From: Nitrosomonas sp. | Lineage (GTDB): Bacteria; Pseudomonadota; Gammaproteobacteria; Burkholderiales; Nitrosomonadaceae | Length of the DNA stretch: 64,000 bases | Direction of reading: 5' to 3' | Assembly (NCBI GenBank): GCA_019635215.1 | Contig: JAHBZZ010000005.1 | Span: 1-64,000 of the forward strand | Shown: positions 1-64,000 of the stretch, piece by piece | Position numbering within the stretch: position 1 is the first letter of the stretch | How the letters are laid out: each line of letters opens with the position of its first letter | Program-made: the position numbers and the translations under genes | The notes under the pieces: generated by a model | Databases searched by the model: none | What the model saw: the letters and a program-made list of their open reading frames with translations, nothing else | What the model was told of the DNA's origin: nothing

Positions 1-225
1 TTCTTCTTTTCTTATCCCGAACTCAGGTTACGTAGCATGGATAATTGGATCGCGATTGAAGAATTTCATTTAGCCAGAGAGCATTGGTTTACAGAGCTAC
101 TGGGATTGGAACATGGGATTCCTACGCATGATACTGATACATTGAGTGAGAGGTGTATGCGGCTATTGAACCCACCGGATGTGGTACACCAAACTCATTG
201 CCGATTCCTGAATACATCGGTATGA
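1..225 (+). pseudogene. ISAs1-type transposase N-terminal remnant
   Basis: The reading frame is open from the window edge to the stop at 225. It contains DNWIAIEEF and HGIPTHDT, which resemble the conserved N-terminal segment of ISAs1-family transposases (a W..IEEF helix followed by GIPSHDT). Only about 70 codons are present, and nothing resembling the DDE catalytic core follows before argB, so this is a broken copy. Part of it may lie upstream of the window. The family assignment rests on these short motifs only. Confidence 0.5.
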
Positions 226-317
226 CCGGCGCCAGTAACCATGATGGCAAGATATTTGTATTCGGAAAACTAGTTGCGACTCTATTTTTCTGGAATTTTT
301 TATGTGTTAGCGCTTAA

Positions 318-434
318 TTCACATTTGATCCAGAAGTAGCAAAGGCATTTCCAAGTGAGGAAGCTATAAATATGGCATTGATGCCCTTGATGAAAGAAGC
401 CCAAACATCAGCAGACCTTACCAAAAGAATTTAA
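318..434 (+). pseudogene. Short start-less coding remnant
   Basis: An open frame with no usable start reads FDPEVAKAFPSEEAINMALM and ends in KRI at a TAA stop. The pattern of a DPEVA segment followed by SEEAIN looks like the C-terminal part of a small bacterial protein, possibly an antitoxin-like one. I do not recognise the family. With the adjoining transposase fragment it makes positions 1-540 look like decayed mobile-element DNA. Nothing else is evident between 225 and the argB stop. Confidence 0.25.
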
Positions 435-543
435 GCAAACATTAACAACTATTCAATGCTCTGTGGTTTAATCAATTTTTCAGGCATGACATTAGCACCG
501 GCTATGTGGCAGGCACTATAAGTAAATGATTCATAATATGCAA

Positions 544-1467
<924 letters not shown>

Positions 1468-1971
1468 CTAACGGGCGATCTGAAGAAAACGTTTTTCGCG
1501 GACAAACATGCACAAATTCAATTCGTACCACGTGCGACCTTCCTTATCCTGATAAACATGTGATACACCGCTGCGTAACTGTTCATCACAGGTCCGGCAT
1601 GTTTCAAACTCGGACAAACTACGTATGCCCAGCAAATTGTGTACGATAAATCCGCTGTTTATTCTGTAGTCTGAGGAGACCAGCAAAATACGGGAACGAA
1701 AATCGAACGACAGGAACGCGCCTCCCAAATAAACACCAAGATCGGTTATGCCATACAGGTTGCCGTGCATATTGATAATTCCCAGAAACCAAGGATGCGT
1801 TAACGGAATAGGAACGATTTCGGTGACCTGGATCACTTCGCCGATTTCCTTCATCCGCACCAGATAGCGTACATCTCCGATCATCATACCCAGCACGGCT
1901 GTATCGGCAACCGGTATCTCTGTTTCAAGCGCTTCCTGACCATTCTCCGTGATATCGTTCTCTTTTGTCAT
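1468..1971 (-). CDS. pilI: CheW-like PilI-type coupling protein
   Basis: This is a CheW-domain protein of 167 aa that probably couples a pilus chemoreceptor to its histidine kinase in the twitching-motility (Pil-Chp) pathway. The CheW fold is suggested by GDVRYLVRMKEIGEV near the N-terminus and WFLGIINMHGNLYGITDLG, the conserved 'G..n.rG...pv.DL' segment. An in-frame TTG lies three codons upstream, but the ATG at 1971 follows the pilH stop by only a few bases and is preferred. The PilI name depends on the PilH-like neighbour. A generic CheW is the alternative. Confidence 0.75.
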   Translation of the reverse strand: MTKENDITENGQEALETEIPVADTAVLGMMIGDVRYLVRMKEIGEVIQVTEIVPIPLTHPWFLGIINMHGNLYGITDLGVYLGGAFLSFDFRSRILLVSSDYRINSGFIVHNLLGIRSLSEFETCRTCDEQLRSGVSHVYQDKEGRTWYELNLCMFVREKRFLQIAR

Positions 1972-1976
1972 ATTTC

Positions 1977-2351
1977 TCAATCCGGTGTATTGTATCGGGC
2001 AATTTTCTGCAATAACTTCTCTACCACAATCGGTTTCACGATATAGTCTTGCGCACCTTGGCGCATCCCCCAGATTTTATCGATTTCCTGCCCCTTCGTA
2101 CTACAGATGATGATAGGAATATCACGCAGCACCTGATCTTTGAGAAACATCCGGATCACCTGAAAACCGCTGATATCGGGCATCACGATATCCATCAATA
2201 CAAGATCAGGGTTAGTTTCTCTCGCAATCGTGATCGCCTGCGCGCCGTTCTCGGCCATAATGGCCTGATAACCGTTTCTGACCAGAATTCTGGACAGAAT
2301 ATGCCGTTCTGTCGGCGAATCGTCAACGATCAGAATCTTTTTGATTGTCAT
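1977..2351 (-). CDS. pilH: PilH-like single-domain response regulator
   Basis: A CheY-type receiver of 124 aa with no output domain. The acidic pair (IVDD), the phospho-acceptor Asp54 in LVLMDIVMPD, and the KP motif (VKPIVVEKL) are all present. The segment TKGQEIDKIWGMRQGAQDYI closely resembles PilH of the type IV pilus Chp system and differs from flagellar CheY. The ATG at 2351 gives the canonical TIKKILIVDD start. A longer frame to 2393 adds 14 non-conserved residues. It is followed directly by the CheW-like gene, so the two form a signalling pair. Confidence 0.82.
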   Translation of the reverse strand: MTIKKILIVDDSPTERHILSRILVRNGYQAIMAENGAQAITIARETNPDLVLMDIVMPDISGFQVIRMFLKDQVLRDIPIIICSTKGQEIDKIWGMRQGAQDYIVKPIVVEKLLQKIARYNTPD

Positions 2352-2400
2352 TTTATCGGTACCACCGGAATCTTGATTGAATGCGACAGTCATCCCGGAA

Positions 2401-3513
2401 TTACATGAAGCGCAACAGGCCTGAGGGATTATGCCATTTGACAGTTCGATAAATCCGGCACACAGGATACAATATCAGCAATGTCAACAGCGCCATAAAA
2501 TAGGCCATTTCCAACCCGCCGCGCTCAAAAAACAACTGCAACACAACCAGAATGCCAAAATGCGTCAAATAAAAGAACAGCGCTGTCTGGCCAAATACCA
2601 GTACCGGCCCATTCCAGTGCACGCCGATGACCGGCTCCAGCCGCATCAAAACCGCCAGCATGATGGCCATCAATCCAAGTTCAAGCAGGATATAAGCCAG
2701 ACTGGGCGGATATTTGCTGATATGCAGCCATTGTATAACCGAATGACCTTCCAGCAGCATAAACATGTTGCCATAACCATCAATACTACGTATCAGAACA
2801 AATAACAGCACTGCACACCCGCCACAGGCAAATAACAGGTGCTGGATGCATTGCGGCCCGGGTTGCTTTGACAGTATCCATTCACCCCAGACCCAACCCG
2901 ACATCATGATAGCCAGCCATGGTATCAAGGGATATAACACGCTGTACCTCTCTGAAAAAACGGGCGCAAAAGTCAGTGCAAGCCATAGCGGCACATGATC
3001 ACTCGGTATCCAGATCCACTTCAGCAGTAACTCACTTCCGGTAACGATAACAATTGCCGCTATCAATACTGTGCTTATGCGCAAACGGCGCAACCACACC
3101 ATCATGATCATACCGACGCCAATCGCATAAAGAACCTGTAAAACCAGCTTACCGGACATCAGCGAGAGCAATACTATATCGAGCATTGCAATAAAAATAC
3201 CACGCAGCCGTAACTCCCGATCTATGACGGCTTGCGGTATTCCTTGCCGCAGGCGTTGTGCATTGGTAAAAGCGATTGACGCGCCAGTCAGAAAAATGAA
3301 CGTCGGTGCACAAATATGCGTGACCCAGCGCGTTAAAAATTGATCGCTCGCGAATAGGCTGCCGCTTTCATAGAGCAGAATGGAATCCGCAAAAATACGA
3401 CTTTGATTAAAAAATCCCGACGCGTGATCCAGCGCCATTAATATCATGACAATACCACGCATCCAGTCAATCGTAGCGATACGGTGCAGACTTTTATCTA
3501 CAGGATCATTCAT
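2401..3513 (-). CDS. DUF1624 / heparan N-acetyltransferase-like membrane protein
   Basis: A 370-aa polytopic inner-membrane protein with about ten hydrophobic segments. The N-terminal RIATIDWMRGIVMILMALDHA, with the conserved D..RG and the later D-H, is the signature of DUF1624 proteins. These are distant relatives of heparan-alpha-glucosaminide N-acetyltransferase and other acyltransferases, and are thought to acylate cell-surface sugars. The substrate is unknown. It lies just upstream of pilH in the same direction with a 50-bp gap, so it may share a transcript, though no functional link is evident. Confidence 0.8.
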   Translation of the reverse strand: MNDPVDKSLHRIATIDWMRGIVMILMALDHASGFFNQSRIFADSILLYESGSLFASDQFLTRWVTHICAPTFIFLTGASIAFTNAQRLRQGIPQAVIDRELRLRGIFIAMLDIVLLSLMSGKLVLQVLYAIGVGMIMMVWLRRLRISTVLIAAIVIVTGSELLLKWIWIPSDHVPLWLALTFAPVFSERYSVLYPLIPWLAIMMSGWVWGEWILSKQPGPQCIQHLLFACGGCAVLLFVLIRSIDGYGNMFMLLEGHSVIQWLHISKYPPSLAYILLELGLMAIMLAVLMRLEPVIGVHWNGPVLVFGQTALFFYLTHFGILVVLQLFFERGGLEMAYFMALLTLLILYPVCRIYRTVKWHNPSGLLRFM

Positions 3514-3572
3514 CTGAATGTGATGTATTATTTTTACAGATCCCGCAAAAACAGGAAATGTTTTTAAAATAA

Positions 3573-4682
3573 TTAAAGCAGAGCCAGATTATTGCGATGA
3601 ATCAGTTCAGCTTCGTCAACGTAGCCCAATAACATTTCAATACTGCTACTCGACTTACCCATAATTCTACGTGTTTCCTCGGTATTATAGTTGATTAATC
3701 CGCGTGCAATCTCCCGGCCTTCAGGCGTAAAACAGGCAACCGCCTCACCCCGGTCAAAATCACCACTGATATGTATCACACCGATTGGCAGCAGGCTTTT
3801 CCCATCCATAATCAGTGCGTTGACGGCTCCCTGATCGAGGGTAATTCTGCCACGCACTTGCAGATAATCCGCGAGCCATTGCTTACGCGCCGCCAACACG
3901 GGTATTGTCGCCAACAGACGTGTACCGATGGATTCACCCTGTGCCATACGTACCAGCACCTGCGGTTCATGGCCGGATGCAATAATCGTGTGCGCACCAC
4001 TACGTGCCGCACGTTTTGCAGCAATCACCTTTGTCAGCATGCCGCCGCTGCCAATGCTGCTGCCAACACCACCCGCCATTTTCATTAATGCAGTATCCGT
4101 CGCACTGACTTCGGAAAGTAGCTGTGCATCGTTGTTTTTACGCGGATCGCTGGTAAAAAGTCCGGCCTGATCAGTTAATATCACCAGCGCATCCGCTTCG
4201 ACCAAATTAGTCACCAGCGCAGCCAGCGTATCATTATCGCCGAAGCGGATTTCATCCATCGCGACGGTATCGTTCTCGTTAATGACGGGGATTGTTTCCA
4301 GCTTCATCAGCGTCATCAACGCGGAGCGCGCATTCAAGTACCGTTTGCGGCTGGAAAGATCTTCATGGGTCAGCAATACCTGTGCCGTCTGAAGACCATG
4401 ATGACTGAAACAGGACGCGTAAGCCTGCGCCAACCCCATCTGCCCGACAGCCGCCGCAGCCTGTAATTCATGCAAAGCATGAGGCCGTGAACCCCAACCC
4501 AGACGTTGCATACCCTCTGCAATAGCGCCTGAGGAGACCAGAACGACTTCTTTGCCCATGTGCCTGAGGCGGGCGATCTGTTCCGCCCAATCCGTCAAGG
4601 CAGGATGGTCCAGCCCTTTTCCCTGATTGGTGACCAAGCTGCTGCCCACTTTGATCACAATACGATGCGTTTCTCTTAGCAT
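3573..4682 (-). CDS. proB: Glutamate 5-kinase with PUA domain
   Basis: ProB phosphorylates L-glutamate to gamma-glutamyl phosphate, the committed and normally proline-inhibited step of proline synthesis. The N-terminal amino-acid kinase domain has [10 protein letters not shown] (residues 8-17), [10 protein letters not shown] and INENDTVA. From about residue 275 a PUA domain ([13 protein letters not shown]) follows, as in long-form bacterial ProB. The length of 369 aa is typical. It starts with ATG at 4682 just after obgE, an order (obgE-proB) common in betaproteobacteria. Confidence 0.97.
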
Positions 4683-4700
4683 GATACTGGCGCGTTTGTA

Positions 4701-5834
<1,134 letters not shown>

Positions 5835-5870
5835 AGGTAACACTAAATTATGATAAAAATTTTTAAAGTA

Positions 5871-6128
5871 TTATGCTGGTATGATATCCACCACCTTGCG
5901 CTTCAGTTCACCTCTGACACCAAACTTTACGATACCAGCAATCTTGGCAAATAAAGTATGATCTTTACCGATACCCACATTAACACCCGGGTGAAACTTG
6001 GTACCGCGCTGCCGGACTATAATCGAACCAGCTGATATCAGTTCACCGCCGTAACGCTTCACACCCAGTCGTTTCGACTCGGAATCGCGGCCATTTCTAG
6101 AACTGCCGCCCGCTTTTTTATGTGCCAT
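5871..6128 (-). CDS. rpmA: 50S ribosomal protein L27
   Basis: L27 of 85 aa lies near the peptidyl-transferase centre, where its N-terminal tail contacts tRNA. The N-terminus [20 protein letters not shown] and the segment [15 protein letters not shown] are diagnostic. It follows rplU by 46 bp, the conserved rplU-rpmA operon order. Confidence 0.98.
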
Positions 6129-6174
6129 GATTAAACTCCTAAAACCTTATCCACAATTTTTTAATACGTATCGC

Positions 6175-6486
6175 TTAAGCTGAAATACCAGTGATTTGGA
6201 TCTCAGTGTAATTCTGACGATGTCCTTGATGTTTCTGATAATGCTTGCGACGACGCATTTTAAAAATGCGAATCTTGTCGTGCCGCCCATGCCCAATTAC
6301 GGCAGCACTTACTTTAGCACCCGAAACGAGCGGCGCCCCCATTGAAACCTTATCACCATCGGCAACCATTAATACCTGATCAATGACAAGCTCACTCCCA
6401 TTCTCCGCATCAAGTTGCTCAACTTTCAGTTTTTCACCCACCTTGATACGATACTGTTTGCCACCGGTTTTTATAACCGCATACAT
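6175..6486 (-). CDS. rplU: 50S ribosomal protein L21
   Basis: L21, 103 aa, binds 23S rRNA in the large subunit. [14 protein letters not shown] at the start and the C-terminal [15 protein letters not shown] are characteristic. The frame opens five codons earlier (6501), but the canonical Met is at 6486. It is the first gene of the rplU-rpmA unit and is divergent from ispB. Confidence 0.98.
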
Positions 6487-6524
6487 AATGTCCCCATACA
6501 TCTCTTTTAATCACAGAACCGTGC

Positions 6525-6530
6525 ATTATA
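6525..6530 (-). promoter_or_regulatory. -10 element of rplU promoter
   Basis: A perfect TATAAT on the minus strand lies about 40 bases upstream of the rplU start codon. No strong -35 match is visible at 16-18 bases. It is back to back with the ispB promoter. Confidence 0.5.
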
Positions 6531-6580
6531 CATAAGCAAGCATCTTTTGTGGAGTGAAATTATTTTGACTAGATTTATGC

Positions 6581-6609
6581 TTGACACAAAAGTATGTCGT
6601 TTCTAACAT
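6581..6609 (+). promoter_or_regulatory. Sigma-70 promoter of ispB
   Basis: TTGACA at 6581-6586, a 17-bp spacer and TAACAT at 6604-6609 form a near-consensus promoter 24 bp before the ispB GTG start. Confidence 0.75.
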
Positions 6610-6632
6610 AGCGTTTTCTTCAAGGTCACATC

Positions 6633-7601
6633 GTGTCAATAGAACATATCAGGCGCTTTATTGCCCAGGACATGAGCATCGTAGATGAGGTCATCAGGCA
6701 AAAATTGCATTCTCATGTAGCGCTTATCCGGCAAGTCAGTGAATACATTATTAATAGTGGTGGTAAACGCTTACGCCCTGCGCTTGTCGTTCTGTCCGCC
6801 GGCGCTTTTGGTTATACCGGACAACATCATTACAGTCTTGCCGCTGTCGTCGAGTTTATTCATACGGCGACGCTGTTGCATGATGATGTAGTCGACGAAT
6901 CCGAAATGCGCCGCAACAGAGAAACCGCCAATGCTTTGTTCGGTAACGCAGCAAGCGTTCTGGTCGGCGACTTTCTATACTCACGTGCTTTCCAGATGAT
7001 GGTGGAAGTTGACAACATGCACGTAATGCAAGTTCTGGCCGATGCAACAAATACTATCGCCGAGGGTGAAGTGCTGCAGCTACTCAATTGCCGTGACCCC
7101 GATGTCAACGAAGAAAATTATTTGCGGGTAATCCGCTTTAAAACCGCAAAACTCTTCGAAGCAGCCAGCCGGCTGGGTGCCATTCTCGGCAACGCCACAC
7201 CTGAACAAGAAAGAGCCATGACAATTTATGGCATGCATCTGGGTACTGCATTTCAACTCATTGATGATGTCTTAGATTATTCGGGGGATCATCAGGATAC
7301 CGGCAAAAACCTCGGTGATGATCTGGCAGAAGGAAAACCCACGCTGCCATTAATTCATGCCATACGAACAGGCACCACAGAACAAGTCAGTTTAATTCGA
7401 AACGCTATTAAAAATGGCGGCATTGATAACCTCGAACCCGTGCTCGGAATCATTCATAATACCGGTGCATTGGATTACGCCAGACAATGCGCGTTAAATG
7501 AAATCGAAATTGCGATGTCAGCTATCACCCCTCTACCTGATTCCGAGTATAAAAAATGCCTGATGCAACTTGCCAATTTTTCGGTAACACGAAATTATTG
7601 A
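6633..7601 (+). CDS. ispB: Octaprenyl diphosphate synthase
   Basis: A trans-long-chain polyprenyl diphosphate synthase that extends farnesyl diphosphate with isopentenyl diphosphate to make the quinone side chain. The two aspartate-rich motifs are DDVVD (residues 84-88) and DDVLD (211-215), and the GGKRLRPAL segment binds isopentenyl diphosphate. The length of 322 aa is typical. The GTG start is preceded by AAGG at about 8 bases. The exact chain length (C40) is taken from family placement, not proven. It is the only gene of its transcription unit here. Confidence 0.93.
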   Translation: MSIEHIRRFIAQDMSIVDEVIRQKLHSHVALIRQVSEYIINSGGKRLRPALVVLSAGAFGYTGQHHYSLAAVVEFIHTATLLHDDVVDESEMRRNRETANALFGNAASVLVGDFLYSRAFQMMVEVDNMHVMQVLADATNTIAEGEVLQLLNCRDPDVNEENYLRVIRFKTAKLFEAASRLGAILGNATPEQERAMTIYGMHLGTAFQLIDDVLDYSGDHQDTGKNLGDDLAEGKPTLPLIHAIRTGTTEQVSLIRNAIKNGGIDNLEPVLGIIHNTGALDYARQCALNEIEIAMSAITPLPDSEYKKCLMQLANFSVTRNY

Positions 7602-7635
7602 TTCCTTAATGCCCCAGAAAAGTTAAACAGCCAGA

Positions 7636-7654
7636 ATCCTGTAGAAAACAGGAT
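7636..7654. other. Inverted repeat after ispB
   Basis: ATCCTGT and ACAGGAT form a 7-bp stem with a 5-base loop, 35 bases past the ispB stop. No T run follows on either strand, so termination here would need Rho or the structure may be an mRNA 3' end. Confidence 0.35.
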
Positions 7655-7729
7655 CTGCCTTGAGTAATTCGAGACAGTGATTTAGAAATGCAGTATTTCT
7701 TTTATTATTCCTTATTTTGCAAAACCCCA

Positions 7730-8350
7730 TCAATATTCCACCGGCAAAGGATCCAAACTGCGCCACAAATACCAGGTTGCAACGGAACGCCATGGTTTCC
7801 ACTGCTGTGCCAGATCAAGCATGTTCTTCTTACTCACTACCTGTCTATCAAAGTAGTGCAGGCTGATGGCACGTTGCAGACCAATATCGTCCAGCGGCAA
7901 AATATCGGGGCGCAGCATATGAAAAATCAGAAACATTTCGGCGGTCCATCGACCGATACCCTTGACTTGAACCAACTGCCGAATTAATGCTTCGTCATCC
8001 ATCGCATTCCATTCAGATATATTTAGCCTATCCGTCATAAAATGAAGCGACAGATTACGAAGATAGCCGATTTTTCTGTATGATAATCCACACTGCCGCA
8101 GCAACTCTTCATCAGTATCATGAATTACCTGTGGCGCAATATCTGGTATGACATGAATCATTTTTTGCCACATACACTCAGCAGCCTTTACAGAAATCTG
8201 CTGTCCGACAATCGAACGCGTAAGTGTTGTAAAAGCATTACCATGCGATTTGAGTAGCGCATCATCATACTGCTGTATCAGTTGGCCCATCACAGGATCA
8301 TTTGCAGTTAATTCATGTGTGGCTAGTTGCCAATAAACAGGTATCATCAA
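7730..8350 (-). CDS. AlkA-type DNA-3-methyladenine glycosylase
   Basis: A HhH-GPD superfamily base-excision repair enzyme that removes alkylated purines. The 206-aa protein has the helix-hairpin-helix QVKGIGRWTAEMFLIF (128-143) and, right after it, LPLDDIGLQRA with the catalytic Asp at about 155. It lacks the N-terminal beta domain of E. coli AlkA and so belongs to the short single-domain class. It is monocistronic and convergent with ispB. An OGG- or MutY-type enzyme is unlikely because the Fe-S cysteines are absent. Confidence 0.9.
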   Translation of the reverse strand: MMIPVYWQLATHELTANDPVMGQLIQQYDDALLKSHGNAFTTLTRSIVGQQISVKAAECMWQKMIHVIPDIAPQVIHDTDEELLRQCGLSYRKIGYLRNLSLHFMTDRLNISEWNAMDDEALIRQLVQVKGIGRWTAEMFLIFHMLRPDILPLDDIGLQRAISLHYFDRQVVSKKNMLDLAQQWKPWRSVATWYLWRSLDPLPVEY

Positions 8351-8635
8351 TTAAAAAAAGACCAGTCATTTATTTCGAGTATCTTATCATTCCACAATAC
8401 ACGGCACCTTCAATGTTACAATGGCAAATCACTTGCAGTAATTGCACGTTAGGCAACAATGAATATGCGTGATGGAGCTTCCCTTTTAACCAATTTTTAT
8501 ATAGCATAGGGCCTTGAAAGAATATATTTGTTTTATATGAATTTCATCTTGAAATTAACCCAACAGCCCTAATCTAGCTGCATCATTTCTTTATTTACAC
8601 AAATCAAATAAATCATAATTTTTAATGAGGAATAT
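8351..8635. other. Intergenic region between alkA-like gene and trxA
   Basis: This AT-rich stretch of about 285 bp separates divergent genes and must hold both promoters. TTGAAA followed by TATGAA-like and TAATCT-like hexamers occurs around 8514-8575, but spacing is imperfect and I cannot pick one. No RNA gene or repeat is evident. Confidence 0.3.
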
Positions 8636-8962
8636 ATGAGTCAACATATTCATTACGTTACCGATGAGAATTTTGAAACAGAGGTATTGCAGTCATCACT
8701 ACCGGTATTGGTCGATTACTGGGCCGAGTGGTGTGGTCCTTGCCGGGCGATTGCACCTATCCTGGACGAAATTGCCAGCGAATATGAAGGTAGACTCAAA
8801 GTCGCGAAACTGAATATTGACGACAACGAAATCACGCCAGCCAAATATGGTATTCGCGGTATTCCGACACTGATGTTATTCAAGGGCGGAAACATTGAAG
8901 CCACAAAAGTTGGTGCACTACAGAAATCGCAACTAACCGCATTTGTTGACAGTCATCTCTAA
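8636..8962 (+). CDS. trxA: Thioredoxin
   Basis: A small cytoplasmic dithiol-disulfide reductase of 108 aa. The active site WCGPC is at residues 32-36, the cis-Pro segment [11 protein letters not shown] follows, and the buried Asp ([11 protein letters not shown]) is present. ATG at 8636 follows GAGGAA at a good distance. It lies directly upstream of rho, the trxA-rho order known from many proteobacteria, with a 190-bp gap that can hold a rho leader. Confidence 0.97.
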
Positions 8963-9154
8963 AGCCGCTAAGCTTTCCGAGGAATCAGGCAATATAAACA
9001 ATATAGATTTAGTTGATTTAAGATGACTGCAGATTAAGTTACCTACTTAATTTCTTTCTATCAATTTTTCTTATATAGCGATCCCGTCAGTAGTTACTTT
9101 CCTCCGACGCCCATCTTTTACGTTAATTTCTACGTTTTTTCAAAGAGCTATTTC

Positions 9155-10414
9155 ATGCGCTTATCCGATCTTAAACACCTTCATGTAACTGAACTTATCA
9201 AAATGGCCACCACTAATGAAATAGATGGTGCCAACCGAATGCGAAAACAGGATTTGATTTTTGCATTACTGAAAAATCAGGCGAAAAAAGGTGAAAGCAT
9301 ATATGGTCAGGGCACACTTGAAGTTTTACAGGATGGTTTTGGTTTTCTGCGTTCACCAGATACATCTTATTTAGCCGGTCCAGATGATATTTATATCTCA
9401 CCCAGTCAGATCAGGCGTTTTAATCTGCATACAGGCGACTCGGTCGATGGTGAAATCCGTCCACCTAAAGATGGAGAGCGTTATTTTGCATTGGTAAAAG
9501 TTGACAAGGTTAACAACGAGCCACCGGAAAATTCTAAAAACAAAATTCTCTTTGAAAATCTAACACCACTGTTTCCTACGGACTCCTTAAAGCTTGAACG
9601 CGATATCAAGGCCGAAGAGAATGTTACAGGACGTGTTATTGATTTGATCGCACCTATCGGGAAAGGACAACGCGGCTTACTCGTAGCCAGTCCAAAATCA
9701 GGAAAAACCGTCATGCTGCAACATATTGCTCATTCCATTGCGGCCAATTACCCTGATGTAATTCTGATGGTCTTACTCATTGATGAACGTCCCGAAGAAG
9801 TTACCGATATGATACGGTCCGTCAGAGGGGAAGTCGTTTCATCAACGTTTGATGAATCGGCCATGAGACATGTGCAAGTGGCGGATATGGTTATAGAAAA
9901 AGCCAAACGCTTGGTAGAACACAAGAAAGATGTCGTCATACTGCTCGACTCCATTACTCGCCTGGCTCGCGCCTATAATACCGTAGCACCCGCTTCAGGC
10001 AAAGTATTGACCGGCGGTGTTGATGCAAACGCTTTACAGCGTCCCAAACGGTTTTTTGGAGCTGCACGTAACATTGAAGAAGGCGGTTCGTTGACAATTA
10101 TCGCCACGGCATTGATTGATACCGGTTCACGTATGGATGATGTTATTTATGAAGAATTCAAAGGGACCGGTAACATGGAGATCCACTTGGATCGACGCAT
10201 GGCTGAAAAAAGAGTTTATCCCGCGATCAATGTCAACCGCTCTGGAACACGTAGGGAAGAATTATTGATCGATCCTGATGTATTGCAAAAAATCTGGGTA
10301 CTGCGCAAATTACTTCATCCCATGGATGACATGGATGCTATGGCATTTCTTCTAGACAAAATTAAAGCAACCAAAAATAATTCTGATTTTTTTGACTCTA
10401 TGCGACGGATATAG
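9155..10414 (+). CDS. rho: Transcription termination factor Rho
   Basis: Hexameric RNA helicase that ends transcription at unstructured C-rich sites. In order: the Rho N-terminal helix bundle (RLSDLKHL), the cold-shock-like RNA-binding domain (GFGFLRSP), the Walker A loop [12 protein letters not shown], Walker [16 protein letters not shown] and the Q/R loops. The length of 419 aa is the standard size. The 190-bp upstream region has no obvious terminator after trxA, leaving room for co-transcription or Rho autoregulation. Confidence 0.98.
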
Positions 10415-10432
10415 AATTTTAGTCTTTAGAAA

Positions 10433-10461
10433 TTGACGTCTGACGCATGAAAGTGTATAGT
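10433..10461 (+). promoter_or_regulatory. Promoter of the tRNA-Pro/Arg/His cluster
   Basis: TTGACG at 10433-10438, a 17-bp spacer and TATAGT at 10456-10461, with tRNA-Pro starting 12 bases downstream, fit a strong stable-RNA promoter. It overlaps the region just past the rho stop. Confidence 0.7.
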
Positions 10462-10472
10462 ATCGGCTTTTT

Positions 10473-10549
10473 CGGGGTGTAGCGTAGTCTGGTAGCGCGC
10501 CTGGTTTGGGACCAGGATGTCGGGAGTTCGAATCTCTCCACCCCGACCA
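10473..10549 (+). tRNA. tRNA-Pro (TGG)
   Basis: A complete cloverleaf. The acceptor CGGGGTG pairs with CACCCCG, the anticodon stem CCTGG/CCAGG encloses TTTGGGA (anticodon TGG), the T loop is TTCGAAT, and the 3' CCA is encoded. Confidence 0.95.
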
Positions 10550-10585
10550 ATACAGCCCTAGAATGCTTGGGGCATGCTCGACATA

Positions 10586-10662
10586 GTGCCCGTAGCTCAA
10601 TCGGATAGAGCACCAGCCTTCTAAGCTGGGGGTTACAGGTTCGATTCCTGTCGGGCACGCCA
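10586..10662 (+). tRNA. tRNA-Arg (TCT)
   Basis: The acceptor GTGCCCG pairs with CGGGCAC, and the anticodon stem CCAGC/GCTGG encloses CTTCTAA (anticodon TCT). The T arm CAGG/CCTG and an encoded CCA are present. It lies 36 bp after tRNA-Pro, probably in one transcript. Confidence 0.95.
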
Positions 10663-10758
10663 TTAAATGCATCTATCTATTGGTTGTCATTCCTATTGGA
10701 TCTTTAGACTATCTCTAAATCCAAAGTAATTTACATCAGTAAATTGCGTAGCTCTAAT

Positions 10759-10835
10759 GGTGGCTGTAGCTCAGTTGGTAGAGTCCCGGATTGTGATTCC
10801 GGTTGTCGTGGGTTCGAGTCCCATCAGCCACCCCA
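10759..10835 (+). tRNA. tRNA-His (GTG), prophage attachment gene
   Basis: The acceptor GTGGCTG pairs with CAGCCAC, and the extra 5' G (10759) opposite C73 is typical of tRNA-His. The anticodon stem CCGGA/TCCGG encloses TTGTGAT (anticodon GTG), with an encoded CCA. The gene is intact. Its 3' 49 bases (10787-10835) recur at 48525-48573, so the prophage integrated here and restored the gene. Confidence 0.96.
10787..10835 (+). repeat. attL core
   Basis: A 49-bp segment from the anticodon arm to the CCA of tRNA-His, identical to 48525-48573. It is the site of integrase recombination on the left. Confidence 0.93.
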
Positions 10836-11034
10836 ACAAATCAATTGCTTGCATGTATGTTAGCAGGATTTTTGTAAGATAAAAACCGTTTTTTGTAAGA
10901 TGGCTGACAAAATCCTTCCCGCGCATCATCATAAAAATCTAAAGACCGGACATTTTATGACGATTAAGCAGATGAAAGTTTTTTCACCTTTAGAATAATT
11001 CACGGACGGATATCTGGCCGTTTTTTTATTCAAT

Positions 11035-11054
11035 CTATTTGTGTACACAAATAG
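11035..11054. promoter_or_regulatory. 20-bp perfect palindromic operator
   Basis: CTATTTGTGTACACAAATAG reads identically on both strands. It lies immediately upstream of an extended -10 element, where a repressor dimer would block RNA polymerase. Confidence 0.7.
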
Positions 11055-11062
11055 AATTTCTA

Positions 11063-11071
11063 TGTTATACT
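11063..11071 (+). promoter_or_regulatory. Extended -10 promoter of left cassette
   Basis: TG-T-TATACT at 11063-11071 matches the extended -10 consensus. The -35 position overlaps the palindrome and is weak, as is common for extended -10 promoters. Confidence 0.6.
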
Positions 11072-11135
11072 GTTCACATGTTAGCGATTTTGCTGACGTC
11101 CGGCCAGGCGGGACCTGGGCGATCGAGGTGAGAAA

Positions 11136-11396
11136 ATGAAATATACTACAGAAAATATAAAAGAGTTGGTTCATGGTTTCGTATGCTCAGACGGGAAAAA
11201 CGAGATACTCTCAGTTGAAAGCATCGATAATCATGATATTCCCGCTTTATTAATAAAACAAATCAACATAGGAGCGGGGTATTCTATGTTGATATCAATA
11301 TTAAGAAATAGTAATGAAGTGCATAAATATAATGTGATGTATACGCGTTACATCAACCGGATGTCAAAAATAGAAAAAATACATGCAGTCATATAA
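11136..11396 (+). CDS. Hypothetical prophage protein, left cassette gene 1
   Basis: An 86-aa protein that I do not recognise. It is soluble, without signal peptide or membrane segment, and begins MKYTTENIKELVHGF. GAGGTGAG lies just before ATG 11136, so the start is firm. It is AT-rich compared with the late genes beside it and faces away from them, preceded by its own promoter and palindrome. It heads a three-gene plus-strand cassette at the prophage edge, a usual place for genes expressed in the lysogen (inference). Confidence 0.6.
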   Translation: MKYTTENIKELVHGFVCSDGKNEILSVESIDNHDIPALLIKQINIGAGYSMLISILRNSNEVHKYNVMYTRYINRMSKIEKIHAVI

Positions 11397-11401
11397 CTAA
11401 A

Positions 11402-11701
11402 ATGATACTAATCAAATACAGAGACATGAAACTGCTTATCGACAATGATTGCAATGTCGAACTGTTTCTGAAATACAAAGAACAGATACTGTTATTAAAT
11501 GATGAAATGATTGATTTTACAAAAAATCTTCTCAATCAAACGAATGAAGATATTGCTCGCATAGAAAAAATCAAGAATCAGCTGAGTGAATTTATACAGA
11601 TGACTGATGTAATCGGTTTTCCGTTCAACATGAAAGATGCTGAGCTTTATGCGATTGATCACAATATTCAATATCACGTGATTGAGATTAGCGATGAATA
11701 A
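11402..11701 (+). CDS. Hypothetical prophage protein, left cassette gene 2
   Basis: A 99-aa unrecognised protein with a predicted long helical middle (ILLLNDEMIDFTKNLLNQTN and EDIARIEKIKNQLSEFIQ). It begins six bases after the previous stop and overlaps the next start, so the three genes are translationally linked. No catalytic motif is visible. The tight coupling to a ribbon-helix-helix protein recalls small regulatory or toxin-antitoxin units, but there is no family evidence for a toxin. Confidence 0.6.
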   Translation: MILIKYRDMKLLIDNDCNVELFLKYKEQILLLNDEMIDFTKNLLNQTNEDIARIEKIKNQLSEFIQMTDVIGFPFNMKDAELYAIDHNIQYHVIEISDE

Positions 11702-11888
11702 TGCAGAAAAACACGGCATGGCCGGTAAGCGAAACGCGAGGAAACCTGATGCTGCAAAAAAAATGGCTGAGATTCACATCCGGTGCGAATCTTGGTTAAA
11801 ATCGGGTGCAGTAAAAACCGCACAGGACAGCGGGAAAACGCTGTCTCAGTGGCTGATTGATCTAATCAAGGCGAACTCAAAATATTGA
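11694..11888 (+). CDS. Small ribbon-helix-helix-like protein
   Basis: A 64-aa basic protein. After a Lys/Arg-rich N-terminus, AEIHIRCESWLKSG (a strand then a helix) and SGKTLSQWLIDLIKAN (second helix) match the layout of Arc/MetJ/CopG-type ribbon-helix-helix DNA-binding proteins. The ATG at 11694 overlaps the preceding gene by eight bases. An in-frame ATG at 11682 would add four residues. It is a natural candidate to bind the palindrome at 11035-11054 and regulate its own cassette (inference). Confidence 0.6.
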   Translation: MNNAEKHGMAGKRNARKPDAAKKMAEIHIRCESWLKSGAVKTAQDSGKTLSQWLIDLIKANSKY

Positions 11889-12074
11889 TCTAATGTTATA
11901 CGAGAAGCCCGGCTAACAAACGAGAATCTTAAAAACCACCGCCGCACACAAGGCGACGGAGATACAAACCAAAAGCCGGGTTGCAATAACGCGAGGAAGC
12001 GCCGGAAGGATTTTGACAATTATTTCGTTTCCCATATTTTTGAAGCGGGAGTCACGAAACTCCCGCCATAGCTT
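11889..12074. other. Structured intergenic region between convergent units
   Basis: GCCCGGCT (about 11900) can pair with AGCCGGGT (about 11975), enclosing CCGCC...GGCGACGG, which can also pair. This could fold into a long two-part hairpin of about 80 bases. A separate perfect hairpin GCGGGAGT/ACTCCCGC lies at 12045-12066. No reading frame of note is present. Confidence 0.35.
12045..12066. terminator. 8-bp hairpin at convergent gene ends
   Basis: GCGGGAGT (12045-12052) and ACTCCCGC (12059-12066) form a perfect stem with a six-base loop, nine bases past the end of the late operon (stop at 12075). There is no T run, so it may stabilise 3' ends or assist Rho-dependent termination. Confidence 0.45.
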
Positions 12075-12353
12075 CTAGCCAGCAGTAACCGGCGGTGTAG
12101 TTTGCGCGGCTTTGATCAACTGCATCAACGCTGCAATATCAGCCCCGCCTTCGCGCGGATCGGTCGCCAAAATTGATTCAGCGGCCTTGCTCACAATCGC
12201 CAAATTCAGTTGGTTCATCGCCTGTTGATTCGACACCGCATTACTCATTGCTAAATTGGTGTAGAAAGCCGGGCTATCACCGAGAACTTTCAGGTTTGTT
12301 GCTGCGATACTTTCCGCTTGTTCGCGTACAATTTCTGATGAGTCATCAGCCAT
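12075..12353 (-). CDS. RebB-like ('killing trait') protein
   Basis: A 92-aa protein with TNLKVLGDSPAFYTNLAMSN followed by NAVSNQQAMNQLNLAIVSKA. This matches the core of RebB-family proteins (N.KVLGdaPA, then NAV..QQ...), the small subunits that polymerise into R-bodies, contractile ribbons first known from Caedibacter killing of paramecia. It is the last gene of the late transcription direction, downstream of the lysis genes. A lone reb gene is unlikely to build a full R-body, so its role here is open. Confidence 0.6.
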   Translation of the reverse strand: MADDSSEIVREQAESIAATNLKVLGDSPAFYTNLAMSNAVSNQQAMNQLNLAIVSKAAESILATDPREGGADIAALMQLIKAAQTTPPVTAG

Positions 12354-12726
12354 TTTGACACTCCTTATTTAAAATTTCAGGAATCCGTCCTGAGCGGTTT
12401 TGTTTATTTCCTGCGATTAAATTAATCGCATGCTCAAGATCAATATGCCACCAGCCGTCAAAAGGGCCGCCTGGCGCGTTGATTTTTTGGCCGAATGGCA
12501 CTCTGTGATTGTCCGCACGATCCGAAAGCAAATGCTTTATATTGCGCTCATGTAATTTTTCGAAGAGTTCGCGCACATCTGCTCGCATAAAGCTGCCGTG
12601 GAATCCGACAATAATCGCGACGTTGCTGTGCACGTAAATGCTGCCAACCGCTCGATATGGCGGCTTTGTTGCCGGGTCGGCATCTACGATGCGCAGACAG
12701 TATTGCGTTTCTTCGAGCCAGATCAT
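12346..12726 (-). CDS. Hypothetical late protein
   Basis: A 126-aa protein of unknown family. The middle segment VGSIYVHSNVAIIVGFHGSF, then ADVRELFEKLHERNIKHL, suggests an alpha/beta fold resembling small acyltransferase or 'DUF' proteins of phage lysis regions, but I cannot name it. It overlaps the membrane protein upstream (ATGA overlap at 12723-12726) and the RebB-like gene downstream, so it is part of the lysis transcript. Confidence 0.6.
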   Translation of the reverse strand: MIWLEETQYCLRIVDADPATKPPYRAVGSIYVHSNVAIIVGFHGSFMRADVRELFEKLHERNIKHLLSDRADNHRVPFGQKINAPGGPFDGWWHIDLEHAINLIAGNKQNRSGRIPEILNKECQNG

Positions 12727-12938
12727 TTATATTTCATCGAAATCCACTTGCTGATCATACTATGCCCGCCGACAATGCCAAGATACGCGAGCCACAAATC
12801 TATTCCCGGGATGTTTCCGGAGAACGTCATGCAGAGAAACGTGATTGTCACAGTCAGATACGCGATGTGCGTCCAGATTTTTGTGTGCGACAACAGCCCG
12901 GTACCTGGATCTGTAAATAATTCCAAAAATCGATTCAT
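12723..12938 (-). CDS. Small two-TM membrane protein, holin-like
   Basis: 71 aa with two hydrophobic helices (IWTHIAYLTVTITFLCMTF and GIDLWLAYLGIVGGH) and short charged ends. The pattern DPGTGLLSHTKIW and LAYLGIVGGH resembles DUF2644-type phage proteins, often found beside endolysins. Its place next to the M15 peptidase and spanins fits a holin or antiholin role (inference). Confidence 0.6.
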   Translation of the reverse strand: MNRFLELFTDPGTGLLSHTKIWTHIAYLTVTITFLCMTFSGNIPGIDLWLAYLGIVGGHSMISKWISMKYK

Positions 12939-13313
12939 TCAATCATCCCTTTTTTGATTGTTCCAGCGCCGATATTCTCCGACATCAACATGCACATGCT
13001 GATCATAGAGTCCCAAACCGCCGGACCATGATGTATAGAGCCTTTCGTAAACTTTGATGGGCTCGATATCTTTGATTTGTATGTCCGCGGCCATGCCATG
13101 CAAATGCAGGCTACCAACAGCACCACCGATTTTTTTATTGTGTTCTGTTGTGCGGAATCCGCTGGTTATCGTGATTGGCTTATGCAGTGTGTCGCGTACC
13201 ACTTGCAGACGATTCGCTAACGCAATCAAATTTCGCAGATGATCATCAACCGGTGCATCACCACCGCGCACAAACTCAGACAAAGAAAAATTCTCACATC
13301 GTAATAAATCCAT
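12939..13313 (-). CDS. Endolysin, peptidase M15A family
   Basis: A 124-aa D-Ala-D-Ala carboxypeptidase-like (VanY/M15A) endolysin that cuts peptidoglycan cross-links. The zinc motifs are visible: SGFRTTEHNKKIGG, then SLHLHGMAADI (S-x-H-x-x-G-x-A-x-D) and a C-terminal HVHVDV. No signal peptide is present, so it needs a holin for export. It sits between the spanin pair upstream and the holin-like gene downstream. Confidence 0.9.
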   Translation of the reverse strand: MDLLRCENFSLSEFVRGGDAPVDDHLRNLIALANRLQVVRDTLHKPITITSGFRTTEHNKKIGGAVGSLHLHGMAADIQIKDIEPIKVYERLYTSWSGGLGLYDQHVHVDVGEYRRWNNQKRDD

Positions 13314-13834
13314 TATTCAATTACCTCAAAACAATTTGACCTTCTGATAATCTCAGTGAGCATGTTGTATTTCAATTCTAGATTTGCGGCAGCGTAATAG
13401 TCCCCCCGAATCGCTGTTGCAGACGGTTCGGAAAGTTCAGCGTTGACGGTTTCACCAGTTCCCCGGGGATCTTCGTTTTTTCCGGCAGCGGGCAATCCGA
13501 CAGAATTGCAGCTTGCTGTTTTGGTGCTGACGTACATGCGCTGATCAACAGAACCAGCAAGATCACTGCTAAGTTTCTCAATTTCATTTGCGTACACCCC
13601 GATAGCTTTACTGATATTTTTCTCGCGTTGCTCGGATTCAGCTTTAAGTTGCGCCTCAAGTTTTTCGCGCTGCTGAAGTGCCAAATTTTCAGCTTCTGAC
13701 GTTTTCTCAATCCATTCCAATCGCTCCGATTCGCGTCCGAATTGATAGATATTCTCACCGGCCCACCAGGCTGCGTATAGCAGCAGCCCGAAGACCATAA
13801 AATATGGCAGCAGACGTATCAGCATTGCGCTCAT
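13313..13834 (-). CDS. Rz-like inner-membrane spanin
   Basis: A 173-aa i-spanin. A single N-terminal membrane helix (LLPYFMVFGLLLYAAWW) is followed by a long charged helical region (residues 30-95, rich in E, K and Q), the expected periplasmic coiled coil. It works with Rz1 to fuse inner and outer membranes at the end of lysis. The Rz1 gene is nested within it in another frame. The start overlaps the next upstream gene. Confidence 0.8.
   Translation of the reverse strand: MSAMLIRLLPYFMVFGLLLYAAWWAGENIYQFGRESERLEWIEKTSEAENLALQQREKLEAQLKAESEQREKNISKAIGVYANEIEKLSSDLAGSVDQRMYVSTKTASCNSVGLPAAGKNEDPRGTGETVNAELSEPSATAIRGDYYAAANLELKYNMLTEIIRRSNCFEVIE
13378..13587 (-). CDS. Nested Rz1-like outer-membrane lipoprotein
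   Basis: A 69-aa lipoprotein wholly embedded in the Rz-like gene in a different frame. MKLRNLAVILLVLLISACTS gives a signal peptide with the lipobox LISA-C, followed by a short proline-containing periplasmic tail. This nested arrangement is the classic Rz/Rz1 design. The frame is open further upstream (to 13758), but the Met at 13587 directly precedes the signal sequence. Confidence 0.8.
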   Translation of the reverse strand: MKLRNLAVILLVLLISACTSAPKQQAAILSDCPLPEKTKIPGELVKPSTLNFPNRLQQRFGGTITLPQI

Positions 13835-14109
13835 CTTTTAAAAAATTCCCTCAGGTCATGCAAAAATCCGACAGACCAAGCCGCAACCAGTCCGGCCGAC
13901 GTGATAAACCAGAACACCGCGCGACCCGCAAAAATGTACCTCTCGATTTTATTGAGCCGGTTAATAATGTCTCTTTGTTGCTCGCAGTTTTTTTCTTGCT
14001 TTTCAATAAGCTGATCGAGTCGGTCTAATATCTGATACGCCTGCCTGGCTGTCAGCGGACACTCCGACTGCTCACGACGATCCGGGCCGGAATACGCGCT
14101 GCTTGTCAT
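13831..14109 (-). CDS. Phage membrane protein, holin candidate
   Basis: 92 aa: a hydrophilic helical N-terminal half (ARQAYQILDRLDQLIEKQE and more) followed by a C-terminal hydrophobic segment AVFWFITSAGLVAAWSVGFL. One C-terminal membrane helix after a coiled coil resembles haemolysin XhlA-type or class III holins. It is adjacent to the spanins. Which of the two membrane proteins in this cassette is the holin cannot be told from sequence. Confidence 0.55.
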   Translation of the reverse strand: MTSSAYSGPDRREQSECPLTARQAYQILDRLDQLIEKQEKNCEQQRDIINRLNKIERYIFAGRAVFWFITSAGLVAAWSVGFLHDLREFFKR

Positions 14110-14432
14110 TTCCGCAGCACCGGAATCAGTCTGATCGAAAAATCATCTTCGCGGCCCTCGCTTGTTATGACATGCAGATCCACAAAATATACACCATCCG
14201 TAATGTTGCCACCGGAAATCCAAACGATCACCGAAGTGCCGTCGTCAGCAATGGCACTGCTGTCGATAATCAGATCAACGTCGCTGCTGGTTACCGTGTA
14301 ATCGGATATTGTCTCGCCCAGCTGCAGCCAGTCTGATGCGCCGTCTTCGCGTCCGTTGCTCAGCGGCGCCAGATCGAATTTATAATCCAGCACCGCCGTG
14401 GTGGTGCGTTCGTATGTGCGGTAGCGTGGCAT
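14106..14432 (-). CDS. Fibre-tail adaptor-like structural protein
   Basis: 108 aa with a beta-rich Ig-like pattern: VLDYKFDLAPLSNGREDGAS at the start, WLQLGETISDYTVTSS in the middle and GVYFVDLHVITSEGREDD later. The 'W...GETI..Y.V' and 'Y.v...i.Ts.Gr.d' layout is common in small tail-fibre adaptor proteins of siphoviruses. It overlaps both neighbours by a few bases. Confidence 0.55.
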   Translation of the reverse strand: MPRYRTYERTTTAVLDYKFDLAPLSNGREDGASDWLQLGETISDYTVTSSDVDLIIDSSAIADDGTSVIVWISGGNITDGVYFVDLHVITSEGREDDFSIRLIPVLRK

Positions 14433-14809
14433 TACGTTACGTCTGCGATCTCGTAATCAAACGTCGGCACGGTCACAGTACCGCCGCTGGTCAATGCTTG
14501 GCTTGTGCATGTCGTTACAAGCAACAGATCCGTGCCGTCGCAAATTGCGATGTGTGTTGCCGATCCGGATGTGTCGATTGGGATATCTGCCTGTTGTGCA
14601 ACGGCCAATTTGCGCCCGCTTGCATCACCGTTGCCGATTGTAAAATCACCGTTCCCGTCGCCTGGTGTCAGCGCGATATCGGCCAGCTTGTATGTTGTGA
14701 TCGCCTCGGTTCTGGTGGTCGGTTGCGCGGAACATACAGTCAGAATATTCCCTGCTGCGACAACTGCGAGCGCGGCGTCCATCGCTGCATCGGGTATAAA
14801 TTTAGCCAT
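14432..14809 (-). CDS. Phage structural protein, unknown
   Basis: 125 aa, mostly beta-strand and rich in Thr, Gly and Ala (NILTVCSAQPTTRTEAITTY, then LAVAQQADIPIDTSGSATHI). It looks like a small virion or fibre-associated protein of a type widespread in siphophage tail regions. I cannot assign a specific role. Confidence 0.55.
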   Translation of the reverse strand: MAKFIPDAAMDAALAVVAAGNILTVCSAQPTTRTEAITTYKLADIALTPGDGNGDFTIGNGDASGRKLAVAQQADIPIDTSGSATHIAICDGTDLLLVTTCTSQALTSGGTVTVPTFDYEIADVT

Positions 14810-15032
14810 TGCTGCTTACCTCTTCCGTTGATTGTTGCTGACTCAGTTTTTTGGGATTGACGGTTACAGAACGCACGCAGCGCTCGCTAGTTTTGCACTG
14901 CCCGGCTACATCTTCAGCCCAGCCCAGCCCGCACCACTTTTCACCCACGTGATCGGGCACAGTGAAAACATCACCTCTCTCACCCAAAAATCCATCGCTC
15001 GATAGCCGTTCTTCCAGCACTTTAACTTTCAT
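14802..15032 (-). CDS. Small hypothetical phage protein
   Basis: 76 aa starting MKVKVLEERLSSDGFLGERG. The frame extends to 15161, but AAGGAG lies just ahead of the ATG at 15032, which fits the neighbours' spacing. GDVFTVPDHVGEKWCGLGWA suggests a small SH3-like barrel, as in other phage 'KVKV' proteins. Function unknown. Confidence 0.6.
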   Translation of the reverse strand: MKVKVLEERLSSDGFLGERGDVFTVPDHVGEKWCGLGWAEDVAGQCKTSERCVRSVTVNPKKLSQQQSTEEVSSNG

Positions 15033-15045
15033 TTTTTTTAGCTCC

Positions 15046-16728
15046 TTAATGAATTGAATAAACTCTATTTTCCGCGTTGATTGCATAAATGCGCTTATCC
15101 GGCGTGACAACAACAATCCAGCTGACATGATCGATTGACTGGTTTTGCGAGAGATCAGCAACGACGAGCACAGAACCCTGTATCAATTCCAGACTGCCGA
15201 TATTTTGTGATTGCAGAATATCCTGCACAGCCAGCAGCTGCGCCGATGTCAGCACAACCCCTTCAACAAATTGATTCTGCGTCAGATCGCCGGGGACAAT
15301 AACAACGGACATCGATAACGCGACGCTATCGATAAACTGCTGTTGCGTCGCATCGTCAACGATCAGGGTGTGCGCCTGGGTTAACGCCGGACTATCAACA
15401 GTCTGGCCGGACGACAGATCGCTGACTGACAGCGATCCGGACTGCATCAGTGTTACATTGTCAGCAAACTGTAATTGACTGATCCCGGCAACTGCAAGCA
15501 GCACGCCGGTTGCGAGCGCGATATGATCAACCGTTTGCGCTTGATCGATATCCGCAATTTGCAGTATGTGGGACTGAATCAGATCGATGTTGTCGATTAA
15601 CTGCGCATGACCGAGGCTTTGTGCTGCAATGATCGTTCCGGATGACAACGCAACGTTATCGACAACCTGAGACTGGGTTAGATTTGACCCGCTCAGCATA
15701 TGCGATTGCGTCAGTGCTGGCTCATCGATCAATTGTGATTGAGTCAGAGAATCAACAGACAGCGCACCGGATTGAATCAATGCGACATTATCCAAAAACT
15801 GCAATTGATCGATCGTGGACACTGACAATGTATAACCCTGCAACAAATCTACCGACTCGACAGATTGCGATTGAGAAATATCAGCAGCGGACAAAATGTT
15901 GCTCTGAATTAAATCGAGATCATCGACAAACGCACCTTGATGCAATGCATCAACCGACAGTTGCACCGATCCGCCGCCCGAATTTTTGATTAGAAAAAAC
16001 TTGCTGCTACGTTGCTGCGAATATCTGCGTAACAGTGGCGGCTCATCGGTTTTAGCGCCCCACCCGCTGTTAACAGCAGTGAGTGCGCGACCGCTAACAA
16101 GATCACTTAATCCCGCCGACGTTGACGGGTCGAAAGACATATCTGTATGAAATTTGCGGTATTGCCAAAACGGTAATTCCTCAAGCGCCGCGCCGTTTGC
16201 TGCGGCTATTGCTTCCGCGTCTGTGATTGCGTATTCGTGACAGATAATCACGTCGGACATTTGCCCGTGCCATTCTCTCAGATTATCTAAATCCTGACGA
16301 CAACCCAACAAAAGCGTTCCTGCACTCGCAGAATACGCCGCCGAGTTTGATGTCGAAATATATGCGTCTACCCTGCCCGATCCCATTTTGCACAGACGCG
16401 CTGTTGTCGTGCCGCCACTTCGCGAAAATATTGCAAGAAACCATTCTCCGGAATTTATAACCTGATCCGGCCCGCCCGATACTTCAGTTACAGCGCCGCC
16501 AATCAGTACGGATAAGCGACCGTTTCCATCGGCTTGCCGCCACATGTTGATGTTGGAACCGGACGCCGGTCCGGTAGACAGGAAATACCAAAACGAACCA
16601 GAACCCGGATCGAATCTCGCGAATACGAGAATCGAGAAATCCTGGCTCGCAGCAATACTCAGTCCGGCAAACGACGTGGTTAGATGCCGAACCGGGCTGC
16701 TGTTAGCGCTCGTGAAATCAATAGCCAT
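15046..16728 (-). CDS. Tail fibre with lectin-like head and 13 x 22-aa repeats
   Basis: 560 aa. Residues 1-250 resemble a LamG/concanavalin-type jelly roll (EWFLAIFSRSGG, then WHGQMSDVIICHEYAITDAE), a probable carbohydrate-binding domain. Residues 257-542 are tandem 22-residue repeats with consensus L-s-v-x-d-L-x-Q-s-Q-x-v-D-n-v-a-L-x-Q-s-x-x. This regular period suggests a beta-solenoid or trimeric shaft. The last 20 residues are unique. It probably contacts the host surface; the receptor is unknown. Confidence 0.7.
   Translation of the reverse strand: MAIDFTSANSSPVRHLTTSFAGLSIAASQDFSILVFARFDPGSGSFWYFLSTGPASGSNINMWRQADGNGRLSVLIGGAVTEVSGGPDQVINSGEWFLAIFSRSGGTTTARLCKMGSGRVDAYISTSNSAAYSASAGTLLLGCRQDLDNLREWHGQMSDVIICHEYAITDAEAIAAANGAALEELPFWQYRKFHTDMSFDPSTSAGLSDLVSGRALTAVNSGWGAKTDEPPLLRRYSQQRSSKFFLIKNSGGGSVQLSVDALHQGAFVDDLDLIQSNILSAADISQSQSVESVDLLQGYTLSVSTIDQLQFLDNVALIQSGALSVDSLTQSQLIDEPALTQSHMLSGSNLTQSQVVDNVALSSGTIIAAQSLGHAQLIDNIDLIQSHILQIADIDQAQTVDHIALATGVLLAVAGISQLQFADNVTLMQSGSLSVSDLSSGQTVDSPALTQAHTLIVDDATQQQFIDSVALSMSVVIVPGDLTQNQFVEGVVLTSAQLLAVQDILQSQNIGSLELIQGSVLVVADLSQNQSIDHVSWIVVVTPDKRIYAINAENRVYSIH
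15103..15960 (-). repeat. 13 tandem 66-bp coding repeats in the fibre gene
   Basis: The minus strand encodes thirteen 22-codon units back to back, the last one degenerate after its 18th residue. The DNA units have diverged in sequence while keeping exact length. This points to selection on the protein period and against recent unequal crossing-over. Confidence 0.8.
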
Positions 16729-16734
16729 TGATTT

Positions 16735-17142
16735 CTAGACGTCCTCGTAATTGATGCCGGTGAATTTCACAGTATTCCCTGACCCCGCCCAGGCTACCGA
16801 ATTGTTGATAATTCGCACGAACCAGAACTTCGGCAGATTGCTCACTAAAAATGATTTACGTACAGCGGTTGTACTGTTCATAAAAATATCGCCGATCCTG
16901 CGCATGTTGCCAACCGTTGCGGTGTCTGATGTTTTTCCGGTTGCGGAACCTTCGCATAGGTAGATTGTTGCAAATCCGGTTGTTGCGCTACCGCCCGCGC
17001 ACTCAATATCAAGCCGGCCGTCGATATAGCGATTTGAGCTGTTGTCTTGTTCGGAACTGCTTGCCGCAGATGTCGCTCCAAGTGAGTTTAGTCCGCTATC
17101 TAGCAGCGTTGTCTCAGTTGCAAATACGGGTTTAATTGACAT
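16735..17142 (-). CDS. Phage structural protein, unknown
   Basis: 135 aa with a Ser/Gly-rich N-terminus (LGATSAASSSEQDNSSNRYI) and a beta-rich C-terminal half ending in VKFTGINYEDV. This looks like a small virion protein of the fibre module. It overlaps the next upstream gene by 11 bases. No family name can be given. Confidence 0.55.
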   Translation of the reverse strand: MSIKPVFATETTLLDSGLNSLGATSAASSSEQDNSSNRYIDGRLDIECAGGSATTGFATIYLCEGSATGKTSDTATVGNMRRIGDIFMNSTTAVRKSFLVSNLPKFWFVRIINNSVAWAGSGNTVKFTGINYEDV

Positions 17143-17548
17143 TTAATGCCTCCTGAATTTGCCATTCCTGCACGTCAAGCCCGAGATTGATCTGCGACCA
17201 GCTCCTCATCTCTTGCCCAATTCCGATAATTGCCGATTTGTCAGCATCGCTCAGCAGATCGGCCGAGACCAGTGCATCGAGAATTTCAGTTAATTTATTC
17301 AGCACCGGAATTTCCTGGACGTTCAAAACTTGGAACGTGTTCAGAACTTCAACAGCGACCCGAGCCGAGACATTGTCACTAGATCCGAGCTGGAGATATT
17401 TTCCTGCCAAGACCAGATATTTTTTAATGTCAGAAACTTTTGCCGGGACAGCTATCGCTATCGACTTCGCGTTGAGTGCCTCAGCGATTTCAATCGCGTT
17501 TTGCCCAGCATGGTCTGCTGCTATTTTTTCTAATAATTTTTCGTACAT
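17132..17548 (-). CDS. Helical phage tail-module protein, unknown
   Basis: 138 aa, predicted mainly helical (MYEKLLEKIAADHAGQNAIE, then VPVLNKLTEILDALVSADLL-like segments). It ends with GLDVQEWQIQEALNVN. It may be a chaperone or minor component of the fibre module, judging only by position. Not recognised. Confidence 0.5.
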   Translation of the reverse strand: MYEKLLEKIAADHAGQNAIEIAEALNAKSIAIAVPAKVSDIKKYLVLAGKYLQLGSSDNVSARVAVEVLNTFQVLNVQEIPVLNKLTEILDALVSADLLSDADKSAIIGIGQEMRSWSQINLGLDVQEWQIQEALNVN

Positions 17549-17553
17549 AATTT

Positions 17554-18009
17554 TCAGCCCTCTTTTGTTGCAGCCAAAATAAATAATCCGTCCATTTGCT
17601 GCTGCGTCAGTCCAAGTTCTACCCGCGCAGACTCAACAAACGCATGATCACGCCGCACGGTTTGAGAGCGTTTCCAGTAGATTTCCAGCTCGCCGTCAAG
17701 ACTCGCAACCCATGTTTCAACAGCAGCTAAATAACCCGCTTCGCGCAGTGCCAAGACAGCCTGACGCATCGTGATTTCATGCGGCACAGACTCTTGATAG
17801 ACCGCCTCCGCATGTTCCGGCAAATAATCTTCCAGCGTCACAAGTTGACTGCCATTGCGCTGCATCTTGCCGAGTGTCACGGCTGGCAATGCACCGTCTG
17901 TGCGCTCATCCCAGACTACGCGTGACATATCGAAATACTCACCGGACGCGGCTATTTCCGTCACTTCCTGCTTGCCAGATGGTTGATTAACGATCAGCTT
18001 GTGCATCAT
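17554..18009 (-). CDS. Tail fibre assembly-like protein
   Basis: 151 aa. The C-terminal half EITMRQAVLALREAGYLAAV ... SQTVRRDHAFVESARVELGL ... DGLFILA matches the 'R(r)Q(a)...L...G.l..v...w..s....R.....a.aLgLt..q.d.lF..A' pattern of small proteins coded next to tail fibres in many phages. It follows the beta-rich fibre gene with a 4-bp overlap. Confidence 0.6.
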   Translation of the reverse strand: MMHKLIVNQPSGKQEVTEIAASGEYFDMSRVVWDERTDGALPAVTLGKMQRNGSQLVTLEDYLPEHAEAVYQESVPHEITMRQAVLALREAGYLAAVETWVASLDGELEIYWKRSQTVRRDHAFVESARVELGLTQQQMDGLFILAATKEG

Positions 18010-18839
18010 TTAAGCCTTGTAACAATCATGAAACAGCTGTCTGATGTGCCATCAGACAGTGCCGTTGTATCATGCGGGACGATGACATCACCGGCCGTAA
18101 ATTTTCTAACAAAAGAAACTTCGTTTAATTGATTTGTGCCAGCCGTCCCCGTAAAAAACCCCGCAATCCTCTCTGCAAACGCCAATGACACATAACTTGT
18201 TGTGCCTGATGACGCATTTAACGCAATACCACATGCGGCAGACCCGGTTGCTGGTTTTTCCGATCTGCGAACAGAATACATTCCGCTCGCATTGATCGTA
18301 AAAGTTGCTCCAAGCGTAGCGCTGTCTGCGTAGGTTATCGATCCTGTTGCCGTATCTTTGCTCTTTGTTGTGTACCTGCGTCTACGTGTATTTGTTGACC
18401 CATAACCATTCCCTGTGTGCACTACGATTTCAACATCACCAACCAAATCAGTAACCGGCGGTGAAAAAGCGATTTGCCAGCTTGATCTTGAAGTCGATGT
18501 GCCGCCGTTAACCAGAACATTTACAGTTAGCGTGGTTCCGGAATACGATACTACCGGCCCAGCCCAATACTCATTGCCACCCGAAGTGTATCCGCCTGTT
18601 ACCCACATACCAGGAACCCAGCTTTTACCAGATTCAGTAGTGAACGCTTGATTACCGGTAACATTCGGCGTGTATGCAGTGGAACTCGTGCCGCGCAGAT
18701 CGTTCGTGTTAAACGCTTCAATCGCGGTATTCATCTCCGTTATCGCTGTCGGGAATTCGGTTTCGAAAAACGTTTCTACTCGCGTTTTAAAACTTGCTGA
18801 ATTACGCGCAGGAAATGCATCTATCGGAGTTATAGCCAT
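18006..18839 (-). CDS. Tail fibre / host-contact protein
   Basis: 277 aa. The N-terminal helix (FKTRVETFFETEFPTAITEM) resembles the conserved start of proteins that anchor fibres. The middle and C-terminal parts are Gly/Ser/Thr-rich beta structure (GGYTSGGNEYWAGPVVSYSG, and MYSVRRSEKPATGSAACG near the end). The overall plan fits a trimeric fibre with a C1q-like tip. It overlaps neighbours on both sides. Confidence 0.6.
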   Translation of the reverse strand: MAITPIDAFPARNSASFKTRVETFFETEFPTAITEMNTAIEAFNTNDLRGTSSTAYTPNVTGNQAFTTESGKSWVPGMWVTGGYTSGGNEYWAGPVVSYSGTTLTVNVLVNGGTSTSRSSWQIAFSPPVTDLVGDVEIVVHTGNGYGSTNTRRRRYTTKSKDTATGSITYADSATLGATFTINASGMYSVRRSEKPATGSAACGIALNASSGTTSYVSLAFAERIAGFFTGTAGTNQLNEVSFVRKFTAGDVIVPHDTTALSDGTSDSCFMIVTRLK

Positions 18840-19738
18840 TAAACAAGCCCTTCTACTTCAATGTTGCAAGATAAAAATTTAGGAAACTGCACAACAATGC
18901 GAAAATCACTCACAAAACCGAACACATTAAGCGGATCGTAGAATTCATCTTCCGATGTCGCCACGTAAACAGCAGGAATTGATTGCATTTCGCGCATTAA
19001 TCGATCGAGCATCGCAAAATACTCGTATTCAATAATCAGGTCTGATGACATCAATTTACGCGTGGCACGCTGAACAACACTGACATAACCGAAATCATCT
19101 GTCGTTTTCTTACTGAAGTCCTGCCTGCGCAGTGTCGCGCCGTACAATGTGCGTCCAAGATCGAACACACGCCCAACTACCAGAACACCGGCAGAAACAG
19201 TTCCGGTTCCGGTTAGCGTTACAGTTATTTCAGGATCGGTGTATCCCATCGGCAAGTCAGTCAATGCAACGCTTTCGCGCTGCACATACTCAGCAAAGAA
19301 AAAGTCGTAAAAGCTGAATATCTCAGTTTGATCAAGATTAATCGTGTCAGAGTAAACAGATGTTCCGCCGGATGTGTCCAGCATATCTACCTGCAATTCC
19401 AGTCCGACTAATTCAAACATTGCCAAGCCGCCAATCTGACCCGGCTCAAGTACAACAGTCAGCGGCGATGCTAATGACGTTGACGTGCCAATAACCGAAT
19501 CAAACATGGCGTGTTTGTTCGTAGGCCGGACATAAACCCAACGCGTAGGCGCGTCTTCTGGATTGGTCGCATCAACACCAGCAATCAGGTTTTCATAAAC
19601 TGCGTGCGTTGTGGTGCGTATAACCCTGTCGCCGATTGAATAATTTGTAGCAGCGTTCCATGCTGCATAATCATCTTCAGGCGCCGTGCTACTTATCAGC
19701 ACTGTGTCATCAACTGCAACTGGCCGTATCATTTCCAT
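18839..19738 (-). CDS. Tail-tip structural protein
   Basis: 299 aa. After DDTVLISSTAPEDDYAAWNA, the segment YSIGDRVIRTTTHAVYENLI resembles a short carbohydrate-binding fold (as in chitin-binding modules: 'W....Y..Gd.V......vYe'). PTNKHAMFDSVIGTST follows. Proteins of this kind lie right after the tape measure in many siphophages and form part of the tail tip. The exact role is not determinable here. Confidence 0.6.
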   Translation of the reverse strand: MEMIRPVAVDDTVLISSTAPEDDYAAWNAATNYSIGDRVIRTTTHAVYENLIAGVDATNPEDAPTRWVYVRPTNKHAMFDSVIGTSTSLASPLTVVLEPGQIGGLAMFELVGLELQVDMLDTSGGTSVYSDTINLDQTEIFSFYDFFFAEYVQRESVALTDLPMGYTDPEITVTLTGTGTVSAGVLVVGRVFDLGRTLYGATLRRQDFSKKTTDDFGYVSVVQRATRKLMSSDLIIEYEYFAMLDRLMREMQSIPAVYVATSEDEFYDPLNVFGFVSDFRIVVQFPKFLSCNIEVEGLV

Positions 19739-19740
19739 GG

Positions 19741-22700
19741 CTAAGCCTCGGTCGCCGGTAAGCCAACAACAGACCAGCGGTCAAGCACGTCAGCAGTCTT
19801 GGCCGTGCTTTTAGCAATCGCCACGTTAGCCGCGTTCAAATCTTCCCTGAGTTGCTTGATTTCCGCTTTAAGTTCTTCAGTACTTTTCTTCTGCTCCGCG
19901 AGTCTTCGGTCTTCTGTGGTTTGTCCAATACTGCGAAGATCGTTGACAACTGTTGCAAATTGCCGGTCAAACTCAAATTTTGTCGATGCGGAGTTTAACT
20001 GGGCATCAAGCAGGTTATTAACGCCGCTGGATAGTTCGCTGGATGTTGCATCGCCCAATCGTGCGCGGCTGATCATATCGTCATACTGACGCTGCGCTTC
20101 ACCGGTTTTCTGAAAAACGCTGAGTATCGATTTATCGCCGAGCAATAAATCGTCAGCAAGCTTCAGCGCGGCGCTTCGCAGGTCGTTGAATGCAGTGCCG
20201 ACAGCTATCGCCGGTTCAGCCATCTGTGATTTGATCACATCAAAGTATGACATTCTTTGTTTTTCTGCGTTATCAGCACTTTCGTTCCATCCGGGAGGAT
20301 CGGGGAATCGCACGGAGCCGTTGAAGGTTGTGCCTCTTTGTGTACGAGAGGCTGCATTCAGCGCTCCCAGCTGCGCGGCTGCCTGTTTTGCAAGCTCATC
20401 GTCATTCAGCCTGGCCGCGGTCTCGATTGCGTTTCTTTGTCCGGATTGGAACTTGATGAATTCCAGCGTGGCATTCAGGTTTTTGATTAACTCACTGTCA
20501 CCGCCAGCCCTAGACAATTGCTCTTTGATTAAAGCGCTGGCCGATTCGGCGGCAAGATCAACGGACGATTGTTGCATCGCCCGGATCTCAGTTTCGGTGT
20601 AGATTCTGCCGTTGATGGTGGTTGCCACTTCGCCGCGACCACCCAGGCCCTCTTGTGCTTCGCGACGGCCTGCTGTGAATGCGCGGCGTTCGGCTGCTAG
20701 CGCCCGCATCTCTCCGCTCAATTCTTCTGTGGTGCTAGCAATCTCTTTTATCGGATCAACAACATCAGTCAATGATGTATTTAATCGATCAAATTCAGAC
20801 ACCAGCCCATCAACTTTTAAGACCGCTTGTATCAACTGCGGATTACCGCTCGCAACGGCGTCGTAAAGCTGCTCCATTGTTGGCACAAAATCAACCCCAA
20901 GCGGTTTCAGCACATCAAGGATTTGATTTTTCGTAACCTCAAGCTTTTGTGCATCAGTGAAGACTGTGTCGTAAAATTCCTGTATCTCTGTAGCCGCAAC
21001 CTGAACACCACCGAGACTTTCAATAAACGCTGTTTGCCCGTCCAGGCCAAGCGCTTTAACCTTTTCAGCGGCCTGTTCTGCGGTATTGCCAAACAACATA
21101 GCGGCGGATTCAAGCACCGAGAACTGACTATTCAGCCGTGTCAGCGTATCAGCAGACGTTTCACCTTTTTTCGCCAAATCGTCCAGGTTCGGAATCAGTG
21201 TCGCGATCATCGCATCACTGATGCGCGTAATCTCGTCGCTGATCTGCGCATCAGAAAGTGCCTCACCCTTGGCACTCACTAAATCGAGCGATGCGCTAAA
21301 ACCATTCAGCGCGTCAGAACTGATCCCGAGTTTATCCGCGGTTTGTTGGAGCGTATTGCCGATTGCGCCAAATGCTTCATCCAGAAAATCCCCAACTTCG
21401 AGCGCCCTTTTCACTGCCGGATCGGTCACTGAATTGCGCAGCGAACCGGGGATGTTGCCGGATTCTGACAATCGACCAAATTGATTCAATAGATTGCCGG
21501 TATCCGAATCAACAATAAAATTGCTGACTCGGTCGCTACGAGCGAGACCGCCTTTCTCCCGATAGGACTGATTCAGGACACCCTCAAATCCCCCTGACGA
21601 AACACTGCCAACTAGAGATTCGCCTTGGAATTTCGGTGCGCCGCGCCCGAAAAGTCCGTTGAGTATCGGAACGATGGGCAGCATATCGCCAATGATCGGT
21701 ATATCCCCAACAGTGTTCAGCGCTTTACCAAACCCGCCGCCAAGCCGTTTATCACCGGCCAGAACTTTGAGTCCCTGGGTTGCTATAAACGCAACCATGG
21801 CCGGACCGGCAGCAGCGGCAAAAGCGGAACCGGCAGATGCAGCCAAACCGCCCGCACCCTCAGTGACAAAAGATGCTAACGCCGGGTTGATTGCGCCTGC
21901 GCCGAAATTGGTCAGACTGGTTATTCCGGTCATTTGCCCAAGTTGCAACGCCGCATTGCCGATCATAGGCGTCATGCCGAATCCGGATGACATCAGATTC
22001 ATTGCGCTGCTACCGAGGCTGGCCATGTTCATTGCGCTCAAACCGCCAGAACCGCCTGACGCCATCGCCGCCGTACTGCCCATGCCCAGAATTCCGGCAA
22101 TGCCAGTGCTTTGCAATATTTTGATGGATGCAAATTCCGCGATCATCTGCCCGACAGCGCGTTTAACGCCGCTGACCATGCCGTTCAGACCATCGTCGAA
22201 TACGTTAAACAGACCGTTGGCCAACGATGTCTGAACATTGCGCACACCCTGGATCCAGATTTGTTCGTTGGTATCCCAGAATTCACGCGATTTATCTATT
22301 GTCGATTTTTCCGTCTTGGCAAGCTGATCGCGCGCATCTTTCAGCGCACGGTTGTACGCTTCCATGCCCAGGCCTTTTTCAAGCAAGACGTCAAGTTCTC
22401 TCACCGTGTCGTTGAAAACTTCTTGTTGCGTGCGGGTTGATTTTGTCAGCTGCTCGATTCTGCGCAGATCGTCAGCCTGCTTCTGCCGCGATATTCTCAG
22501 ATCTTCCTCGGCTATCGCTTGAGCTTCGATAATGCGCAGATAGGGCTCAACCGAGTCGAGCACACCGAGCTGAGCGGCTTCCATGCGTTTGATTTCGTTT
22601 GCGGTCTTTCCGGCCTCGGCGGCCTGTTTGCGGATCGATTCCAGAAATGAATCGATTTTCTGTTTTGTTTTGTCGACGCTTTTACCCAACCCGGAAACGC

Positions 22701-24069
22701 CGGAACTGCTGCCCCCTTCGCTGCCGGTCAGTTTCTCGATTTCTGTTTTGAGATTTCCGGAGCTCGTCGCGACAGATTCCTGTGCTTTTTGCAGTTTCAG
22801 CAAATCTTCGCGCGCATCTTCAAGCTGCTGCTCATACAAATCGGCTTTGCGTTTATCAAATAAAAATATATCGCCGAGCGGGATATGTTTTTTATCGAGC
22901 TCGCTGGCGAGTTTCTTTTCTAATGATGATATTAGCGCAATCTGTTTTTCAAGCGGAGACTGCTCCTGCGTCAGAAATAAATTGTTGAATGCCTGCGTAA
23001 CTTTGACGATTGCCGGTGTGAGCACATCAGACAGTTTTGCGCCAAGCGTGATCGCGGCATTGCTGATTGCGGTCATAAGCCGGTCCACTTTAAAGCCTGG
23101 GCTTGCCGCCATTTTTTCGAATGCTTCTTGGGTGGCTCCAGCTTTGCTGTTCATTTGATCCAGGATGTTGCTGAAATCCTGTCCGCCAGCCCCAGCCAAT
23201 GACAACACCGGAACCAATGCTTCAACGCGGCCGAACAGCGTAGATAGCGCCGTCGTGCTGCCGCCTGTTTTTTCTATGACATCCTCGATAAAACCCGCAA
23301 ACCCTTGTGCTTGCAGGGATGCGGCATTAAATTCAAGCCCGAGTTCGCGCGACAATTTTGCCGCTTCGCTGGACGGTTTGGCCACGGCCGACAGAATCGC
23401 GCGAACACCGGTTATTGACTCACTGGTTTGTATGCCCTGTTTTGATAGCGTGGCGATGACTGCTACCAGTTCATCGAACGCCACGTTTAATGTAGCAGCC
23501 AACGGCGTGACCTTACCTAGACCGCTGGAAAGCTCTTCCATTGTGGCCTTTCCCGCTTTCATGCCGATGAACAGCGCATCAGACACAGCATCCGCCGATT
23601 CAACTTTTCCGGCATAGCTATTCATGATGTTGGTCAATCCATCAACGGATACGCCGAGCGTGGTCATGCCGCCGACCGCCAGCTTGTTGGCCGTGTTCAG
23701 TATCTCCGTTGCTTTTGCGGTATCTTCGATCCCTGCGCTGATGATTTCGTAGTAAGCGTTTGCTTGCTCGGCTTGCGCGGTACCGTATTGTGCTGCAAAG
23801 TTTTTGGATGACGCCGAAAGTCTTTCTATTTCCCCGGTTGTGTCATCGATCTGCGTAGAGATTTTGGCAAGAGCGTGTTCAAATTCATTTGAACGGCGCA
23901 TCAGATCAGCAAAAAACGCAAACGAAATACCCACGCCAAGCGTATTCAGGATGTTGTTAAATCCCCTGACCGCGGACGTTATTTCATTGTTCGCGCGCTT
24001 CAGGTCATTACTGAGGCGCGCCATGTCCGCCATCATCTGTATTTCGAGCACACCAACAGTGGTTGCCAT
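19741..24069 (-). CDS. Tail tape measure protein
   Basis: 1442 aa, the longest gene of the prophage. It spans the tail lumen and sets tail length. Residues about 70-330 match the TP901-type tape measure core (FAAQYGTAQAEQANAYYEII, and TMEELSSGLGKVTPLAATLN). Coiled-coil stretches follow at 380-600. A Gly/Ala/Met-rich hydrophobic stretch occupies about 640-790, with further helical repeats to the C-terminus. It begins one base after the chaperone T frame ends (24071), the normal G-GT-tape order. Confidence 0.93.
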   Translation of the reverse strand: MATTVGVLEIQMMADMARLSNDLKRANNEITSAVRGFNNILNTLGVGISFAFFADLMRRSNEFEHALAKISTQIDDTTGEIERLSASSKNFAAQYGTAQAEQANAYYEIISAGIEDTAKATEILNTANKLAVGGMTTLGVSVDGLTNIMNSYAGKVESADAVSDALFIGMKAGKATMEELSSGLGKVTPLAATLNVAFDELVAVIATLSKQGIQTSESITGVRAILSAVAKPSSEAAKLSRELGLEFNAASLQAQGFAGFIEDVIEKTGGSTTALSTLFGRVEALVPVLSLAGAGGQDFSNILDQMNSKAGATQEAFEKMAASPGFKVDRLMTAISNAAITLGAKLSDVLTPAIVKVTQAFNNLFLTQEQSPLEKQIALISSLEKKLASELDKKHIPLGDIFLFDKRKADLYEQQLEDAREDLLKLQKAQESVATSSGNLKTEIEKLTGSEGGSSSGVSGLGKSVDKTKQKIDSFLESIRKQAAEAGKTANEIKRMEAAQLGVLDSVEPYLRIIEAQAIAEEDLRISRQKQADDLRRIEQLTKSTRTQQEVFNDTVRELDVLLEKGLGMEAYNRALKDARDQLAKTEKSTIDKSREFWDTNEQIWIQGVRNVQTSLANGLFNVFDDGLNGMVSGVKRAVGQMIAEFASIKILQSTGIAGILGMGSTAAMASGGSGGLSAMNMASLGSSAMNLMSSGFGMTPMIGNAALQLGQMTGITSLTNFGAGAINPALASFVTEGAGGLAASAGSAFAAAAGPAMVAFIATQGLKVLAGDKRLGGGFGKALNTVGDIPIIGDMLPIVPILNGLFGRGAPKFQGESLVGSVSSGGFEGVLNQSYREKGGLARSDRVSNFIVDSDTGNLLNQFGRLSESGNIPGSLRNSVTDPAVKRALEVGDFLDEAFGAIGNTLQQTADKLGISSDALNGFSASLDLVSAKGEALSDAQISDEITRISDAMIATLIPNLDDLAKKGETSADTLTRLNSQFSVLESAAMLFGNTAEQAAEKVKALGLDGQTAFIESLGGVQVAATEIQEFYDTVFTDAQKLEVTKNQILDVLKPLGVDFVPTMEQLYDAVASGNPQLIQAVLKVDGLVSEFDRLNTSLTDVVDPIKEIASTTEELSGEMRALAAERRAFTAGRREAQEGLGGRGEVATTINGRIYTETEIRAMQQSSVDLAAESASALIKEQLSRAGGDSELIKNLNATLEFIKFQSGQRNAIETAARLNDDELAKQAAAQLGALNAASRTQRGTTFNGSVRFPDPPGWNESADNAEKQRMSYFDVIKSQMAEPAIAVGTAFNDLRSAALKLADDLLLGDKSILSVFQKTGEAQRQYDDMISRARLGDATSSELSSGVNNLLDAQLNSASTKFEFDRQFATVVNDLRSIGQTTEDRRLAEQKKSTEELKAEIKQLREDLNAANVAIAKSTAKTADVLDRWSVVGLPATEA

Positions 24070-24070
24070 T

Positions 24071-24876
24071 TTACTCCGCCAGTTTTCTGAGTGAGTTTTT
24101 AGATCTAATCATTTTTCGGTATGCCATGCACATGTAATGCGGCGCTTCTTCCCATGCGGTTTCTTTTTCCGAATCGCTCGATTCCCGGTATTCACTGAGA
24201 TAAATCCCGGAAAGTCGTTTCATGAGCCGACTTTCCCAAGGTTTCAGGATTGTGCCGGTATTGTTCTGCCAGCTTTGCAACTCGGTATGGGTTAATGCGT
24301 TTTCGCCGAGCGACAGACCGACATCAAGCAAGTACTCAATGATGTGATGCGCCCGGCATTCGGGCATTGCGATGTCATGCCCTTCATCTTCAAAAATTTT
24401 TTGCCGTGATTTTTTGTCATCTTTCTGGCATGCATGCAGCCAGGCCAGGTGACGAATATAAGTTTCTAGCTCGCCGAAGAGCCCTTCGTAAAATTTGACC
24501 AGCTGCCCAGATGGCCTGCCACTTGGTCGGAAATAAAGCCAATCGTTCTGTCCGAGTACACCGCCAGCGACAGGTCGTTACCCTGACAATCGCCGTACTC
24601 CATGTTTTCCCAGGATTCGGTGCATGCGGCGAGAAATTCCGCAGATTCAGCGGTAATTTCTTCGGGCGTCTGGTTCGTCTTGCCCTGGGTTTTCATTTTG
24701 TTAACCAGCCGGTTATTCTGAGCGGACTTCGCTTTTGAATACTCTTTTGAGCCCGGACCGAACAGATTTACCGCAATCGGTAAAGTTTTTGCGTCATCCG
24801 CGTACATCAGCTCATTGTTTGCATCGCGCAGATGCAGGCGTGAGGTCGGGTTTACAGCGAATTTACGAATATCCAT
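24071..24876 (-). CDS. Tail assembly chaperone GT (-1 frameshift product)
   Basis: Reading from 24876 and slipping back one base at A AAT TTT (24496-24490) joins the G frame to a frame that is fully open from the slip to the stop at 24071. The predicted fusion is about 268 aa. The second part reads YEGLFGELETYIRHLAWLHA and continues through HHIIEYLLDVGLSLGENALT. An internal ATG at 24367 exists but has no clear ribosome site. Known G/GT proteins recruit tail tube subunits onto the tape measure. The frameshift itself is inferred from the sequence. Confidence 0.75.
24466..24876 (-). CDS. Tail assembly chaperone G
   Basis: 136 aa, the unshifted product. It lies between the tail tube gene and the tape measure, where lambdoid phages keep gpG. 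The N-terminus MDIRKFAVNPTSRLHLRDAN is followed by a helical region with NNRLVNKMKTQG and AEFLAACTESWENM, as in DUF-type siphophage chaperones. The last seven codons beyond the slippery site are low-complexity (KGSSAS), as expected of a default stop after a frameshift point. Confidence 0.75.
   Translation of the reverse strand: MDIRKFAVNPTSRLHLRDANNELMYADDAKTLPIAVNLFGPGSKEYSKAKSAQNNRLVNKMKTQGKTNQTPEEITAESAEFLAACTESWENMEYGDCQGNDLSLAVYSDRTIGFISDQVAGHLGSWSNFTKGSSAS
24490..24496 (-). promoter_or_regulatory. -1 ribosomal frameshift slippery heptamer
   Basis: The minus strand reads A AAT TTT in the zero frame, a form of X XXY YYZ. After slipping by -1 both tRNAs can re-pair with AAA and TTT. Zero frame stops 22 bases later and the -1 frame stays open for 139 codons. 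Confidence 0.75.
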
Positions 24877-24897
24877 TGTTTTGTATTGTCCTTAAAA

Positions 24898-25359
24898 TTA
24901 CGCTGCTGCGACGACGACTGGCGCGCGCATCAGGCTGATGTCGGCCGTTCTGGTCATGGCTGTACCCTCTTGCGCGCCAGACAGTTTCCAGGATGACACG
25001 ATCACCTCCAGATAATGAATTTCGCCGTCCGGATAAGTCAGTTTCATCGAATATTTGTTCTGCGATGCTTCCGCGGCTTTCAGAAGCACCTGACCAGCAT
25101 CCACCGGAAGATCGCCAACAACCATCGGGCCGCTGCCGTATCTGCGCGCGCCCTTGAAATATTCGACCGCCCCTTTTATCGGGACGAATTCATTCACAGG
25201 GGACTGTGAGCCGAACTCCGGAAATGACTGCACTTTGCCGATCTCCGTCCAGGTGATTGTCGTGGATCCGTACCCGGCGGAATCGTATGTTGCGGGCAGT
25301 GTTGCGCTGATTGAATAAACTGTATCTGAAAAACTGGCTATACCTGTATGTGCTGGCAT
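24898..25359 (-). CDS. Major tail tube protein
   Basis: 153 aa. The N-terminal part (ITWTEIGKVQSFPEFGSQSP, then EFVPIKGAVEYFKGARRYGS) and the C-terminal beta segment (GEIHYLEVIVSSWKLSGAQE) match the tail-tube fold of siphophages of the lambda gpV / HK97 type. It polymerises into the hollow tail tube. A ribosome site GGAG precedes ATG 25359, and the hairpin at 25376-25406 lies just upstream. Confidence 0.8.
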   Translation of the reverse strand: MPAHTGIASFSDTVYSISATLPATYDSAGYGSTTITWTEIGKVQSFPEFGSQSPVNEFVPIKGAVEYFKGARRYGSGPMVVGDLPVDAGQVLLKAAEASQNKYSMKLTYPDGEIHYLEVIVSSWKLSGAQEGTAMTRTADISLMRAPVVVAAA

Positions 25360-25375
25360 GGTTGCTCCTTACAAT

Positions 25376-25406
25376 AAAAAAGCCGCACCCAGAAAATGAA
25401 TGCGGC
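25376..25406 (-). terminator. Hairpin with T run upstream of the tail tube gene
   Basis: On the minus strand GCCGCA (25406-25401) pairs with TGCGGC (25387-25382), followed by six T residues. It has the form of a rho-independent terminator but lies ahead of a gene that needs very high expression. It may attenuate upstream transcripts or protect the tail tube mRNA 5' end. Confidence 0.7.
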
Positions 25407-25445
25407 CTGTTGCTTAAAAAAACTTCCTGTTTGCGGATCGGCTAA

Positions 25446-25844
25446 TTAGTTGACATAGCGCACGATGTAATCGACGGATTGTTCGTACGTCACCGGCTCT
25501 TCAACATAGAAATCCGGCCCTGTTGAGTTCTGCTCGATGCTGTCTACAGCAAAACCGTTCACTGTTGCCCTGATGCAGGGCAATGCGTTTTTGACTAATT
25601 CAATTATTGTTTTCTGCTGCGGATATGTCGCAGTCAAAATGGATACCTGGATGCGTTCCACGACCAGTTCATTGCCGGATCGCTTTATTGTGCTGACTTC
25701 ATTCCCGCTGATCTGCCGGATCGATATCGCGGGCAGCACGGTATTCAGTGGAACGACACCGGCCATGATTTTTGATGCAGCAACTACGGCAGTCAGTGCG
25801 GCATCGTTCGCCAACTTGTGGCGGATAATAGCAACCCCGCTCAT
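25446..25844 (-). CDS. Tail completion protein (DUF3168-like)
   Basis: 132 aa. GVAIIRHKLANDAALTAVVA at the start, LPAISIRQISGN and RIQVSILTATYPQQKTIIEL are typical of DUF3168 / HK97 gp11-type tail terminators, which cap the tail tube and join it to the head. It overlaps the gp10-like gene (25841) by four bases. Confidence 0.8.
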   Translation of the reverse strand: MSGVAIIRHKLANDAALTAVVAASKIMAGVVPLNTVLPAISIRQISGNEVSTIKRSGNELVVERIQVSILTATYPQQKTIIELVKNALPCIRATVNGFAVDSIEQNSTGPDFYVEEPVTYEQSVDYIVRYVN

Positions 25845-26425
25845 TCGTCATCACCTGCTAGACCGACATTAATATCCGGAGTATCGATGCCGTGTTTTGT
25901 AGCCAGCCGTTTTTTGATGTATTCCGCGGCTGCCGTTATTGCTGCACCAGAATTGTTATCCAGAGCTGGACGCATGAAGGGCTTGGGTTTTGCGCCCGGG
26001 TGGAATACGCCGGGCCCAACATACTGTTGCCCGATCTTCAGCGACCTTTGGCGCGTATTGAATGTTTTCATATGCTCACGCACTTCTTTGCCGAGTTTTC
26101 TTGATCTTCGCGAATTGATCAGTTTCTCGGAATCCGGAACGCTGATGTAGTGCGGCCGGGTTCCGTATTCAACGAAACCCGCATAATAAGCGTCTGCTTT
26201 GACCTTTGCGACAACCTTGCCGGCGCGTTTCTCAATGCGAGTCGACACCCTCATTGTTGACGCCAGATGACCGGAAACAGAATTAATGTTACTTTTTACA
26301 GCATCACGAATAACAACAGCACCAGCACGCAACGCACCACGCATGATATTGGCTTCCAGTTTTGCGGGCAGTTGGTTCATGATTTTCTGCAGTTCCGCCA
26401 GGCCTTTGGTTTTAATCTCTGTCAT
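25841..26425 (-). CDS. HK97 gp10-family head-tail protein
   Basis: 194 aa. GLAELQKIMNQLPAKLEANI, RAGAVVIRDAVKSNI and DAYYAGFVEYGTRP are the hallmark of the HK97 gp10 family of head-tail connectors (neck or tail-joining proteins). The tail end has KPKPFMRPALDNN, as usual for the family. It starts one base after the head-closure gene. Confidence 0.85.
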   Translation of the reverse strand: MTEIKTKGLAELQKIMNQLPAKLEANIMRGALRAGAVVIRDAVKSNINSVSGHLASTMRVSTRIEKRAGKVVAKVKADAYYAGFVEYGTRPHYISVPDSEKLINSRRSRKLGKEVREHMKTFNTRQRSLKIGQQYVGPGVFHPGAKPKPFMRPALDNNSGAAITAAAEYIKKRLATKHGIDTPDINVGLAGDDE

Positions 26426-26426
26426 A

Positions 26427-26753
26427 TCAGCTACTGTATTTCTCGATCATCATTTCAGAGTATTCGTTGCGTCCGCCAATCATTGCGGCCGGTGAGATGA
26501 TCTGCCATGTTTCTCCATTGATTTTGCAGCGCATCGAGCTGTCGATATCACGCCGGAAGCGCATTCTGATGCGTGCTCGCAGTGCGGACACGGCCAGGCC
26601 GTTTTTGATCGATTCAGACCTTGACGGCAATTCATCCTGTTTTTCTACCCAGACAACAGCTTTGGTTAACCATTTTATTTTTTCAGTGCCATAGGTTTCA
26701 TCCTGCGATACATGTTTGTACTGTATTTCGCACCGGGTATTAAGATTCGGCAT
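26427..26753 (-). CDS. Head closure / head-tail adaptor protein
   Basis: 108 aa from the ATG at 26753 (a GTG at 26762 is also possible). LNTRCEIQYKHVSQDETYGT, then VWVEKQDELPSRSE and ARIRMRFRRDIDSSMRCKIN, and ISPAAMIGGRNEYSEMM match the SPP1 gp16 / HK97 gp9 head-closure family, whose ring seals the portal. It overlaps the preceding gene end by 14 bases. Confidence 0.8.
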   Translation of the reverse strand: MPNLNTRCEIQYKHVSQDETYGTEKIKWLTKAVVWVEKQDELPSRSESIKNGLAVSALRARIRMRFRRDIDSSMRCKINGETWQIISPAAMIGGRNEYSEMMIEKYSS

Positions 26754-27312
26754 CCGCAGCACGCTCTATCCTTTTTGGCGCGGGTTTGCCAGGGAATTGC
26801 TCGGCGGAATCGATACGCTCAACGATAACCCCTTGCGAACGAACATCCGCAATAACCTGCTCTAACCCCTTCACAAACCCGTAAAAGCCGCACTTCTTGA
26901 AATGGATTTCTTCATACCGCTCCGGATCGAACCCCAGCAGAATGATTTTTTTAGCACCGGCAATGACGGCAATACGGATTGCGGCCAGGGCGTTGTTACG
27001 GATTTCAATCGTATGGCTCGGATCGATCCTGACGGTTTCGTAAAACATGCCCAGATAGTACGCATCGTAATCGCATTCCACGCCGCACACCTTGATGCCT
27101 TTGAAATGCTCGGCAGCTTCCCAAAACGGATGCAACGGGTCCAGGGCGACAAACATATCGGCATCCGGCGCAAACTGGATGGCACGGTTAACCGCGATGG
27201 TTTTGTATTGCCCTGCTTTCTGTGCAAGATCGATCGTCATATCCGGGCCTGCGCCAAGGATTGCCACGGTTTCGCCAGCCCAGATATTGCTTAAATCAAT
27301 TCTTTTTGTCAT
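26740..27312 (-). CDS. Rossmann-like DUF115-related protein in head module
   Basis: 190 aa. ETVAILGAGPDMTIDLAQKA, AVNRAIQFAPDADMFVALDP and AKKIILLGFDPE form a nucleotide- or sugar-binding Rossmann-like pattern as in DUF115/MptE-like proteins. These recur in phage head regions and in glycan pathways. It sits between head-tail connector genes but is not a structural fold, so it may modify virion or cell-surface components. ATG at 27312 overlaps the upstream stop. Confidence 0.6.
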   Translation of the reverse strand: MTKRIDLSNIWAGETVAILGAGPDMTIDLAQKAGQYKTIAVNRAIQFAPDADMFVALDPLHPFWEAAEHFKGIKVCGVECDYDAYYLGMFYETVRIDPSHTIEIRNNALAAIRIAVIAGAKKIILLGFDPERYEEIHFKKCGFYGFVKGLEQVIADVRSQGVIVERIDSAEQFPGKPAPKRIERAADAES

Positions 27313-27917
27313 GCAACTCCCCACCAGACACGCTCGGAATCCAACAGTCCGTCAGCGAATGTATTGTCAGTAATCCGATCATCCGTCGTACCGCCCACAA
27401 TAAGAATTGCATCACGCTTGTCATACAGCGTTTTGATGCGCAACAGCATCCAGTTTTTTATCGATGCCGGGACATCCGTTGCGGCGTCGCCGTACCCGCC
27501 GACAAACCGGACAATGACCGCCCCACTCTGATTGCGCGATGACGGCCAGGAGTAACCGTAGGCGCAACCGATGCGTGATGTTTTTCCCGATCTGTCCAGA
27601 TAATAATGCAATGCATCGACTGTCTGCAATATGCCGTCGGTATCGATGTATTTGATATTGGTGATGCTTTGTACAGGCGGCAAAGTAATCAGCTTTCCGC
27701 AAACTGGAAACGCATCAAAATATGCGTCGACAGTCTGTGTTATCAGATATCGCCCGAGCTTATGCTCGGCTTGTTCACGCGCGGCTCTGATGAGTCCATT
27801 CAACAGCACACTCTCATCGTAGCCATCTTGATTATAGTTATCTATCCTCGCGTGATAGATAACCTCATCGATGCTGACAGGCTCGATGGCCGGTGGTGTC
27901 ACGATTATTGCGCGCAT
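27309..27917 (-). CDS. Head-tail connector (gp6-like)
   Basis: 202 aa. PPAIEPVSIDEVIYHARIDN, LLNGLIRAAREQAEHKLGRY and FVGGYGDAATDVPASIKNWM match the gp6/DnaK-like head-tail connector of HK97-type phages. This protein forms a ring below the portal. Confidence 0.85.
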   Translation of the reverse strand: MRAIIVTPPAIEPVSIDEVIYHARIDNYNQDGYDESVLLNGLIRAAREQAEHKLGRYLITQTVDAYFDAFPVCGKLITLPPVQSITNIKYIDTDGILQTVDALHYYLDRSGKTSRIGCAYGYSWPSSRNQSGAVIVRFVGGYGDAATDVPASIKNWMLLRIKTLYDKRDAILIVGGTTDDRITDNTFADGLLDSERVWWGVA

Positions 27918-27920
27918 TAC

Positions 27921-28193
27921 TTATTGTTGATCGCCCTGATCATCATCCGGATCGCCATCCCCTCCATTTGGGTCGTCGTCCTGGTCATCATCCGAGTCGT
28001 TTCCGGAATCATTCAGCACGACAACCCGGCTGCCGGGTTGATCGATGCAAAATGCAACCGCCGCTTTATTCGCATCGACGTTATCACCCAAGCTTTTTAT
28101 AACTGAGGTTGGCGCTTCAATAACATCGTTCGGTTGCAAACTTAAATCACCGATCCGCGTATCAACCAACACTCGAGCTTTTTTATTAGCCAT
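27921..28193 (-). CDS. Small phage protein with acidic C-terminal tail
   Basis: 90 aa. The first 60 residues (RVLVDTRIGDLSLQPNDVIE, ending VVVLND) resemble a small beta domain as in other capsid-adjacent proteins. The last 28 are almost only D, G, N, P and Q. It lies between the capsid and the connector and could be a minor head component. Function unknown. Confidence 0.55.
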   Translation of the reverse strand: MANKKARVLVDTRIGDLSLQPNDVIEAPTSVIKSLGDNVDANKAAVAFCIDQPGSRVVVLNDSGNDSDDDQDDDPNGGDGDPDDDQGDQQ

Positions 28194-28237
28194 GATTGCC
28201 TCCTCTTTTCTTGATAAAAATGAGACTACAGTCTCGG

Positions 28238-29455
28238 TTATGTCGCAGAGTTTTGATAGTACTTAATCGGCGCACCACCATCGGTCAGTGTTCCACCTGA
28301 ACGCATCCAGGCAAGAAAACCGATTTGACCGAGCTTGATGTAAGCTGAATCATCGAATCTGAATAAGGTCATGCCCATGACATCGCGGATGGTGTAGCGC
28401 GAGAAATCACCGAACAGGATTGATTTTGCATTGGCCGCCATGACTGCCATGTCTTGGTTGATGGTGATCGAATAGCCCAGAAGAGTATCGGCCATTGGTC
28501 CGGCTAAGCCGTCATAGCCAGGCAGAAATACTGGACGATTCTGGCTGTCCTTCAATTTGCGAACCACCTTTAAGCTGGCATCGTTCATCATAAATCGAAC
28601 TCTCTCGCCGACCCGATACGCCGGATCGATAGAGTGAACCAGGTCAATCAAATCATCAACGATGACTGTCAGGGTTTGCCCGGTCGTTCCAACCTTGCCT
28701 GATGCGGCTGCGGTAACTACGCCACGCGGCTGATTGGTGCCTGTTCCGGTTGTGAAATACTGATTCAGTATTCGCCCCAGACGCTGGCTGAGCCTATTTA
28801 CGATGAACGCCTCAATATCCACGGCAGAATCCTGCAGCAATTCAAACGGGACCGCGACGATTTTTGAACTGAATTTGTACGTATTCAGGGTAACCACGCC
28901 AAATGTTGGGTCAGCGCTTGTTGCCGTGGTGTTTTCAGCGATCAGCTCGCCAACCTCGGATGTTCCGTCCGAGGTCGGGAAATTGATCGCATTTCCGCCT
29001 TCCGTTGAAATAACCGAGGCGGCTTCACGTACGCCGCCGAAAGCTTTGAGCGTTTCGATAATGGAGCCGGCCACTTCTGTGGGCACTGTATGCCCGCCTT
29101 CTGATCCGGTTGTCGTGCTCATGGTGTTGCGGATTTCAATCCAGTCCTCGGCGGTCATCGCTTTATCGCCGCCACGCAGCCATTTCATAAATAATTTATT
29201 CATCGGCGAATCGTTTTTTCTATTTCCCGCTATCGATTCTTCGATTGTATCGTTGATGGCTTCGTCCGCTATTTTTTCAAGCATTTTCGTGGTTCGGTCG
29301 ATCTGCGCTTTGATGTCATCCAGCTCGGCCATTGCGGCATCGTATTGTTCCTGATGCTGCGGTTCCCATTTGTCGTTGTTGTCTTCGACCAGTGAGCGGG
29401 TTTTTTTTGCCAATGTTGCGTGGCGTTCACGCAATGCCTGCAATGTTTCTGCCAT
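28238..29455 (-). CDS. HK97-fold major capsid protein
   Basis: 405 aa. The N-terminal 110 residues are helical (a delta-like scaffolding segment: LAKKTRSLVEDNNDKWEPQH). Then come GSEGGHTVPTEVAGSIIETL and INFPTSDGTSEVGELIAENT, the E-loop and P-domain strands, and QYFTTGTGTNQPRGVV, the standard pattern of phage_capsid family proteins. The ribosome site GGAGATAACA precedes the ATG. The protease coded just upstream would remove the delta domain. Confidence 0.95.
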   Translation of the reverse strand: MAETLQALRERHATLAKKTRSLVEDNNDKWEPQHQEQYDAAMAELDDIKAQIDRTTKMLEKIADEAINDTIEESIAGNRKNDSPMNKLFMKWLRGGDKAMTAEDWIEIRNTMSTTTGSEGGHTVPTEVAGSIIETLKAFGGVREAASVISTEGGNAINFPTSDGTSEVGELIAENTTATSADPTFGVVTLNTYKFSSKIVAVPFELLQDSAVDIEAFIVNRLSQRLGRILNQYFTTGTGTNQPRGVVTAAASGKVGTTGQTLTVIVDDLIDLVHSIDPAYRVGERVRFMMNDASLKVVRKLKDSQNRPVFLPGYDGLAGPMADTLLGYSITINQDMAVMAANAKSILFGDFSRYTIRDVMGMTLFRFDDSAYIKLGQIGFLAWMRSGGTLTDGGAPIKYYQNSAT

Positions 29456-29476
29456 TGTTATCTCCTTTTTGGATAT

Positions 29477-29499
29477 AAAAAAGCCGGAACAAGTCCGGC
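29477..29499 (-). terminator. Terminator-like hairpin upstream of the capsid gene
   Basis: On the minus strand GCCGGA (29499-29494) pairs with TCCGGC (29488-29483), followed by six T residues. It separates the protease (stop 29525) from the capsid start (29455). Same design as the hairpin before the tail tube gene. Confidence 0.7.
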
Positions 29500-29524
29500 C
29501 TGGTTGTGTTTGCGTGATACTACG

Positions 29525-30241
29525 CTAGGGTAAGTGCCTGGCCAGAGCAGCCATGCGCTTCATGTGTTGCATTTCAGTCTGATGTTTCATTTTTATTTCA
29601 TTTTCCTGTGCTATTTTCGGTGCATGCGCGTATGCAGACAGATCCCATCTTTGCTGATTTTTTACCGGAACCGTGACGATTTCATCTACAAAGCCAGCAT
29701 CAAGCGCCTCTTGCGCGCCGAACCAGGTTTCCGCAGCCATCCATTCCCGGATTTCCCCGGCATCCTTGCCGGTATGGTTTGCGTAAGTCGCTACCAGAGA
29801 TTCATCAACTTTTTCAAGCAAAGCGGCCATCTGCAGCATGTCATCCGCATTGCCCCAAGCGATTGACCAGGCTTTGTGAATCATAAAAAAACCGCCCTCG
29901 GACATTTTTACCGTATCGGCTGCTATGGCTACATAAGTCGCTGCGCTGGCTGCCTGGCCGTCAATGTGGGATATGATGTTCGATTTGTGCTCACGTATTG
30001 CTGTTTCCATTGCGCGGGCGGCAAATACATCACCACCAGGCGAATTGATGCGCAGATTGATTGTTGGTGCTGTAATGCTGGCTAATTGTTTCGCAAACGA
30101 TAGTGTGGACACACCGCCCCAGTAATCATCGCTGACAATCACGTCGTACAGATAGACTGTCGCTTCATCGCCGTTATCTTCGGCCCCGAATATTCCCTTG
30201 CCGCGATTGTCAGCCAATAATTTAAGCAGTTGCTTTGCCAT
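29525..30241 (-). CDS. ClpP-like prohead protease
   Basis: 238 aa, a Clp-fold serine protease that matures the prohead. The catalytic Ser99 is in DGQAASAATY, His122 in GGFFMIHKAW, and NSPGGDVFAA forms the oxyanion region. It lies between portal and capsid in the same direction, the standard order. The C-terminal 35 residues are helical and charged. Confidence 0.92.
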   Translation of the reverse strand: MAKQLLKLLADNRGKGIFGAEDNGDEATVYLYDVIVSDDYWGGVSTLSFAKQLASITAPTINLRINSPGGDVFAARAMETAIREHKSNIISHIDGQAASAATYVAIAADTVKMSEGGFFMIHKAWSIAWGNADDMLQMAALLEKVDESLVATYANHTGKDAGEIREWMAAETWFGAQEALDAGFVDEIVTVPVKNQQRWDLSAYAHAPKIAQENEIKMKHQTEMQHMKRMAALARHLP

Positions 30242-31472
30242 TCTTTTTTACTCCGCTGTTTAATCCATTTCCGTTTTCGTGTGGCCGCATGTTCTCAAGC
30301 CGACGCGCTTCATTTGGTTCCATCCAACCCGGTTCTCCGGCTCGGCCAATTGCAATGCGGTATGCCTCAAATCGTGTTTTTAGATCACCACGCTCCAAGG
30401 CGGCTGTATTGTGCTCAACGTAAAACCTATCTGATCTACCAAAAACCTTTCGATTGATTTCCTGACGGATCGTGTTCATGTGCCGCAGCAGGGTATATTG
30501 CACAAATGCGCGCCCCAGTTCCTCCAGCCCTCTGCCGAACGATGTTGTTTTTTCATTGTGACCAATCAGGAATGGCGGAACGTTAAACGCTCGCGCAATC
30601 TCTTCAATTTGGAATCCACGTGTTTGCAGCAGCTGAGCATCTTCGTGCGGCATGGTAACTTGTTCTATTTTAAATTCGCCCTGAAGTAATCCGGGTCTGT
30701 GCGCATTCATCGCGCCGCCATACTTTTGCTCTACCACGCTCTTAATTTCCGCAATAGCTTCATCACCAAGATCGGTGGTTGTTGTAATCCAGTAGTCAGG
30801 TCTGGCGCTGTTTCTGAAAAATCGGGCGCTATATTCATTCGCCGCAAGTGCTGTGCCCGCTGCGTTGAATAATCCGTACCGCAGCGCAGACGGGCTGCGG
30901 CGACCATCAAAACCCATTGACGGGAAGTGCAGCATGTCCCCTTGGTCGGCAGTTATTATTTTTCCATCACTGCTGACATAGGTGTAAATCAACATGTTTT
31001 TGTCCAGGTCAATCCGCTGCATTTTCGCTGGATTGATCGGCTCAAACCCGTAAATGTTTGGAGAAAGTCTGCTAGTACGATGTATCCGGGCAAATCCATC
31101 ACCGTGCAGCAGCTTTGCAAGCAATAACGATTCCCAGAATGTGCACGCAAGCCAGTTGGGCATGGCCGATTCATTGAGCATAAACCACAAATCGTTTTTA
31201 ATGCGTTTACGCTCATCGTCATCAATCCGTTCATATACATGCAAGGGCATGCTTGCTATTGCACCGCCAATCAACGCTGTGCAAGCATTGACGACTGATA
31301 ACTGCATGGCCGTGCGTTCCGTTACAGCCATTCCTGAACTAGATAGTCCGCCAGATAACCAGTCGTGCAATTCGCTTCCGCGTGTACCGCTTGACAGCGG
31401 TATTCCGCTGGCTCGTATACGCGCCCCGCTGTGAGCGGCATGACTTCTATTTTTCTTGGTTCTTTTACTCAA
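30222..31472 (-). CDS. HK97-family portal protein
   Basis: 416 aa. The dodecameric ring through which DNA enters the head. The family pattern is clear: MQLSVVNACTALIGGAIASM, NESAMPNWLACTFWESLLLA, YSARFFRNSARPDYWI, and ARAFNVPPFLIGHNEKTTSF toward the C-terminus. It overlaps terL (4 bases) and the protease (20 bases), so the packaging genes are translationally coupled. Confidence 0.95.
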   Translation of the reverse strand: MSKRTKKNRSHAAHSGARIRASGIPLSSGTRGSELHDWLSGGLSSSGMAVTERTAMQLSVVNACTALIGGAIASMPLHVYERIDDDERKRIKNDLWFMLNESAMPNWLACTFWESLLLAKLLHGDGFARIHRTSRLSPNIYGFEPINPAKMQRIDLDKNMLIYTYVSSDGKIITADQGDMLHFPSMGFDGRRSPSALRYGLFNAAGTALAANEYSARFFRNSARPDYWITTTTDLGDEAIAEIKSVVEQKYGGAMNAHRPGLLQGEFKIEQVTMPHEDAQLLQTRGFQIEEIARAFNVPPFLIGHNEKTTSFGRGLEELGRAFVQYTLLRHMNTIRQEINRKVFGRSDRFYVEHNTAALERGDLKTRFEAYRIAIGRAGEPGWMEPNEARRLENMRPHENGNGLNSGVKKNGKATA

Positions 31473-33178
31473 AGCAGGATCGCTCGCGGTTTCGTTTTCT
31501 TCTCTATTTTATTGACCAGCCCTACGCCCGCGCCCATGACCGCCGCGACCATCAGATCAATTCTGCCGGTTGCCTTGTTTTTATCCAGTTTCCTATTCTC
31601 GGCCGCATCTGCAACTGTCACTGCGTTTGCTGCACACATCGTCAGGATCGGATGACCGTTGTGCACGACCTCACCGTTCAGCAGCGCACTTTCGAACATG
31701 TCCAGTGCGGGAGACATATCTTTGTAGCCCTGGCCGAACGGTATGAGTTCCGGCAGCCGGTATCCGTCATCGTTGGCCATTTGCATCAAGTCCTCTATGC
31801 GCCAGCGATCGTATGCGATGCACTGGATATCAAAGCAATCCTGCAGCTCTACGAGACGCTGAAGAACGAAACGTTTGCTGATTGCCTTTCCGGGTGTTGT
31901 TTCCAAAAAACCGGCGGTTTTCCACGCAAAATAAGGCACCCTATCGAGCTCCTCTTTACGTCCAAGCCCCTCATCCGGCAACCAGGCAAACGGTACCAGA
32001 TGCCAGGGCTCTCCGATTTCTATCGGCTCTACCCATAGCACCAGTCCGGTCAGATCGGTTGTTGATCCAAGGTCGAGACCGCCGTACGCTTTCCGTCCAC
32101 GCAGATCTCGCCAGTCGTAGACTCTACGCGCACCCATCCAGATACCCGCGGATATCCACGGATTTTCCGCCTCGGTCCACTGGCAAAAATTAAGTCGCCG
32201 GACAATCGCTTCTTTTCCCGGCATGCCGCGCGCTTCATTGACCTGACCGCGGATGTATTTTTTACCGGGCAGTCCGTATTTCAGCGACGGGTTTGCTTTA
32301 TGCCAGCATTCCTCATCAGCAAACGGATCGTCCGTTTCATCCAGCGCGCACACGTAACCGAAAAACTCATCATCGACACGCTGACCGCTGGCTACTTGTA
32401 TCGCGTAATCATGATACGTTCCGCATGGGCTTTGCTTATCCGATCCGCTGTTTGTGATGATCACAATTAACGGCTGCTTGCGGAACTTAAAGCCTGCGCG
32501 CTGCATTTCAAGCGCATGGTTTGTTTTATGCTCATGGAACTCATCGATGATCGATATATGCGGCCGCGGACCGGATTGTCCTGCGTCGGATGATATCGGC
32601 CTGAAAAAACTGGCTGTTTTCAGATAAGCCAGGTTCCATACTTGCTGACCAACACCGCTTCTTTTAAGCCGATTAAACAACTGCGGCGATTGATCGACCA
32701 TCGCAACCGCATCACGGAATAACACCATAGCCTGGTCTTTTTTTGTTGCTGCAGCATAAACTTCAGCACGGCTTTCTCCGTCCGCCATCAAACCGTACAA
32801 CCCGAATCCGGCAACCAGGGGAGATTTCCCGCAGCCCTTTCCAGCTTCGATGTACGTTACACGAAAGCGGCGATGCCCGTCTGCATCAACCCAGCCGAAT
32901 AAACTACCGGCAACAAAGCATTGCCAGTCCAGCAATTGATAGGGCTTGCCCTCATATTCGCCACCGTTCAAACACAATACGTCACGAAAAAAACCGATTA
33001 CGCGCTTTACTTTTTCAAGGTCGAAAAAAAAGCCCCTGGATGGGGCTTCTTCAAGATCTTGCATGTGTCGCTGACAGGCTGCTCTGACATGCGGTCCAGC
33101 AATTATTTTTCCTGACAGAACATTTCGCGCATAGGTGGTTACCGGGTCACGTGAAGTAGTCCTGGTCTTTTTCACCAA
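31469..33178 (-). CDS. Terminase large subunit
   Basis: 569 aa. The ATPase that pumps DNA and the nuclease that cuts it. Walker A EAGKGCGKS (111-119), Walker B SIIDEFHEH (Asp212, Glu213), and the C-terminal nuclease with GGLDLGSTTDLTG and GRIDLMVAAVMG. It belongs to the large-terminase group found with P27-type small subunits. The start is TTG at 33178 or GTG at 33175, inside the terS gene. Confidence 0.94.
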   Translation of the reverse strand: MVKKTRTTSRDPVTTYARNVLSGKIIAGPHVRAACQRHMQDLEEAPSRGFFFDLEKVKRVIGFFRDVLCLNGGEYEGKPYQLLDWQCFVAGSLFGWVDADGHRRFRVTYIEAGKGCGKSPLVAGFGLYGLMADGESRAEVYAAATKKDQAMVLFRDAVAMVDQSPQLFNRLKRSGVGQQVWNLAYLKTASFFRPISSDAGQSGPRPHISIIDEFHEHKTNHALEMQRAGFKFRKQPLIVIITNSGSDKQSPCGTYHDYAIQVASGQRVDDEFFGYVCALDETDDPFADEECWHKANPSLKYGLPGKKYIRGQVNEARGMPGKEAIVRRLNFCQWTEAENPWISAGIWMGARRVYDWRDLRGRKAYGGLDLGSTTDLTGLVLWVEPIEIGEPWHLVPFAWLPDEGLGRKEELDRVPYFAWKTAGFLETTPGKAISKRFVLQRLVELQDCFDIQCIAYDRWRIEDLMQMANDDGYRLPELIPFGQGYKDMSPALDMFESALLNGEVVHNGHPILTMCAANAVTVADAAENRKLDKNKATGRIDLMVAAVMGAGVGLVNKIEKKTKPRAILL

Positions 33179-33608
33179 AATCCAGCGTTCCTTGTGGCTG
33201 CACCTGAATCCTTGTTCTTGCAGCCGGCGTCATCCCAAATTCACGCGCAATCATCATGGCCTGCTTTAAGCTCATTGACTGCACGATCTTCCACTGGCTC
33301 ATGACATCACCGCCAGTTTTTTCAGAATGATTCATTGGCGTATCCTCGCAACAAATTGTTGCTCTACGATATTCAGCCAGTGACTCACAAAACATGGCAA
33401 GTATCGGCACATCAACAACCGTCAGCAATCTTGATTGTCTGAGAACTGGCGCAACTTCGTCCCATACTTGCCGCGCAGCGTCAGACAAAAAATCTGGTGC
33501 AGTCAGATCGTTCAGGTAATCAGGATCAGGCTCTTGCTTGTTGATCCCACGTTTACCAGGGTTTCCGGTAACGATCTTAAGATTCGTCGGTTTTGATAAT
33601 CTAGCCAT
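33147..33608 (-). CDS. Terminase small subunit, P27 family
   Basis: 153 aa. GNPGKRGINKQEPDPDYLND and LSDAARQVWDEVAPVLRQSR are typical of P27-type small terminases, which recognise the cos region and start packaging. The C-terminus (GMTPAARTRIQVQP) also matches the family. It overlaps terL by 32 bases. Confidence 0.9.
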   Translation of the reverse strand: MARLSKPTNLKIVTGNPGKRGINKQEPDPDYLNDLTAPDFLSDAARQVWDEVAPVLRQSRLLTVVDVPILAMFCESLAEYRRATICCEDTPMNHSEKTGGDVMSQWKIVQSMSLKQAMMIAREFGMTPAARTRIQVQPQGTLDFGEKDQDYFT

Positions 33609-33726
33609 TCTGATAAAAATTAAAGCGGATAAGCGGTATAATCAGGAAAACCACCCCCCCCATAGAATTACGCGGTATTGCACAAAGAGGCCCCAGACCG
33701 GTCTAGGTGCTGAAAGCCCCAGACTT
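33609..33726. other. Candidate cos region between HNH and TerS
   Basis: This non-coding stretch holds two C runs (C8 near 33653 and C6 near 33733) and a perfect palindrome AGACCGGTCT at 33695-33704. In HK97-type phages with an HNH gene next to P27 TerS, the cohesive-end site lies exactly here. The overhang itself cannot be read from a prophage sequence. Confidence 0.45.
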
Positions 33727-34056
33727 TTAACCACCCCCCGCCGACCAGTGATGGTTGACTGACAGCGGAACCCCGTTTGTGTCACATCCAACTGCAGCCG
33801 ATCCTGATTCTTGCCGTTGTTTGTGAGTATCGTGGCACTGCTTGCACAGCGGCTGCCAGTTCTTCCGATCCCAGAACAGCTTCAGGTCGCCCTTGTGCGG
33901 AACAATATGATCAACAATAGTTGCCGGAACAATTCGCCCCAGGCGTTGATGATCCGCACATAACGGGTTCTTAGTCAAAAAATCAGCGCGCGCCCTTTGC
34001 CATTTGTGACCGTAACCACGCTCCGCGGACGATTTCCGATCATTGTATTTAGACAT
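33727..34056 (-). CDS. HNH endonuclease
   Basis: 109 aa. The HNH motif is ATIVDHIVPHKGDLKLFWDR ... NWQPLCKQCHDTHK, with the DH pair, the central N and the final H. Upstream of P27 terminases these enzymes help TerL cut at cos. RBS-rich spacing follows the hairpin at 34057-34088, so it may be transcribed separately. Confidence 0.88.
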   Translation of the reverse strand: MSKYNDRKSSAERGYGHKWQRARADFLTKNPLCADHQRLGRIVPATIVDHIVPHKGDLKLFWDRKNWQPLCKQCHDTHKQRQESGSAAVGCDTNGVPLSVNHHWSAGGG

Positions 34057-34088
34057 AAAAAAAGCCGAAAATCTCTCGATCCCGGCTT
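34057..34088 (-). terminator. Rho-independent terminator upstream of HNH gene
   Basis: On the minus strand AAGCCG (34088-34083) pairs with CGGCTT (34067-34062), followed by a run of T residues. It separates the late-regulator candidate (stop 34126) from the packaging genes and would be a natural target of antitermination. Confidence 0.75.
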
Positions 34089-34125
34089 GTTTGGTTAGCG
34101 ATCATTCATCTGATGAACGCAACTA

Positions 34126-34512
34126 TTACAACATAGCCGATTTATACATTTTTTCGGCACCATGTGTCAAGTGTGTGTTTAAAATATTTGCCATCATCTG
34201 ATACGCACTACGCCTATATTGCCGCAGAGTTCTGATGGAAACACCCAACTGATAAGCCTTTGCGGCCTCATTCCTGCATGTCGAAAGAAATTCCTTGCGA
34301 ATAACAAGCTGAGGAATCTCGGGCAGCATCCTGAACGCCTTTTCAGTTTCCTGGAATTCAAGATCAACTCCGCGATCAACAAACTGTACACCACCAAACG
34401 GCGTCAATTTTCTGAAAGCGGATTCGCAAGGATATCCGAGTTTATCACCCGATTGCATCTTAATCCTTGCCCAGCGATCCAATCTTGATACAACAGCAGA
34501 CTCATCAATCAT
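34126..34512 (-). CDS. Phage antiterminator Q / ArpU-like regulator candidate
   Basis: 128 aa from ATG 34512, which AAGGAG precedes. The C-terminal half has LPEIPQLVIRKEFLSTCRNE ... AYQLGVSIRTLRQYRRSAYQ, a sigma-region-4-like helix-turn-helix pattern seen in phage late-gene regulators such as Q-type antiterminators and ArpU/RinA. It is the last gene before a terminator and the packaging and head genes, the position of Q in lambdoid phages. The role is inferred. Confidence 0.6.
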   Translation of the reverse strand: MIDESAVVSRLDRWARIKMQSGDKLGYPCESAFRKLTPFGGVQFVDRGVDLEFQETEKAFRMLPEIPQLVIRKEFLSTCRNEAAKAYQLGVSIRTLRQYRRSAYQMMANILNTHLTHGAEKMYKSAML

Positions 34513-34723
34513 CAGACATCTCCTTGAAAAATTTACACCGACAACCAACGCCAGGCACACCACGCTGAGACTCGTTACGCGAATCAGTGCAGACAATCCG
34601 GCCGAGCACAACATCATGTTTGGCACACAACTTGCACCCAAGATCATTAAGCTGCATCCTCTCTACGACATCAGCTGGATCGCCGTAGTAGTAATGAGGC
34701 AAAGCCCGGCTGTCACTGTCCAT
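34505..34723 (-). CDS. Cysteine-rich small phage protein
   Basis: 72 aa with LGCKLCAKHD and VGCRCKFFKE, two Cys pairs that could bind zinc. RIVCTDSRN lies between. The start at 34723 overlaps the previous gene by 11 bases and its end overlaps the regulator by eight, so the three are coupled. Probably DNA- or RNA-associated; unrecognised. Confidence 0.6.
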   Translation of the reverse strand: MDSDSRALPHYYYGDPADVVERMQLNDLGCKLCAKHDVVLGRIVCTDSRNESQRGVPGVGCRCKFFKEMSDD

Positions 34724-34955
34724 CGCGCCCACCGCGTCGCAGCTGCTCTGGTGTTTGCATTGGCGTCAGATCAACATCGGTCATGCAAACTTCCGCATCA
34801 CCGGTCAGCTGCTTTCCAATCTCAACCCCACTCTCTTTCGCGTAAACCATTTTTACCCCATCACCAAACACAGCCCGGCATTCATCCGCAAACGCAACGC
34901 AAACTGGGAAATGCTCTCGAACGTATTTCGCGTCGATCTTTTTTTTATCACTCAA
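34713..34955 (-). CDS. Hypothetical phage protein
   Basis: 80 aa beginning MSDKKKIDAKYVREHFPVCV and continuing through FADECRAVFGDGVKMVYAKE. No motif is recognised. It is the first gene after the 254-bp dyad array and opens the group that ends with the late-regulator candidate. Confidence 0.6.
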   Translation of the reverse strand: MSDKKKIDAKYVREHFPVCVAFADECRAVFGDGVKMVYAKESGVEIGKQLTGDAEVCMTDVDLTPMQTPEQLRRGGRDGQ

Positions 34956-34957
34956 TG

Positions 34958-35211
34958 TTCCATACCTTCCATACCTTGATGCATGAGGTATGGAACCCTG
35001 AGAGCCTTATTCCATGCCTCTGTTCCATACCTTCCATACCTTCCATACTGCTTTTACGTACGCATACACGCGCGCGTGTACGTGCGCGCGCACCCGCGCA
35101 TGTGTGCGCGCACGCATGTAGGTATGGAAGGTATGGAAGGTATGGAAGAAGCCCTGTCCATGCGGGTTCCAGCCTTCCATACCTCACGCATGAGGTATGG
35201 AAGGTATGGAA
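34958..35211. repeat. Dyad array of 9-bp GGTATGGAA motifs around an alternating purine-pyrimidine core
   Basis: Eleven exact copies of TTCCATACC/GGTATGGAA and two one-base variants are laid out almost mirror-symmetrically about position 35085. Left arm: two forward units, a hairpin loop and one inverted unit, then four more forward units. Right arm: three inverted units, one forward, a loop and two inverted. The centre (35056-35120) alternates purine and pyrimidine almost throughout (CGCGCG, GTGTACGTGCGC), which favours Z-DNA. It lies just downstream of the replication gene, so a replication origin is one reading. Confidence 0.85.
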
Positions 35212-35266
35212 CTTTTGACGCAAAATTCCCACGGCTCGAGATACGGCCGTGGAGAAATGCGTCAAA

Positions 35267-37597
35267 TCAGAACGGGATTCCATCCCCGCTCCCGTCACCA
35301 ACCGACTCGGCAGAGACCGGAGTAGCCGCTCCACGCGCAGGCGGTTGGTACCAAAACCTACTGATTGTATTTGTACGTTTCTCTTCTTTCGTGCAGCCGA
35401 GCATTTGTAATGCCCGTCCAATACGTGTCTGTAAATCGCGCGACAATCGCGCAGGATCGATTTTCAAGTGATAGGCGGCATCTGCCATGGGAAACAGTCC
35501 GATCTGGTCTGAGACGAACTTCTCGAGCATATCGATGAACGAATCATGTTCGTGGCGCTTCACCTGTTCCGGATCGAATATCAAACGCTGCTCCTCGTTT
35601 GTCGGCCAGAATCGCTCACCCGCTTTGTAGCGATGATACGCCTCCGCAAACAACTGATCCCTGACCGCAGCCAAACCCTCGCAATCGATATCCTGCGCAC
35701 AGACAATCGGCCAGAAACGCCGCCCGCCCGTCCCGTCCTTATTCCACGACCATTCATTGGTCGACCCCCCGAATACAAGCTGGCGCGGGCTGCGAATATC
35801 TCGCCGCCCGTAGGGAGGTCTGTACTCATCCACCTGTCTCGATAGAAAGGATTTTTGCCGTGCAGCCTCCGCGCGCGCAAGAGAGTCCAATTCGGCAAAC
35901 TCATACAGCCATTTGCCGCGGATCGAGCTCATCGAATCCTTGTTGTGCAGATCCAGGTCAGTATCAGCAAACCACTCCCCAGCCAACGTGCGCAACAGAC
36001 TCGACTTCCGCCGCCCCTGAGAGCCCTCCAGCACCAGGCAATAATCGAACTTGACACCAGGCTCCATCACCCGCGCGATCATCCCCATCAGAAACCACCG
36101 GGATACACGCATCACATACGCGCTCTTCGGCGTACCGATATAATCCGTGATCCAATCATCACAGCGCTTCACGCCGTCCCACTCCTGCGATTTGAGATAA
36201 TTGCGAACCGGGTGAAACTTATTGATCTTCGCCAGCGCTTCAACTGCCTCGGCAACCCTGGTCGGGTCTGGCGCAAAACCGTAATTCCGTGTCAACCACA
36301 TCGCCGCCTGCACATCATCATTCGCATCCCATTCACCGGGCTCCGAATCAAACGGCGGCGGATTCTGCTTGCAGATCACGTACGAAAACTCATTGAACGC
36401 CAGCACGCCACGCCACTTCGGATCATCCAGCAGCACATCGTAAATATTAGACAGACACGGCACGATCTTACCGTTACTCATGTGCAAGCCGGCATGCCCG
36501 GTCGAAATGATAGGACTCTGCTTGCGAATAGTATTGATCATAGCAACCAGCGCATCAGCACCCATGCCATCATCAATCGCGTCCGCGATATCCCAACCGG
36601 GGACCATTTTCCCGGCCTCGGGAATATCGACAATCTCAAACCGGGTAGACGCATCGATATCCAACACCATGCGCCGGATATCCAGCATCGCCTTCATACC
36701 CGGCTGATTTTTCTCCGGCAGCAGCGGCTTTGTTGTGGGATCCACACCCGCATCCCTCTCCGCCTTTGTCAGCTTTTCCCGCTGCGCATCACAATCCGCC
36801 CAGGCGAAGACCTTGCGCCCGCCCAGCGGACGCCAATCGATCTTGCCAACCGCTTTCCCACCGCCCGGCCAGGTGACAATAACAAACCGATCACCGATCA
36901 CAGCACGCGCAGCATCCGCGCACTTCTCGCCCTCCACCAGCAAAACATCACGATCAGCATGCAAAGCCAACAAATCTAGACCGTACAGCATCCTCGGCTC
37001 AGGAAACGCCTGCCAGCGCCAGCCGTGCTCGCCGGTAACACTGTTCTTGCAAAAACACACCGGCATCAATTCTTTGCCACCATCCGATGTTGTAAACCGG
37101 TAAACATACCCGGCAACCCCGCCATCAGACGTGCGGTACGTATAAACCACATCCGGCCGTCCGCGCGCATAATGCGCCACCGGACGATCAGGCGCATCAT
37201 CCGGAGCGGGAATCACCGCAACCCACGGCGAGCGCTTGCGATCAGCGACACCACCATCACGCCCCTCCACCAGCTTAGCTGGCGCATGGCCAGCATTCTC
37301 TTGGTCGATATCAACACCCAAAATCCCGGCCAGCATCATCGCCGCATCTTTCTGCGACATCGAATTGATGTACGCATACAGACTCACCAGATCCCCGCCC
37401 TGATCGCCTGTCGCAAAATCCGCCCACTTGCCGGTGACCACGTTGACCGAAAACGAACCGACCTTGCTGTCAGCCCGCGTAGGGTTCAGCGCTTTGAATT
37501 CATGCCCATCCAGCTTCCCGCCCCACAACCACTCCGGTAGCAGAACGTTCCAGCGAGATAGCGCGACATCGGCGATGCGCTTAAAATCAATCATCAT
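35267..37597 (-). CDS. Primase/helicase with VirE (VapE)-type ATPase domain
   Basis: About 776 aa. The N-terminal 300 residues carry a primase-like zinc/toprim region (GGDLVSLYAYINSM, and VLLVEGEKCADAARAVIGDR). The C-terminal part is a VirE/VapE superfamily ATPase: VLEGSQGRRKSSLLRTLAGE (P loop near residue 525), WLYEFAELDSL, and VFGGSTNEWSWNKDGTGGRR. This one-protein primase-helicase replicates many temperate phages. TTG at 37600 is possible, but ATG at 37597 or 37594 is more likely. Confidence 0.85.
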   Translation of the reverse strand: MMIDFKRIADVALSRWNVLLPEWLWGGKLDGHEFKALNPTRADSKVGSFSVNVVTGKWADFATGDQGGDLVSLYAYINSMSQKDAAMMLAGILGVDIDQENAGHAPAKLVEGRDGGVADRKRSPWVAVIPAPDDAPDRPVAHYARGRPDVVYTYRTSDGGVAGYVYRFTTSDGGKELMPVCFCKNSVTGEHGWRWQAFPEPRMLYGLDLLALHADRDVLLVEGEKCADAARAVIGDRFVIVTWPGGGKAVGKIDWRPLGGRKVFAWADCDAQREKLTKAERDAGVDPTTKPLLPEKNQPGMKAMLDIRRMVLDIDASTRFEIVDIPEAGKMVPGWDIADAIDDGMGADALVAMINTIRKQSPIISTGHAGLHMSNGKIVPCLSNIYDVLLDDPKWRGVLAFNEFSYVICKQNPPPFDSEPGEWDANDDVQAAMWLTRNYGFAPDPTRVAEAVEALAKINKFHPVRNYLKSQEWDGVKRCDDWITDYIGTPKSAYVMRVSRWFLMGMIARVMEPGVKFDYCLVLEGSQGRRKSSLLRTLAGEWFADTDLDLHNKDSMSSIRGKWLYEFAELDSLARAEAARQKSFLSRQVDEYRPPYGRRDIRSPRQLVFGGSTNEWSWNKDGTGGRRFWPIVCAQDIDCEGLAAVRDQLFAEAYHRYKAGERFWPTNEEQRLIFDPEQVKRHEHDSFIDMLEKFVSDQIGLFPMADAAYHLKIDPARLSRDLQTRIGRALQMLGCTKEEKRTNTISRFWYQPPARGAATPVSAESVGDGSGDGIPF

Positions 37598-37715
37598 CAA
37601 ACCTCGCTAACCACATGACAAAAAAATGCGCCGCGACGAATAAACCGTACGCGGCGCCATAAACCGCGGCTAGCGGTATCACAACGAAATAGAGCGCATC
37701 GATCATATAATCCAT
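37587..37715 (-). CDS. 42-aa membrane protein overlapping the primase start
   Basis: The reading frame starts MDYMIDALYFVVIPLAAVYG, has two hydrophobic stretches and ends LARFDDD with TGA inside the primase start region. It fills the only gap between the CII-like gene and the primase, with stop-start overlaps on the primase side. It was found by reading the minus strand; there is no family match. Confidence 0.45.
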   Translation of the reverse strand: MDYMIDALYFVVIPLAAVYGAAYGLFVAAHFFVMWLARFDDD

Positions 37716-37720
37716 CTCAA

Positions 37721-38209
37721 TCACTCGCTTTCCATATGCTTCACATGCAACTTCTTCTTGAGCCGCAGCAATCCTGAAATGCAGGTACGGATATCACGTT
37801 CGATCAGATCGTATTCTTGCCCGCTGATCCGGCCGTCATGCATCGCTTCGCTTAATCCGTTAGCCAGCCTGCCGTGCTGCTTCATTATCGTCAAAATCTG
37901 ATCAAACAACTGTTCGTCCGAAACGAAATGCCGGGGAAGCTCAAATGCTTGGTATTCATGACGCCAACAGAACGCGTTAACAACCAGGTCGACCATATCG
38001 TACTTGCCGGCCTCGACCAGGAAATCCAGGATCACCGATACCTCATCGTAATTCGCATGATGCGAATCAACTTTAGTACCCAGCTTTTTATACAGAACCC
38101 TGGGAGACATGCCCATGCGCCCAGCCAGCGCTTCAATCCCGCCGGGATAGCTGCGCGCTGCGATGTACAGCGCATCGGACGGGTTCAGGTCGTTATAGCG
38201 GTGGGTCAT
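37721..38209 (-). CDS. CII-family phage regulator
   Basis: 162 aa. ALYIAARSYPGGIEALAGRM followed by GMSPRVLYKKLGTKVDSHHA is the N-terminal helix-turn-helix of the P2/186-type CII ('phage regulatory protein CII') family, and a helical C-terminal half follows. It probably controls the lysis-lysogeny choice or an early promoter. The frame extends to 38272, but MTHRYNDLNP at 38209 fits the family start. Confidence 0.8.
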   Translation of the reverse strand: MTHRYNDLNPSDALYIAARSYPGGIEALAGRMGMSPRVLYKKLGTKVDSHHANYDEVSVILDFLVEAGKYDMVDLVVNAFCWRHEYQAFELPRHFVSDEQLFDQILTIMKQHGRLANGLSEAMHDGRISGQEYDLIERDIRTCISGLLRLKKKLHVKHMESE

Positions 38210-38233
38210 ATCAATTATCATCATCCATGTTAA

Positions 38234-38261
38234 TTTGGAGGTTTCTCCAATGCTGATAAAA
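38234..38261 (+). promoter_or_regulatory. Plus-strand promoter with inverted repeat in the immunity region
   Basis: TTGGAG (38234-38239), a 16-bp spacer and TAAAAT (38256-38261). The -35 hexamer is half of a perfect inverted repeat TTGGAG-GTTT-CTCCAA (38234-38249), a possible operator. It is antisense to the early operon and points to the next two plus-strand frames. Confidence 0.45.
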
Positions 38262-38301
38262 TGGGAAGTCACATCAACCCGTCACCAACAGAGGAGAAAT
38301 C

Positions 38302-38349
38302 ATGGAAACATTCATCCGGATACTCAATAACCTCGCGCTCATTCTGTGA
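38302..38349 (+). CDS. 15-aa leader or small hydrophobic peptide
   Basis: ATG at 38302 follows GAGGAG at ideal spacing and encodes METFIRILNNLALIL before a stop. It is too short for a domain. It may be a leader peptide or small membrane-active peptide ahead of the 123-aa gene. Confidence 0.35.
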   Translation: METFIRILNNLALIL

Positions 38350-38450
38350 TCTCATATCAACCGGCAGTTGCAGGCCGTTTGGCATTATTTTCTCGTCTGG
38401 CAACCCAAAACCTTTTTCTGACTCAGTAATAATCACAATAGGAATTCCTT

Positions 38451-38822
38451 ATGGATATAGTTAGCACAATACTTCCGGCAATCGATGGCATAGCCGTCCT
38501 TGTCATGGATACTCGATTTGCCGGAAAAAACCTTGTGACCACGCTGGTGGTCGGTGACCACAAGAAAAACACCATTTCCGAAGTTGGACAGATGTGTCTG
38601 AATCGTCTCGCTAAACATCTTGATGAAAACTATCCGAATGCTTCTGTACATAAAGTGGAAATCAGCAACAAAACCAACATTAATGAAATGTTTAATACAG
38701 CGATGAATTGCGCATCCGATGGCGACGCAATCATCTTCTGGTGCCACACCAGCAAGCTCTACGATCAAATTTTTCCGTTGCTTAACCTGGATCATCGCAA
38801 TTCAAGTTTTTCGGAACACTAA
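38451..38822 (+). CDS. Hypothetical protein, antisense in the immunity region
   Basis: 123 aa beginning MDIVSTILPAIDGIAVLVMD, an alpha/beta-like pattern (VTTLVVGDHKKN, AIIFWCHTSKLYDQIF). AGGA precedes the ATG by eight bases. It is convergent with a 41-aa gene from the cro side, and transcription from cro toward cII would pass through it in antisense. I do not know the family. A 120-aa minus frame overlaps it but has no ribosome site and a poorer composition. Confidence 0.55.
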   Translation: MDIVSTILPAIDGIAVLVMDTRFAGKNLVTTLVVGDHKKNTISEVGQMCLNRLAKHLDENYPNASVHKVEISNKTNINEMFNTAMNCASDGDAIIFWCHTSKLYDQIFPLLNLDHRNSSFSEH

Positions 38823-38927
38823 GCTTAAATTGGCAAGATCGGCAAATAACCCGTCCAAAAAAGCGGGCAGCGCTGTAGCATCCGCTACCAATGTTATTTC
38901 AGAGTGATTCTCTTCCATCACTTTCAT
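38802..38927 (-). CDS. Small protein after the Cro-like gene
   Basis: 41 aa, starting MKVMEENHSEITLVADATAL after AGGAG and ending VFRKT. The frame extends upstream to 39044, but that longer start overlaps the cro-like gene. Small, with one amphipathic helix. Unrecognised. Confidence 0.4.
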   Translation of the reverse strand: MKVMEENHSEITLVADATALPAFLDGLFADLANLSLVFRKT

Positions 38928-39018
38928 CCTGGAAATCTCCTGGTTGTTTTTCCGTTGTTCTCGCATCCGATCATTACTACAATGCGCTTGGAAAAATTTT
39001 GGAGAATATGCATGGCTA

Positions 39019-39285
39019 TCAACATACGATCTTATTTTGATCAACTAACTTTGTGTCGCGCAAGAACGCCCAGTTAATGTCTGGGCGGAGATCTTCACAT
39101 TTCACCCGACCTTGAGAAAATCTCTCAATTTCAGGACAGAATCTTGCCGGGATTGGTCTCCTTCCCAACACCCACTGATTTACCGCTGAGGTTGAAATAT
39201 TAAGAAATTTAGCTAATTTTGCCTGTCCGCCAACGTATTGGCAGACTTCTTTAATTGAAAGCATTTCATGCTGATTGGTATCCAT
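39019..39285 (-). CDS. YdaS/Cro-family repressor
   Basis: 88 aa. SIKEVCQYVGGQAKLAKFLN followed by ISTSAVNQWVLGRRPIPARF is the YdaS-type helix-turn-helix, and CPEIERFSQGRVKCEDLRPD is its usual C-terminal end. It is divergent from the CI-like gene across a 71-bp operator region, so it fills the Cro role: an early repressor of cI and of its own operon. Confidence 0.88.
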   Translation of the reverse strand: MDTNQHEMLSIKEVCQYVGGQAKLAKFLNISTSAVNQWVLGRRPIPARFCPEIERFSQGRVKCEDLRPDINWAFLRDTKLVDQNKIVC

Positions 39286-39292
39286 AAAATAG

Positions 39293-39321
39293 AATATAGC
39301 ATTGCTATTAAATCAAATCAA
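39293..39321 (-). promoter_or_regulatory. Promoter of the cro-like early operon
   Basis: TTGATT (39321-39316), a 17-bp spacer and TATATT (39298-39293) on the minus strand. The operator at 39296-39308 covers the -10 element, so bound repressor would block it. Confidence 0.7.
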
Positions 39322-39356
39322 GCCATGCTATTGATTTATTTGTGTAGCATTGCTTT
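39296..39356. promoter_or_regulatory. Three CI/Cro operators
   Basis: Perfect ATAGCA-T-TGCTAT at 39296-39308. A weaker copy lies at 39319-39331 (right half perfect) and a good one at 39344-39356 (five of six bases matching in each half), directly against the cI start codon. Centres are 23-25 bp apart. The last site would let CI stop its own expression. Confidence 0.75.
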
Positions 39357-40097
39357 ATGAAATTAACCGACGAACAGCTTGAAGAAGCCAAAAAACTTAA
39401 ACAAAAATTTGACACCCCAAGGAACGGGAGAGAAATAAATCGCGCACAATTCGCGAAAGATAATAACTTGCGGGGTGGTGGCGCCATGATCTACCAGCAC
39501 ATTAAAGGCATTAGGCCGATAAGTATCAATGCAGCAATTGCTTATGCAAAAGGTTTTGATTGCTCGCTTGATGAAATTAGCCCGCGTCTAGCTAACGAAG
39601 CTAGGCAATCCGCACTATTAATAGAAGAAAACAAATCTCCAGTAAAATTAACCAACATTGAAGAGACGGAAAAGACTGCATTAGAGAAAGATGTGCCGCT
39701 TATATCTTGGGTGCAAGCCGGTGATTGGTGCGAAGCGATTAATAGCTCTGAATCTGGCGACGCAGAAGACTGGCTGTGGTGCCCAGTTGGACATAGCGAC
39801 AAGACCTTTGCTTTGCGTGTGAGTGGAGTATCTATGTTTAACCCGGACCCGTATGCAAGGCACACCTTCAAAGACGGGGATATTATTTACGTTGATCCAA
39901 ACAAACAACCGATAAACAACTCATTTGTTGTTGTAAGACTTGAGAATGAAAATAAAGCCACATTTAAACAATTGATAATTGACGGTAATCACAGATTTTT
40001 AAGGGCCATCAACCCGGACTGGCCAGAAAAAATAATAGAAATCAAGAATAATGCCGTTATATGCGGAGTGGTGATATATAAAGGGTCTGAAGTTTAA
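39357..40097 (+). CDS. CI-like repressor with S24/LexA peptidase domain
   Basis: 246 aa. The N-terminal 80 residues are a helix-turn-helix domain (IYQHIKGIRPISINAAIAYA). The C-terminal S24 domain has the autocleavage site WVQA-GDW (Ala121-Gly122), catalytic Ser159 in RVSGVSMFNP and the base Lys204 in NKATFKQL. RecA filaments should trigger self-cleavage and induction. The ATG lies directly next to the third operator, so the mRNA leader is very short or absent. Confidence 0.92.
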   Translation: MKLTDEQLEEAKKLKQKFDTPRNGREINRAQFAKDNNLRGGGAMIYQHIKGIRPISINAAIAYAKGFDCSLDEISPRLANEARQSALLIEENKSPVKLTNIEETEKTALEKDVPLISWVQAGDWCEAINSSESGDAEDWLWCPVGHSDKTFALRVSGVSMFNPDPYARHTFKDGDIIYVDPNKQPINNSFVVVRLENENKATFKQLIIDGNHRFLRAINPDWPEKIIEIKNNAVICGVVIYKGSEV

Positions 40098-40189
40098 GGC
40101 CCTGGAACTGTAAATTTTTGGGCGCCAGGCGGAGTGTTGAAAGTCTGATGCAGTGAAGATTTTTAATCAAAAACAAAAAGGGAATCTAC

Positions 40190-40927
40190 ATGAAAATCAA
40201 AATAGCAATCATGATTGTATTATTAGCGGCATCCAGTGCGTCATCAGCATCGATGTCATGGCAATTAAACAACATATTTTCAACGATCTCCACCCTTGAG
40301 CATAAACCAGGAAGCACAGGACAACTAATCATTAATGATGACGGAAGATCTATAACTAAAAGTGTGACTACATGCTTCAGCAGTGGATTTTGCGGGGGTG
40401 CGGTTAACGACAACTTTGAAATCACATCGATATCGGGGAATAGCGTAGCATTAAAAGATTTATCCAGTGAAGACACGGAGAACATAACAATTTTATTATC
40501 CGATATGAATCATCTGATCCTATTGAATGCTTTATTGTTTTCAGATTCGATAACTATCGAAGACTGGGGATACAATTCAGTCAACACAAATCTAGCGCAA
40601 AATTATTATTTATCCAGCCTGTTCACGATTGTGCGCGGACTAGTCATTGATGGAAAAGATAGCACGGGAAGCCTAACCATCAGCACAGATGGATCATCAG
40701 TGCAAAGAAATTTAATGATTTGCAACTTTTTGGATGGATGCAGCTTCCCATCCAATCAAACATTGGAAGTGACTGTTGTACCTGGACGAAAATTATTCCT
40801 GAGAGACGCCAGCACAGGATCAATATCAGAAAACATAATTATATTAGCCGAATACGAAAACATCATTCTCTTTGAAAAATCCAGAACGGGCGGAGGAATA
40901 ATAACAATCTGGAAGCCTGCGCAATAA
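40190..40927 (+). CDS. Exported protein with internal duplication, lysogeny-expressed candidate
   Basis: 245 aa with a signal peptide (MKIKIAIMIVLLAASSASSA). Two halves repeat the same plan: GSTGQLIINDDGRSITKSVT with a Cys-x6-Cys pair, then the same order in DSTGSLTISTDGSSVQRNLM with a Cys-x5-Cys pair. Each half ends in a segment like NITILLSDMNHLILL and NIIILAEYENIILF. AAAAAGGGAA precedes the ATG. It lies just after cI in the same direction, the usual site of a moron. Function unknown. Confidence 0.6.
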   Translation: MKIKIAIMIVLLAASSASSASMSWQLNNIFSTISTLEHKPGSTGQLIINDDGRSITKSVTTCFSSGFCGGAVNDNFEITSISGNSVALKDLSSEDTENITILLSDMNHLILLNALLFSDSITIEDWGYNSVNTNLAQNYYLSSLFTIVRGLVIDGKDSTGSLTISTDGSSVQRNLMICNFLDGCSFPSNQTLEVTVVPGRKLFLRDASTGSISENIIILAEYENIILFEKSRTGGGIITIWKPAQ

Positions 40928-40933
40928 ATAACC

Positions 40934-41047
40934 ATGTCGAGACATAGAAAAAACGGAAACAATTATCTCCATGACGGCAACGACATCAAACTAGTGGGCT
41001 CAGCGAACGATTTGAAGCATTTACTTGTTGAAGATGCGGCACTCTAA
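40934..41047 (+). CDS. 37-aa small protein
   Basis: Starts MSRHRKNGNNYLHDGNDIKL seven bases after the exported protein stop and ends with EDAAL. No good ribosome site is seen, but translation could be coupled. Unrecognised. Confidence 0.3.
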   Translation: MSRHRKNGNNYLHDGNDIKLVGSANDLKHLLVEDAAL

Positions 41048-41061
41048 CTTTAAACAAAACC

Positions 41062-41073
41062 ACTATATATAGT
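41062..41073. promoter_or_regulatory. Palindrome upstream of hicBA
   Basis: ACTATATATAGT is a perfect 12-bp palindrome about 150 bp ahead of the antitoxin gene. It could be an operator for HicB autorepression or part of a promoter. Confidence 0.35.
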
Positions 41074-41221
41074 TATGTTTGTATGCATGTACACTATGAT
41101 TTTGAACAATACAAATTAGATTGTAAAATCAAAAAAGAACTTAGCGCCCTGCTAATTTTCTAAATCATACCGATATTAATAAAATAGATATTACTTTGAA
41201 AACGCTTCCGGAGAATTTGAT

Positions 41222-41554
41222 ATGAAGCCGATTGAATTATTACTACGTTGCTATGCAAACAAACGTAATGATCAATGGCAAGCTTTCTGCATTGATTTAT
41301 GTTTGGCTGCTCAAGCGGATACGCCAGAAGAAGCTCAAAAAAAGCTGCATTTTATGATTGTTGATTATGTTACAGAGGCGCTTACTATAGATAGAGTTCA
41401 CGCGAATTATCTACTACGCAGAAAAGCGCCGATAAAGCAAATAGCAACATACCATTATTACAGCTTCATGCATCGAATGGGAAAACTTAAGGACGGGTTG
41501 CATATGCTATTTAAAGAAACCCTCCCGCTAGTACCGGGAAATTGTGCTCATTAA
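41222..41554 (+). CDS. HicB-like antitoxin
   Basis: 110 aa. WQAFCIDLCLAAQADTPEEA and AQKKLHFMIVDYVTEAL fit the partly degraded RNase H-like fold of HicB antitoxins of the long-N-terminal type. CGGAG precedes the ATG. Its stop overlaps the start of the HicA-like gene by one base (TAATG), an antitoxin-first order seen in the hicBA subgroup. Assignment rests mainly on its partner. Confidence 0.65.
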   Translation: MKPIELLLRCYANKRNDQWQAFCIDLCLAAQADTPEEAQKKLHFMIVDYVTEALTIDRVHANYLLRRKAPIKQIATYHYYSFMHRMGKLKDGLHMLFKETLPLVPGNCAH

Positions 41555-41796
41555 TGAGTGGAAAATATTATCCACTAACCTGCAAACAGGTAAAAATTAT
41601 TCTAAACAACCTGGGCTTTGAGCCAAGAAAACAAAACAGCACGTCTCACGAACAATGGATAAAAAAAACAGAAAAATCATTTCACAAAGTTACCGTTGAT
41701 TGCCCAAAACAGCCATTTTCACAAGATCTAATCAGTTCCATGGCACGGCAAGCCGGCGTTAGCAAGAAAGATTTCTATGCAGCGCTAGACATATAA
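41554..41796 (+). CDS. HicA-like mRNA interferase toxin
   Basis: 80 aa. MSGKYYPLTCKQVKIILNNL and SHEQWIKKTEKSFHKVTVDC match the dsRBD-like HicA fold, with the catalytic-type His in TSHEQW. The C-terminus DLISSMARQAGVSKKDFYAA is also typical. It would cut mRNA when freed from HicB. The frame opens four codons earlier; ATG 41554 gives the normal start. A strong terminator follows. Confidence 0.8.
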   Translation: MSGKYYPLTCKQVKIILNNLGFEPRKQNSTSHEQWIKKTEKSFHKVTVDCPKQPFSQDLISSMARQAGVSKKDFYAALDI

Positions 41797-41812
41797 ACAC
41801 AGACGAATTTTT

Positions 41813-41838
41813 AAAAAACCCGCCCCGGCGGGTTTTTT
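41813..41838. terminator. Strong bidirectional terminator after hicA-like gene
   Basis: A6-CCCGCC, a short loop, then GGCGGG-T6. The perfect stem flanked by A and T runs works on both strands. Confidence 0.9.
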
Positions 41839-41993
41839 ATTGCCGCCCTCATAACGAAAAAAAACCGCCCGCTTTTCCGTATAACAGCTAATTACGCACT
41901 TAGCGGGTATTTTCCATGTTTCAATTTATTGTTCCAAAGCATTATTTTTTCATTTAGACTTTTATATATTTCCAACACCAGCGCTAAGAAACC

Positions 41994-42350
41994 ATGAAAC
42001 GAGACATGTCATTGGTCAGAAAAATATTGCTTTGGGCTATAGACCAACCCAATGGATACATGCCAAAAAATCCATCTTTCGAAGAATATACCGACGAGCA
42101 AATCGGCTATCATATCTGGCTAATGGAGCAAGCCAAATTGATCAATGCTATTGAACAAGGCGCCATTTCTTCGAAGAGCCCGCAATCCATCATCGTATCG
42201 GTTACATGGGACGGACATGATTTTGCAGATGCTGCAAAAAACGATGTTCTCTGGAAAAAAGCTCTCAATATAGTCCTGAATGAAGGCCAATCGTTTACCT
42301 TTGATCTTCTGAAGAGCTGGCTGAAATCTCATGCTCAATTGATGCAATAA
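41994..42350 (+). CDS. DUF2513-family protein
   Basis: 118 aa. MKRDMSLVRKILLWAIDQPN, then YHIWLMEQAKLINAIEQG and VSVTWDGHDFADAAKND, are the pattern of DUF2513 proteins. These are common in prophages and look like winged-helix regulators, but their function is not settled. Its 3' end overlaps a minus-strand gene by 56 bases. Confidence 0.75.
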   Translation: MKRDMSLVRKILLWAIDQPNGYMPKNPSFEEYTDEQIGYHIWLMEQAKLINAIEQGAISSKSPQSIIVSVTWDGHDFADAAKNDVLWKKALNIVLNEGQSFTFDLLKSWLKSHAQLMQ

Positions 42351-42537
42351 ACGCATCCAGATCCATCGCGCAGTTGTTGTAACAAATGGCGCCATGTTCA
42401 ATGAAGCGCCTGCCAAATTCGTCCCCATCCTTTTGAGCCCTGGCTGAACTAAATTTGCATCGCGCCAGGTGCTTCCATCCGGCCGCGATCTCCTTCAATC
42501 GCTTAATTTCACTCTGACGCAATCCATTCTCTTTCAT
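42295..42537 (-). CDS. Small prophage protein, divergent from the right-arm operon
   Basis: 80 aa from ATG 42537, with AAGGAG well placed before it (an upstream frame to 42579 lacks this). It begins MKENGLRQSEIKRLKEIAAG, is helical and contains three Cys. It faces the pair of distal operators, so its promoter is likely controlled by CI. Unknown family. Confidence 0.5.
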   Translation of the reverse strand: MKENGLRQSEIKRLKEIAAGWKHLARCKFSSARAQKDGDEFGRRFIEHGAICYNNCAMDLDAFIASIEHEISASSSEDQR

Positions 42538-42621
42538 ACACACTCCTTTTTCATTAATCCACTTCCCCGCTGCTTTCATTTCTTCCTACTTAAACAGTCC
42601 AGAAAAATTTTATCATATAAT

Positions 42622-42659
42622 ATAGCACTGCTATTTACATTATAAAATAGCAGTGCTAT
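42622..42659. promoter_or_regulatory. Distal CI operator pair
   Basis: ATAGCA-C-TGCTAT at 42622-42634 and ATAGCA-G-TGCTAT at 42647-42659: two perfect palindromes of the same form as the cro/cI operators, with centres 25 bp apart. Confidence 0.8.
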
Positions 42660-42662
42660 ATT
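42634..42662 (+). promoter_or_regulatory. Repressor-controlled promoter of the right-arm operon
   Basis: TTTACA (42634-42639), a 17-bp spacer and TATATT (42657-42662). The second operator covers the spacer and part of the -10, so CI should block it. It reads into the small exported proteins and pentapeptide gene. Confidence 0.65.
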
Positions 42663-42962
42663 AAATAATCAACACAACCACCATAAGTCGTCAGCCGCAG
42701 GTGAGTGTTGCGAGAAACAAATTCTGTTAGCCCGTTGAGCCAATTCCAGACCCACCTGGCTATGGTGTAAGGCAGCCTGATGGTGCTGCCAGGAATGCCT
42801 GTCAAGCTTACCCGGACGCGGCGGGCGGCGATTGCTACTGATCGTTGAAATCATGCGTCCGGAACGAGTCAAAACCGCGGCTCTTAACCGACTTAAGCGG
42901 AATATTGCAGGAAACTATCTGACAGCACGGAAAGACGGCACTACTTGTCAAAAGGAGACACA
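42663..42962 (+). other. Leader of the right-arm operon
   Basis: About 300 bases between promoter and first convincing gene. It contains a hairpin GGCAGC/GCTGCC (42771-42790) and two weak small frames. The frame at 42853-42966 (37 aa, MRPERVKTAALNRL start) overlaps the next ATG by the ATGA form. A minus-strand frame here (42669-42872) has no support. Confidence 0.35.
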
Positions 42963-43376
42963 ATGAAAACAGCAATCGCTTTATTAATCACCAGCTTATA
43001 CGGCGTTGATGCGCCAGTCCATGTGAATAGCGTAGAAATGCGAGCGCACGGCCCATTCGAAACACAACAATCCTGTGATGCGGCAATCGCACAAAAGCCC
43101 GCAACGCTCATCAACGACACCGGAGCAGACCTGGTTTACCGCACATCCGGCATCTGTGTCGACACAGTGCCGCATGAACAGGCAACGCACTACCTAAGCC
43201 TGAGCCTGCAAACCATTTACAGCGGATACGGCGTGCAAGTGTCCGACGCCATCACATCAATCCCGTTCGGCAGCGCCGAGTCATGTGATGCAGCACTAGC
43301 CCAATCGGTAAACATCATCCCAGAATGGGCATATCCGTACAGCGTCTTGAGCGGAAAGTGCGCAGCACGAAACTAA
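42963..43376 (+). CDS. Exported two-repeat cysteine protein
   Basis: 137 aa, AAGGAG before the ATG, N-terminus MKTAIALLITSLYGVDAPVH, a weak signal peptide. Two repeats each carry a Cys pair: FETQQSCDAAIAQ ... TSGICVD and FGSAESCDAALAQ ... LSGKCAA. Each pair may form a disulfide in the periplasm. Not recognised. It heads a run of small right-arm genes. Confidence 0.6.
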   Translation: MKTAIALLITSLYGVDAPVHVNSVEMRAHGPFETQQSCDAAIAQKPATLINDTGADLVYRTSGICVDTVPHEQATHYLSLSLQTIYSGYGVQVSDAITSIPFGSAESCDAALAQSVNIIPEWAYPYSVLSGKCAARN

Positions 43377-43442
43377 ATTTTTTCCTCAAGTCGTGAAACC
43401 CGATGAAGCCGGTGGAAGCCCGGCATTTCTGAGGAAATAACA

Positions 43443-43622
43443 ATGATCAAGTATTTATTGCTACTCATCACATTCACACAACAACCGTCTGGAATTGAAA
43501 TAAAACATATCGAGACTTTTGAGCACAACCACGAATGCACGACACACAGCGAGACACATAACTATCTCACCAAAAACCAGGCCGAGCGACTCGTGTGCGT
43601 CAAGGCGAAAATTAACGGGTAA
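43443..43622 (+). CDS. Small exported protein, single-repeat relative of the preceding gene
   Basis: 59 aa, with GAGGAAA before the ATG. MIKYLLLLITFTQQPSGIEI is a short signal-like start. The body HIETFEHNHECTTHSETHNY ... RLVCVKAK has the same N-terminal hydrophobic segment, 'ETF' and Cys-to-Cys spacing plan as one repeat of the preceding protein. Unrecognised. Confidence 0.5.
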   Translation: MIKYLLLLITFTQQPSGIEIKHIETFEHNHECTTHSETHNYLTKNQAERLVCVKAKING

Positions 43623-43625
43623 AAA

Positions 43626-43853
43626 ATGAAAAAACAAATTTTAGGCGCATTGCTGGGCAGTTTTAGCGTGCCATTGCTGCAACTGAGCGTCAACTCAGGC
43701 ATGCCGCAAGGCAAAGGAAAGAGAGAGAAACAGGGAAAAATATGGGGTCGACCAGGCGCAAAAATCATCCGCAAATTCCATTCTGGAATTGCCGGACTCA
43801 CCGGAAAAACCAGGCATGACAGAGATGCCAGTGGAAACAAACTGCCTTTTTGA
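43626..43853 (+). CDS. Small basic protein with hydrophobic start
   Basis: 75 aa. [20 protein letters not shown] could be a signal or membrane anchor. The rest is strongly basic ([20 protein letters not shown]-like composition). It begins three bases after the previous stop. Unknown. Confidence 0.4.
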
Positions 43854-43872
43854 GAATAACGGAGATCAAATA

Positions 43873-44676
43873 ATGGACATAAAAAACATACGCGGCGAAA
43901 CGCTGCTCACAATCGACAGCGACACGCTTGAAGGTGCCGACCTGAGCGGTGCCGACCTGAGCGGTGCCGACCTGAGCGATACCAACCTGAGCGATGCCGA
44001 CCTGAGCGGTGCCAACCTGAGCGGTGCCAACCTGAGCGGTGCCGGCCTGATCGGTGCCGACCTGAGCGATGCCGACCTGAGCGGTGCCAACCTGAGCGAT
44101 GCCGACCTGAGACGTGCCAAGCTGAGCGGTGCCGACCTGAGCGGTGCCAACCTGAGCGATGCCGACCTGAGACGTGCCAAGCTGAGCGGTGCCGGCCTGA
44201 TCGGTGCCGACCTGAGCGATGCCGACCTGAGCGGTGCCGGCCTGAGCGGTGCCAACCTGAGCGGTGCCAACCTGAGCGGTGCCGGCCTGAGCGGTGCCGA
44301 CCTGAGCGGTGCCAACCTGAGCGATGCCGACCTGAGACGTGCCAAGCTGCCGCTCATTATCTCAATAGATAATCTCTTTTCTTTCGTCGACGATCAAATC
44401 CGCGCAGGCGGAAACCTGGATATGGGCGATTGGCACACATGCGAAACAACCCATTGCATCGCTGGCTGGGTAACGACACTGGCCGGCGACGCCGGGAGGG
44501 TCGCAGAAAATCTATTGGGCACAAACGCCGCGGCCGCGCTGATCATCAATCAATCGTGCCCGTACCTAGAAGGCAAAGTGCCTAATTTTTATGTCACCAA
44601 TGAAGGCGGACTGGAATTTATAAAAAACTGCGCTGAAAAAGAAAGGCAAATTCTTGCGCAAGCGAGCAATCCATGA
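43873..44676 (+). CDS. Pentapeptide-repeat protein
   Basis: 267 aa from ATG 43873, preceded by CGGAG. Residues about 17-160 are about 28 consecutive pentapeptides A(D/N)L(S/R)x, forming a right-handed quadrilateral beta-helix. A C-terminal domain has [20 protein letters not shown] and a helical end, a module seen in phage proteins. Some family members mimic DNA and protect gyrase, but nothing here proves that role. It lies in the CI-controlled right-arm operon. Confidence 0.88.
43927..44350 (+). repeat. 15-bp tandem coding repeats
   Basis: Units such as GGTGCCGACCTGAGC and GATGCCGACCTGAGA repeat about 28 times with few changes, also at silent sites. Such likeness points to recent expansion by slippage or recombination. 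The regular period also opens a long spurious frame on the minus strand. Confidence 0.9.
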
Positions 44677-45008
44677 CAGTCAGTATGGATACTATATCGG
44701 CGGTCAAGGAAGCATCCGGCATGACCGTCACCGACGCCATCGATCTGGTCGATCTGATGATCGAACACGATCTCTGTTCGGATGAAACCCCGGAGCACAT
44801 CAAAGCCGATCTGCGCGTACTTGCACAAATTGTGCGTTGCGTGCAAGCAATTTATCCATTCACCAACAGCGAATTTGACGAGAATTTAGACCGACAGCTG
44901 AACGCAAAAGACCTGGTCGAAACAATGAGAAAGTTTTTAACTGTTATCTCGAACGATATCAGCAAAGGTAAATACCACGCCACACGCACAGAACAAGTTG
45001 GAGCCTAA
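44673..45008 (+). CDS. Hypothetical prophage protein
   Basis: 111 aa, acidic and helical ([20 protein letters not shown], then [20 protein letters not shown]). Its ATG overlaps the pentapeptide stop by four bases, so it is coupled to it. Unknown. Confidence 0.55.
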
Positions 45009-45010
45009 TT

Positions 45011-45274
45011 ATGAACAAAAACACCGACATGAAACTGATCTTCCCCAGCTTGACCAACAGAACATCCAAGCCCAGATTGGATTACGACACCATCATCGCG
45101 CTGGTCGCAATCGCATCAATGATCATCGTTACAGCGATCGACTGGCGCAGTCGCGCGCAAATCATCGACACCGCAAACCAAATCATCACCGAGCGTGATG
45201 ACCGCATCGATCAACTGGAAAACATCATCGATCAAATCTACATGCAACACATGATCAGCGCCATCAATCAATGA
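45011..45274 (+). CDS. Membrane-anchored coiled-coil protein
   Basis: 87 aa. One central hydrophobic helix (DTIIALVAIASMIIVTAIDW) and a C-terminal coiled coil (IITERDDRIDQLENIIDQIY). Small, perhaps an inner-membrane partner of neighbouring proteins. Unrecognised. Confidence 0.5.
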   Translation: MNKNTDMKLIFPSLTNRTSKPRLDYDTIIALVAIASMIIVTAIDWRSRAQIIDTANQIITERDDRIDQLENIIDQIYMQHMISAINQ

Positions 45275-46113
45275 TGACAACTCCGGCTCTAAGATACCAC
45301 GGCGCGAAATTCCGTATTGCGCCGTGGATCATCAGCCATTTCCCGAAACACAATTGCTATGTTGATCCGTTCGGCGGATCGGCCGGTGTGTTGCTAAGAA
45401 AGGACAGATCTTATGCGGAGGTTTACAACGATCTGGATTCTGATGTTGTTAATTATTTCCGAGTCATCCGAGATCCGATTGGTCGAAAAATCCTGCAGGA
45501 AATGTTAGCTCTCACTCCGTATGCGAGAGACGAATTTGAACAGGCATTCGATGAATGCGAAGACCGTATCGAGCGCGCTAGAAGATTGTGCATACGTGCA
45601 CAAATGGGATTCGGGTCAGCCGGCGCAACAAAAAACAGAACCGGATTCCGCATTGATACAAAACGTGAGTACAGTACGGCCCAACACATCTGGGCTAAAT
45701 ACCCTGATACTCTGACTGCGATAGGAGAGAGATTTTCTAGCGTTCTTATCGAAAATAGATCGGCAGTAAAAGTAATGCGTGATCACGACACTCACGATGC
45801 GCTGCATTACGTAGACCCGCCTTACGTCTTTGGAACACGATCTTTAAACTCTCATCATCGCGGTTATTACAAACATGAAATGTCGGATGCAGATCATGTT
45901 GATCTGCTATGCGAGTTAAAAAAATTAATAGGCATGGTGATCGTTTCGAGTTACGAAACTGATCTATACAACGACATGCTGCCAGGATGGTCGGTTGATC
46001 GCACACAAGCCAGGATTTCAGCATCAAGAGGCACCAGATTGAAGACAGAACTTGTCTGGATGAATCCGGCCTGCACTAAAGCTCTCAATCAAAGGTTAAA
46101 TATATTCGAATGA
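45271..46113 (+). CDS. D12-class N6-adenine DNA methyltransferase
   Basis: 280 aa. The FGG motif (VDPFGGSAGVLL, 31-42) binds S-adenosylmethionine, and the catalytic DPPY is at 182-185 (HYVDPPYVFGTR). The order FGG then DPPY is that of Dam/D12 enzymes. No restriction partner is nearby, so it is an orphan phage methylase, probably shielding phage DNA or marking it. The target sequence cannot be told. It overlaps its upstream neighbour by four bases. Confidence 0.9.
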   Translation: MMTTPALRYHGAKFRIAPWIISHFPKHNCYVDPFGGSAGVLLRKDRSYAEVYNDLDSDVVNYFRVIRDPIGRKILQEMLALTPYARDEFEQAFDECEDRIERARRLCIRAQMGFGSAGATKNRTGFRIDTKREYSTAQHIWAKYPDTLTAIGERFSSVLIENRSAVKVMRDHDTHDALHYVDPPYVFGTRSLNSHHRGYYKHEMSDADHVDLLCELKKLIGMVIVSSYETDLYNDMLPGWSVDRTQARISASRGTRLKTELVWMNPACTKALNQRLNIFE

Positions 46114-46730
46114 CAAACAAGAAAATCAATTGGCCGCTAAACGCGCTCGGCATTTTTAATGATCGTCAATCAAATCTAATCAACAAACTGACGAAACAGC
46201 ACAAATCAAAAGAAAGAAAATTTGATACAACAGCATCCAGAATATCATCGGAGCAATCCGAGCGAATCGGATCAATCATATTAAAGATGCTGGACAAGAA
46301 ACGCACGAACAAACAAATCATTAAAGTAATACGCAGGGTATCGCCAGAAGTGACGCTACTCTATCGCGCTATCGCGCAGCGAATAAACAGAACAAGAAAG
46401 CGGCTCGGGATATACAACAACGACGCCAGCGGCGGACTCATAGAAATGGCAAAACAACGCCTGATTGATCTGCATAACACCGGGAGGCTACCTCACGAAA
46501 TCGCACAAATAACCGGAGATAGCCTCGCAAATGTGAATGCAAAAATATACAAGCTTGGCCTTGTCCGGCATCCGAATCGGTACATCGTCAGAGAGCAGAT
46601 CATCGGCGAACAAATCAACTCAAACAAAACAGACAAACAAATCGCAACCGAACTGCAGCTGAACATCCGAACAGTCAAAGAATATCGAAGAAGAATCGAG
46701 GCAAGGAGCGCAAACAATGTCAATCAATAA
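46110..46730 (+). CDS. Multi-helix-turn-helix DNA-binding protein
   Basis: 206 aa, very basic. It contains several HTH-like segments: [40 protein letters not shown] and [20 protein letters not shown], each with the 'tdkqIa..L......V..r.' pattern. It overlaps ssb by 14 bases. It may bind repeats at an origin or regulate the recombination group. The family is not recognised. Confidence 0.6.
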
Positions 46731-47160
46731 AGTTATTCTGATCGGCCGCCTGGGCGGCGATCCTGAAACACGCTACATGCAGAACGGCGACGCCGTGACC
46801 AACATCAATCTGGCGACCGCAGAAACCTGGAAAAATCAGAACGGTGAAAAACAGGAAAAAACCGAATGGCACCGCTGCACTTTTTACCGCAAGCTAGCCG
46901 AAATCGCGGGAGAATATCTCAAAAAAGGGAGCCTGATTTATGTTGAAGGCAAACTGGAAACCCGCAAATGGACTGATAAAAACGGCATCGAGCGCTACAC
47001 CACCGGCATCATCGTCAACGAAATGAAAATGCTGGGAAGCAAACCCGCAGAACAAAGCAATGCTGCAGCACAACCCAAAAATGACACATCAAATCCGCAA
47101 TCAAACGCACCGCAAGCCGGAAGCGGATTTGATGATTTTGAGGATGATATTCCGTTTTAA
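46717..47160 (+). CDS. ssb: Single-stranded DNA-binding protein
   Basis: 147 aa. The OB fold ([20 protein letters not shown], then [20 protein letters not shown]) is followed by a Gln/Asn-rich linker and an acidic tail ending DDIPF, which recruits partner proteins. This is a phage copy, close to cellular SSB. It probably supports phage replication. Confidence 0.95.
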
Positions 47161-47200
47161 TTAAGAAAAATCAATACTCTTTATTGAGCAGAATAAACAA

Positions 47201-47419
47201 ATGAGCATTTTTCTTGATCAACAAGAACTCTCAGACCTGACCGGATACTATAAAAAATCCAAACAAGCAGAATGGTTAAGCCGCCGAGGCTGGAATTTTG
47301 AGTTATCCCGTTTGGGCAAGGTCAAGGTGTTGCGTCGTTATGCTGAAATGAAACTCGGTATGCCGGCTGACACAACGATCAACAAATCTACAGAGCCTGA
47401 TTTCTCGAGCTTGACATGA
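47201..47419 (+). CDS. DUF4224 excisionase-like protein
   Basis: 72 aa. FLDQQELSDLTGYYKKSKQA and EWLSRRGWNFELSRLGKVKV are the DUF4224 pattern. These proteins precede tyrosine integrases in many prophages and have a winged-helix or excisionase-like layout. It overlaps int by four bases. The excisionase role is inferred from position. Confidence 0.75.
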   Translation: MSIFLDQQELSDLTGYYKKSKQAEWLSRRGWNFELSRLGKVKVLRRYAEMKLGMPADTTINKSTEPDFSSLT

Positions 47420-48423
47420 TAGCAAGACGCAAAACAAACCTGCACTTGCCGCCGCGGATGTACTTGTACGAAGGCAAGCGTAGAAAAACATACTACACGA
47501 TCACGGCAGCAAACGAACGCATTAACCTGGGGCATGATCTCGCTGCCGCCAAACGCAAACTTCTTGAAATAGAAGAAGGCCGCCCCGTTGCCGGCACAAT
47601 AAACGAACTCATTGACCGGTACATAAAAGAAGTCAGCCCAAAAAAAGCAGCGCGCACGCACAAAGACGAAATCAGCAGCGCCAGACTGCTGAATAATGTT
47701 TTCGGAAAAATGAAACCAGCAGACCTCCGCCCGATGCATGTCGCTAAATACCTGGACATGCGCGGCAAAACAGCGCCAGTGCGCGCGAACCGCGAAAAAG
47801 CCCTACTCTCCCACATGTTCAGTATGGCGATGCGATGGGGAATTGTCGACAGCAACCCGTGCCGCGGCGTGGCACGCAACACCGAAACCCCGCGCGACAG
47901 ATTCGTAACTGATGCGGAACTGAAAAACTTCATAGATTATGCCGAATCACTTGGAGAAACCGGACAGCTTATGGCCCGTACCGCCTGGCTGGCCTACCTG
48001 ACCGGACAACGGCGCGGCGATCTGCTGAAATTGCGGCTGGACATGCTCACTGATGAAGGCATTTTAATCCGGCAATCCAAAAACGGCGCGCGCGTAATCA
48101 TAGAATGGACCTCAGCGCTACATGATTGTGTATCATCGCTCCGCGCACTACCAAGACCAGTATCCGGCATGTTCCTGATCTGCAACCGGTCCGGTCAAAC
48201 ATATACAGACTCGGGATTCAAAGCAATGTGGGGCCGCATCATGACAGCATGGTCAGGACTCGGCAATGAGCGATTCCACTTTCACGATCTGCGCGCGAAA
48301 GCAATCACAAAAATGGTCGACGACGGGAGGCAAGCGCGGGATTTGTCAGGACACCAAACCGACGCGATGGTCGATAAAGTTTACGACAGACGGAAAATCA
48401 AACGCTCAAAAGCAGTGGAATAA
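47416..48423 (+). CDS. int: Tyrosine recombinase integrase
   Basis: 335 aa. An N-terminal arm-binding region (LPPRMYLYEGKRRKTYYTIT), a core-binding domain, and a catalytic domain with Arg199 (TGQRRGD), His290-x-x-Arg293 (HDLR), His313 (SGHQ) and the nucleophile Tyr323 (KVYDRR). It lies about 100 bp from attR and would insert into tRNA-His. Its ATG overlaps the excisionase-like stop. Confidence 0.96.
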   Translation: MIARRKTNLHLPPRMYLYEGKRRKTYYTITAANERINLGHDLAAAKRKLLEIEEGRPVAGTINELIDRYIKEVSPKKAARTHKDEISSARLLNNVFGKMKPADLRPMHVAKYLDMRGKTAPVRANREKALLSHMFSMAMRWGIVDSNPCRGVARNTETPRDRFVTDAELKNFIDYAESLGETGQLMARTAWLAYLTGQRRGDLLKLRLDMLTDEGILIRQSKNGARVIIEWTSALHDCVSSLRALPRPVSGMFLICNRSGQTYTDSGFKAMWGRIMTAWSGLGNERFHFHDLRAKAITKMVDDGRQARDLSGHQTDAMVDKVYDRRKIKRSKAVE

Positions 48424-48434
48424 TTTTGTAAGAT
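48424..48434 (+). repeat. Candidate integrase arm site near attR
   Basis: TTTTGTAAGAT right after the int stop, the same as two copies at 10870-10901 near attL. Confidence 0.45.
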
Positions 48435-48524
48435 AGAAAATTTGACCCGCATGAATAAAGGCTTCCAGAATTATGCGAATTACAAATTATTTCTATAAGT
48501 CTTTATTTATAAAGTAATGTGTAA

Positions 48525-48573
48525 CGGATTGTGATTCCGGTTGTCGTGGGTTCGAGTCCCATCAGCCACCCCA
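48525..48573 (+). repeat. attR core (tRNA-His 3' fragment)
   Basis: 49 bp identical to 10787-10835. It lacks the acceptor 5' half and D arm, so it is not a tRNA gene. Confidence 0.93.
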
Positions 48574-48755
48574 TATCAGCTTTCTCAGTCATATTTGCCA
48601 ATTCAATGCGATCATAGTCGTATTAGATAAATCGTTAAGCTGTCGGAGGCAAACTGCAATACTGTGTTTAATTAGTTTTTATCAGGCACAACCGCATTTG
48701 AGCTATAGTCTTGCACATATAGTCCACAGCGGACTCAGAAAAAGAACAACCCCTA

Positions 48756-49322
48756 TTAAGGATTACTTGCTATTGCCCCAATGTACTCTATTCTTACTTG
48801 GGTCAATCCCTGCTTATCCAGACCGATCTTTTTTGCTGCACCATGCGAAAGATCAATTAATCTATTTTTCCTAAAAGGTCCGCGATCATTGACAATCACA
48901 TGGACCGACCGGCCATTACGTAAATTGGTAACTTTCACCTTGGTCGGTAAAGGCAATGTTTTATGCGCTGCTGTCAAACCTTGCGGATTAAAGCGTGTTC
49001 CCATCGCTGTTCGGTTTCCGGATTCTGAACCATACCATGAAGCAACCCCTGTTTCGCTATAACCCACAGCTGTCCGCATTGGATAATAGGTTTTTCCCTT
49101 AATTGTATAAGCCTTATTATAAGGCGCATTTACATTTGGATGCGCGATGCCTCCGGGAGTCGACATGGGTACCCGAGGAGGCGCGGAACATCCTGAAAAC
49201 AGGATAGCAATTAAAGCGAGCAAGACAAGGACCGCGATTCTACTGCCCCATTTTGAAATGAACCTAAGCCTAATTGATATCGTCAAATTTAACTGTAATT
49301 GGGCATGATTCTGCACGATCAT
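48756..49322 (-). CDS. rlpA: RlpA-like septal ring lipoprotein / lytic transglycosylase
   Basis: 188 aa from ATG 49322 (a GTG at 49343 is also open). The signal peptide ends in LFSG-C, a lipobox. The double-psi beta-barrel follows: ETGVASWYGSESGNRTAMGT, then FNPQGLTAAHKTLPLPTKVK and VIVNDRGPFRKNRLIDLSHG. The SPOR domain of longer RlpA proteins is missing. The family cuts peptidoglycan strands without stem peptides and aids daughter cell separation. Monocistronic, next to the attR side. Confidence 0.88.
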   Translation of the reverse strand: MIVQNHAQLQLNLTISIRLRFISKWGSRIAVLVLLALIAILFSGCSAPPRVPMSTPGGIAHPNVNAPYNKAYTIKGKTYYPMRTAVGYSETGVASWYGSESGNRTAMGTRFNPQGLTAAHKTLPLPTKVKVTNLRNGRSVHVIVNDRGPFRKNRLIDLSHGAAKKIGLDKQGLTQVRIEYIGAIASNP

Positions 49323-49468
49323 AAAGAGATTCTTTTCTACCACAACATTCTATTCCATACTGGATTTATATATTCTGAATGTATTACTGATATGCAAAAA
49401 TCAGTTTTTTACTACAAATACCATAACCAGATCAAGCTATTTCTTTAAGTTGCTGGGCACGTGTTCCT

Positions 49469-50089
49469 TCAATAATCAGGTGTATGCTGTGAAGACAGAT
49501 TAACGTATTTCCGATGCATGCACACAACCTGCTCTCTTAAGTGATTGAAATCTTGATTATTGATGATAATATCGTCAGCTTTTTCCAGACGTTGTCTTCG
49601 ATTGACCTGTGTAGTGATGATCGCTTTGACTTCTTCCATGCTGAGATGACTACGCATCATTGTGCGTGTGATCTGAAACTGCTCATCACAATCAACCACT
49701 AAAATACGATGAATCAGATGATTATAATCATTTGTTTCAAAAAGCAACGGAATGGCCACGATTACATATGATGATTTGCAATACTGAATCCGCTTTGTTG
49801 TTGTTTCAAGTATCAGCGGATGAAGAAGCCTTTCAAGTTTGATGCGCCAATTGCTGTTCATAAAAACCAGATTGCGCATTTTCATCCTATCAAGCGCACC
49901 TTCAGAATTAATATATTCATTACCAAACAAATTACGAATCGCCGGTATTGCCGTGCCATTATGTTGCGTCAATTCATACGCAATCTGATCAGTATCTATT
50001 ACGTCAACACCAAGCTCGGTAAAAACTTTACAGGCGCTTGATTTCCCGCACCCTATACCGCCTGTCAGACCGATGATCAAAGCCATCAT
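49469..50089 (-). CDS. coaE: Dephospho-CoA kinase
   Basis: 206 aa. The last step of coenzyme A synthesis. The P loop is LTGGIGCGKSSACKVF near the N-terminus, followed by DTDQIAYELT and the LID-region residues. It is next to pilD, an order (pilD-coaE) common in proteobacteria. ATG codons at 50089 and 50086 are both possible. Confidence 0.95.
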   Translation of the reverse strand: MMALIIGLTGGIGCGKSSACKVFTELGVDVIDTDQIAYELTQHNGTAIPAIRNLFGNEYINSEGALDRMKMRNLVFMNSNWRIKLERLLHPLILETTTKRIQYCKSSYVIVAIPLLFETNDYNHLIHRILVVDCDEQFQITRTMMRSHLSMEEVKAIITTQVNRRQRLEKADDIIINNQDFNHLREQVVCMHRKYVNLSSQHTPDY

Positions 50090-50104
50090 GACACCTGCAG
50101 AAGG

Positions 50105-50965
50105 CTAGAACAAACCAAAGTAAGCATGTGTGATGCTCTGTCCCCAAAGCAAAGCAATCAGCGCCCCCCCTGCAAGATAAGGCCCAAAAGGAATCATAAT
50201 GTTCTTATTGAGCCTGGAAGCAATAATAAGCCCTATACCGACAATTCCGCCAACCAGCGATGACAACAATATCACCAGCGGCAACATAACCCACCCAAGC
50301 CATGCGCCAATTGCAGCTAATAATTTGAAATCACCATAACCCATACCTTCTTTCCCGGTAACCAGTTTAAAAACCCAATAAATCATCCATAATGACAAGT
50401 AACCGGCAACAGCGCCGATAACCGAAGAATGTAAGTCGGTAAAACCATTATGCATGTTGACAAGTATTCCGAGCCACATCAGTGGTAACGTTATATCATC
50501 AGGTAACAATTGTGTATCAATATCAATAGCTGCCAGTGCAATAAGCGCCCAGACAAAAATAAGTGCAGCCAGTAATAACCAGCCAAATCCAAAATGCCAT
50601 GCAACAAAACCGCCCAACATCGCTGTAAGCGCCTCAATAAGCGGATAGCGAATTGAAATCCGAGTATGACATTCGGAACAACATCCCCTGAGAAAAAGGT
50701 AACTTAGAATTGGTATATTCTCCCAGAAAGTTATGCGATGCTGGCAGTTGGGACACTCTGAGTGTGGAGTGGCAATATTAAAAACAGGTAATATCTCGAC
50801 CGGCTCCCCACGTAATTCAGCACATTGCTGACGCCAGCTTCTCTCCATCATTTTAGGCAAGCGATAAATAACCACATTCAGAAAACTGCCAACCATCAAA
50901 CCAATAATAGCAGTAACAATGATTAAAAAATGGGACGATTCCTGCATTTGGGCAAGCATGAGCAT
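50105..50965 (-). CDS. pilD: Type IV prepilin peptidase and methylase
   Basis: 286 aa inner-membrane aspartyl protease that cuts and N-methylates prepilins and pseudopilins. The cytoplasmic loop has the four Cys in CPNCQHR and CCSECHTR. The two active Asp sites are in AAIDIDTQLLPDD and GYGDFKLLAAIGAW. About seven membrane helices. It lies between pilC and coaE. Confidence 0.95.
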   Translation of the reverse strand: MLMLAQMQESSHFLIIVTAIIGLMVGSFLNVVIYRLPKMMERSWRQQCAELRGEPVEILPVFNIATPHSECPNCQHRITFWENIPILSYLFLRGCCSECHTRISIRYPLIEALTAMLGGFVAWHFGFGWLLLAALIFVWALIALAAIDIDTQLLPDDITLPLMWLGILVNMHNGFTDLHSSVIGAVAGYLSLWMIYWVFKLVTGKEGMGYGDFKLLAAIGAWLGWVMLPLVILLSSLVGGIVGIGLIIASRLNKNIMIPFGPYLAGGALIALLWGQSITHAYFGLF

Positions 50966-51085
50966 AATAATTTGATTCTAGGTTAGGCGAAAATGAGATC
51001 GATTTGTGCGAAACTACTACAGCCAGGAAGATTGTAATGCTGGCCCGCGAGTAAAATAAAGCTCGTCATTTATTTCCGCTGAACT

Positions 51086-52327
51086 TTAACCGACAGCCAT
51101 ACCCATTTTAAATATGGGTAAATACATGGCAACGACCATGCCACCAATAAGCGTGCCGAGCACAACCATTATCAAAGGCTCCATCAAACTGGAAAGTGCT
51201 TCTACCGCATCATCAACCTCTGCTTCGAAGAAATCTGCGATTTTGCTTAACATTGCATCCAAGGAGCCCGCCTCCTCACCTATAGCAACCATTTGTATCA
51301 CCATATTTGGAAATAATTCGGTATTTACCATTGATGATGTCAATGTATTACCAATACTTACATCGACCTGAATTTTTTTAGTCGCTTCATAATAAACATA
51401 ATTACCGCACGCACCTGCAACAGAATCCAGCGATTCGACGAGCGGTACACCCGCAGCGAACATAGTGGATAATGTTCTCGACCAGCGCGCTATAGTCGCC
51501 TTTCTGATCACCTCACCAAAGATAGGTAGCTTTAACATTATTCTATCCATGATGCGTTGCAAGTCCGTAGAACGTTTCCAAGTATATAGAAAAGCATAAA
51601 TGCTGCCGCCTAAACATCCAAATATAGCCCACCAATAATCAACGAAAAAATCGGAAATCGTCATAATGAAAAGAGTTGGAGCAGGCAGATCGGCACCAAA
51701 ATTGTCAAATAAATCCTTAAATGACGGTATAACAAAGATCATCATGACAGCGGTAATGACAAATGCCACGACAATGATCGACAACGGATAAAACAGCGCC
51801 GATTTGATTTTTCCTTTAATAGCCTGGATTTTCTCCTTGTAGGTCGCCAGACGATCTAGCAAAGTATCCAGAATACCCGCGGCCTCACCTGCACCAACCA
51901 AGTTGCAGAAAAGATTGTCAAAATAAAGCGGATATTTGCGGAATGCATCCGCCAGATTACTACCCGTTTCAACATCAGTCTTAATATCCATCAACAATTT
52001 ACTCAAAGCCCTATTACTATGTCCTTTCCCGACTATATCAAAAGCCTGTAGCAACGGTACGCCCGATTTCATCATCGTAGCAAGTTGACGGGTAAATAAC
52101 GTAATATCCTTATCGGTAATCTTTCCACCAGACTGCCTGATCTCCTTTACTTTCGTTACTCGGATACCCTGACGACGCAAAGTAGAAGTAACGACGACCG
52201 ACCCGGCTGCACGCATTTCACCTTTCACTTGTCGTCCGGATTTGTCTTTCCCTTCCCATGAAAAGCTTACTTCCTTATCGTCCTTTCCTTTCTTGTCCAC
52301 ACGTGCTGTAACAACGCCCATACTCAC
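51086..52327 (-). CDS. pilC: Type IV pilus inner-membrane platform protein
   Basis: 413 aa. FSWEGKDKSGRQVKGEMRAA at the start is typical of PilC. Two GspF domains follow: FTRQLATMMKSGVPLLQAFD, and WSRTLSTMFAAGVPLVESLD, each ahead of membrane helices. It works with the PilB and PilT motors. pilB is not the next gene upstream here; a GTPase gene is, so the usual pilBCD order is broken. Confidence 0.95.
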   Translation of the reverse strand: MSMGVVTARVDKKGKDDKEVSFSWEGKDKSGRQVKGEMRAAGSVVVTSTLRRQGIRVTKVKEIRQSGGKITDKDITLFTRQLATMMKSGVPLLQAFDIVGKGHSNRALSKLLMDIKTDVETGSNLADAFRKYPLYFDNLFCNLVGAGEAAGILDTLLDRLATYKEKIQAIKGKIKSALFYPLSIIVVAFVITAVMMIFVIPSFKDLFDNFGADLPAPTLFIMTISDFFVDYWWAIFGCLGGSIYAFLYTWKRSTDLQRIMDRIMLKLPIFGEVIRKATIARWSRTLSTMFAAGVPLVESLDSVAGACGNYVYYEATKKIQVDVSIGNTLTSSMVNTELFPNMVIQMVAIGEEAGSLDAMLSKIADFFEAEVDDAVEALSSLMEPLIMVVLGTLIGGMVVAMYLPIFKMGMAVG

Positions 52328-52514
52328 TCCTTAAAAATGGGGGATATTGATATCATTGAACAAAACCGGTCATTATCGATTTTGATAAATTGCTTACATA
52401 AACGGCAAGCTGATATCGATTGCTTAGAACAAGACCTGCAAATTCAAAAAAGGAAGAATTACATGTAATAAAAAGAAAAGAGGATTGAGAAAATATTAAA
52501 TCAATTCCAGATAC

Positions 52515-53933
52515 TTAGAATACAACAGACATCTGATCACCAAGAATCGTGATAATCAGCTTGCTTTCAATTTCCTGATACAGTTTGTGCGTATTACGTG
52601 AAGGCGATGAAATATGCCAGGCCGGGTTTTGGCGTAATGTACTGATAAGCTGTGCCCAGTCAGCCGGCAATTGTATTTTTTCAGGTGTTTCGACCTGCAT
52701 AGTATCGCTGGCAGCATGACCTCTATGTATCAATTTCTCCAACAATTGTTTTTGTCGCAAATATAATATCCGCAGCGTATTCTCATCCACACAGAGCCAT
52801 TGGGCACCCCGTAATTTTGCTTTGATTTCATCGCCATAACGTCTGAACGTAGACCAGCCAGCACCAGCCAGCGCACCTAATGCACTGGCTGCTCCCAGGC
52901 TCAAACCACCGACCATCAGATCAATCCCGGCTCCCGCCGCCGCACCTTTGGCCGCTGCACTACCGACATCAAGTCCATATGCCTTTAAAATACCAGGAGC
53001 GAAAATATCCAGTTCCCAATGACCATCACTAACGGGAATTTTCTGAATCGCAACATCTTTCTCCGAAAAATTAAAAATAACCAGCAAATCATTCAGGCAT
53101 TTCTGTTCTGCTTTGCGAACAAAATCGCGTATGCAATCCTCATTCAACGATTCAGTTATTCGATTGTTATTCGGATTCTTACTTTCACGGTAACAAGCCA
53201 CGCTGACTATCAATTCGGCTATCCGCTTGGCACCGGACAAACAGAGTTGCTTCCAGACTTTAGCGCGATAATCAATCAGTAATTGTAATTTGTCATAATG
53301 CCTCTCAACCAATGTCTGGATTTTCTGATATAACCGCCTCTCTGCCTCGAAAGTAAACGCAACAGTATCAAACTCCAGTGTGGCATGAATATTATATGTC
53401 GCCAGACGCTCACGCCAGCGTGATAATTCCTGCTTATGGCCGGCAACAAAATTAAAAACCGGAATGATCGGTTTGGACGCACGCGTTAATATCTCCAGTT
53501 CCACACGATATTTTTCCAACATTGGCTCACGGACATCGATAATATAGAGCAATACATCACTACGCAGAACCTGGCGAATAACTTTGGCTTCCTGTTCTAA
53601 TGAATCATGAGGGGAAATACTGGCGACAAAATCTTCCAGAATTTTTACCGGTGCAACTGATCGCGACTGAGTGCCTGCATATTTCAAATAGGCATGCAAT
53701 GCATGCGTATCTTCCAATCCTGGTGTATCGTGCAAATTAAGTATCGGTACGTCGCCGGCAGAAACAGTTGCCTGTTCAACGTGCCGCGTGGTGCCTGCGG
53801 CATCTGCAACTTCGCCGAATTCACTACTGCGCAGCATTGTGCGAATCAGCGATGTTTTCCCTGTATTGGTATGTCCTACGACGGCAACATTAAGTAGCGC
53901 CTGTGAATCAGAAGATGATAAAGACTTGTCCAT
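52515..53933 (-). CDS. GTPase with DUF3482 domain
   Basis: 472 aa. Era-like G domain with G1 VVGHTNTGKTS (18-28), G3 LHDTPGLED and a switch region AAGTTRHVE. The C-terminal half is DUF3482, with a Gly/Ala-rich membrane-like segment (KGAAAGAGIDLMVGGLSLGA). It follows the DUF2868 gene directly (6 bp), a conserved pair in proteobacteria. The process it serves is unknown. Confidence 0.85.
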   Translation of the reverse strand: MDKSLSSSDSQALLNVAVVGHTNTGKTSLIRTMLRSSEFGEVADAAGTTRHVEQATVSAGDVPILNLHDTPGLEDTHALHAYLKYAGTQSRSVAPVKILEDFVASISPHDSLEQEAKVIRQVLRSDVLLYIIDVREPMLEKYRVELEILTRASKPIIPVFNFVAGHKQELSRWRERLATYNIHATLEFDTVAFTFEAERRLYQKIQTLVERHYDKLQLLIDYRAKVWKQLCLSGAKRIAELIVSVACYRESKNPNNNRITESLNEDCIRDFVRKAEQKCLNDLLVIFNFSEKDVAIQKIPVSDGHWELDIFAPGILKAYGLDVGSAAAKGAAAGAGIDLMVGGLSLGAASALGALAGAGWSTFRRYGDEIKAKLRGAQWLCVDENTLRILYLRQKQLLEKLIHRGHAASDTMQVETPEKIQLPADWAQLISTLRQNPAWHISSPSRNTHKLYQEIESKLIITILGDQMSVVF

Positions 53934-53939
53934 AATCTT

Positions 53940-55325
53940 TTAAGATGTAATCACATGCTCAGCCGGAATTTTGCAGTTCTCCGCCAATCGAAACCAGGCC
54001 ATTTCGCGACTTTCAGTCACAGGTACCAGTGGACTCTTATTGAGCAGTAATAACCAGGGTGTACAGTGGGTAGCGGCAAGCAAATCACCGATCATGCGTT
54101 GAACACCACGATCCGGTAAACGATAAGCTGCAACAGCGATGACCAGCATGCCCTGCAGTTTTTTAACATACTCGACGGCTTCCGCCATAGATTGCATATC
54201 CGTAACATTGAGCTGACAGGAAACTGTTTCAGGCCAGCACACTTGATCATCCAGTTCTATGCCTATGGCATGTGCGCCGGATGGAAGTAGATACGTCTCT
54301 TGGGGTTGCATTATTTCCACAGGTCTCATACCCGCTTGCGGGTCGGCATCTATAACTTTCGAGATCGCCTTGCGAGTCATTAAGCGTTGCCGCAATTCAA
54401 TATAATAAGGCAAATACAAATCTAGACGGAAACGCCGCTCAGACCATCTCAACATCGCAGTCGAAAAAGCGAGTACTATCAGTCGGGGCAACAACCCATA
54501 AAACAATAGAACGCCGATCAAGAATTGTGCCCATGCTGCACGAGTTTCCGGATTTTGCATGCTTCCACCCATCCTGCTGTCTAAAATCTGGCCACCATCA
54601 GGCATTTTTAATCCGATTAATTCCAGTGGTCTGCCTAACAGTTCGGTCAATCTCGGCAAACTGGTTTCCGGTAACAACGTCGTGCCCCATACAAAATTAT
54701 ATTGTTTCGCCATCATCAGCAAAATTAATAACATCATTCCCGCTGCGAGATAAATCAACCAGAACTGATGGGTCAATATACTGACACGCCATTTTCCGAC
54801 AACACCCGTTAAACACATTTCCCACCAAACACGTGATGTCAGCGACTCATTTGTGCTGTTATCCTTTCTTCGAAAAGGCAACCAACTGACCCATTGCGCC
54901 ACTACGCCGCTGCTCAGGCTCTGCAGCTTGAACGTCATGCCGATAAACCACAAGATCAACGACAACAGATTGAACCCCAGTAATACCGCAAGCAGCCAAT
55001 AGATATTCAATGTATGTAGCTCACTTACTGCGTTACCGGCAGCGAGTCCCCCAAGAATTGCAGCAATGATTAAACTGGCCCGACCTGCATATTTGAATTG
55101 CTGCAGAGGTCTCGCGATCATTGCATCCAGGCCATTGTCATGTATCAGTAAATTCGCACGCCGGGCCAATCGCTGTGTAAAATCAGCGTACTTGAAATCC
55201 GTGACCGAATGATTATCCATATTCGCAACACTGACGTAAGATAACGCTTTAGCATTGACGGATTCAATTCTGCGCAATTGCTCAATACGTACAAGATCAG
55301 CAAATGAATTTTTTGTTGCGGTCAT
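53940..55325 (-). CDS. DUF2868 membrane protein
   Basis: 461 aa. Hydrophobic helices lie around residues 80-120, 190-220 and 265-295. The N-terminal TATKNSFADLVRIEQLRRIE and the C-terminal soluble part (MLVIAVAAYRLPDRGVQRMI) match DUF2868 proteins. It is the upstream partner of the DUF3482 GTPase and may serve as its membrane anchor. Confidence 0.82.
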   Translation of the reverse strand: MTATKNSFADLVRIEQLRRIESVNAKALSYVSVANMDNHSVTDFKYADFTQRLARRANLLIHDNGLDAMIARPLQQFKYAGRASLIIAAILGGLAAGNAVSELHTLNIYWLLAVLLGFNLLSLILWFIGMTFKLQSLSSGVVAQWVSWLPFRRKDNSTNESLTSRVWWEMCLTGVVGKWRVSILTHQFWLIYLAAGMMLLILLMMAKQYNFVWGTTLLPETSLPRLTELLGRPLELIGLKMPDGGQILDSRMGGSMQNPETRAAWAQFLIGVLLFYGLLPRLIVLAFSTAMLRWSERRFRLDLYLPYYIELRQRLMTRKAISKVIDADPQAGMRPVEIMQPQETYLLPSGAHAIGIELDDQVCWPETVSCQLNVTDMQSMAEAVEYVKKLQGMLVIAVAAYRLPDRGVQRMIGDLLAATHCTPWLLLLNKSPLVPVTESREMAWFRLAENCKIPAEHVITS

Positions 55326-55485
55326 TGAAAGTCGATTCTTATACTATGAAACATCTATATTAATAAAAATGGAATTGATCGTAAGAAACCTGAACAAAAT
55401 TGACATCGGACGCCCGGAGAAAATATGATAATCACATGGATGAGAGTAATAAACAGCTTTTTAATCTATTAACGACAGGAGCTCC

Positions 55486-56187
55486 ATGAAGCCGGTTGCA
55501 ATTTTCAGACACTTACCCATTGAAGGCCCGGGCTATTTTGCCACATTTCTCAATAACAATCATATTCCTTGGCAATTGATAAAAATCGATGCAGGAGAAA
55601 ATCCTCCTGATAGTATTAAACCATTTAGCGGATTAGTCTTTATGGGGGGGCCCATGAGCGTTAATGACGATCTGCCCTGGATCGAGCCCTCTATGAATCT
55701 TATTCGTCAAGCCATCGATCAGGAAATACCGGTACTAGGACACTGCCTGGGCGGTCAACTAATGGCAAAAGCGCTCGGCGGTTCTGTCACACAGAGTCCA
55801 GTCAGAGAAATGGGATGGGGTAAAGTCAGTGTCAAGAATAACCCGGTAGCACAAGCCTGGTTCAATGATTTAACGGAATTTGAAACTTTTCACTGGCATG
55901 GTGAAACCTTCAGTCTTCCAGAAGGTGCAACCTGTATTCTCTCGAATCAACATTGCGAAAATCAGGCTTTTGCCGTGGAAATACATCTGGGTATGCAATG
56001 CCATGTAGAAATGACGGAGCGTATGATCAAAGATTGGTGTGATGTCAGTTACGAAGAAATTATGCGGCTTAATGACCCAACGGTTCAATCACCGTCTGAA
56101 ATTGAAAGCAATTTGACCGATAGAGTAGCACACCTCAATGCCGTAGCAGAACATTTGTATACTAAATGGATTACTGCGTTAAAATGA
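55486..56187 (+). CDS. Class I glutamine amidotransferase
   Basis: 233 aa. The nucleophile Cys87 is in PVLGHCLGGQLMAKALGG, and the partner His follows in FHWHGE. It resembles stand-alone GMP synthase-like amidotransferases such as those acting on gamma-glutamyl compounds. The substrate is unknown. GACAGGAGCTCC contains the ribosome site. Divergent from the DUF2868 gene. Confidence 0.88.
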   Translation: MKPVAIFRHLPIEGPGYFATFLNNNHIPWQLIKIDAGENPPDSIKPFSGLVFMGGPMSVNDDLPWIEPSMNLIRQAIDQEIPVLGHCLGGQLMAKALGGSVTQSPVREMGWGKVSVKNNPVAQAWFNDLTEFETFHWHGETFSLPEGATCILSNQHCENQAFAVEIHLGMQCHVEMTERMIKDWCDVSYEEIMRLNDPTVQSPSEIESNLTDRVAHLNAVAEHLYTKWITALK

Positions 56188-56227
56188 ATATTTCTGCTGA
56201 TCGACAAATATCGGTAAAAAAAGTATT

Positions 56228-56689
56228 TTACAGTGTCTTAACAAACTCCAGTACTTCATCCACATGACCGGGAACCTTGACACCTCGCCACTCTCTTCTT
56301 AAATTACCATCAGCATCAATTAAAAAAGTGCTGCGTTCTATACCACGAACCTGCTTGCCATACATATTTTTCATTCGTATCACATCGAACTGCTGGCAGA
56401 CGATTTCATCCTCATCACTCAAAAGATCGAAAGAAAATTCCATTTTAGCCTTGAAATTCTCGTGCGATTTTATCCTATCGCGCGAGATACCAATAATTAC
56501 ACAGTTTAAACGCTCAAAAGCGGAATAATTATCCCGAAAATTTTCTCCTTCAGTGGTACATCCAGGCGTATCATCCTTTGGGTAAAAATATATAACTACA
56601 TGTTTACCACGCATTTGAGATAGGGAAAAAACCTTTCCACCCGTAGCTGGCAACTGGAAGTCTGCAACCGGATTATTCATTTCTAACAT
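56228..56689 (-). CDS. bcp: Thioredoxin-dependent peroxiredoxin Bcp
   Basis: 153 aa. The peroxidatic Cys is in YPKDDTPGCTTEG, and the possible resolving Cys in RLNCVIIGIS follows five turns later, as in Bcp/PrxQ. It reduces hydroperoxides using thioredoxin. The frame extends to 56725, inside ccmI, but MLEMNNPVADFQLPATGGKV at 56689 fits the family. It overlaps the end of ccmI, so it may be co-transcribed with the ccm operon. Confidence 0.92.
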   Translation of the reverse strand: MLEMNNPVADFQLPATGGKVFSLSQMRGKHVVIYFYPKDDTPGCTTEGENFRDNYSAFERLNCVIIGISRDRIKSHENFKAKMEFSFDLLSDEDEIVCQQFDVIRMKNMYGKQVRGIERSTFLIDADGNLRREWRGVKVPGHVDEVLEFVKTL

Positions 56690-56705
56690 AAAATCATGGA
56701 TAAAG

Positions 56706-58085
56706 CTATGGAATACGTGTATCAATCACAATAGCAACATTATTATTGCCAATCTTGACGGGAGCGCTTACCCCCTGTAGATCACCGCTTGAAGGCACTG
56801 CCTGACCCGACTTAGAAATACGCGCCTCTATCACCACATTTGGAACGCTGGATAACTTCATTGCCGGCGTCATTGCCATTTCATCCGTCAATGTAAATTC
56901 AGTTGGCAAGTCACCCGCTTTCAATCGCAGAATAGCTAGCGGCATCTTAGGACCGGTTTCAGCGCGTGCATAGATAAACAATGTATCACTCGGATTGATA
57001 TTTGATGAAACTGCATTACTTATTGTTACAGTACCCGATATAGACAGTGACGAGGGGCCCACAGGCGATGCAGATGACGAATCTGTGGGTGGATGCTGAG
57101 ATTTCATGGCACTCGCACCGCTGCTATTTGAATCCTCTTCAGCAGTACTGATCGCTTCTGTATCTGTACCAGCAATCTGCACCGGCTGAATACCCGCCGC
57201 TTTACCCGCCAAATTTCTAGCATCAGCGATACTCTCTTTTACCGATTGCGCAAGCTGTGACTCAGCCGGTATCACTGCGAGCAATCTTTCCCAGTACATG
57301 GCCGCCTGATCAAAATCCTTTTTCTCATATCCAGCAGTACCGGCTAGTGCTAACGCTTTTGGATATTCCGGATCCAATTCCAACGCTTCAGTAATCAGTT
57401 CGGTTGGTTTACCTATTAAACTGCCATCGTTTGTCATGGCCAGCACATCGGCGTAATCACTGAGAATCTGAGGATCGTTAGGCACCATTTCATTTAATTT
57501 GGCATATGTGCTTGCAGCTTCATCATAACGATTCATAATTGCGTATGTACGCGCCAACATGAACCATCCTTCAATATCTTCGGGATTACTGTTCAATCTT
57601 GCGATCAAATTATCAAGCACAGACATAAAATTATCGTGCCCTGCAGGGGCCTCACCGACACTACCAGGATGCTGCTGCATCTGTGTAGCGCTAGCCAGTT
57701 GAGCTTGCGGCAATAATCCGCGCGTATCGCCAATTTCGAGATACAAATAAACAGCCACTACCGGCAATGTCAACACGATCAGCGTTGACACAGCGATATT
57801 AGCAAATTTTCCGTTTTTCTTAATCACGACATCTTCTTGATCAGGAATATCCTGCAACATACGCTGCTGCAATTCCTGTTTACTCTGGTCATATTGTTCC
57901 TGTGTAAGAATATCATTTTCAAGGTCTTTCTCAAGCTCTGTCAGTTGATCACGATAAACTGTCACATTAACAGCATCGCGTTCAATACGTTCTTCCTGCT
58001 CATTCCTACTCTTTAAAAGCGTTGGAACAATAAAAAGAAGCGCCACTACGATCAGAATGCCAGAAATTATCCAGAATGCCGTCAT
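56706..58085 (-). CDS. ccmI: Cytochrome c maturation protein CcmI (CycH)
   Basis: 459 aa. Two N-terminal membrane helices with the loop VNVTVYRDQLTELEKDLEND, then a TPR region (WFMLARTYAIMNRYDEAAST, MYWERLLAVIP), then a C-terminal beta domain (SLSISGTVTISNAVSSNINP). CcmI brings apocytochrome c to the CcmF-CcmH haem lyase. It is the last ccm gene, overlapping ccmH by four bases. Confidence 0.92.
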   Translation of the reverse strand: MTAFWIISGILIVVALLFIVPTLLKSRNEQEERIERDAVNVTVYRDQLTELEKDLENDILTQEQYDQSKQELQQRMLQDIPDQEDVVIKKNGKFANIAVSTLIVLTLPVVAVYLYLEIGDTRGLLPQAQLASATQMQQHPGSVGEAPAGHDNFMSVLDNLIARLNSNPEDIEGWFMLARTYAIMNRYDEAASTYAKLNEMVPNDPQILSDYADVLAMTNDGSLIGKPTELITEALELDPEYPKALALAGTAGYEKKDFDQAAMYWERLLAVIPAESQLAQSVKESIADARNLAGKAAGIQPVQIAGTDTEAISTAEEDSNSSGASAMKSQHPPTDSSSASPVGPSSLSISGTVTISNAVSSNINPSDTLFIYARAETGPKMPLAILRLKAGDLPTEFTLTDEMAMTPAMKLSSVPNVVIEARISKSGQAVPSSGDLQGVSAPVKIGNNNVAIVIDTRIP

Positions 58086-58720
58086 ATTTTTTTACCTTTA
58101 TTTTCATCCGTTGAAACTTCAGATGGTTTCTGATGGTTTACGTTTATGGTTTTCTTTTGCGCCATTAAATCTTCGCTTGTTTTTTGCTGTGGCACATGCA
58201 TTCCTTCTTCTTTCGCATTGAGCAATGCAATAATTTTTTTCTGATCGGCATCGGTTAAATTAACTTCCTCGATCTGAACACGCCTTCCCTTCAAATATCG
58301 AATCAGAACCAAAAAACCAATTAAAAACATTATCAGAGGACCGAACCATAACAATACGGTTGTCGCCTTCATCGGTGGATTGTAAAGAACAAAATCCCCA
58401 TAACGTTCGACCAGAAAATCTATAATTTCCGCATCGGTCTTATTTGCTTTGATTTGTTCACGGATAATGCGACGTATATCATTAGAAAATTCGGCTCGTG
58501 AGTCCGCAATTGATTCATTCTGACATACCAGACACCGAAGATCTTCTGTCAGCGCAAGCATTCTTCTTTCAACTTCCGGATTTTCCGCTACTGGTATGGC
58601 TTCTTTATACGTTTCTTGAGACCAACCGAATACAGGCAATAATAGGAAAATGACAAGACATACTGGAATAATAACGATTCTTCTAAGCACATCATTTATA
58701 AAAAAAAAATTAAAAATCAT
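58082..58720 (-). CDS. ccmH: Cytochrome c maturation protein CcmH
   Basis: 212 aa. Signal or anchor helix, the thiol motif LRCLVCQN (Cys63, Cys66), NDIRRIIREQIKANKTDAEI, and a membrane helix at 120-143. It reduces the haem-binding CxxCH of apocytochromes. The cytoplasmic tail of about 65 residues after the helix is longer than in short CcmH. Confidence 0.95.
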   Translation of the reverse strand: MIFNFFFINDVLRRIVIIPVCLVIFLLLPVFGWSQETYKEAIPVAENPEVERRMLALTEDLRCLVCQNESIADSRAEFSNDIRRIIREQIKANKTDAEIIDFLVERYGDFVLYNPPMKATTVLLWFGPLIMFLIGFLVLIRYLKGRRVQIEEVNLTDADQKKIIALLNAKEEGMHVPQQKTSEDLMAQKKTINVNHQKPSEVSTDENKGKKI

Positions 58721-59250
58721 TATGTTTGTTCCTGTAACTCCATAATCAGTGGAACTATTTTATTCCTAAGTGAATCGACGGTAACAGGACCAATTTGCTT
58801 ATGTCTTATGATCCCCTGCTTATCGATAACATAGGTTTCAGGTACACCGTAAACACCATAATCAATACCTACAGAACCATCAGGATCAACCAGACTGGCA
58901 ACATATGGATCGCCGTACAATCTCAACCACTGCTTTGCAGTGGTATTTTCATCCTTATAATTCAGACCATAAACCGGAACTATTCCAGCTTTAGCAAGTT
59001 GAACTAATAACGGATGCTCATCACGGCAAGCAACACACCATGAAGCCCAAACATTCAGTAACCACACCTTGCCCAGATTTTCTTTGGAAGAAAACACCCT
59101 ATCAGGTTCATGCAGGCTATACAGCTCAAATTCAGGTGCGGGCTTATCAATCAAAGGCGATGGTACTTGACGCGGATTTAATGATAAACCAACAAACAAA
59201 AATACAGCGAGTACTAGAAAAGCGAACAATGGCATTAAATAACGCATCAT
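58720..59250 (-). CDS. ccmG: Thiol:disulfide protein CcmG (DsbE)
   Basis: 176 aa. An N-terminal membrane anchor, then a thioredoxin fold with WASWCVACRDEHP (Cys72, Cys75) and the cis-Pro GVYGVPETYVID. It keeps apocytochrome cysteines reduced in the periplasm. It overlaps ccmF and touches ccmH. Confidence 0.95.
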   Translation of the reverse strand: MMRYLMPLFAFLVLAVFLFVGLSLNPRQVPSPLIDKPAPEFELYSLHEPDRVFSSKENLGKVWLLNVWASWCVACRDEHPLLVQLAKAGIVPVYGLNYKDENTTAKQWLRLYGDPYVASLVDPDGSVGIDYGVYGVPETYVIDKQGIIRHKQIGPVTVDSLRNKIVPLIMELQEQT

Positions 59251-61298
59251 ACTTTTCTCGTCTCCGTTACCAAGGCAGAATCAGCTGCAGTGACAGGCTT
59301 ACCTTCTCCTGAAACAGGCTCTTCCGATTCCGTCTCTTTACCTACGAACAATCTACTCTTATCTTTTATTTTCAAGCGATAGCGTTTATCACTGATTGCT
59401 GTAACGCCGCCTATAGACATTAATAAGCAACCAAACCAAATCCAGTCGACAAACGGCTTATGATATGCTCTTACAACCCAGGCATCGTTAGCCAAAGGCT
59501 CGCCTAAAGCGACATAGAGATCACGGAATATACCCGTATCAATGGCCGCTTCGGTCATGACCATACCGGATGCATTATAAGTGCGTTTTTCCGGATACAG
59601 TTTACGGACAAACTCACCATTTTCAAACACATCAATTTCACCACGAACTGACATATAATTTGGACCTACCACGTCTGATACGCCGTTAAATTGGAATGCA
59701 TAATCACCAATCGTCACACGACTGCCAATATCCATACGAACATCTTTTTCTGTTTCATACCCATTAACAAGAGTTACACCAATAATGAATACCGCTACGC
59801 CAAAATGTGCACAATGCATCCCATAGAAACTTCTGGATTGCTTGGCTAATTTTATAAAAATGTTGCCTTGACCGCTATTAGCCAAACGATGCTTCAGACT
59901 CACGAGAATACTCACGATGATCCAAAATGCCAATAACAAACCAAAACTTACCAGTGGTTTCCATTCCCCCATATAGTAGGGTGCTATCAATGCGCTGATA
60001 AAACTCACTGCAATCGCCCAGCGAACACGTACAACCAGCGACGGCAAACTCATTTGTTTCCATCGGGATATGGGCCCCAAGCCGATCAAGAAAATTGCGG
60101 GTGTCATGATCGGTACAAAGACAGCTTCAAAATAGGGGGGGCCTACTGAAATTTTTCCGAGATTCAGCGCATCAATAACCAGTGGATATAAGGTCCCCAA
60201 CATTACACTGCCAGCGGCAACCAGCAGCAACAGATTATTTGCTAACAACATGGATTCACGCGATAACAAATCGAACTTACCACCCAATCCAACTTTCGGC
60301 GCTCGCCAGGCAAACAGCAGTAATGATAATGTTACTGTCACAAAGAGAAATCCCAGAATGAAGACTCCTCTCTCAGGATCAGTTGCAAAAGCATGCACTG
60401 AAGTCAAAACCCCTGACCTTACCAGGAAAGTACCTAATAAACACAAAGCAAACGTGCAGATTGCCAGCAATACGGTCCAGCTTTTAAAACTACCGCGTTT
60501 CTCAGTCACTGCCAGCGAATGCATGAGTGCGGTACCCACCAGCCAAGGCATAAATGATGCATTCTCAACCGGATCCCAGAACCACCAACCGCCCCAACCT
60601 AATTCATAATAAGCCCACCAACTGCCTAACATGATGCCAAAGGTCAGAAATACCCAAGCAACGGTCGTCCAAGGCCGGGACCAACGTGCCCACGTAGCAT
60701 CCAACCTGCCACTCAAGAGTGCGGCTATTGCAAAAGCAAATGCCACCGAAAATCCGACATAGCCCATATATAGCATCGGCGGATGTATCACCATACCGGG
60801 ATCTTGCAGTAATGGATTGAGATCACTGCCTTCCATCGCGGCAGGCAACAACCGATCGAATGGATTGGAAGTCATCAACATAAACAGCAGAAAACCAATG
60901 CTCACCAAACCAAGCACACCTAATACGCGCGCGACCATATCTTCGGGCAGCTGTTTGCTGAAAACACTGACCGCAATTGACCAGCCAGCCAGCATGAGCA
61001 CCCATAGTAACAATGAGCCTTCATGCGAACCCCATGTGGCCGCAATACGATACTGTAAAGGCAGTTCGGTATTGGAATTCCTTGCCACATTTATCACCGA
61101 AAAATCGCTGGTGACAAATGAATAACCGAGACATAGAAATGCAATCAATACAAAAACAAATTGTCCCTGTACTACAGGCTTCGCTAATGCCATCCAAGAT
61201 GGGATACCTCGCGCCGCACCAATTAAAGGTAACGTACCCTGAATAGTTGCCAACAACAACGCAAGGATTAATGCAAAATTACCAATTTCTGGAATCAT
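59247..61298 (-). CDS. ccmF: Haem lyase CcmF
   Basis: 683 aa, about 15 membrane helices. The haem-handling WWD segment WWFWDPVENASFMPWL lies near residue 235. It takes haem from CcmE and attaches it to apocytochrome c with CcmH and CcmI. Length is typical. Confidence 0.97.
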   Translation of the reverse strand: MIPEIGNFALILALLLATIQGTLPLIGAARGIPSWMALAKPVVQGQFVFVLIAFLCLGYSFVTSDFSVINVARNSNTELPLQYRIAATWGSHEGSLLLWVLMLAGWSIAVSVFSKQLPEDMVARVLGVLGLVSIGFLLFMLMTSNPFDRLLPAAMEGSDLNPLLQDPGMVIHPPMLYMGYVGFSVAFAFAIAALLSGRLDATWARWSRPWTTVAWVFLTFGIMLGSWWAYYELGWGGWWFWDPVENASFMPWLVGTALMHSLAVTEKRGSFKSWTVLLAICTFALCLLGTFLVRSGVLTSVHAFATDPERGVFILGFLFVTVTLSLLLFAWRAPKVGLGGKFDLLSRESMLLANNLLLLVAAGSVMLGTLYPLVIDALNLGKISVGPPYFEAVFVPIMTPAIFLIGLGPISRWKQMSLPSLVVRVRWAIAVSFISALIAPYYMGEWKPLVSFGLLLAFWIIVSILVSLKHRLANSGQGNIFIKLAKQSRSFYGMHCAHFGVAVFIIGVTLVNGYETEKDVRMDIGSRVTIGDYAFQFNGVSDVVGPNYMSVRGEIDVFENGEFVRKLYPEKRTYNASGMVMTEAAIDTGIFRDLYVALGEPLANDAWVVRAYHKPFVDWIWFGCLLMSIGGVTAISDKRYRLKIKDKSRLFVGKETESEEPVSGEGKPVTAADSALVTETRKV

Positions 61299-61373
61299 AA
61301 TGTTTTATTCGTTATATAAAAATTCGTGAATACAACAAAACTGAACTTAATTTCAGGATAATGAGTATTTTTT

Positions 61374-61823
61374 TTACTGTATTAAGGAGCTTCTCTGGGC
61401 TTTTGCAGCTTCTTCCAAGGCCAGTGCAGCTTCTGGAGGCATATAGTTCTCGTCATGCTTTGCCAGCACTTCATCAGCTTCAAAAATACCATTGGAATCC
61501 AGTTTTCCTTGTGCAACAACACCTTTTCCTTCTCGAAACAAGTCAGGGAGTATCCCGGTATAAACGACTTGTATTACTTCGGCGGTATCGGTTATTGCAA
61601 ATCGGACAGTTGTACTGTCCTGTTCACGCAGCACACTCCCTTCTTCCACAAGGCCGCCAATTCTGAAACTTTTACCTACAGGCGCTTCATTAGCAGCGAC
61701 TTGGGTGGGGCTGAAAAAGAATACAAGATTGCTTTGAAATGCATTAAGGACTAATACAGCAGCAAAACCTAATGCGGTTACACCTGCAGCAATCACTGCA
61801 AGCTTTTTATGACGTGGTTTCAT
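61374..61823 (-). CDS. ccmE: Haem chaperone CcmE
   Basis: 149 aa. An N-terminal anchor helix followed by an OB-fold domain ([17 protein letters not shown]). The haem-binding motif is AKHDENY (His123, Tyr127). It carries haem from CcmC to CcmF in the periplasm. It overlaps ccmD by 17 bases. Confidence 0.97.
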
Positions 61824-62106
61824 TTTTTATCTCTTCTGCATTGGAAACTGCTCTGGCATTTGGGCTTTCTTTAGTTTCTTTTATTGCCGAAGCTTTTTCT
61901 ATATTTAAAGGCGTTTCGTTATTAGAAATTTCTTCTGTATATGGATCGTGTATCAGACCATACGTTTTAACTAAAGTTCGACGGCGCCTTGCAATTAGCA
62001 ATACCTCACTGATCACACATGCAAATGTAACAATATACGATCCCCATACATAAATGCCATATCCCCCCATGGCAAAAAATTCAGACCAACTCGACCATTG
62101 CATCAC
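61807..62106 (-). CDS. ccmD: CcmD
   Basis: 99 aa, longer than most CcmD proteins. The N-terminal [20 protein letters not shown] helix is the conserved CcmD segment. The C-terminal 55 residues are acidic and low-complexity. It helps release holo-CcmE from the CcmABC complex. Confidence 0.88.
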
Positions 62107-62846
62107 AACGCTCCCTTTTTTCTCAGTTCAGCAACCCATGCAGTATGACTTTCCCTTTCAAGAATAATAATGCGGACACGCTTCAATATGACTGCAATTG
62201 CATACATCCAACTGGCAAATACCATAATCATCATACCAGTCAGCATGACAGAAGCCATGGTCGGTGCCTGAGTCACACTGACAGACGCACCCTGATGCAG
62301 GGTATTCCACCATTGTACAGAGAAGTAAATAATCGGAATATTTATTACGCCAACCAAAGCAATAATCGCGCCTGCTTTATCCGCTCTACGCGGATCATCA
62401 ATAGCTGCTTGTAATGACATGAACCCAATATAAAGAAACAATAAAATTAATTCCGATGTCAATCGCGCATCCCAGACCCACCAGGTTCCCCACATAGGTT
62501 TTCCCCACAATGAGCCGGTCCATAACGCCAGAAATGTAAACATCGCCCCCGTTGGCGCAATTGCAGTTGCCATCATTGATGACAACCGTGTATTAAAAGC
62601 CAACCCTATACCTGCCCAGAGTGCCATGACCACATACAAAAACATGGACATCCATGCCGCCGGAACATGAATAAAAATAATGCGATATGCTTCACCTTGT
62701 TGGAAATCAGTCGGCGCAACAAAAAAGCCGATATACAAACCAGCGATTAATAAACCGATCGCGACAATCGCAAAGAAAGGAACCATCTTGCCCGCCAGAA
62801 TATAAAAACTGGCAGGAGATGCATATTTATACCAATTAATTGCCAT
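62103..62846 (-). CDS. ccmC: Haem exporter / loader CcmC
   Basis: 247 aa, six membrane helices. The WWD motif WGTWWVWDARLTSEL is present along with the conserved His in IFIHVPAAW. It loads haem onto CcmE. It overlaps ccmD by four bases. Confidence 0.96.
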   Translation of the reverse strand: MAINWYKYASPASFYILAGKMVPFFAIVAIGLLIAGLYIGFFVAPTDFQQGEAYRIIFIHVPAAWMSMFLYVVMALWAGIGLAFNTRLSSMMATAIAPTGAMFTFLALWTGSLWGKPMWGTWWVWDARLTSELILLFLYIGFMSLQAAIDDPRRADKAGAIIALVGVINIPIIYFSVQWWNTLHQGASVSVTQAPTMASVMLTGMMIMVFASWMYAIAVILKRVRIIILERESHTAWVAELRKKGAL

Positions 62847-63001
62847 ATAGGATTTATATTTTCTATTTTTAAAGATTCTTACTTTATGCCTATCACTTTT
62901 GATAGGCCGGAAGCAATTTTATACCAAAAACCGGTTTAAAAAATTACTTTGGCTAAAATCAAACAACTTAAAAAAACCTGATTCCTGGTTTTTTTAATTG
63001 A

Positions 63002-63661
63002 CTATTCCATAGAAACTCTCAATGACGAAGCAATTGCCCATGGTGCAAAAACAAGCGACACAAGCAGAAAAGCACCCAGCAAAGACAAGTGCGCATCATA
63101 GCTTATGCCAGCCATATTTGCTTCGACCGCACCGGCCCCAAAAATCAGTACCGGAATATAAAGTGGCAGTACCAGCAAAGAAACCAAAACACCCCCGCCA
63201 CGCAAACCCAACGTTAAAGCAGCGCCTATCGCACCAATCAAGCTCAACACGGGTGTTCCAAGTAACAAAGAAAGCACCAGAACAAACAAGGCATCGGCCG
63301 GGAGATCATACTGAATCCCAAGAACCGGAGCCATCAGAACCAACGGCACTCCCGTAACCAGCCAATGCGCCAGCGCTTTTCCTAAAACAAGAATGGATAG
63401 CGATTGTGGTGACAGCAACATCTGCTCTAATGTACCGTCCAAATAATCACTTGAAAATAATCGTCCCAGCGACAGCATTGAAGCAAGCAATGCAGCAACC
63501 CATACTACACCGGGCGCCATGATGCGCAGCAGATTCATTTCCGGCCCAACACTCAGGGGAAACAAGCTAACGACAATCACAAAAAAGAATAATGTTGTTA
63601 AAACATCTGATCTGCGGCGCACGGCCAATAGCAAATCGCGTTGTATGATCCAAAAAAACAT
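63002..63661 (-). CDS. ccmB: Haem exporter subunit CcmB
   Basis: 219 aa. Six membrane helices, with RDLLLAVRRRSDVLTTLFFF at the start and SDYLDGTLEQMLLSPQSLSI in the first loop, as in CcmB. Membrane partner of the ATPase CcmA. A 155-bp gap separates it from ccmC. Confidence 0.96.
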   Translation of the reverse strand: MFFWIIQRDLLLAVRRRSDVLTTLFFFVIVVSLFPLSVGPEMNLLRIMAPGVVWVAALLASMLSLGRLFSSDYLDGTLEQMLLSPQSLSILVLGKALAHWLVTGVPLVLMAPVLGIQYDLPADALFVLVLSLLLGTPVLSLIGAIGAALTLGLRGGGVLVSLLVLPLYIPVLIFGAGAVEANMAGISYDAHLSLLGAFLLVSLVFAPWAIASSLRVSME

Positions 63662-63662
63662 A

Positions 63663-64000
63663 CTAAACCAATCTCAAATGTACTTTTGAAACCGCGGTCA
63701 CATCAATCTCCTGGTGCGTTGTCATTACCACCAACCCTTTCTCAGCCAAATGCTGCTCCAACAGCTCTTGAATAAGCTGCACCGCCATAACATCAAGTGC
63801 AGCTAATGGTTCATCCAGAATCCATAATTTCGTTTTACAGACTAGTAATCGCGCCAATGCCACGCGTCTTCGCTGACCTTGTGACAATACCTTTGCCGGC
63901 AAAAATTCTCTGCCATTTAAACCCATATGCGTCAAAGCATCACTCGCTTGTCTTTCTGAGATTCGCACACCTGCCAATGCACTCGATATGCGCAAATTCT
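63663..64000 (-). CDS. ccmA: Haem ABC exporter ATPase CcmA (partial)
   Basis: The N-terminal part, with the Walker A loop, lies beyond the window; the frame is open at the edge. Visible are the ABC signature LSQGQRRRVALARLL, Walker B LWILDEPLAALD, and the H loop MTTHQEID. CcmA powers release of haem-loaded CcmE. It ends two bases before ccmB begins. Confidence 0.93.
   Translation of the reverse strand, partial: NLRISSALAGVRISERQASDALTHMGLNGREFLPAKVLSQGQRRRVALARLLVCKTKLWILDEPLAALDVMAVQLIQELLEQHLAEKGLVVMTTHQEIDVTAVSKVHLRLV

Follow-up and report, generated by a model that had tools for sequence, protein, structure and literature searches.

A dyad iteron array with an alternating core beside phage VapE genes as a probable replication origin

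Introduction

In satellite phage P4, the alpha protein combines primase, helicase and origin binding in one protein, the short iterons occur in both orientations, and a second cis-acting array (crr) lies kilobases from ori. Plasmid origins of the RepA/RctB type have tandem iterons beside the initiator gene, together with an AT-rich DUE and DnaA boxes. In the origins of staphylococcal pathogenicity islands (SaPIs), an AT-rich middle lies between the iteron sets. The SaPI origin is located directly 3' of the helicase gene, its iterons are bound by the C-terminal domain, apparently with two hexamers, and the primases of SaPIbov1 and SaPI5 are of the AEP type (PMC7581432). DNA binding by T-antigen is assigned to an N-terminal domain (PMC7581432). 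SV40 T-antigen forms two oppositely oriented hexamers across the origin, and shearing of the duplex between them has been proposed (PMC9894130).

Here, an array of 9-bp iterons was analyzed in a prophage within a 64-kb stretch of Nitrosomonas DNA (hereafter, the window). The array (34958-35211) lies 55 bp 3' of the gene for a 777-aa VapE-type primase-helicase, the proposed initiator (35267-37600, minus strand; PF05272, E 4e-73; PHROG primase/helicase). As in the SaPI rep/ori system (PriRep1, PDB 7pds), a homologous VapE-type hexameric helicase is encoded beside the array, and the array is directly 3' of the helicase gene (75 of 82 loci, see below). The differences are that the primase part looks DnaG-like here, whereas AEP primases are described for SaPIbov1 and SaPI5; that the sites are GGTNNGGAA; and that the core is GC-rich and alternating. 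Primase, helicase and proposed origin binding in one protein, as well as iterons in both orientations, are shared with P4 alpha/ori/crr, whereas no crr-like second array exists here within the 64 kb and the helicase part is VapE (PF05272). Tandem iterons beside the initiator gene are also a feature of the RepA/RctB-type origins; unlike in those, the initiator would be the helicase itself and the middle of the core is not AT-rich. When only exact matches are counted, no DnaA box (TTWTNCACA) occurs within 18 kb of the array, and the nearest one is about 18.5 kb away. From SV40 T-antigen, the shearing model is borrowed for the phage core, and no sequence kinship is claimed.

A sequence-only reading of this DNA knew of no described phage element with this design. 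This stands only in part: SaPI iteron origins 3' of a related helicase gene had been described (PMC7581432), whereas among the open-access papers listed none was found to describe a 12-site geometry around a core that is both GC-rich and Z-like. Against the known VapE-type self-loading iteron origins, the Z-like core is unexpected, and specificity seems to toggle on a single residue. Judging from sequence comparison, it is highly probable that the array is the phage replication origin and that VapE binds its iterons, plausibly as two hexamers facing a core that could flip to Z-DNA. That this might be a replication origin with iterons had been one suggestion of the sequence-only reading, and it is now strongly supported by conservation, by the constant position of the array 3' of VapE and by the way in which the iteron covaries with the C-terminal wing of VapE.

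The array in the Nitrosomonas prophage

Exact GGTATGGAA/TTCCATACC units occur 11 times in the 64-kb window, and all 11 are within 34958-35211. By chance, 0.42 would be expected over the full 64 kb, and 100 shuffles gave three at most. The array is far from random. Two units inside the array carry one mismatch, TTCCATGCC at 35010-35018 and TTCCATACT at 35041-35049. Half A begins with the outer distal pair, two exact copies of GGTATGGAA (34958-34975, minus strand), followed by the outer proximal iteron, which is exact, inverted and 36 bp from the inner trio (34987-34995, plus strand). Next comes a 27-bp spacer (34996-35022), which contains CCCTGAGAGCC, corresponding to a family tendency to nccTGAAAnCC, and the degenerate unit at 35010-35018. 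The inner trio of half A, two exact matches and one variant, is phased at 9 bp (35023-35049, minus strand). Beyond the core (35050-35120), half B mirrors this order with three exact inner iterons (35121-35147, plus strand), a 27-bp spacer (35148-35174), an exact inverted outer proximal iteron 36 bp from the inner trio (35175-35183, minus strand) and an exact outer distal pair (35194-35211, plus strand). The start-to-start distance from inner to outer sites is thus 36 bp, corresponding to the 27-bp spacer. The motif count bears out the eleven exact units and two one-base variants reported before, and likewise the shared order of two units, loop, one inverted unit, 27-bp spacer and three units in both halves. 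As single strands, the two halves gave more favourable folds than shuffled sequence did (z -3.7 and -6.8), in agreement with the hairpin predicted for each. The window holds a single GGTNNGGAA cluster and no second array. The six sites in each half suggest a match to assembly of two hexamers on an origin, and the array in the window is probably a twelve-site landing pad for the phage's own DNA-unwinding enzyme, as far as its sequence allows us to judge.

Conservation of the element 3' of VapE

A scan of viral contigs for the exact tandem pair gave 60 contigs. A VapE gene with 41.5-72% identity is present in 47 of them, and its stop codon is followed without exception by the first exact site at a distance of 1-152 bp. 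Eleven of the remaining 13 contigs are without a dyad, and two have a dyad near the contig end, one of them (L011) beside a VapE fragment, so VapE was found in 47 of the 49 dyad-bearing contigs. Loci were then drawn from these baited contigs, from a VapE profile scan (the best 80 of at least 587 confirmed) and from a search of 125 genomes in the family, which contributed 30 loci. The pool was restricted to loci with no less than 300 bp following VapE and a score of 270 bits or more; it amounted to 136 loci, the window included, and was dereplicated to 82.

A dyad element directly 3' of VapE was found in 75 of these 82 loci, a broad group of phages and prophages; this rate is biased because 21 of the 24 rows of the VapE search profile were derived from the iteron scan. 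The finder, which tolerates up to two mismatches in inner sites and up to one in outer sites over 7 fixed positions, found none in 410 dinucleotide shuffles, 73 upstream regions and 671 random pieces. Thus, to the question whether relatives have the same array, raised by the sequence-only reading, the answer is that the layout recurs in most VapE loci of this biased sample. The canonical form, in which the core is flanked on either side by three inner and then three outer sites, accounts for 53 of the 75 elements; 14 are off by one site, two are off by three, and six have inner sites only (2+2, 3+2 or 3+3). Because of these last six, twelve sites cannot be obligatory. In 69 of the 75, counted separately for each side, the outer site closest to the inner trio has the inverted orientation and an offset of 36 or 35 bp. 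The other outer sites are mostly at 47 and 56, or at 54/55 and 63/64, and the spacer beside the outer site tends to nccTGAAAnCC. The first site follows the VapE stop codon at a median of 9 bp. The iteron itself varies between loci (GGTATGGAA, GGTTAGGAA and others). For example, L061, a Nitrosomonas MAG found by protein, is without GGTATGGAA and has the same layout in GGTTAGGAA/GGTTGGGAA around a different alternating core. L144, from a genome of the window's genus, and L062 (Nitrosomonas marina) look the same in their 3' regions.

In seven of the 82 loci, the finder detected no element. In L154, from another genome of this genus, the right half of the array just 3' of VapE is missing and the core runs into a reading frame that resembles an IS630-type transposase; the core has probably suffered an insertion. 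L113 has inner-only GGTGTGGGA repeats, and L133, L137, L138, L140 and L142 combine other repeats with a distant VapE. Direct DNA similarity to the array was not found in phage or plasmid records. An exact-triple scan matched one of 369 genomes of the class, namely the array's own genome, and an exact inner-dyad scan matched three of 300 genomes of the order, the two besides the own genome both having VapE adjoining; these patterns are too strict for the scans to measure frequency.

The alternating core

The core of the window array is 71 bp long and alternates between purine and pyrimidine at 91% of its steps. It contains a T tract (35052-35055), which is followed by 66 bp of nearly perfect, Z-DNA-prone alternation, in accordance with the nearly alternating centre noticed beforehand. 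From 35055 onward, the alternation breaks at two steps only, both inside CCC at 35093-35095. Outside the core and 200 bp on each side of it, the 64 kb contain 63,488 40-bp windows, none of which reaches this degree of alternation. A cruciform or hairpin was rejected for this core, since its folding was no better than that of dinucleotide shuffles (z +0.41).

The same property was found across the family. With a B-to-Z energy table and the locus background sampled every 3 bp, the 40-bp window of lowest B-to-Z energy in the locus, that is, the most favourable to Z-DNA, is in the core in 73 of the 75 elements; the most alternating 40-bp window is there in 65 of the 75. In 69 elements, core alternation exceeds that of mononucleotide shuffles at p<0.01, the exceptions being L083, L093, L095, L110, L115 and L127. 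Long alternation with a low B-to-Z energy, as expected of a Z-DNA-forming region, characterizes the core, and the core looks able, by its sequence, to form left-handed DNA. No AT-rich unwinding region was found between the iteron sets; AT-richness is confined to the outer 8 nt of the core.

Core sequence turns over between loci while the alternation is retained. In six close pairs, core substitutions comprise 37 transitions and 20 transversions, against 189 and 270 at fourfold sites of VapE (p 0.001), an excess that comes from three Nitrosomonas-like core pairs (26:2), the other three being without it (11:18). These six were pooled out of 14 pairs, with a core difference of up to about 25% and repeat pairs left out (L112/L037 and L088/L037 repeat pooled pairs); two of the six share a member. 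Unpooled distant core pairs likewise lean to transitions against their own fourfold sites: L144/L026 (14:10), L112/L076 (15:6, with the near-copies L076/L088, 14:6, and L076/L008, 15:6) and L108/L130 (13:11, with the copy L130/L016).

The alternation may have been kept for a reason other than Z-DNA. The array could still be a VapE origin in which the core is a highly flexible, easily sheared linker of YR steps between two helicase rings, with alternation selected for bendability or low stacking. We regard this as a serious candidate, if short of probable. Alternation is retained without depletion of TA steps (observed/expected 1.82), core length ranges from 63 to 102 bp with no helical phasing of the two halves found across these lengths, and the core edges are AT-rich, the first and last 8 bases having 58% and 76% A+T against 29% in the middle (75 elements). 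However, the middle is GC-rich and its commonest steps are CG/GC, which are costly for a flexible or meltable linker and cheapest for Z-DNA. Step use cannot separate Z-DNA from flexibility, because alternation also maximizes flexible YR steps, TA is undepleted and core GC tracks locus GC (r 0.73).

Replication origin or regulatory site

The array could also be a regulatory site of VapE, for autoregulation or for an early-to-late transcription switch, while replication starts elsewhere. The replication gene is on one side of it and the late genes are on the other, it would be co-transcribed with them if the operon is read through, and its halves with the inverted iterons fold as hairpins. However, the array is downstream of VapE, away from the promoter side; sites resembling promoters or terminators are no more frequent than chance predicts; there is no Rfam match; and related VapE plasmids have repeat arrays in the same place. 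This alternative is therefore unlikely. A known RNA element was also rejected, because Rfam matched only tRNAs. The partition, silencing and transcription-pause roles that the sequence-only reading had considered gained no support. GC skew was of no use as an origin sign, since no clear inflection was found at the array and the skew is confounded by coding on one strand.

The VapE primase-helicase and its covariation with the iteron

The adjacent VapE was compared with known folds and with its relatives. It comprises a DnaG-like zinc-domain region, a Toprim-like region, the VapE AAA+ helicase and a predicted C-terminal winged helix. Profile matches were to 7pds (E 3e-73), the DnaG zinc domain 1d0q (E 3e-6) and, marginally, the Toprim structure 2i5r (E 0.97). 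Foldseek also matched 7pds (E 3e-25), so that, among solved structures, hexameric PriRep1 with dsDNA comes closest. For the C-terminal fold, Foldseek matches were weak (best E 0.1), with many winged-helix proteins among them. A Z-DNA-binding winged helix in VapE was considered and is not claimed: the ZBP1 N-terminal domain came at rank 44 (E 0.67).

Residue 749 (F749 in the window; codon 35354-35356, minus strand) lies where the second wing strand of the predicted winged helix begins, and toggles between F and Y with the iteron dinucleotide. The 73 elements with enough VapE sequence divide into 47 with an AT-like and 26 with a TA-like middle dinucleotide of the iteron, and residue 749 is F in 42 of the 47 AT-type loci and Y in 25 of the 26 TA-type loci. 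The exceptional rows are L143, L066, L026 (H), L071 (S), L115 (R) and L127 (Y). Residue and iteron share 0.86 of 0.94 bits of mutual information. A quick tree from which the residue-749 region was omitted, and in which 27 of 70 forks are open, has 13 changes of the iteron class, at least six of them on supported branches. Over 200 pairings of six independent supported pairs, the residue changed the same way in 5.9 and in the opposite direction in 0.0; the median p was 0.031, with values up to 0.0625. This covariation is the main reason for naming VapE as the binder, and the best reading of the sequences is that VapE itself binds the iterons via its C-terminal wing.

Such covariation might also arise without contact, if the 3' end of VapE and the array recombine jointly. 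The short median distance from the stop codon to the first site fits this explanation. However, the next-best C-terminal column reaches only 0.38 bits, unlike the expectation from simple linkage, and joint recombination seems improbable. It is very unlikely that another phage or host protein binds the array for partition or silencing, as for example the multi-HTH protein at 46110 named as one candidate by the sequence-only reading, because, although partition sites also contain long inverted arrays, covariation with a single residue points to VapE, and the dyad-bearing bait contigs have VapE except for two whose dyads are near a contig end. For 46110, a family scan gave no match.

The C-terminus of VapE (...GDGSGDGIPF) resembles an SSB C-terminal tip, and the phage SSB (46717-47160) ends in ...DDFEDDIPF. 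Relatives of VapE end in F in 52 of 73 cases and in PF in 33 of 73. The tip may recruit host replication proteins that bind SSB tips.

Proposed mechanism and implications

On the preferred reading, that of an origin bound by VapE, the C-terminal winged helix of the fused primase and VapE-type AAA+ helicase would use its wing to recognize the 9-bp iterons. Twelve sites, six per inverted half, would nucleate two opposed hexamers across the core, making VapE a self-loading initiator helicase. Between the two motors, strain or shear of the duplex, or normal negative supercoiling, could flip the core to left-handed Z-DNA. The Z-form core would act as a torsional sink that holds unwound torsion locally, and the AT-rich core edges could serve as junctions at which the strands first open. 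We propose more tentatively that origins of this phage group use a left-handed switch, in which a Z-core under two VapE hexamers replaces the AT-rich opening region, selection keeps the alternation across iteron systems, and initiator and iterons re-tune via one F/Y residue.

To our knowledge, it has so far proved difficult to establish what Z-DNA does in any defined process of bacteria or phages. The elements described here are a compact, natural and fast-evolving set of probable origins, in which the letters change, the alternation stays and the presumed initiator gene is adjacent. Thus, a mini-replicon allows a direct test of the question of Z-DNA. The F/Y toggle is a ready one-residue handle on the specificity between initiator and origin, and the layout can serve to recognize likely origins in many phages and phage-plasmids that are still uncharacterised.

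Further VapE loci with other repeats

Fourteen further, mostly more distant VapE loci were compared. In eight of them, the lowest Z energy of the locus is again 3' of VapE: Variovorax phage VarioGold, Acidovorax phage Aval, a circular Comamonas element, L133, L137, L138, L140 and L142. Their repeats differ, being for example TGTCCA, TGTTCA or CGCCCAA (those of Aval were seen by eye). In the other six, the Z minimum is elsewhere: phages Mica, Haddon and PS3 (second-lowest in PS3) and the Acetobacteraceae plasmids pGO128, pKNA06 and p1318-6. In the three plasmids, VapE is followed on its 3' side by repeat arrays that lack a Z-like core, and the cultured phages Mica and Haddon, with a related VapE, have no such dyad directly 3' of it. 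The alternation maximum of the locus is 3' of VapE in only five of the 14, namely VarioGold, Aval, Comamonas, L133 and pKNA06, the last in AT-rich DNA.

A second class of arrays with TGTCCA- or TGTTCA-like repeats was seen in L173 (VarioGold), L174 (Aval), L179 (the 36.9-kb circular record of Comamonas odontotermitis), L137, L138, L140 and L142. They share a GnAGCnGCnGCATnG-like block, as judged by eye, and their lowest Z energy is 241-293 bp after the VapE stop codon. In Marinobacter phage PS3 (L177), a dyad of GGGGTGACC repeats lies 3' of VapE; the spacer motif CTGAAAGCC is kept there despite the different repeat, and the core is only partly alternating.

Prophage surroundings

In the window, a YdaS/Cro-like gene (39019-39285, minus strand) is divergent from an S24-type repressor-like gene (39357-40097, plus strand), and this pair is probably the lysogeny switch of the prophage. 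A reading frame dominated by a pentapeptide-like repeat (43789-44676, plus strand) is located in the prophage early region.
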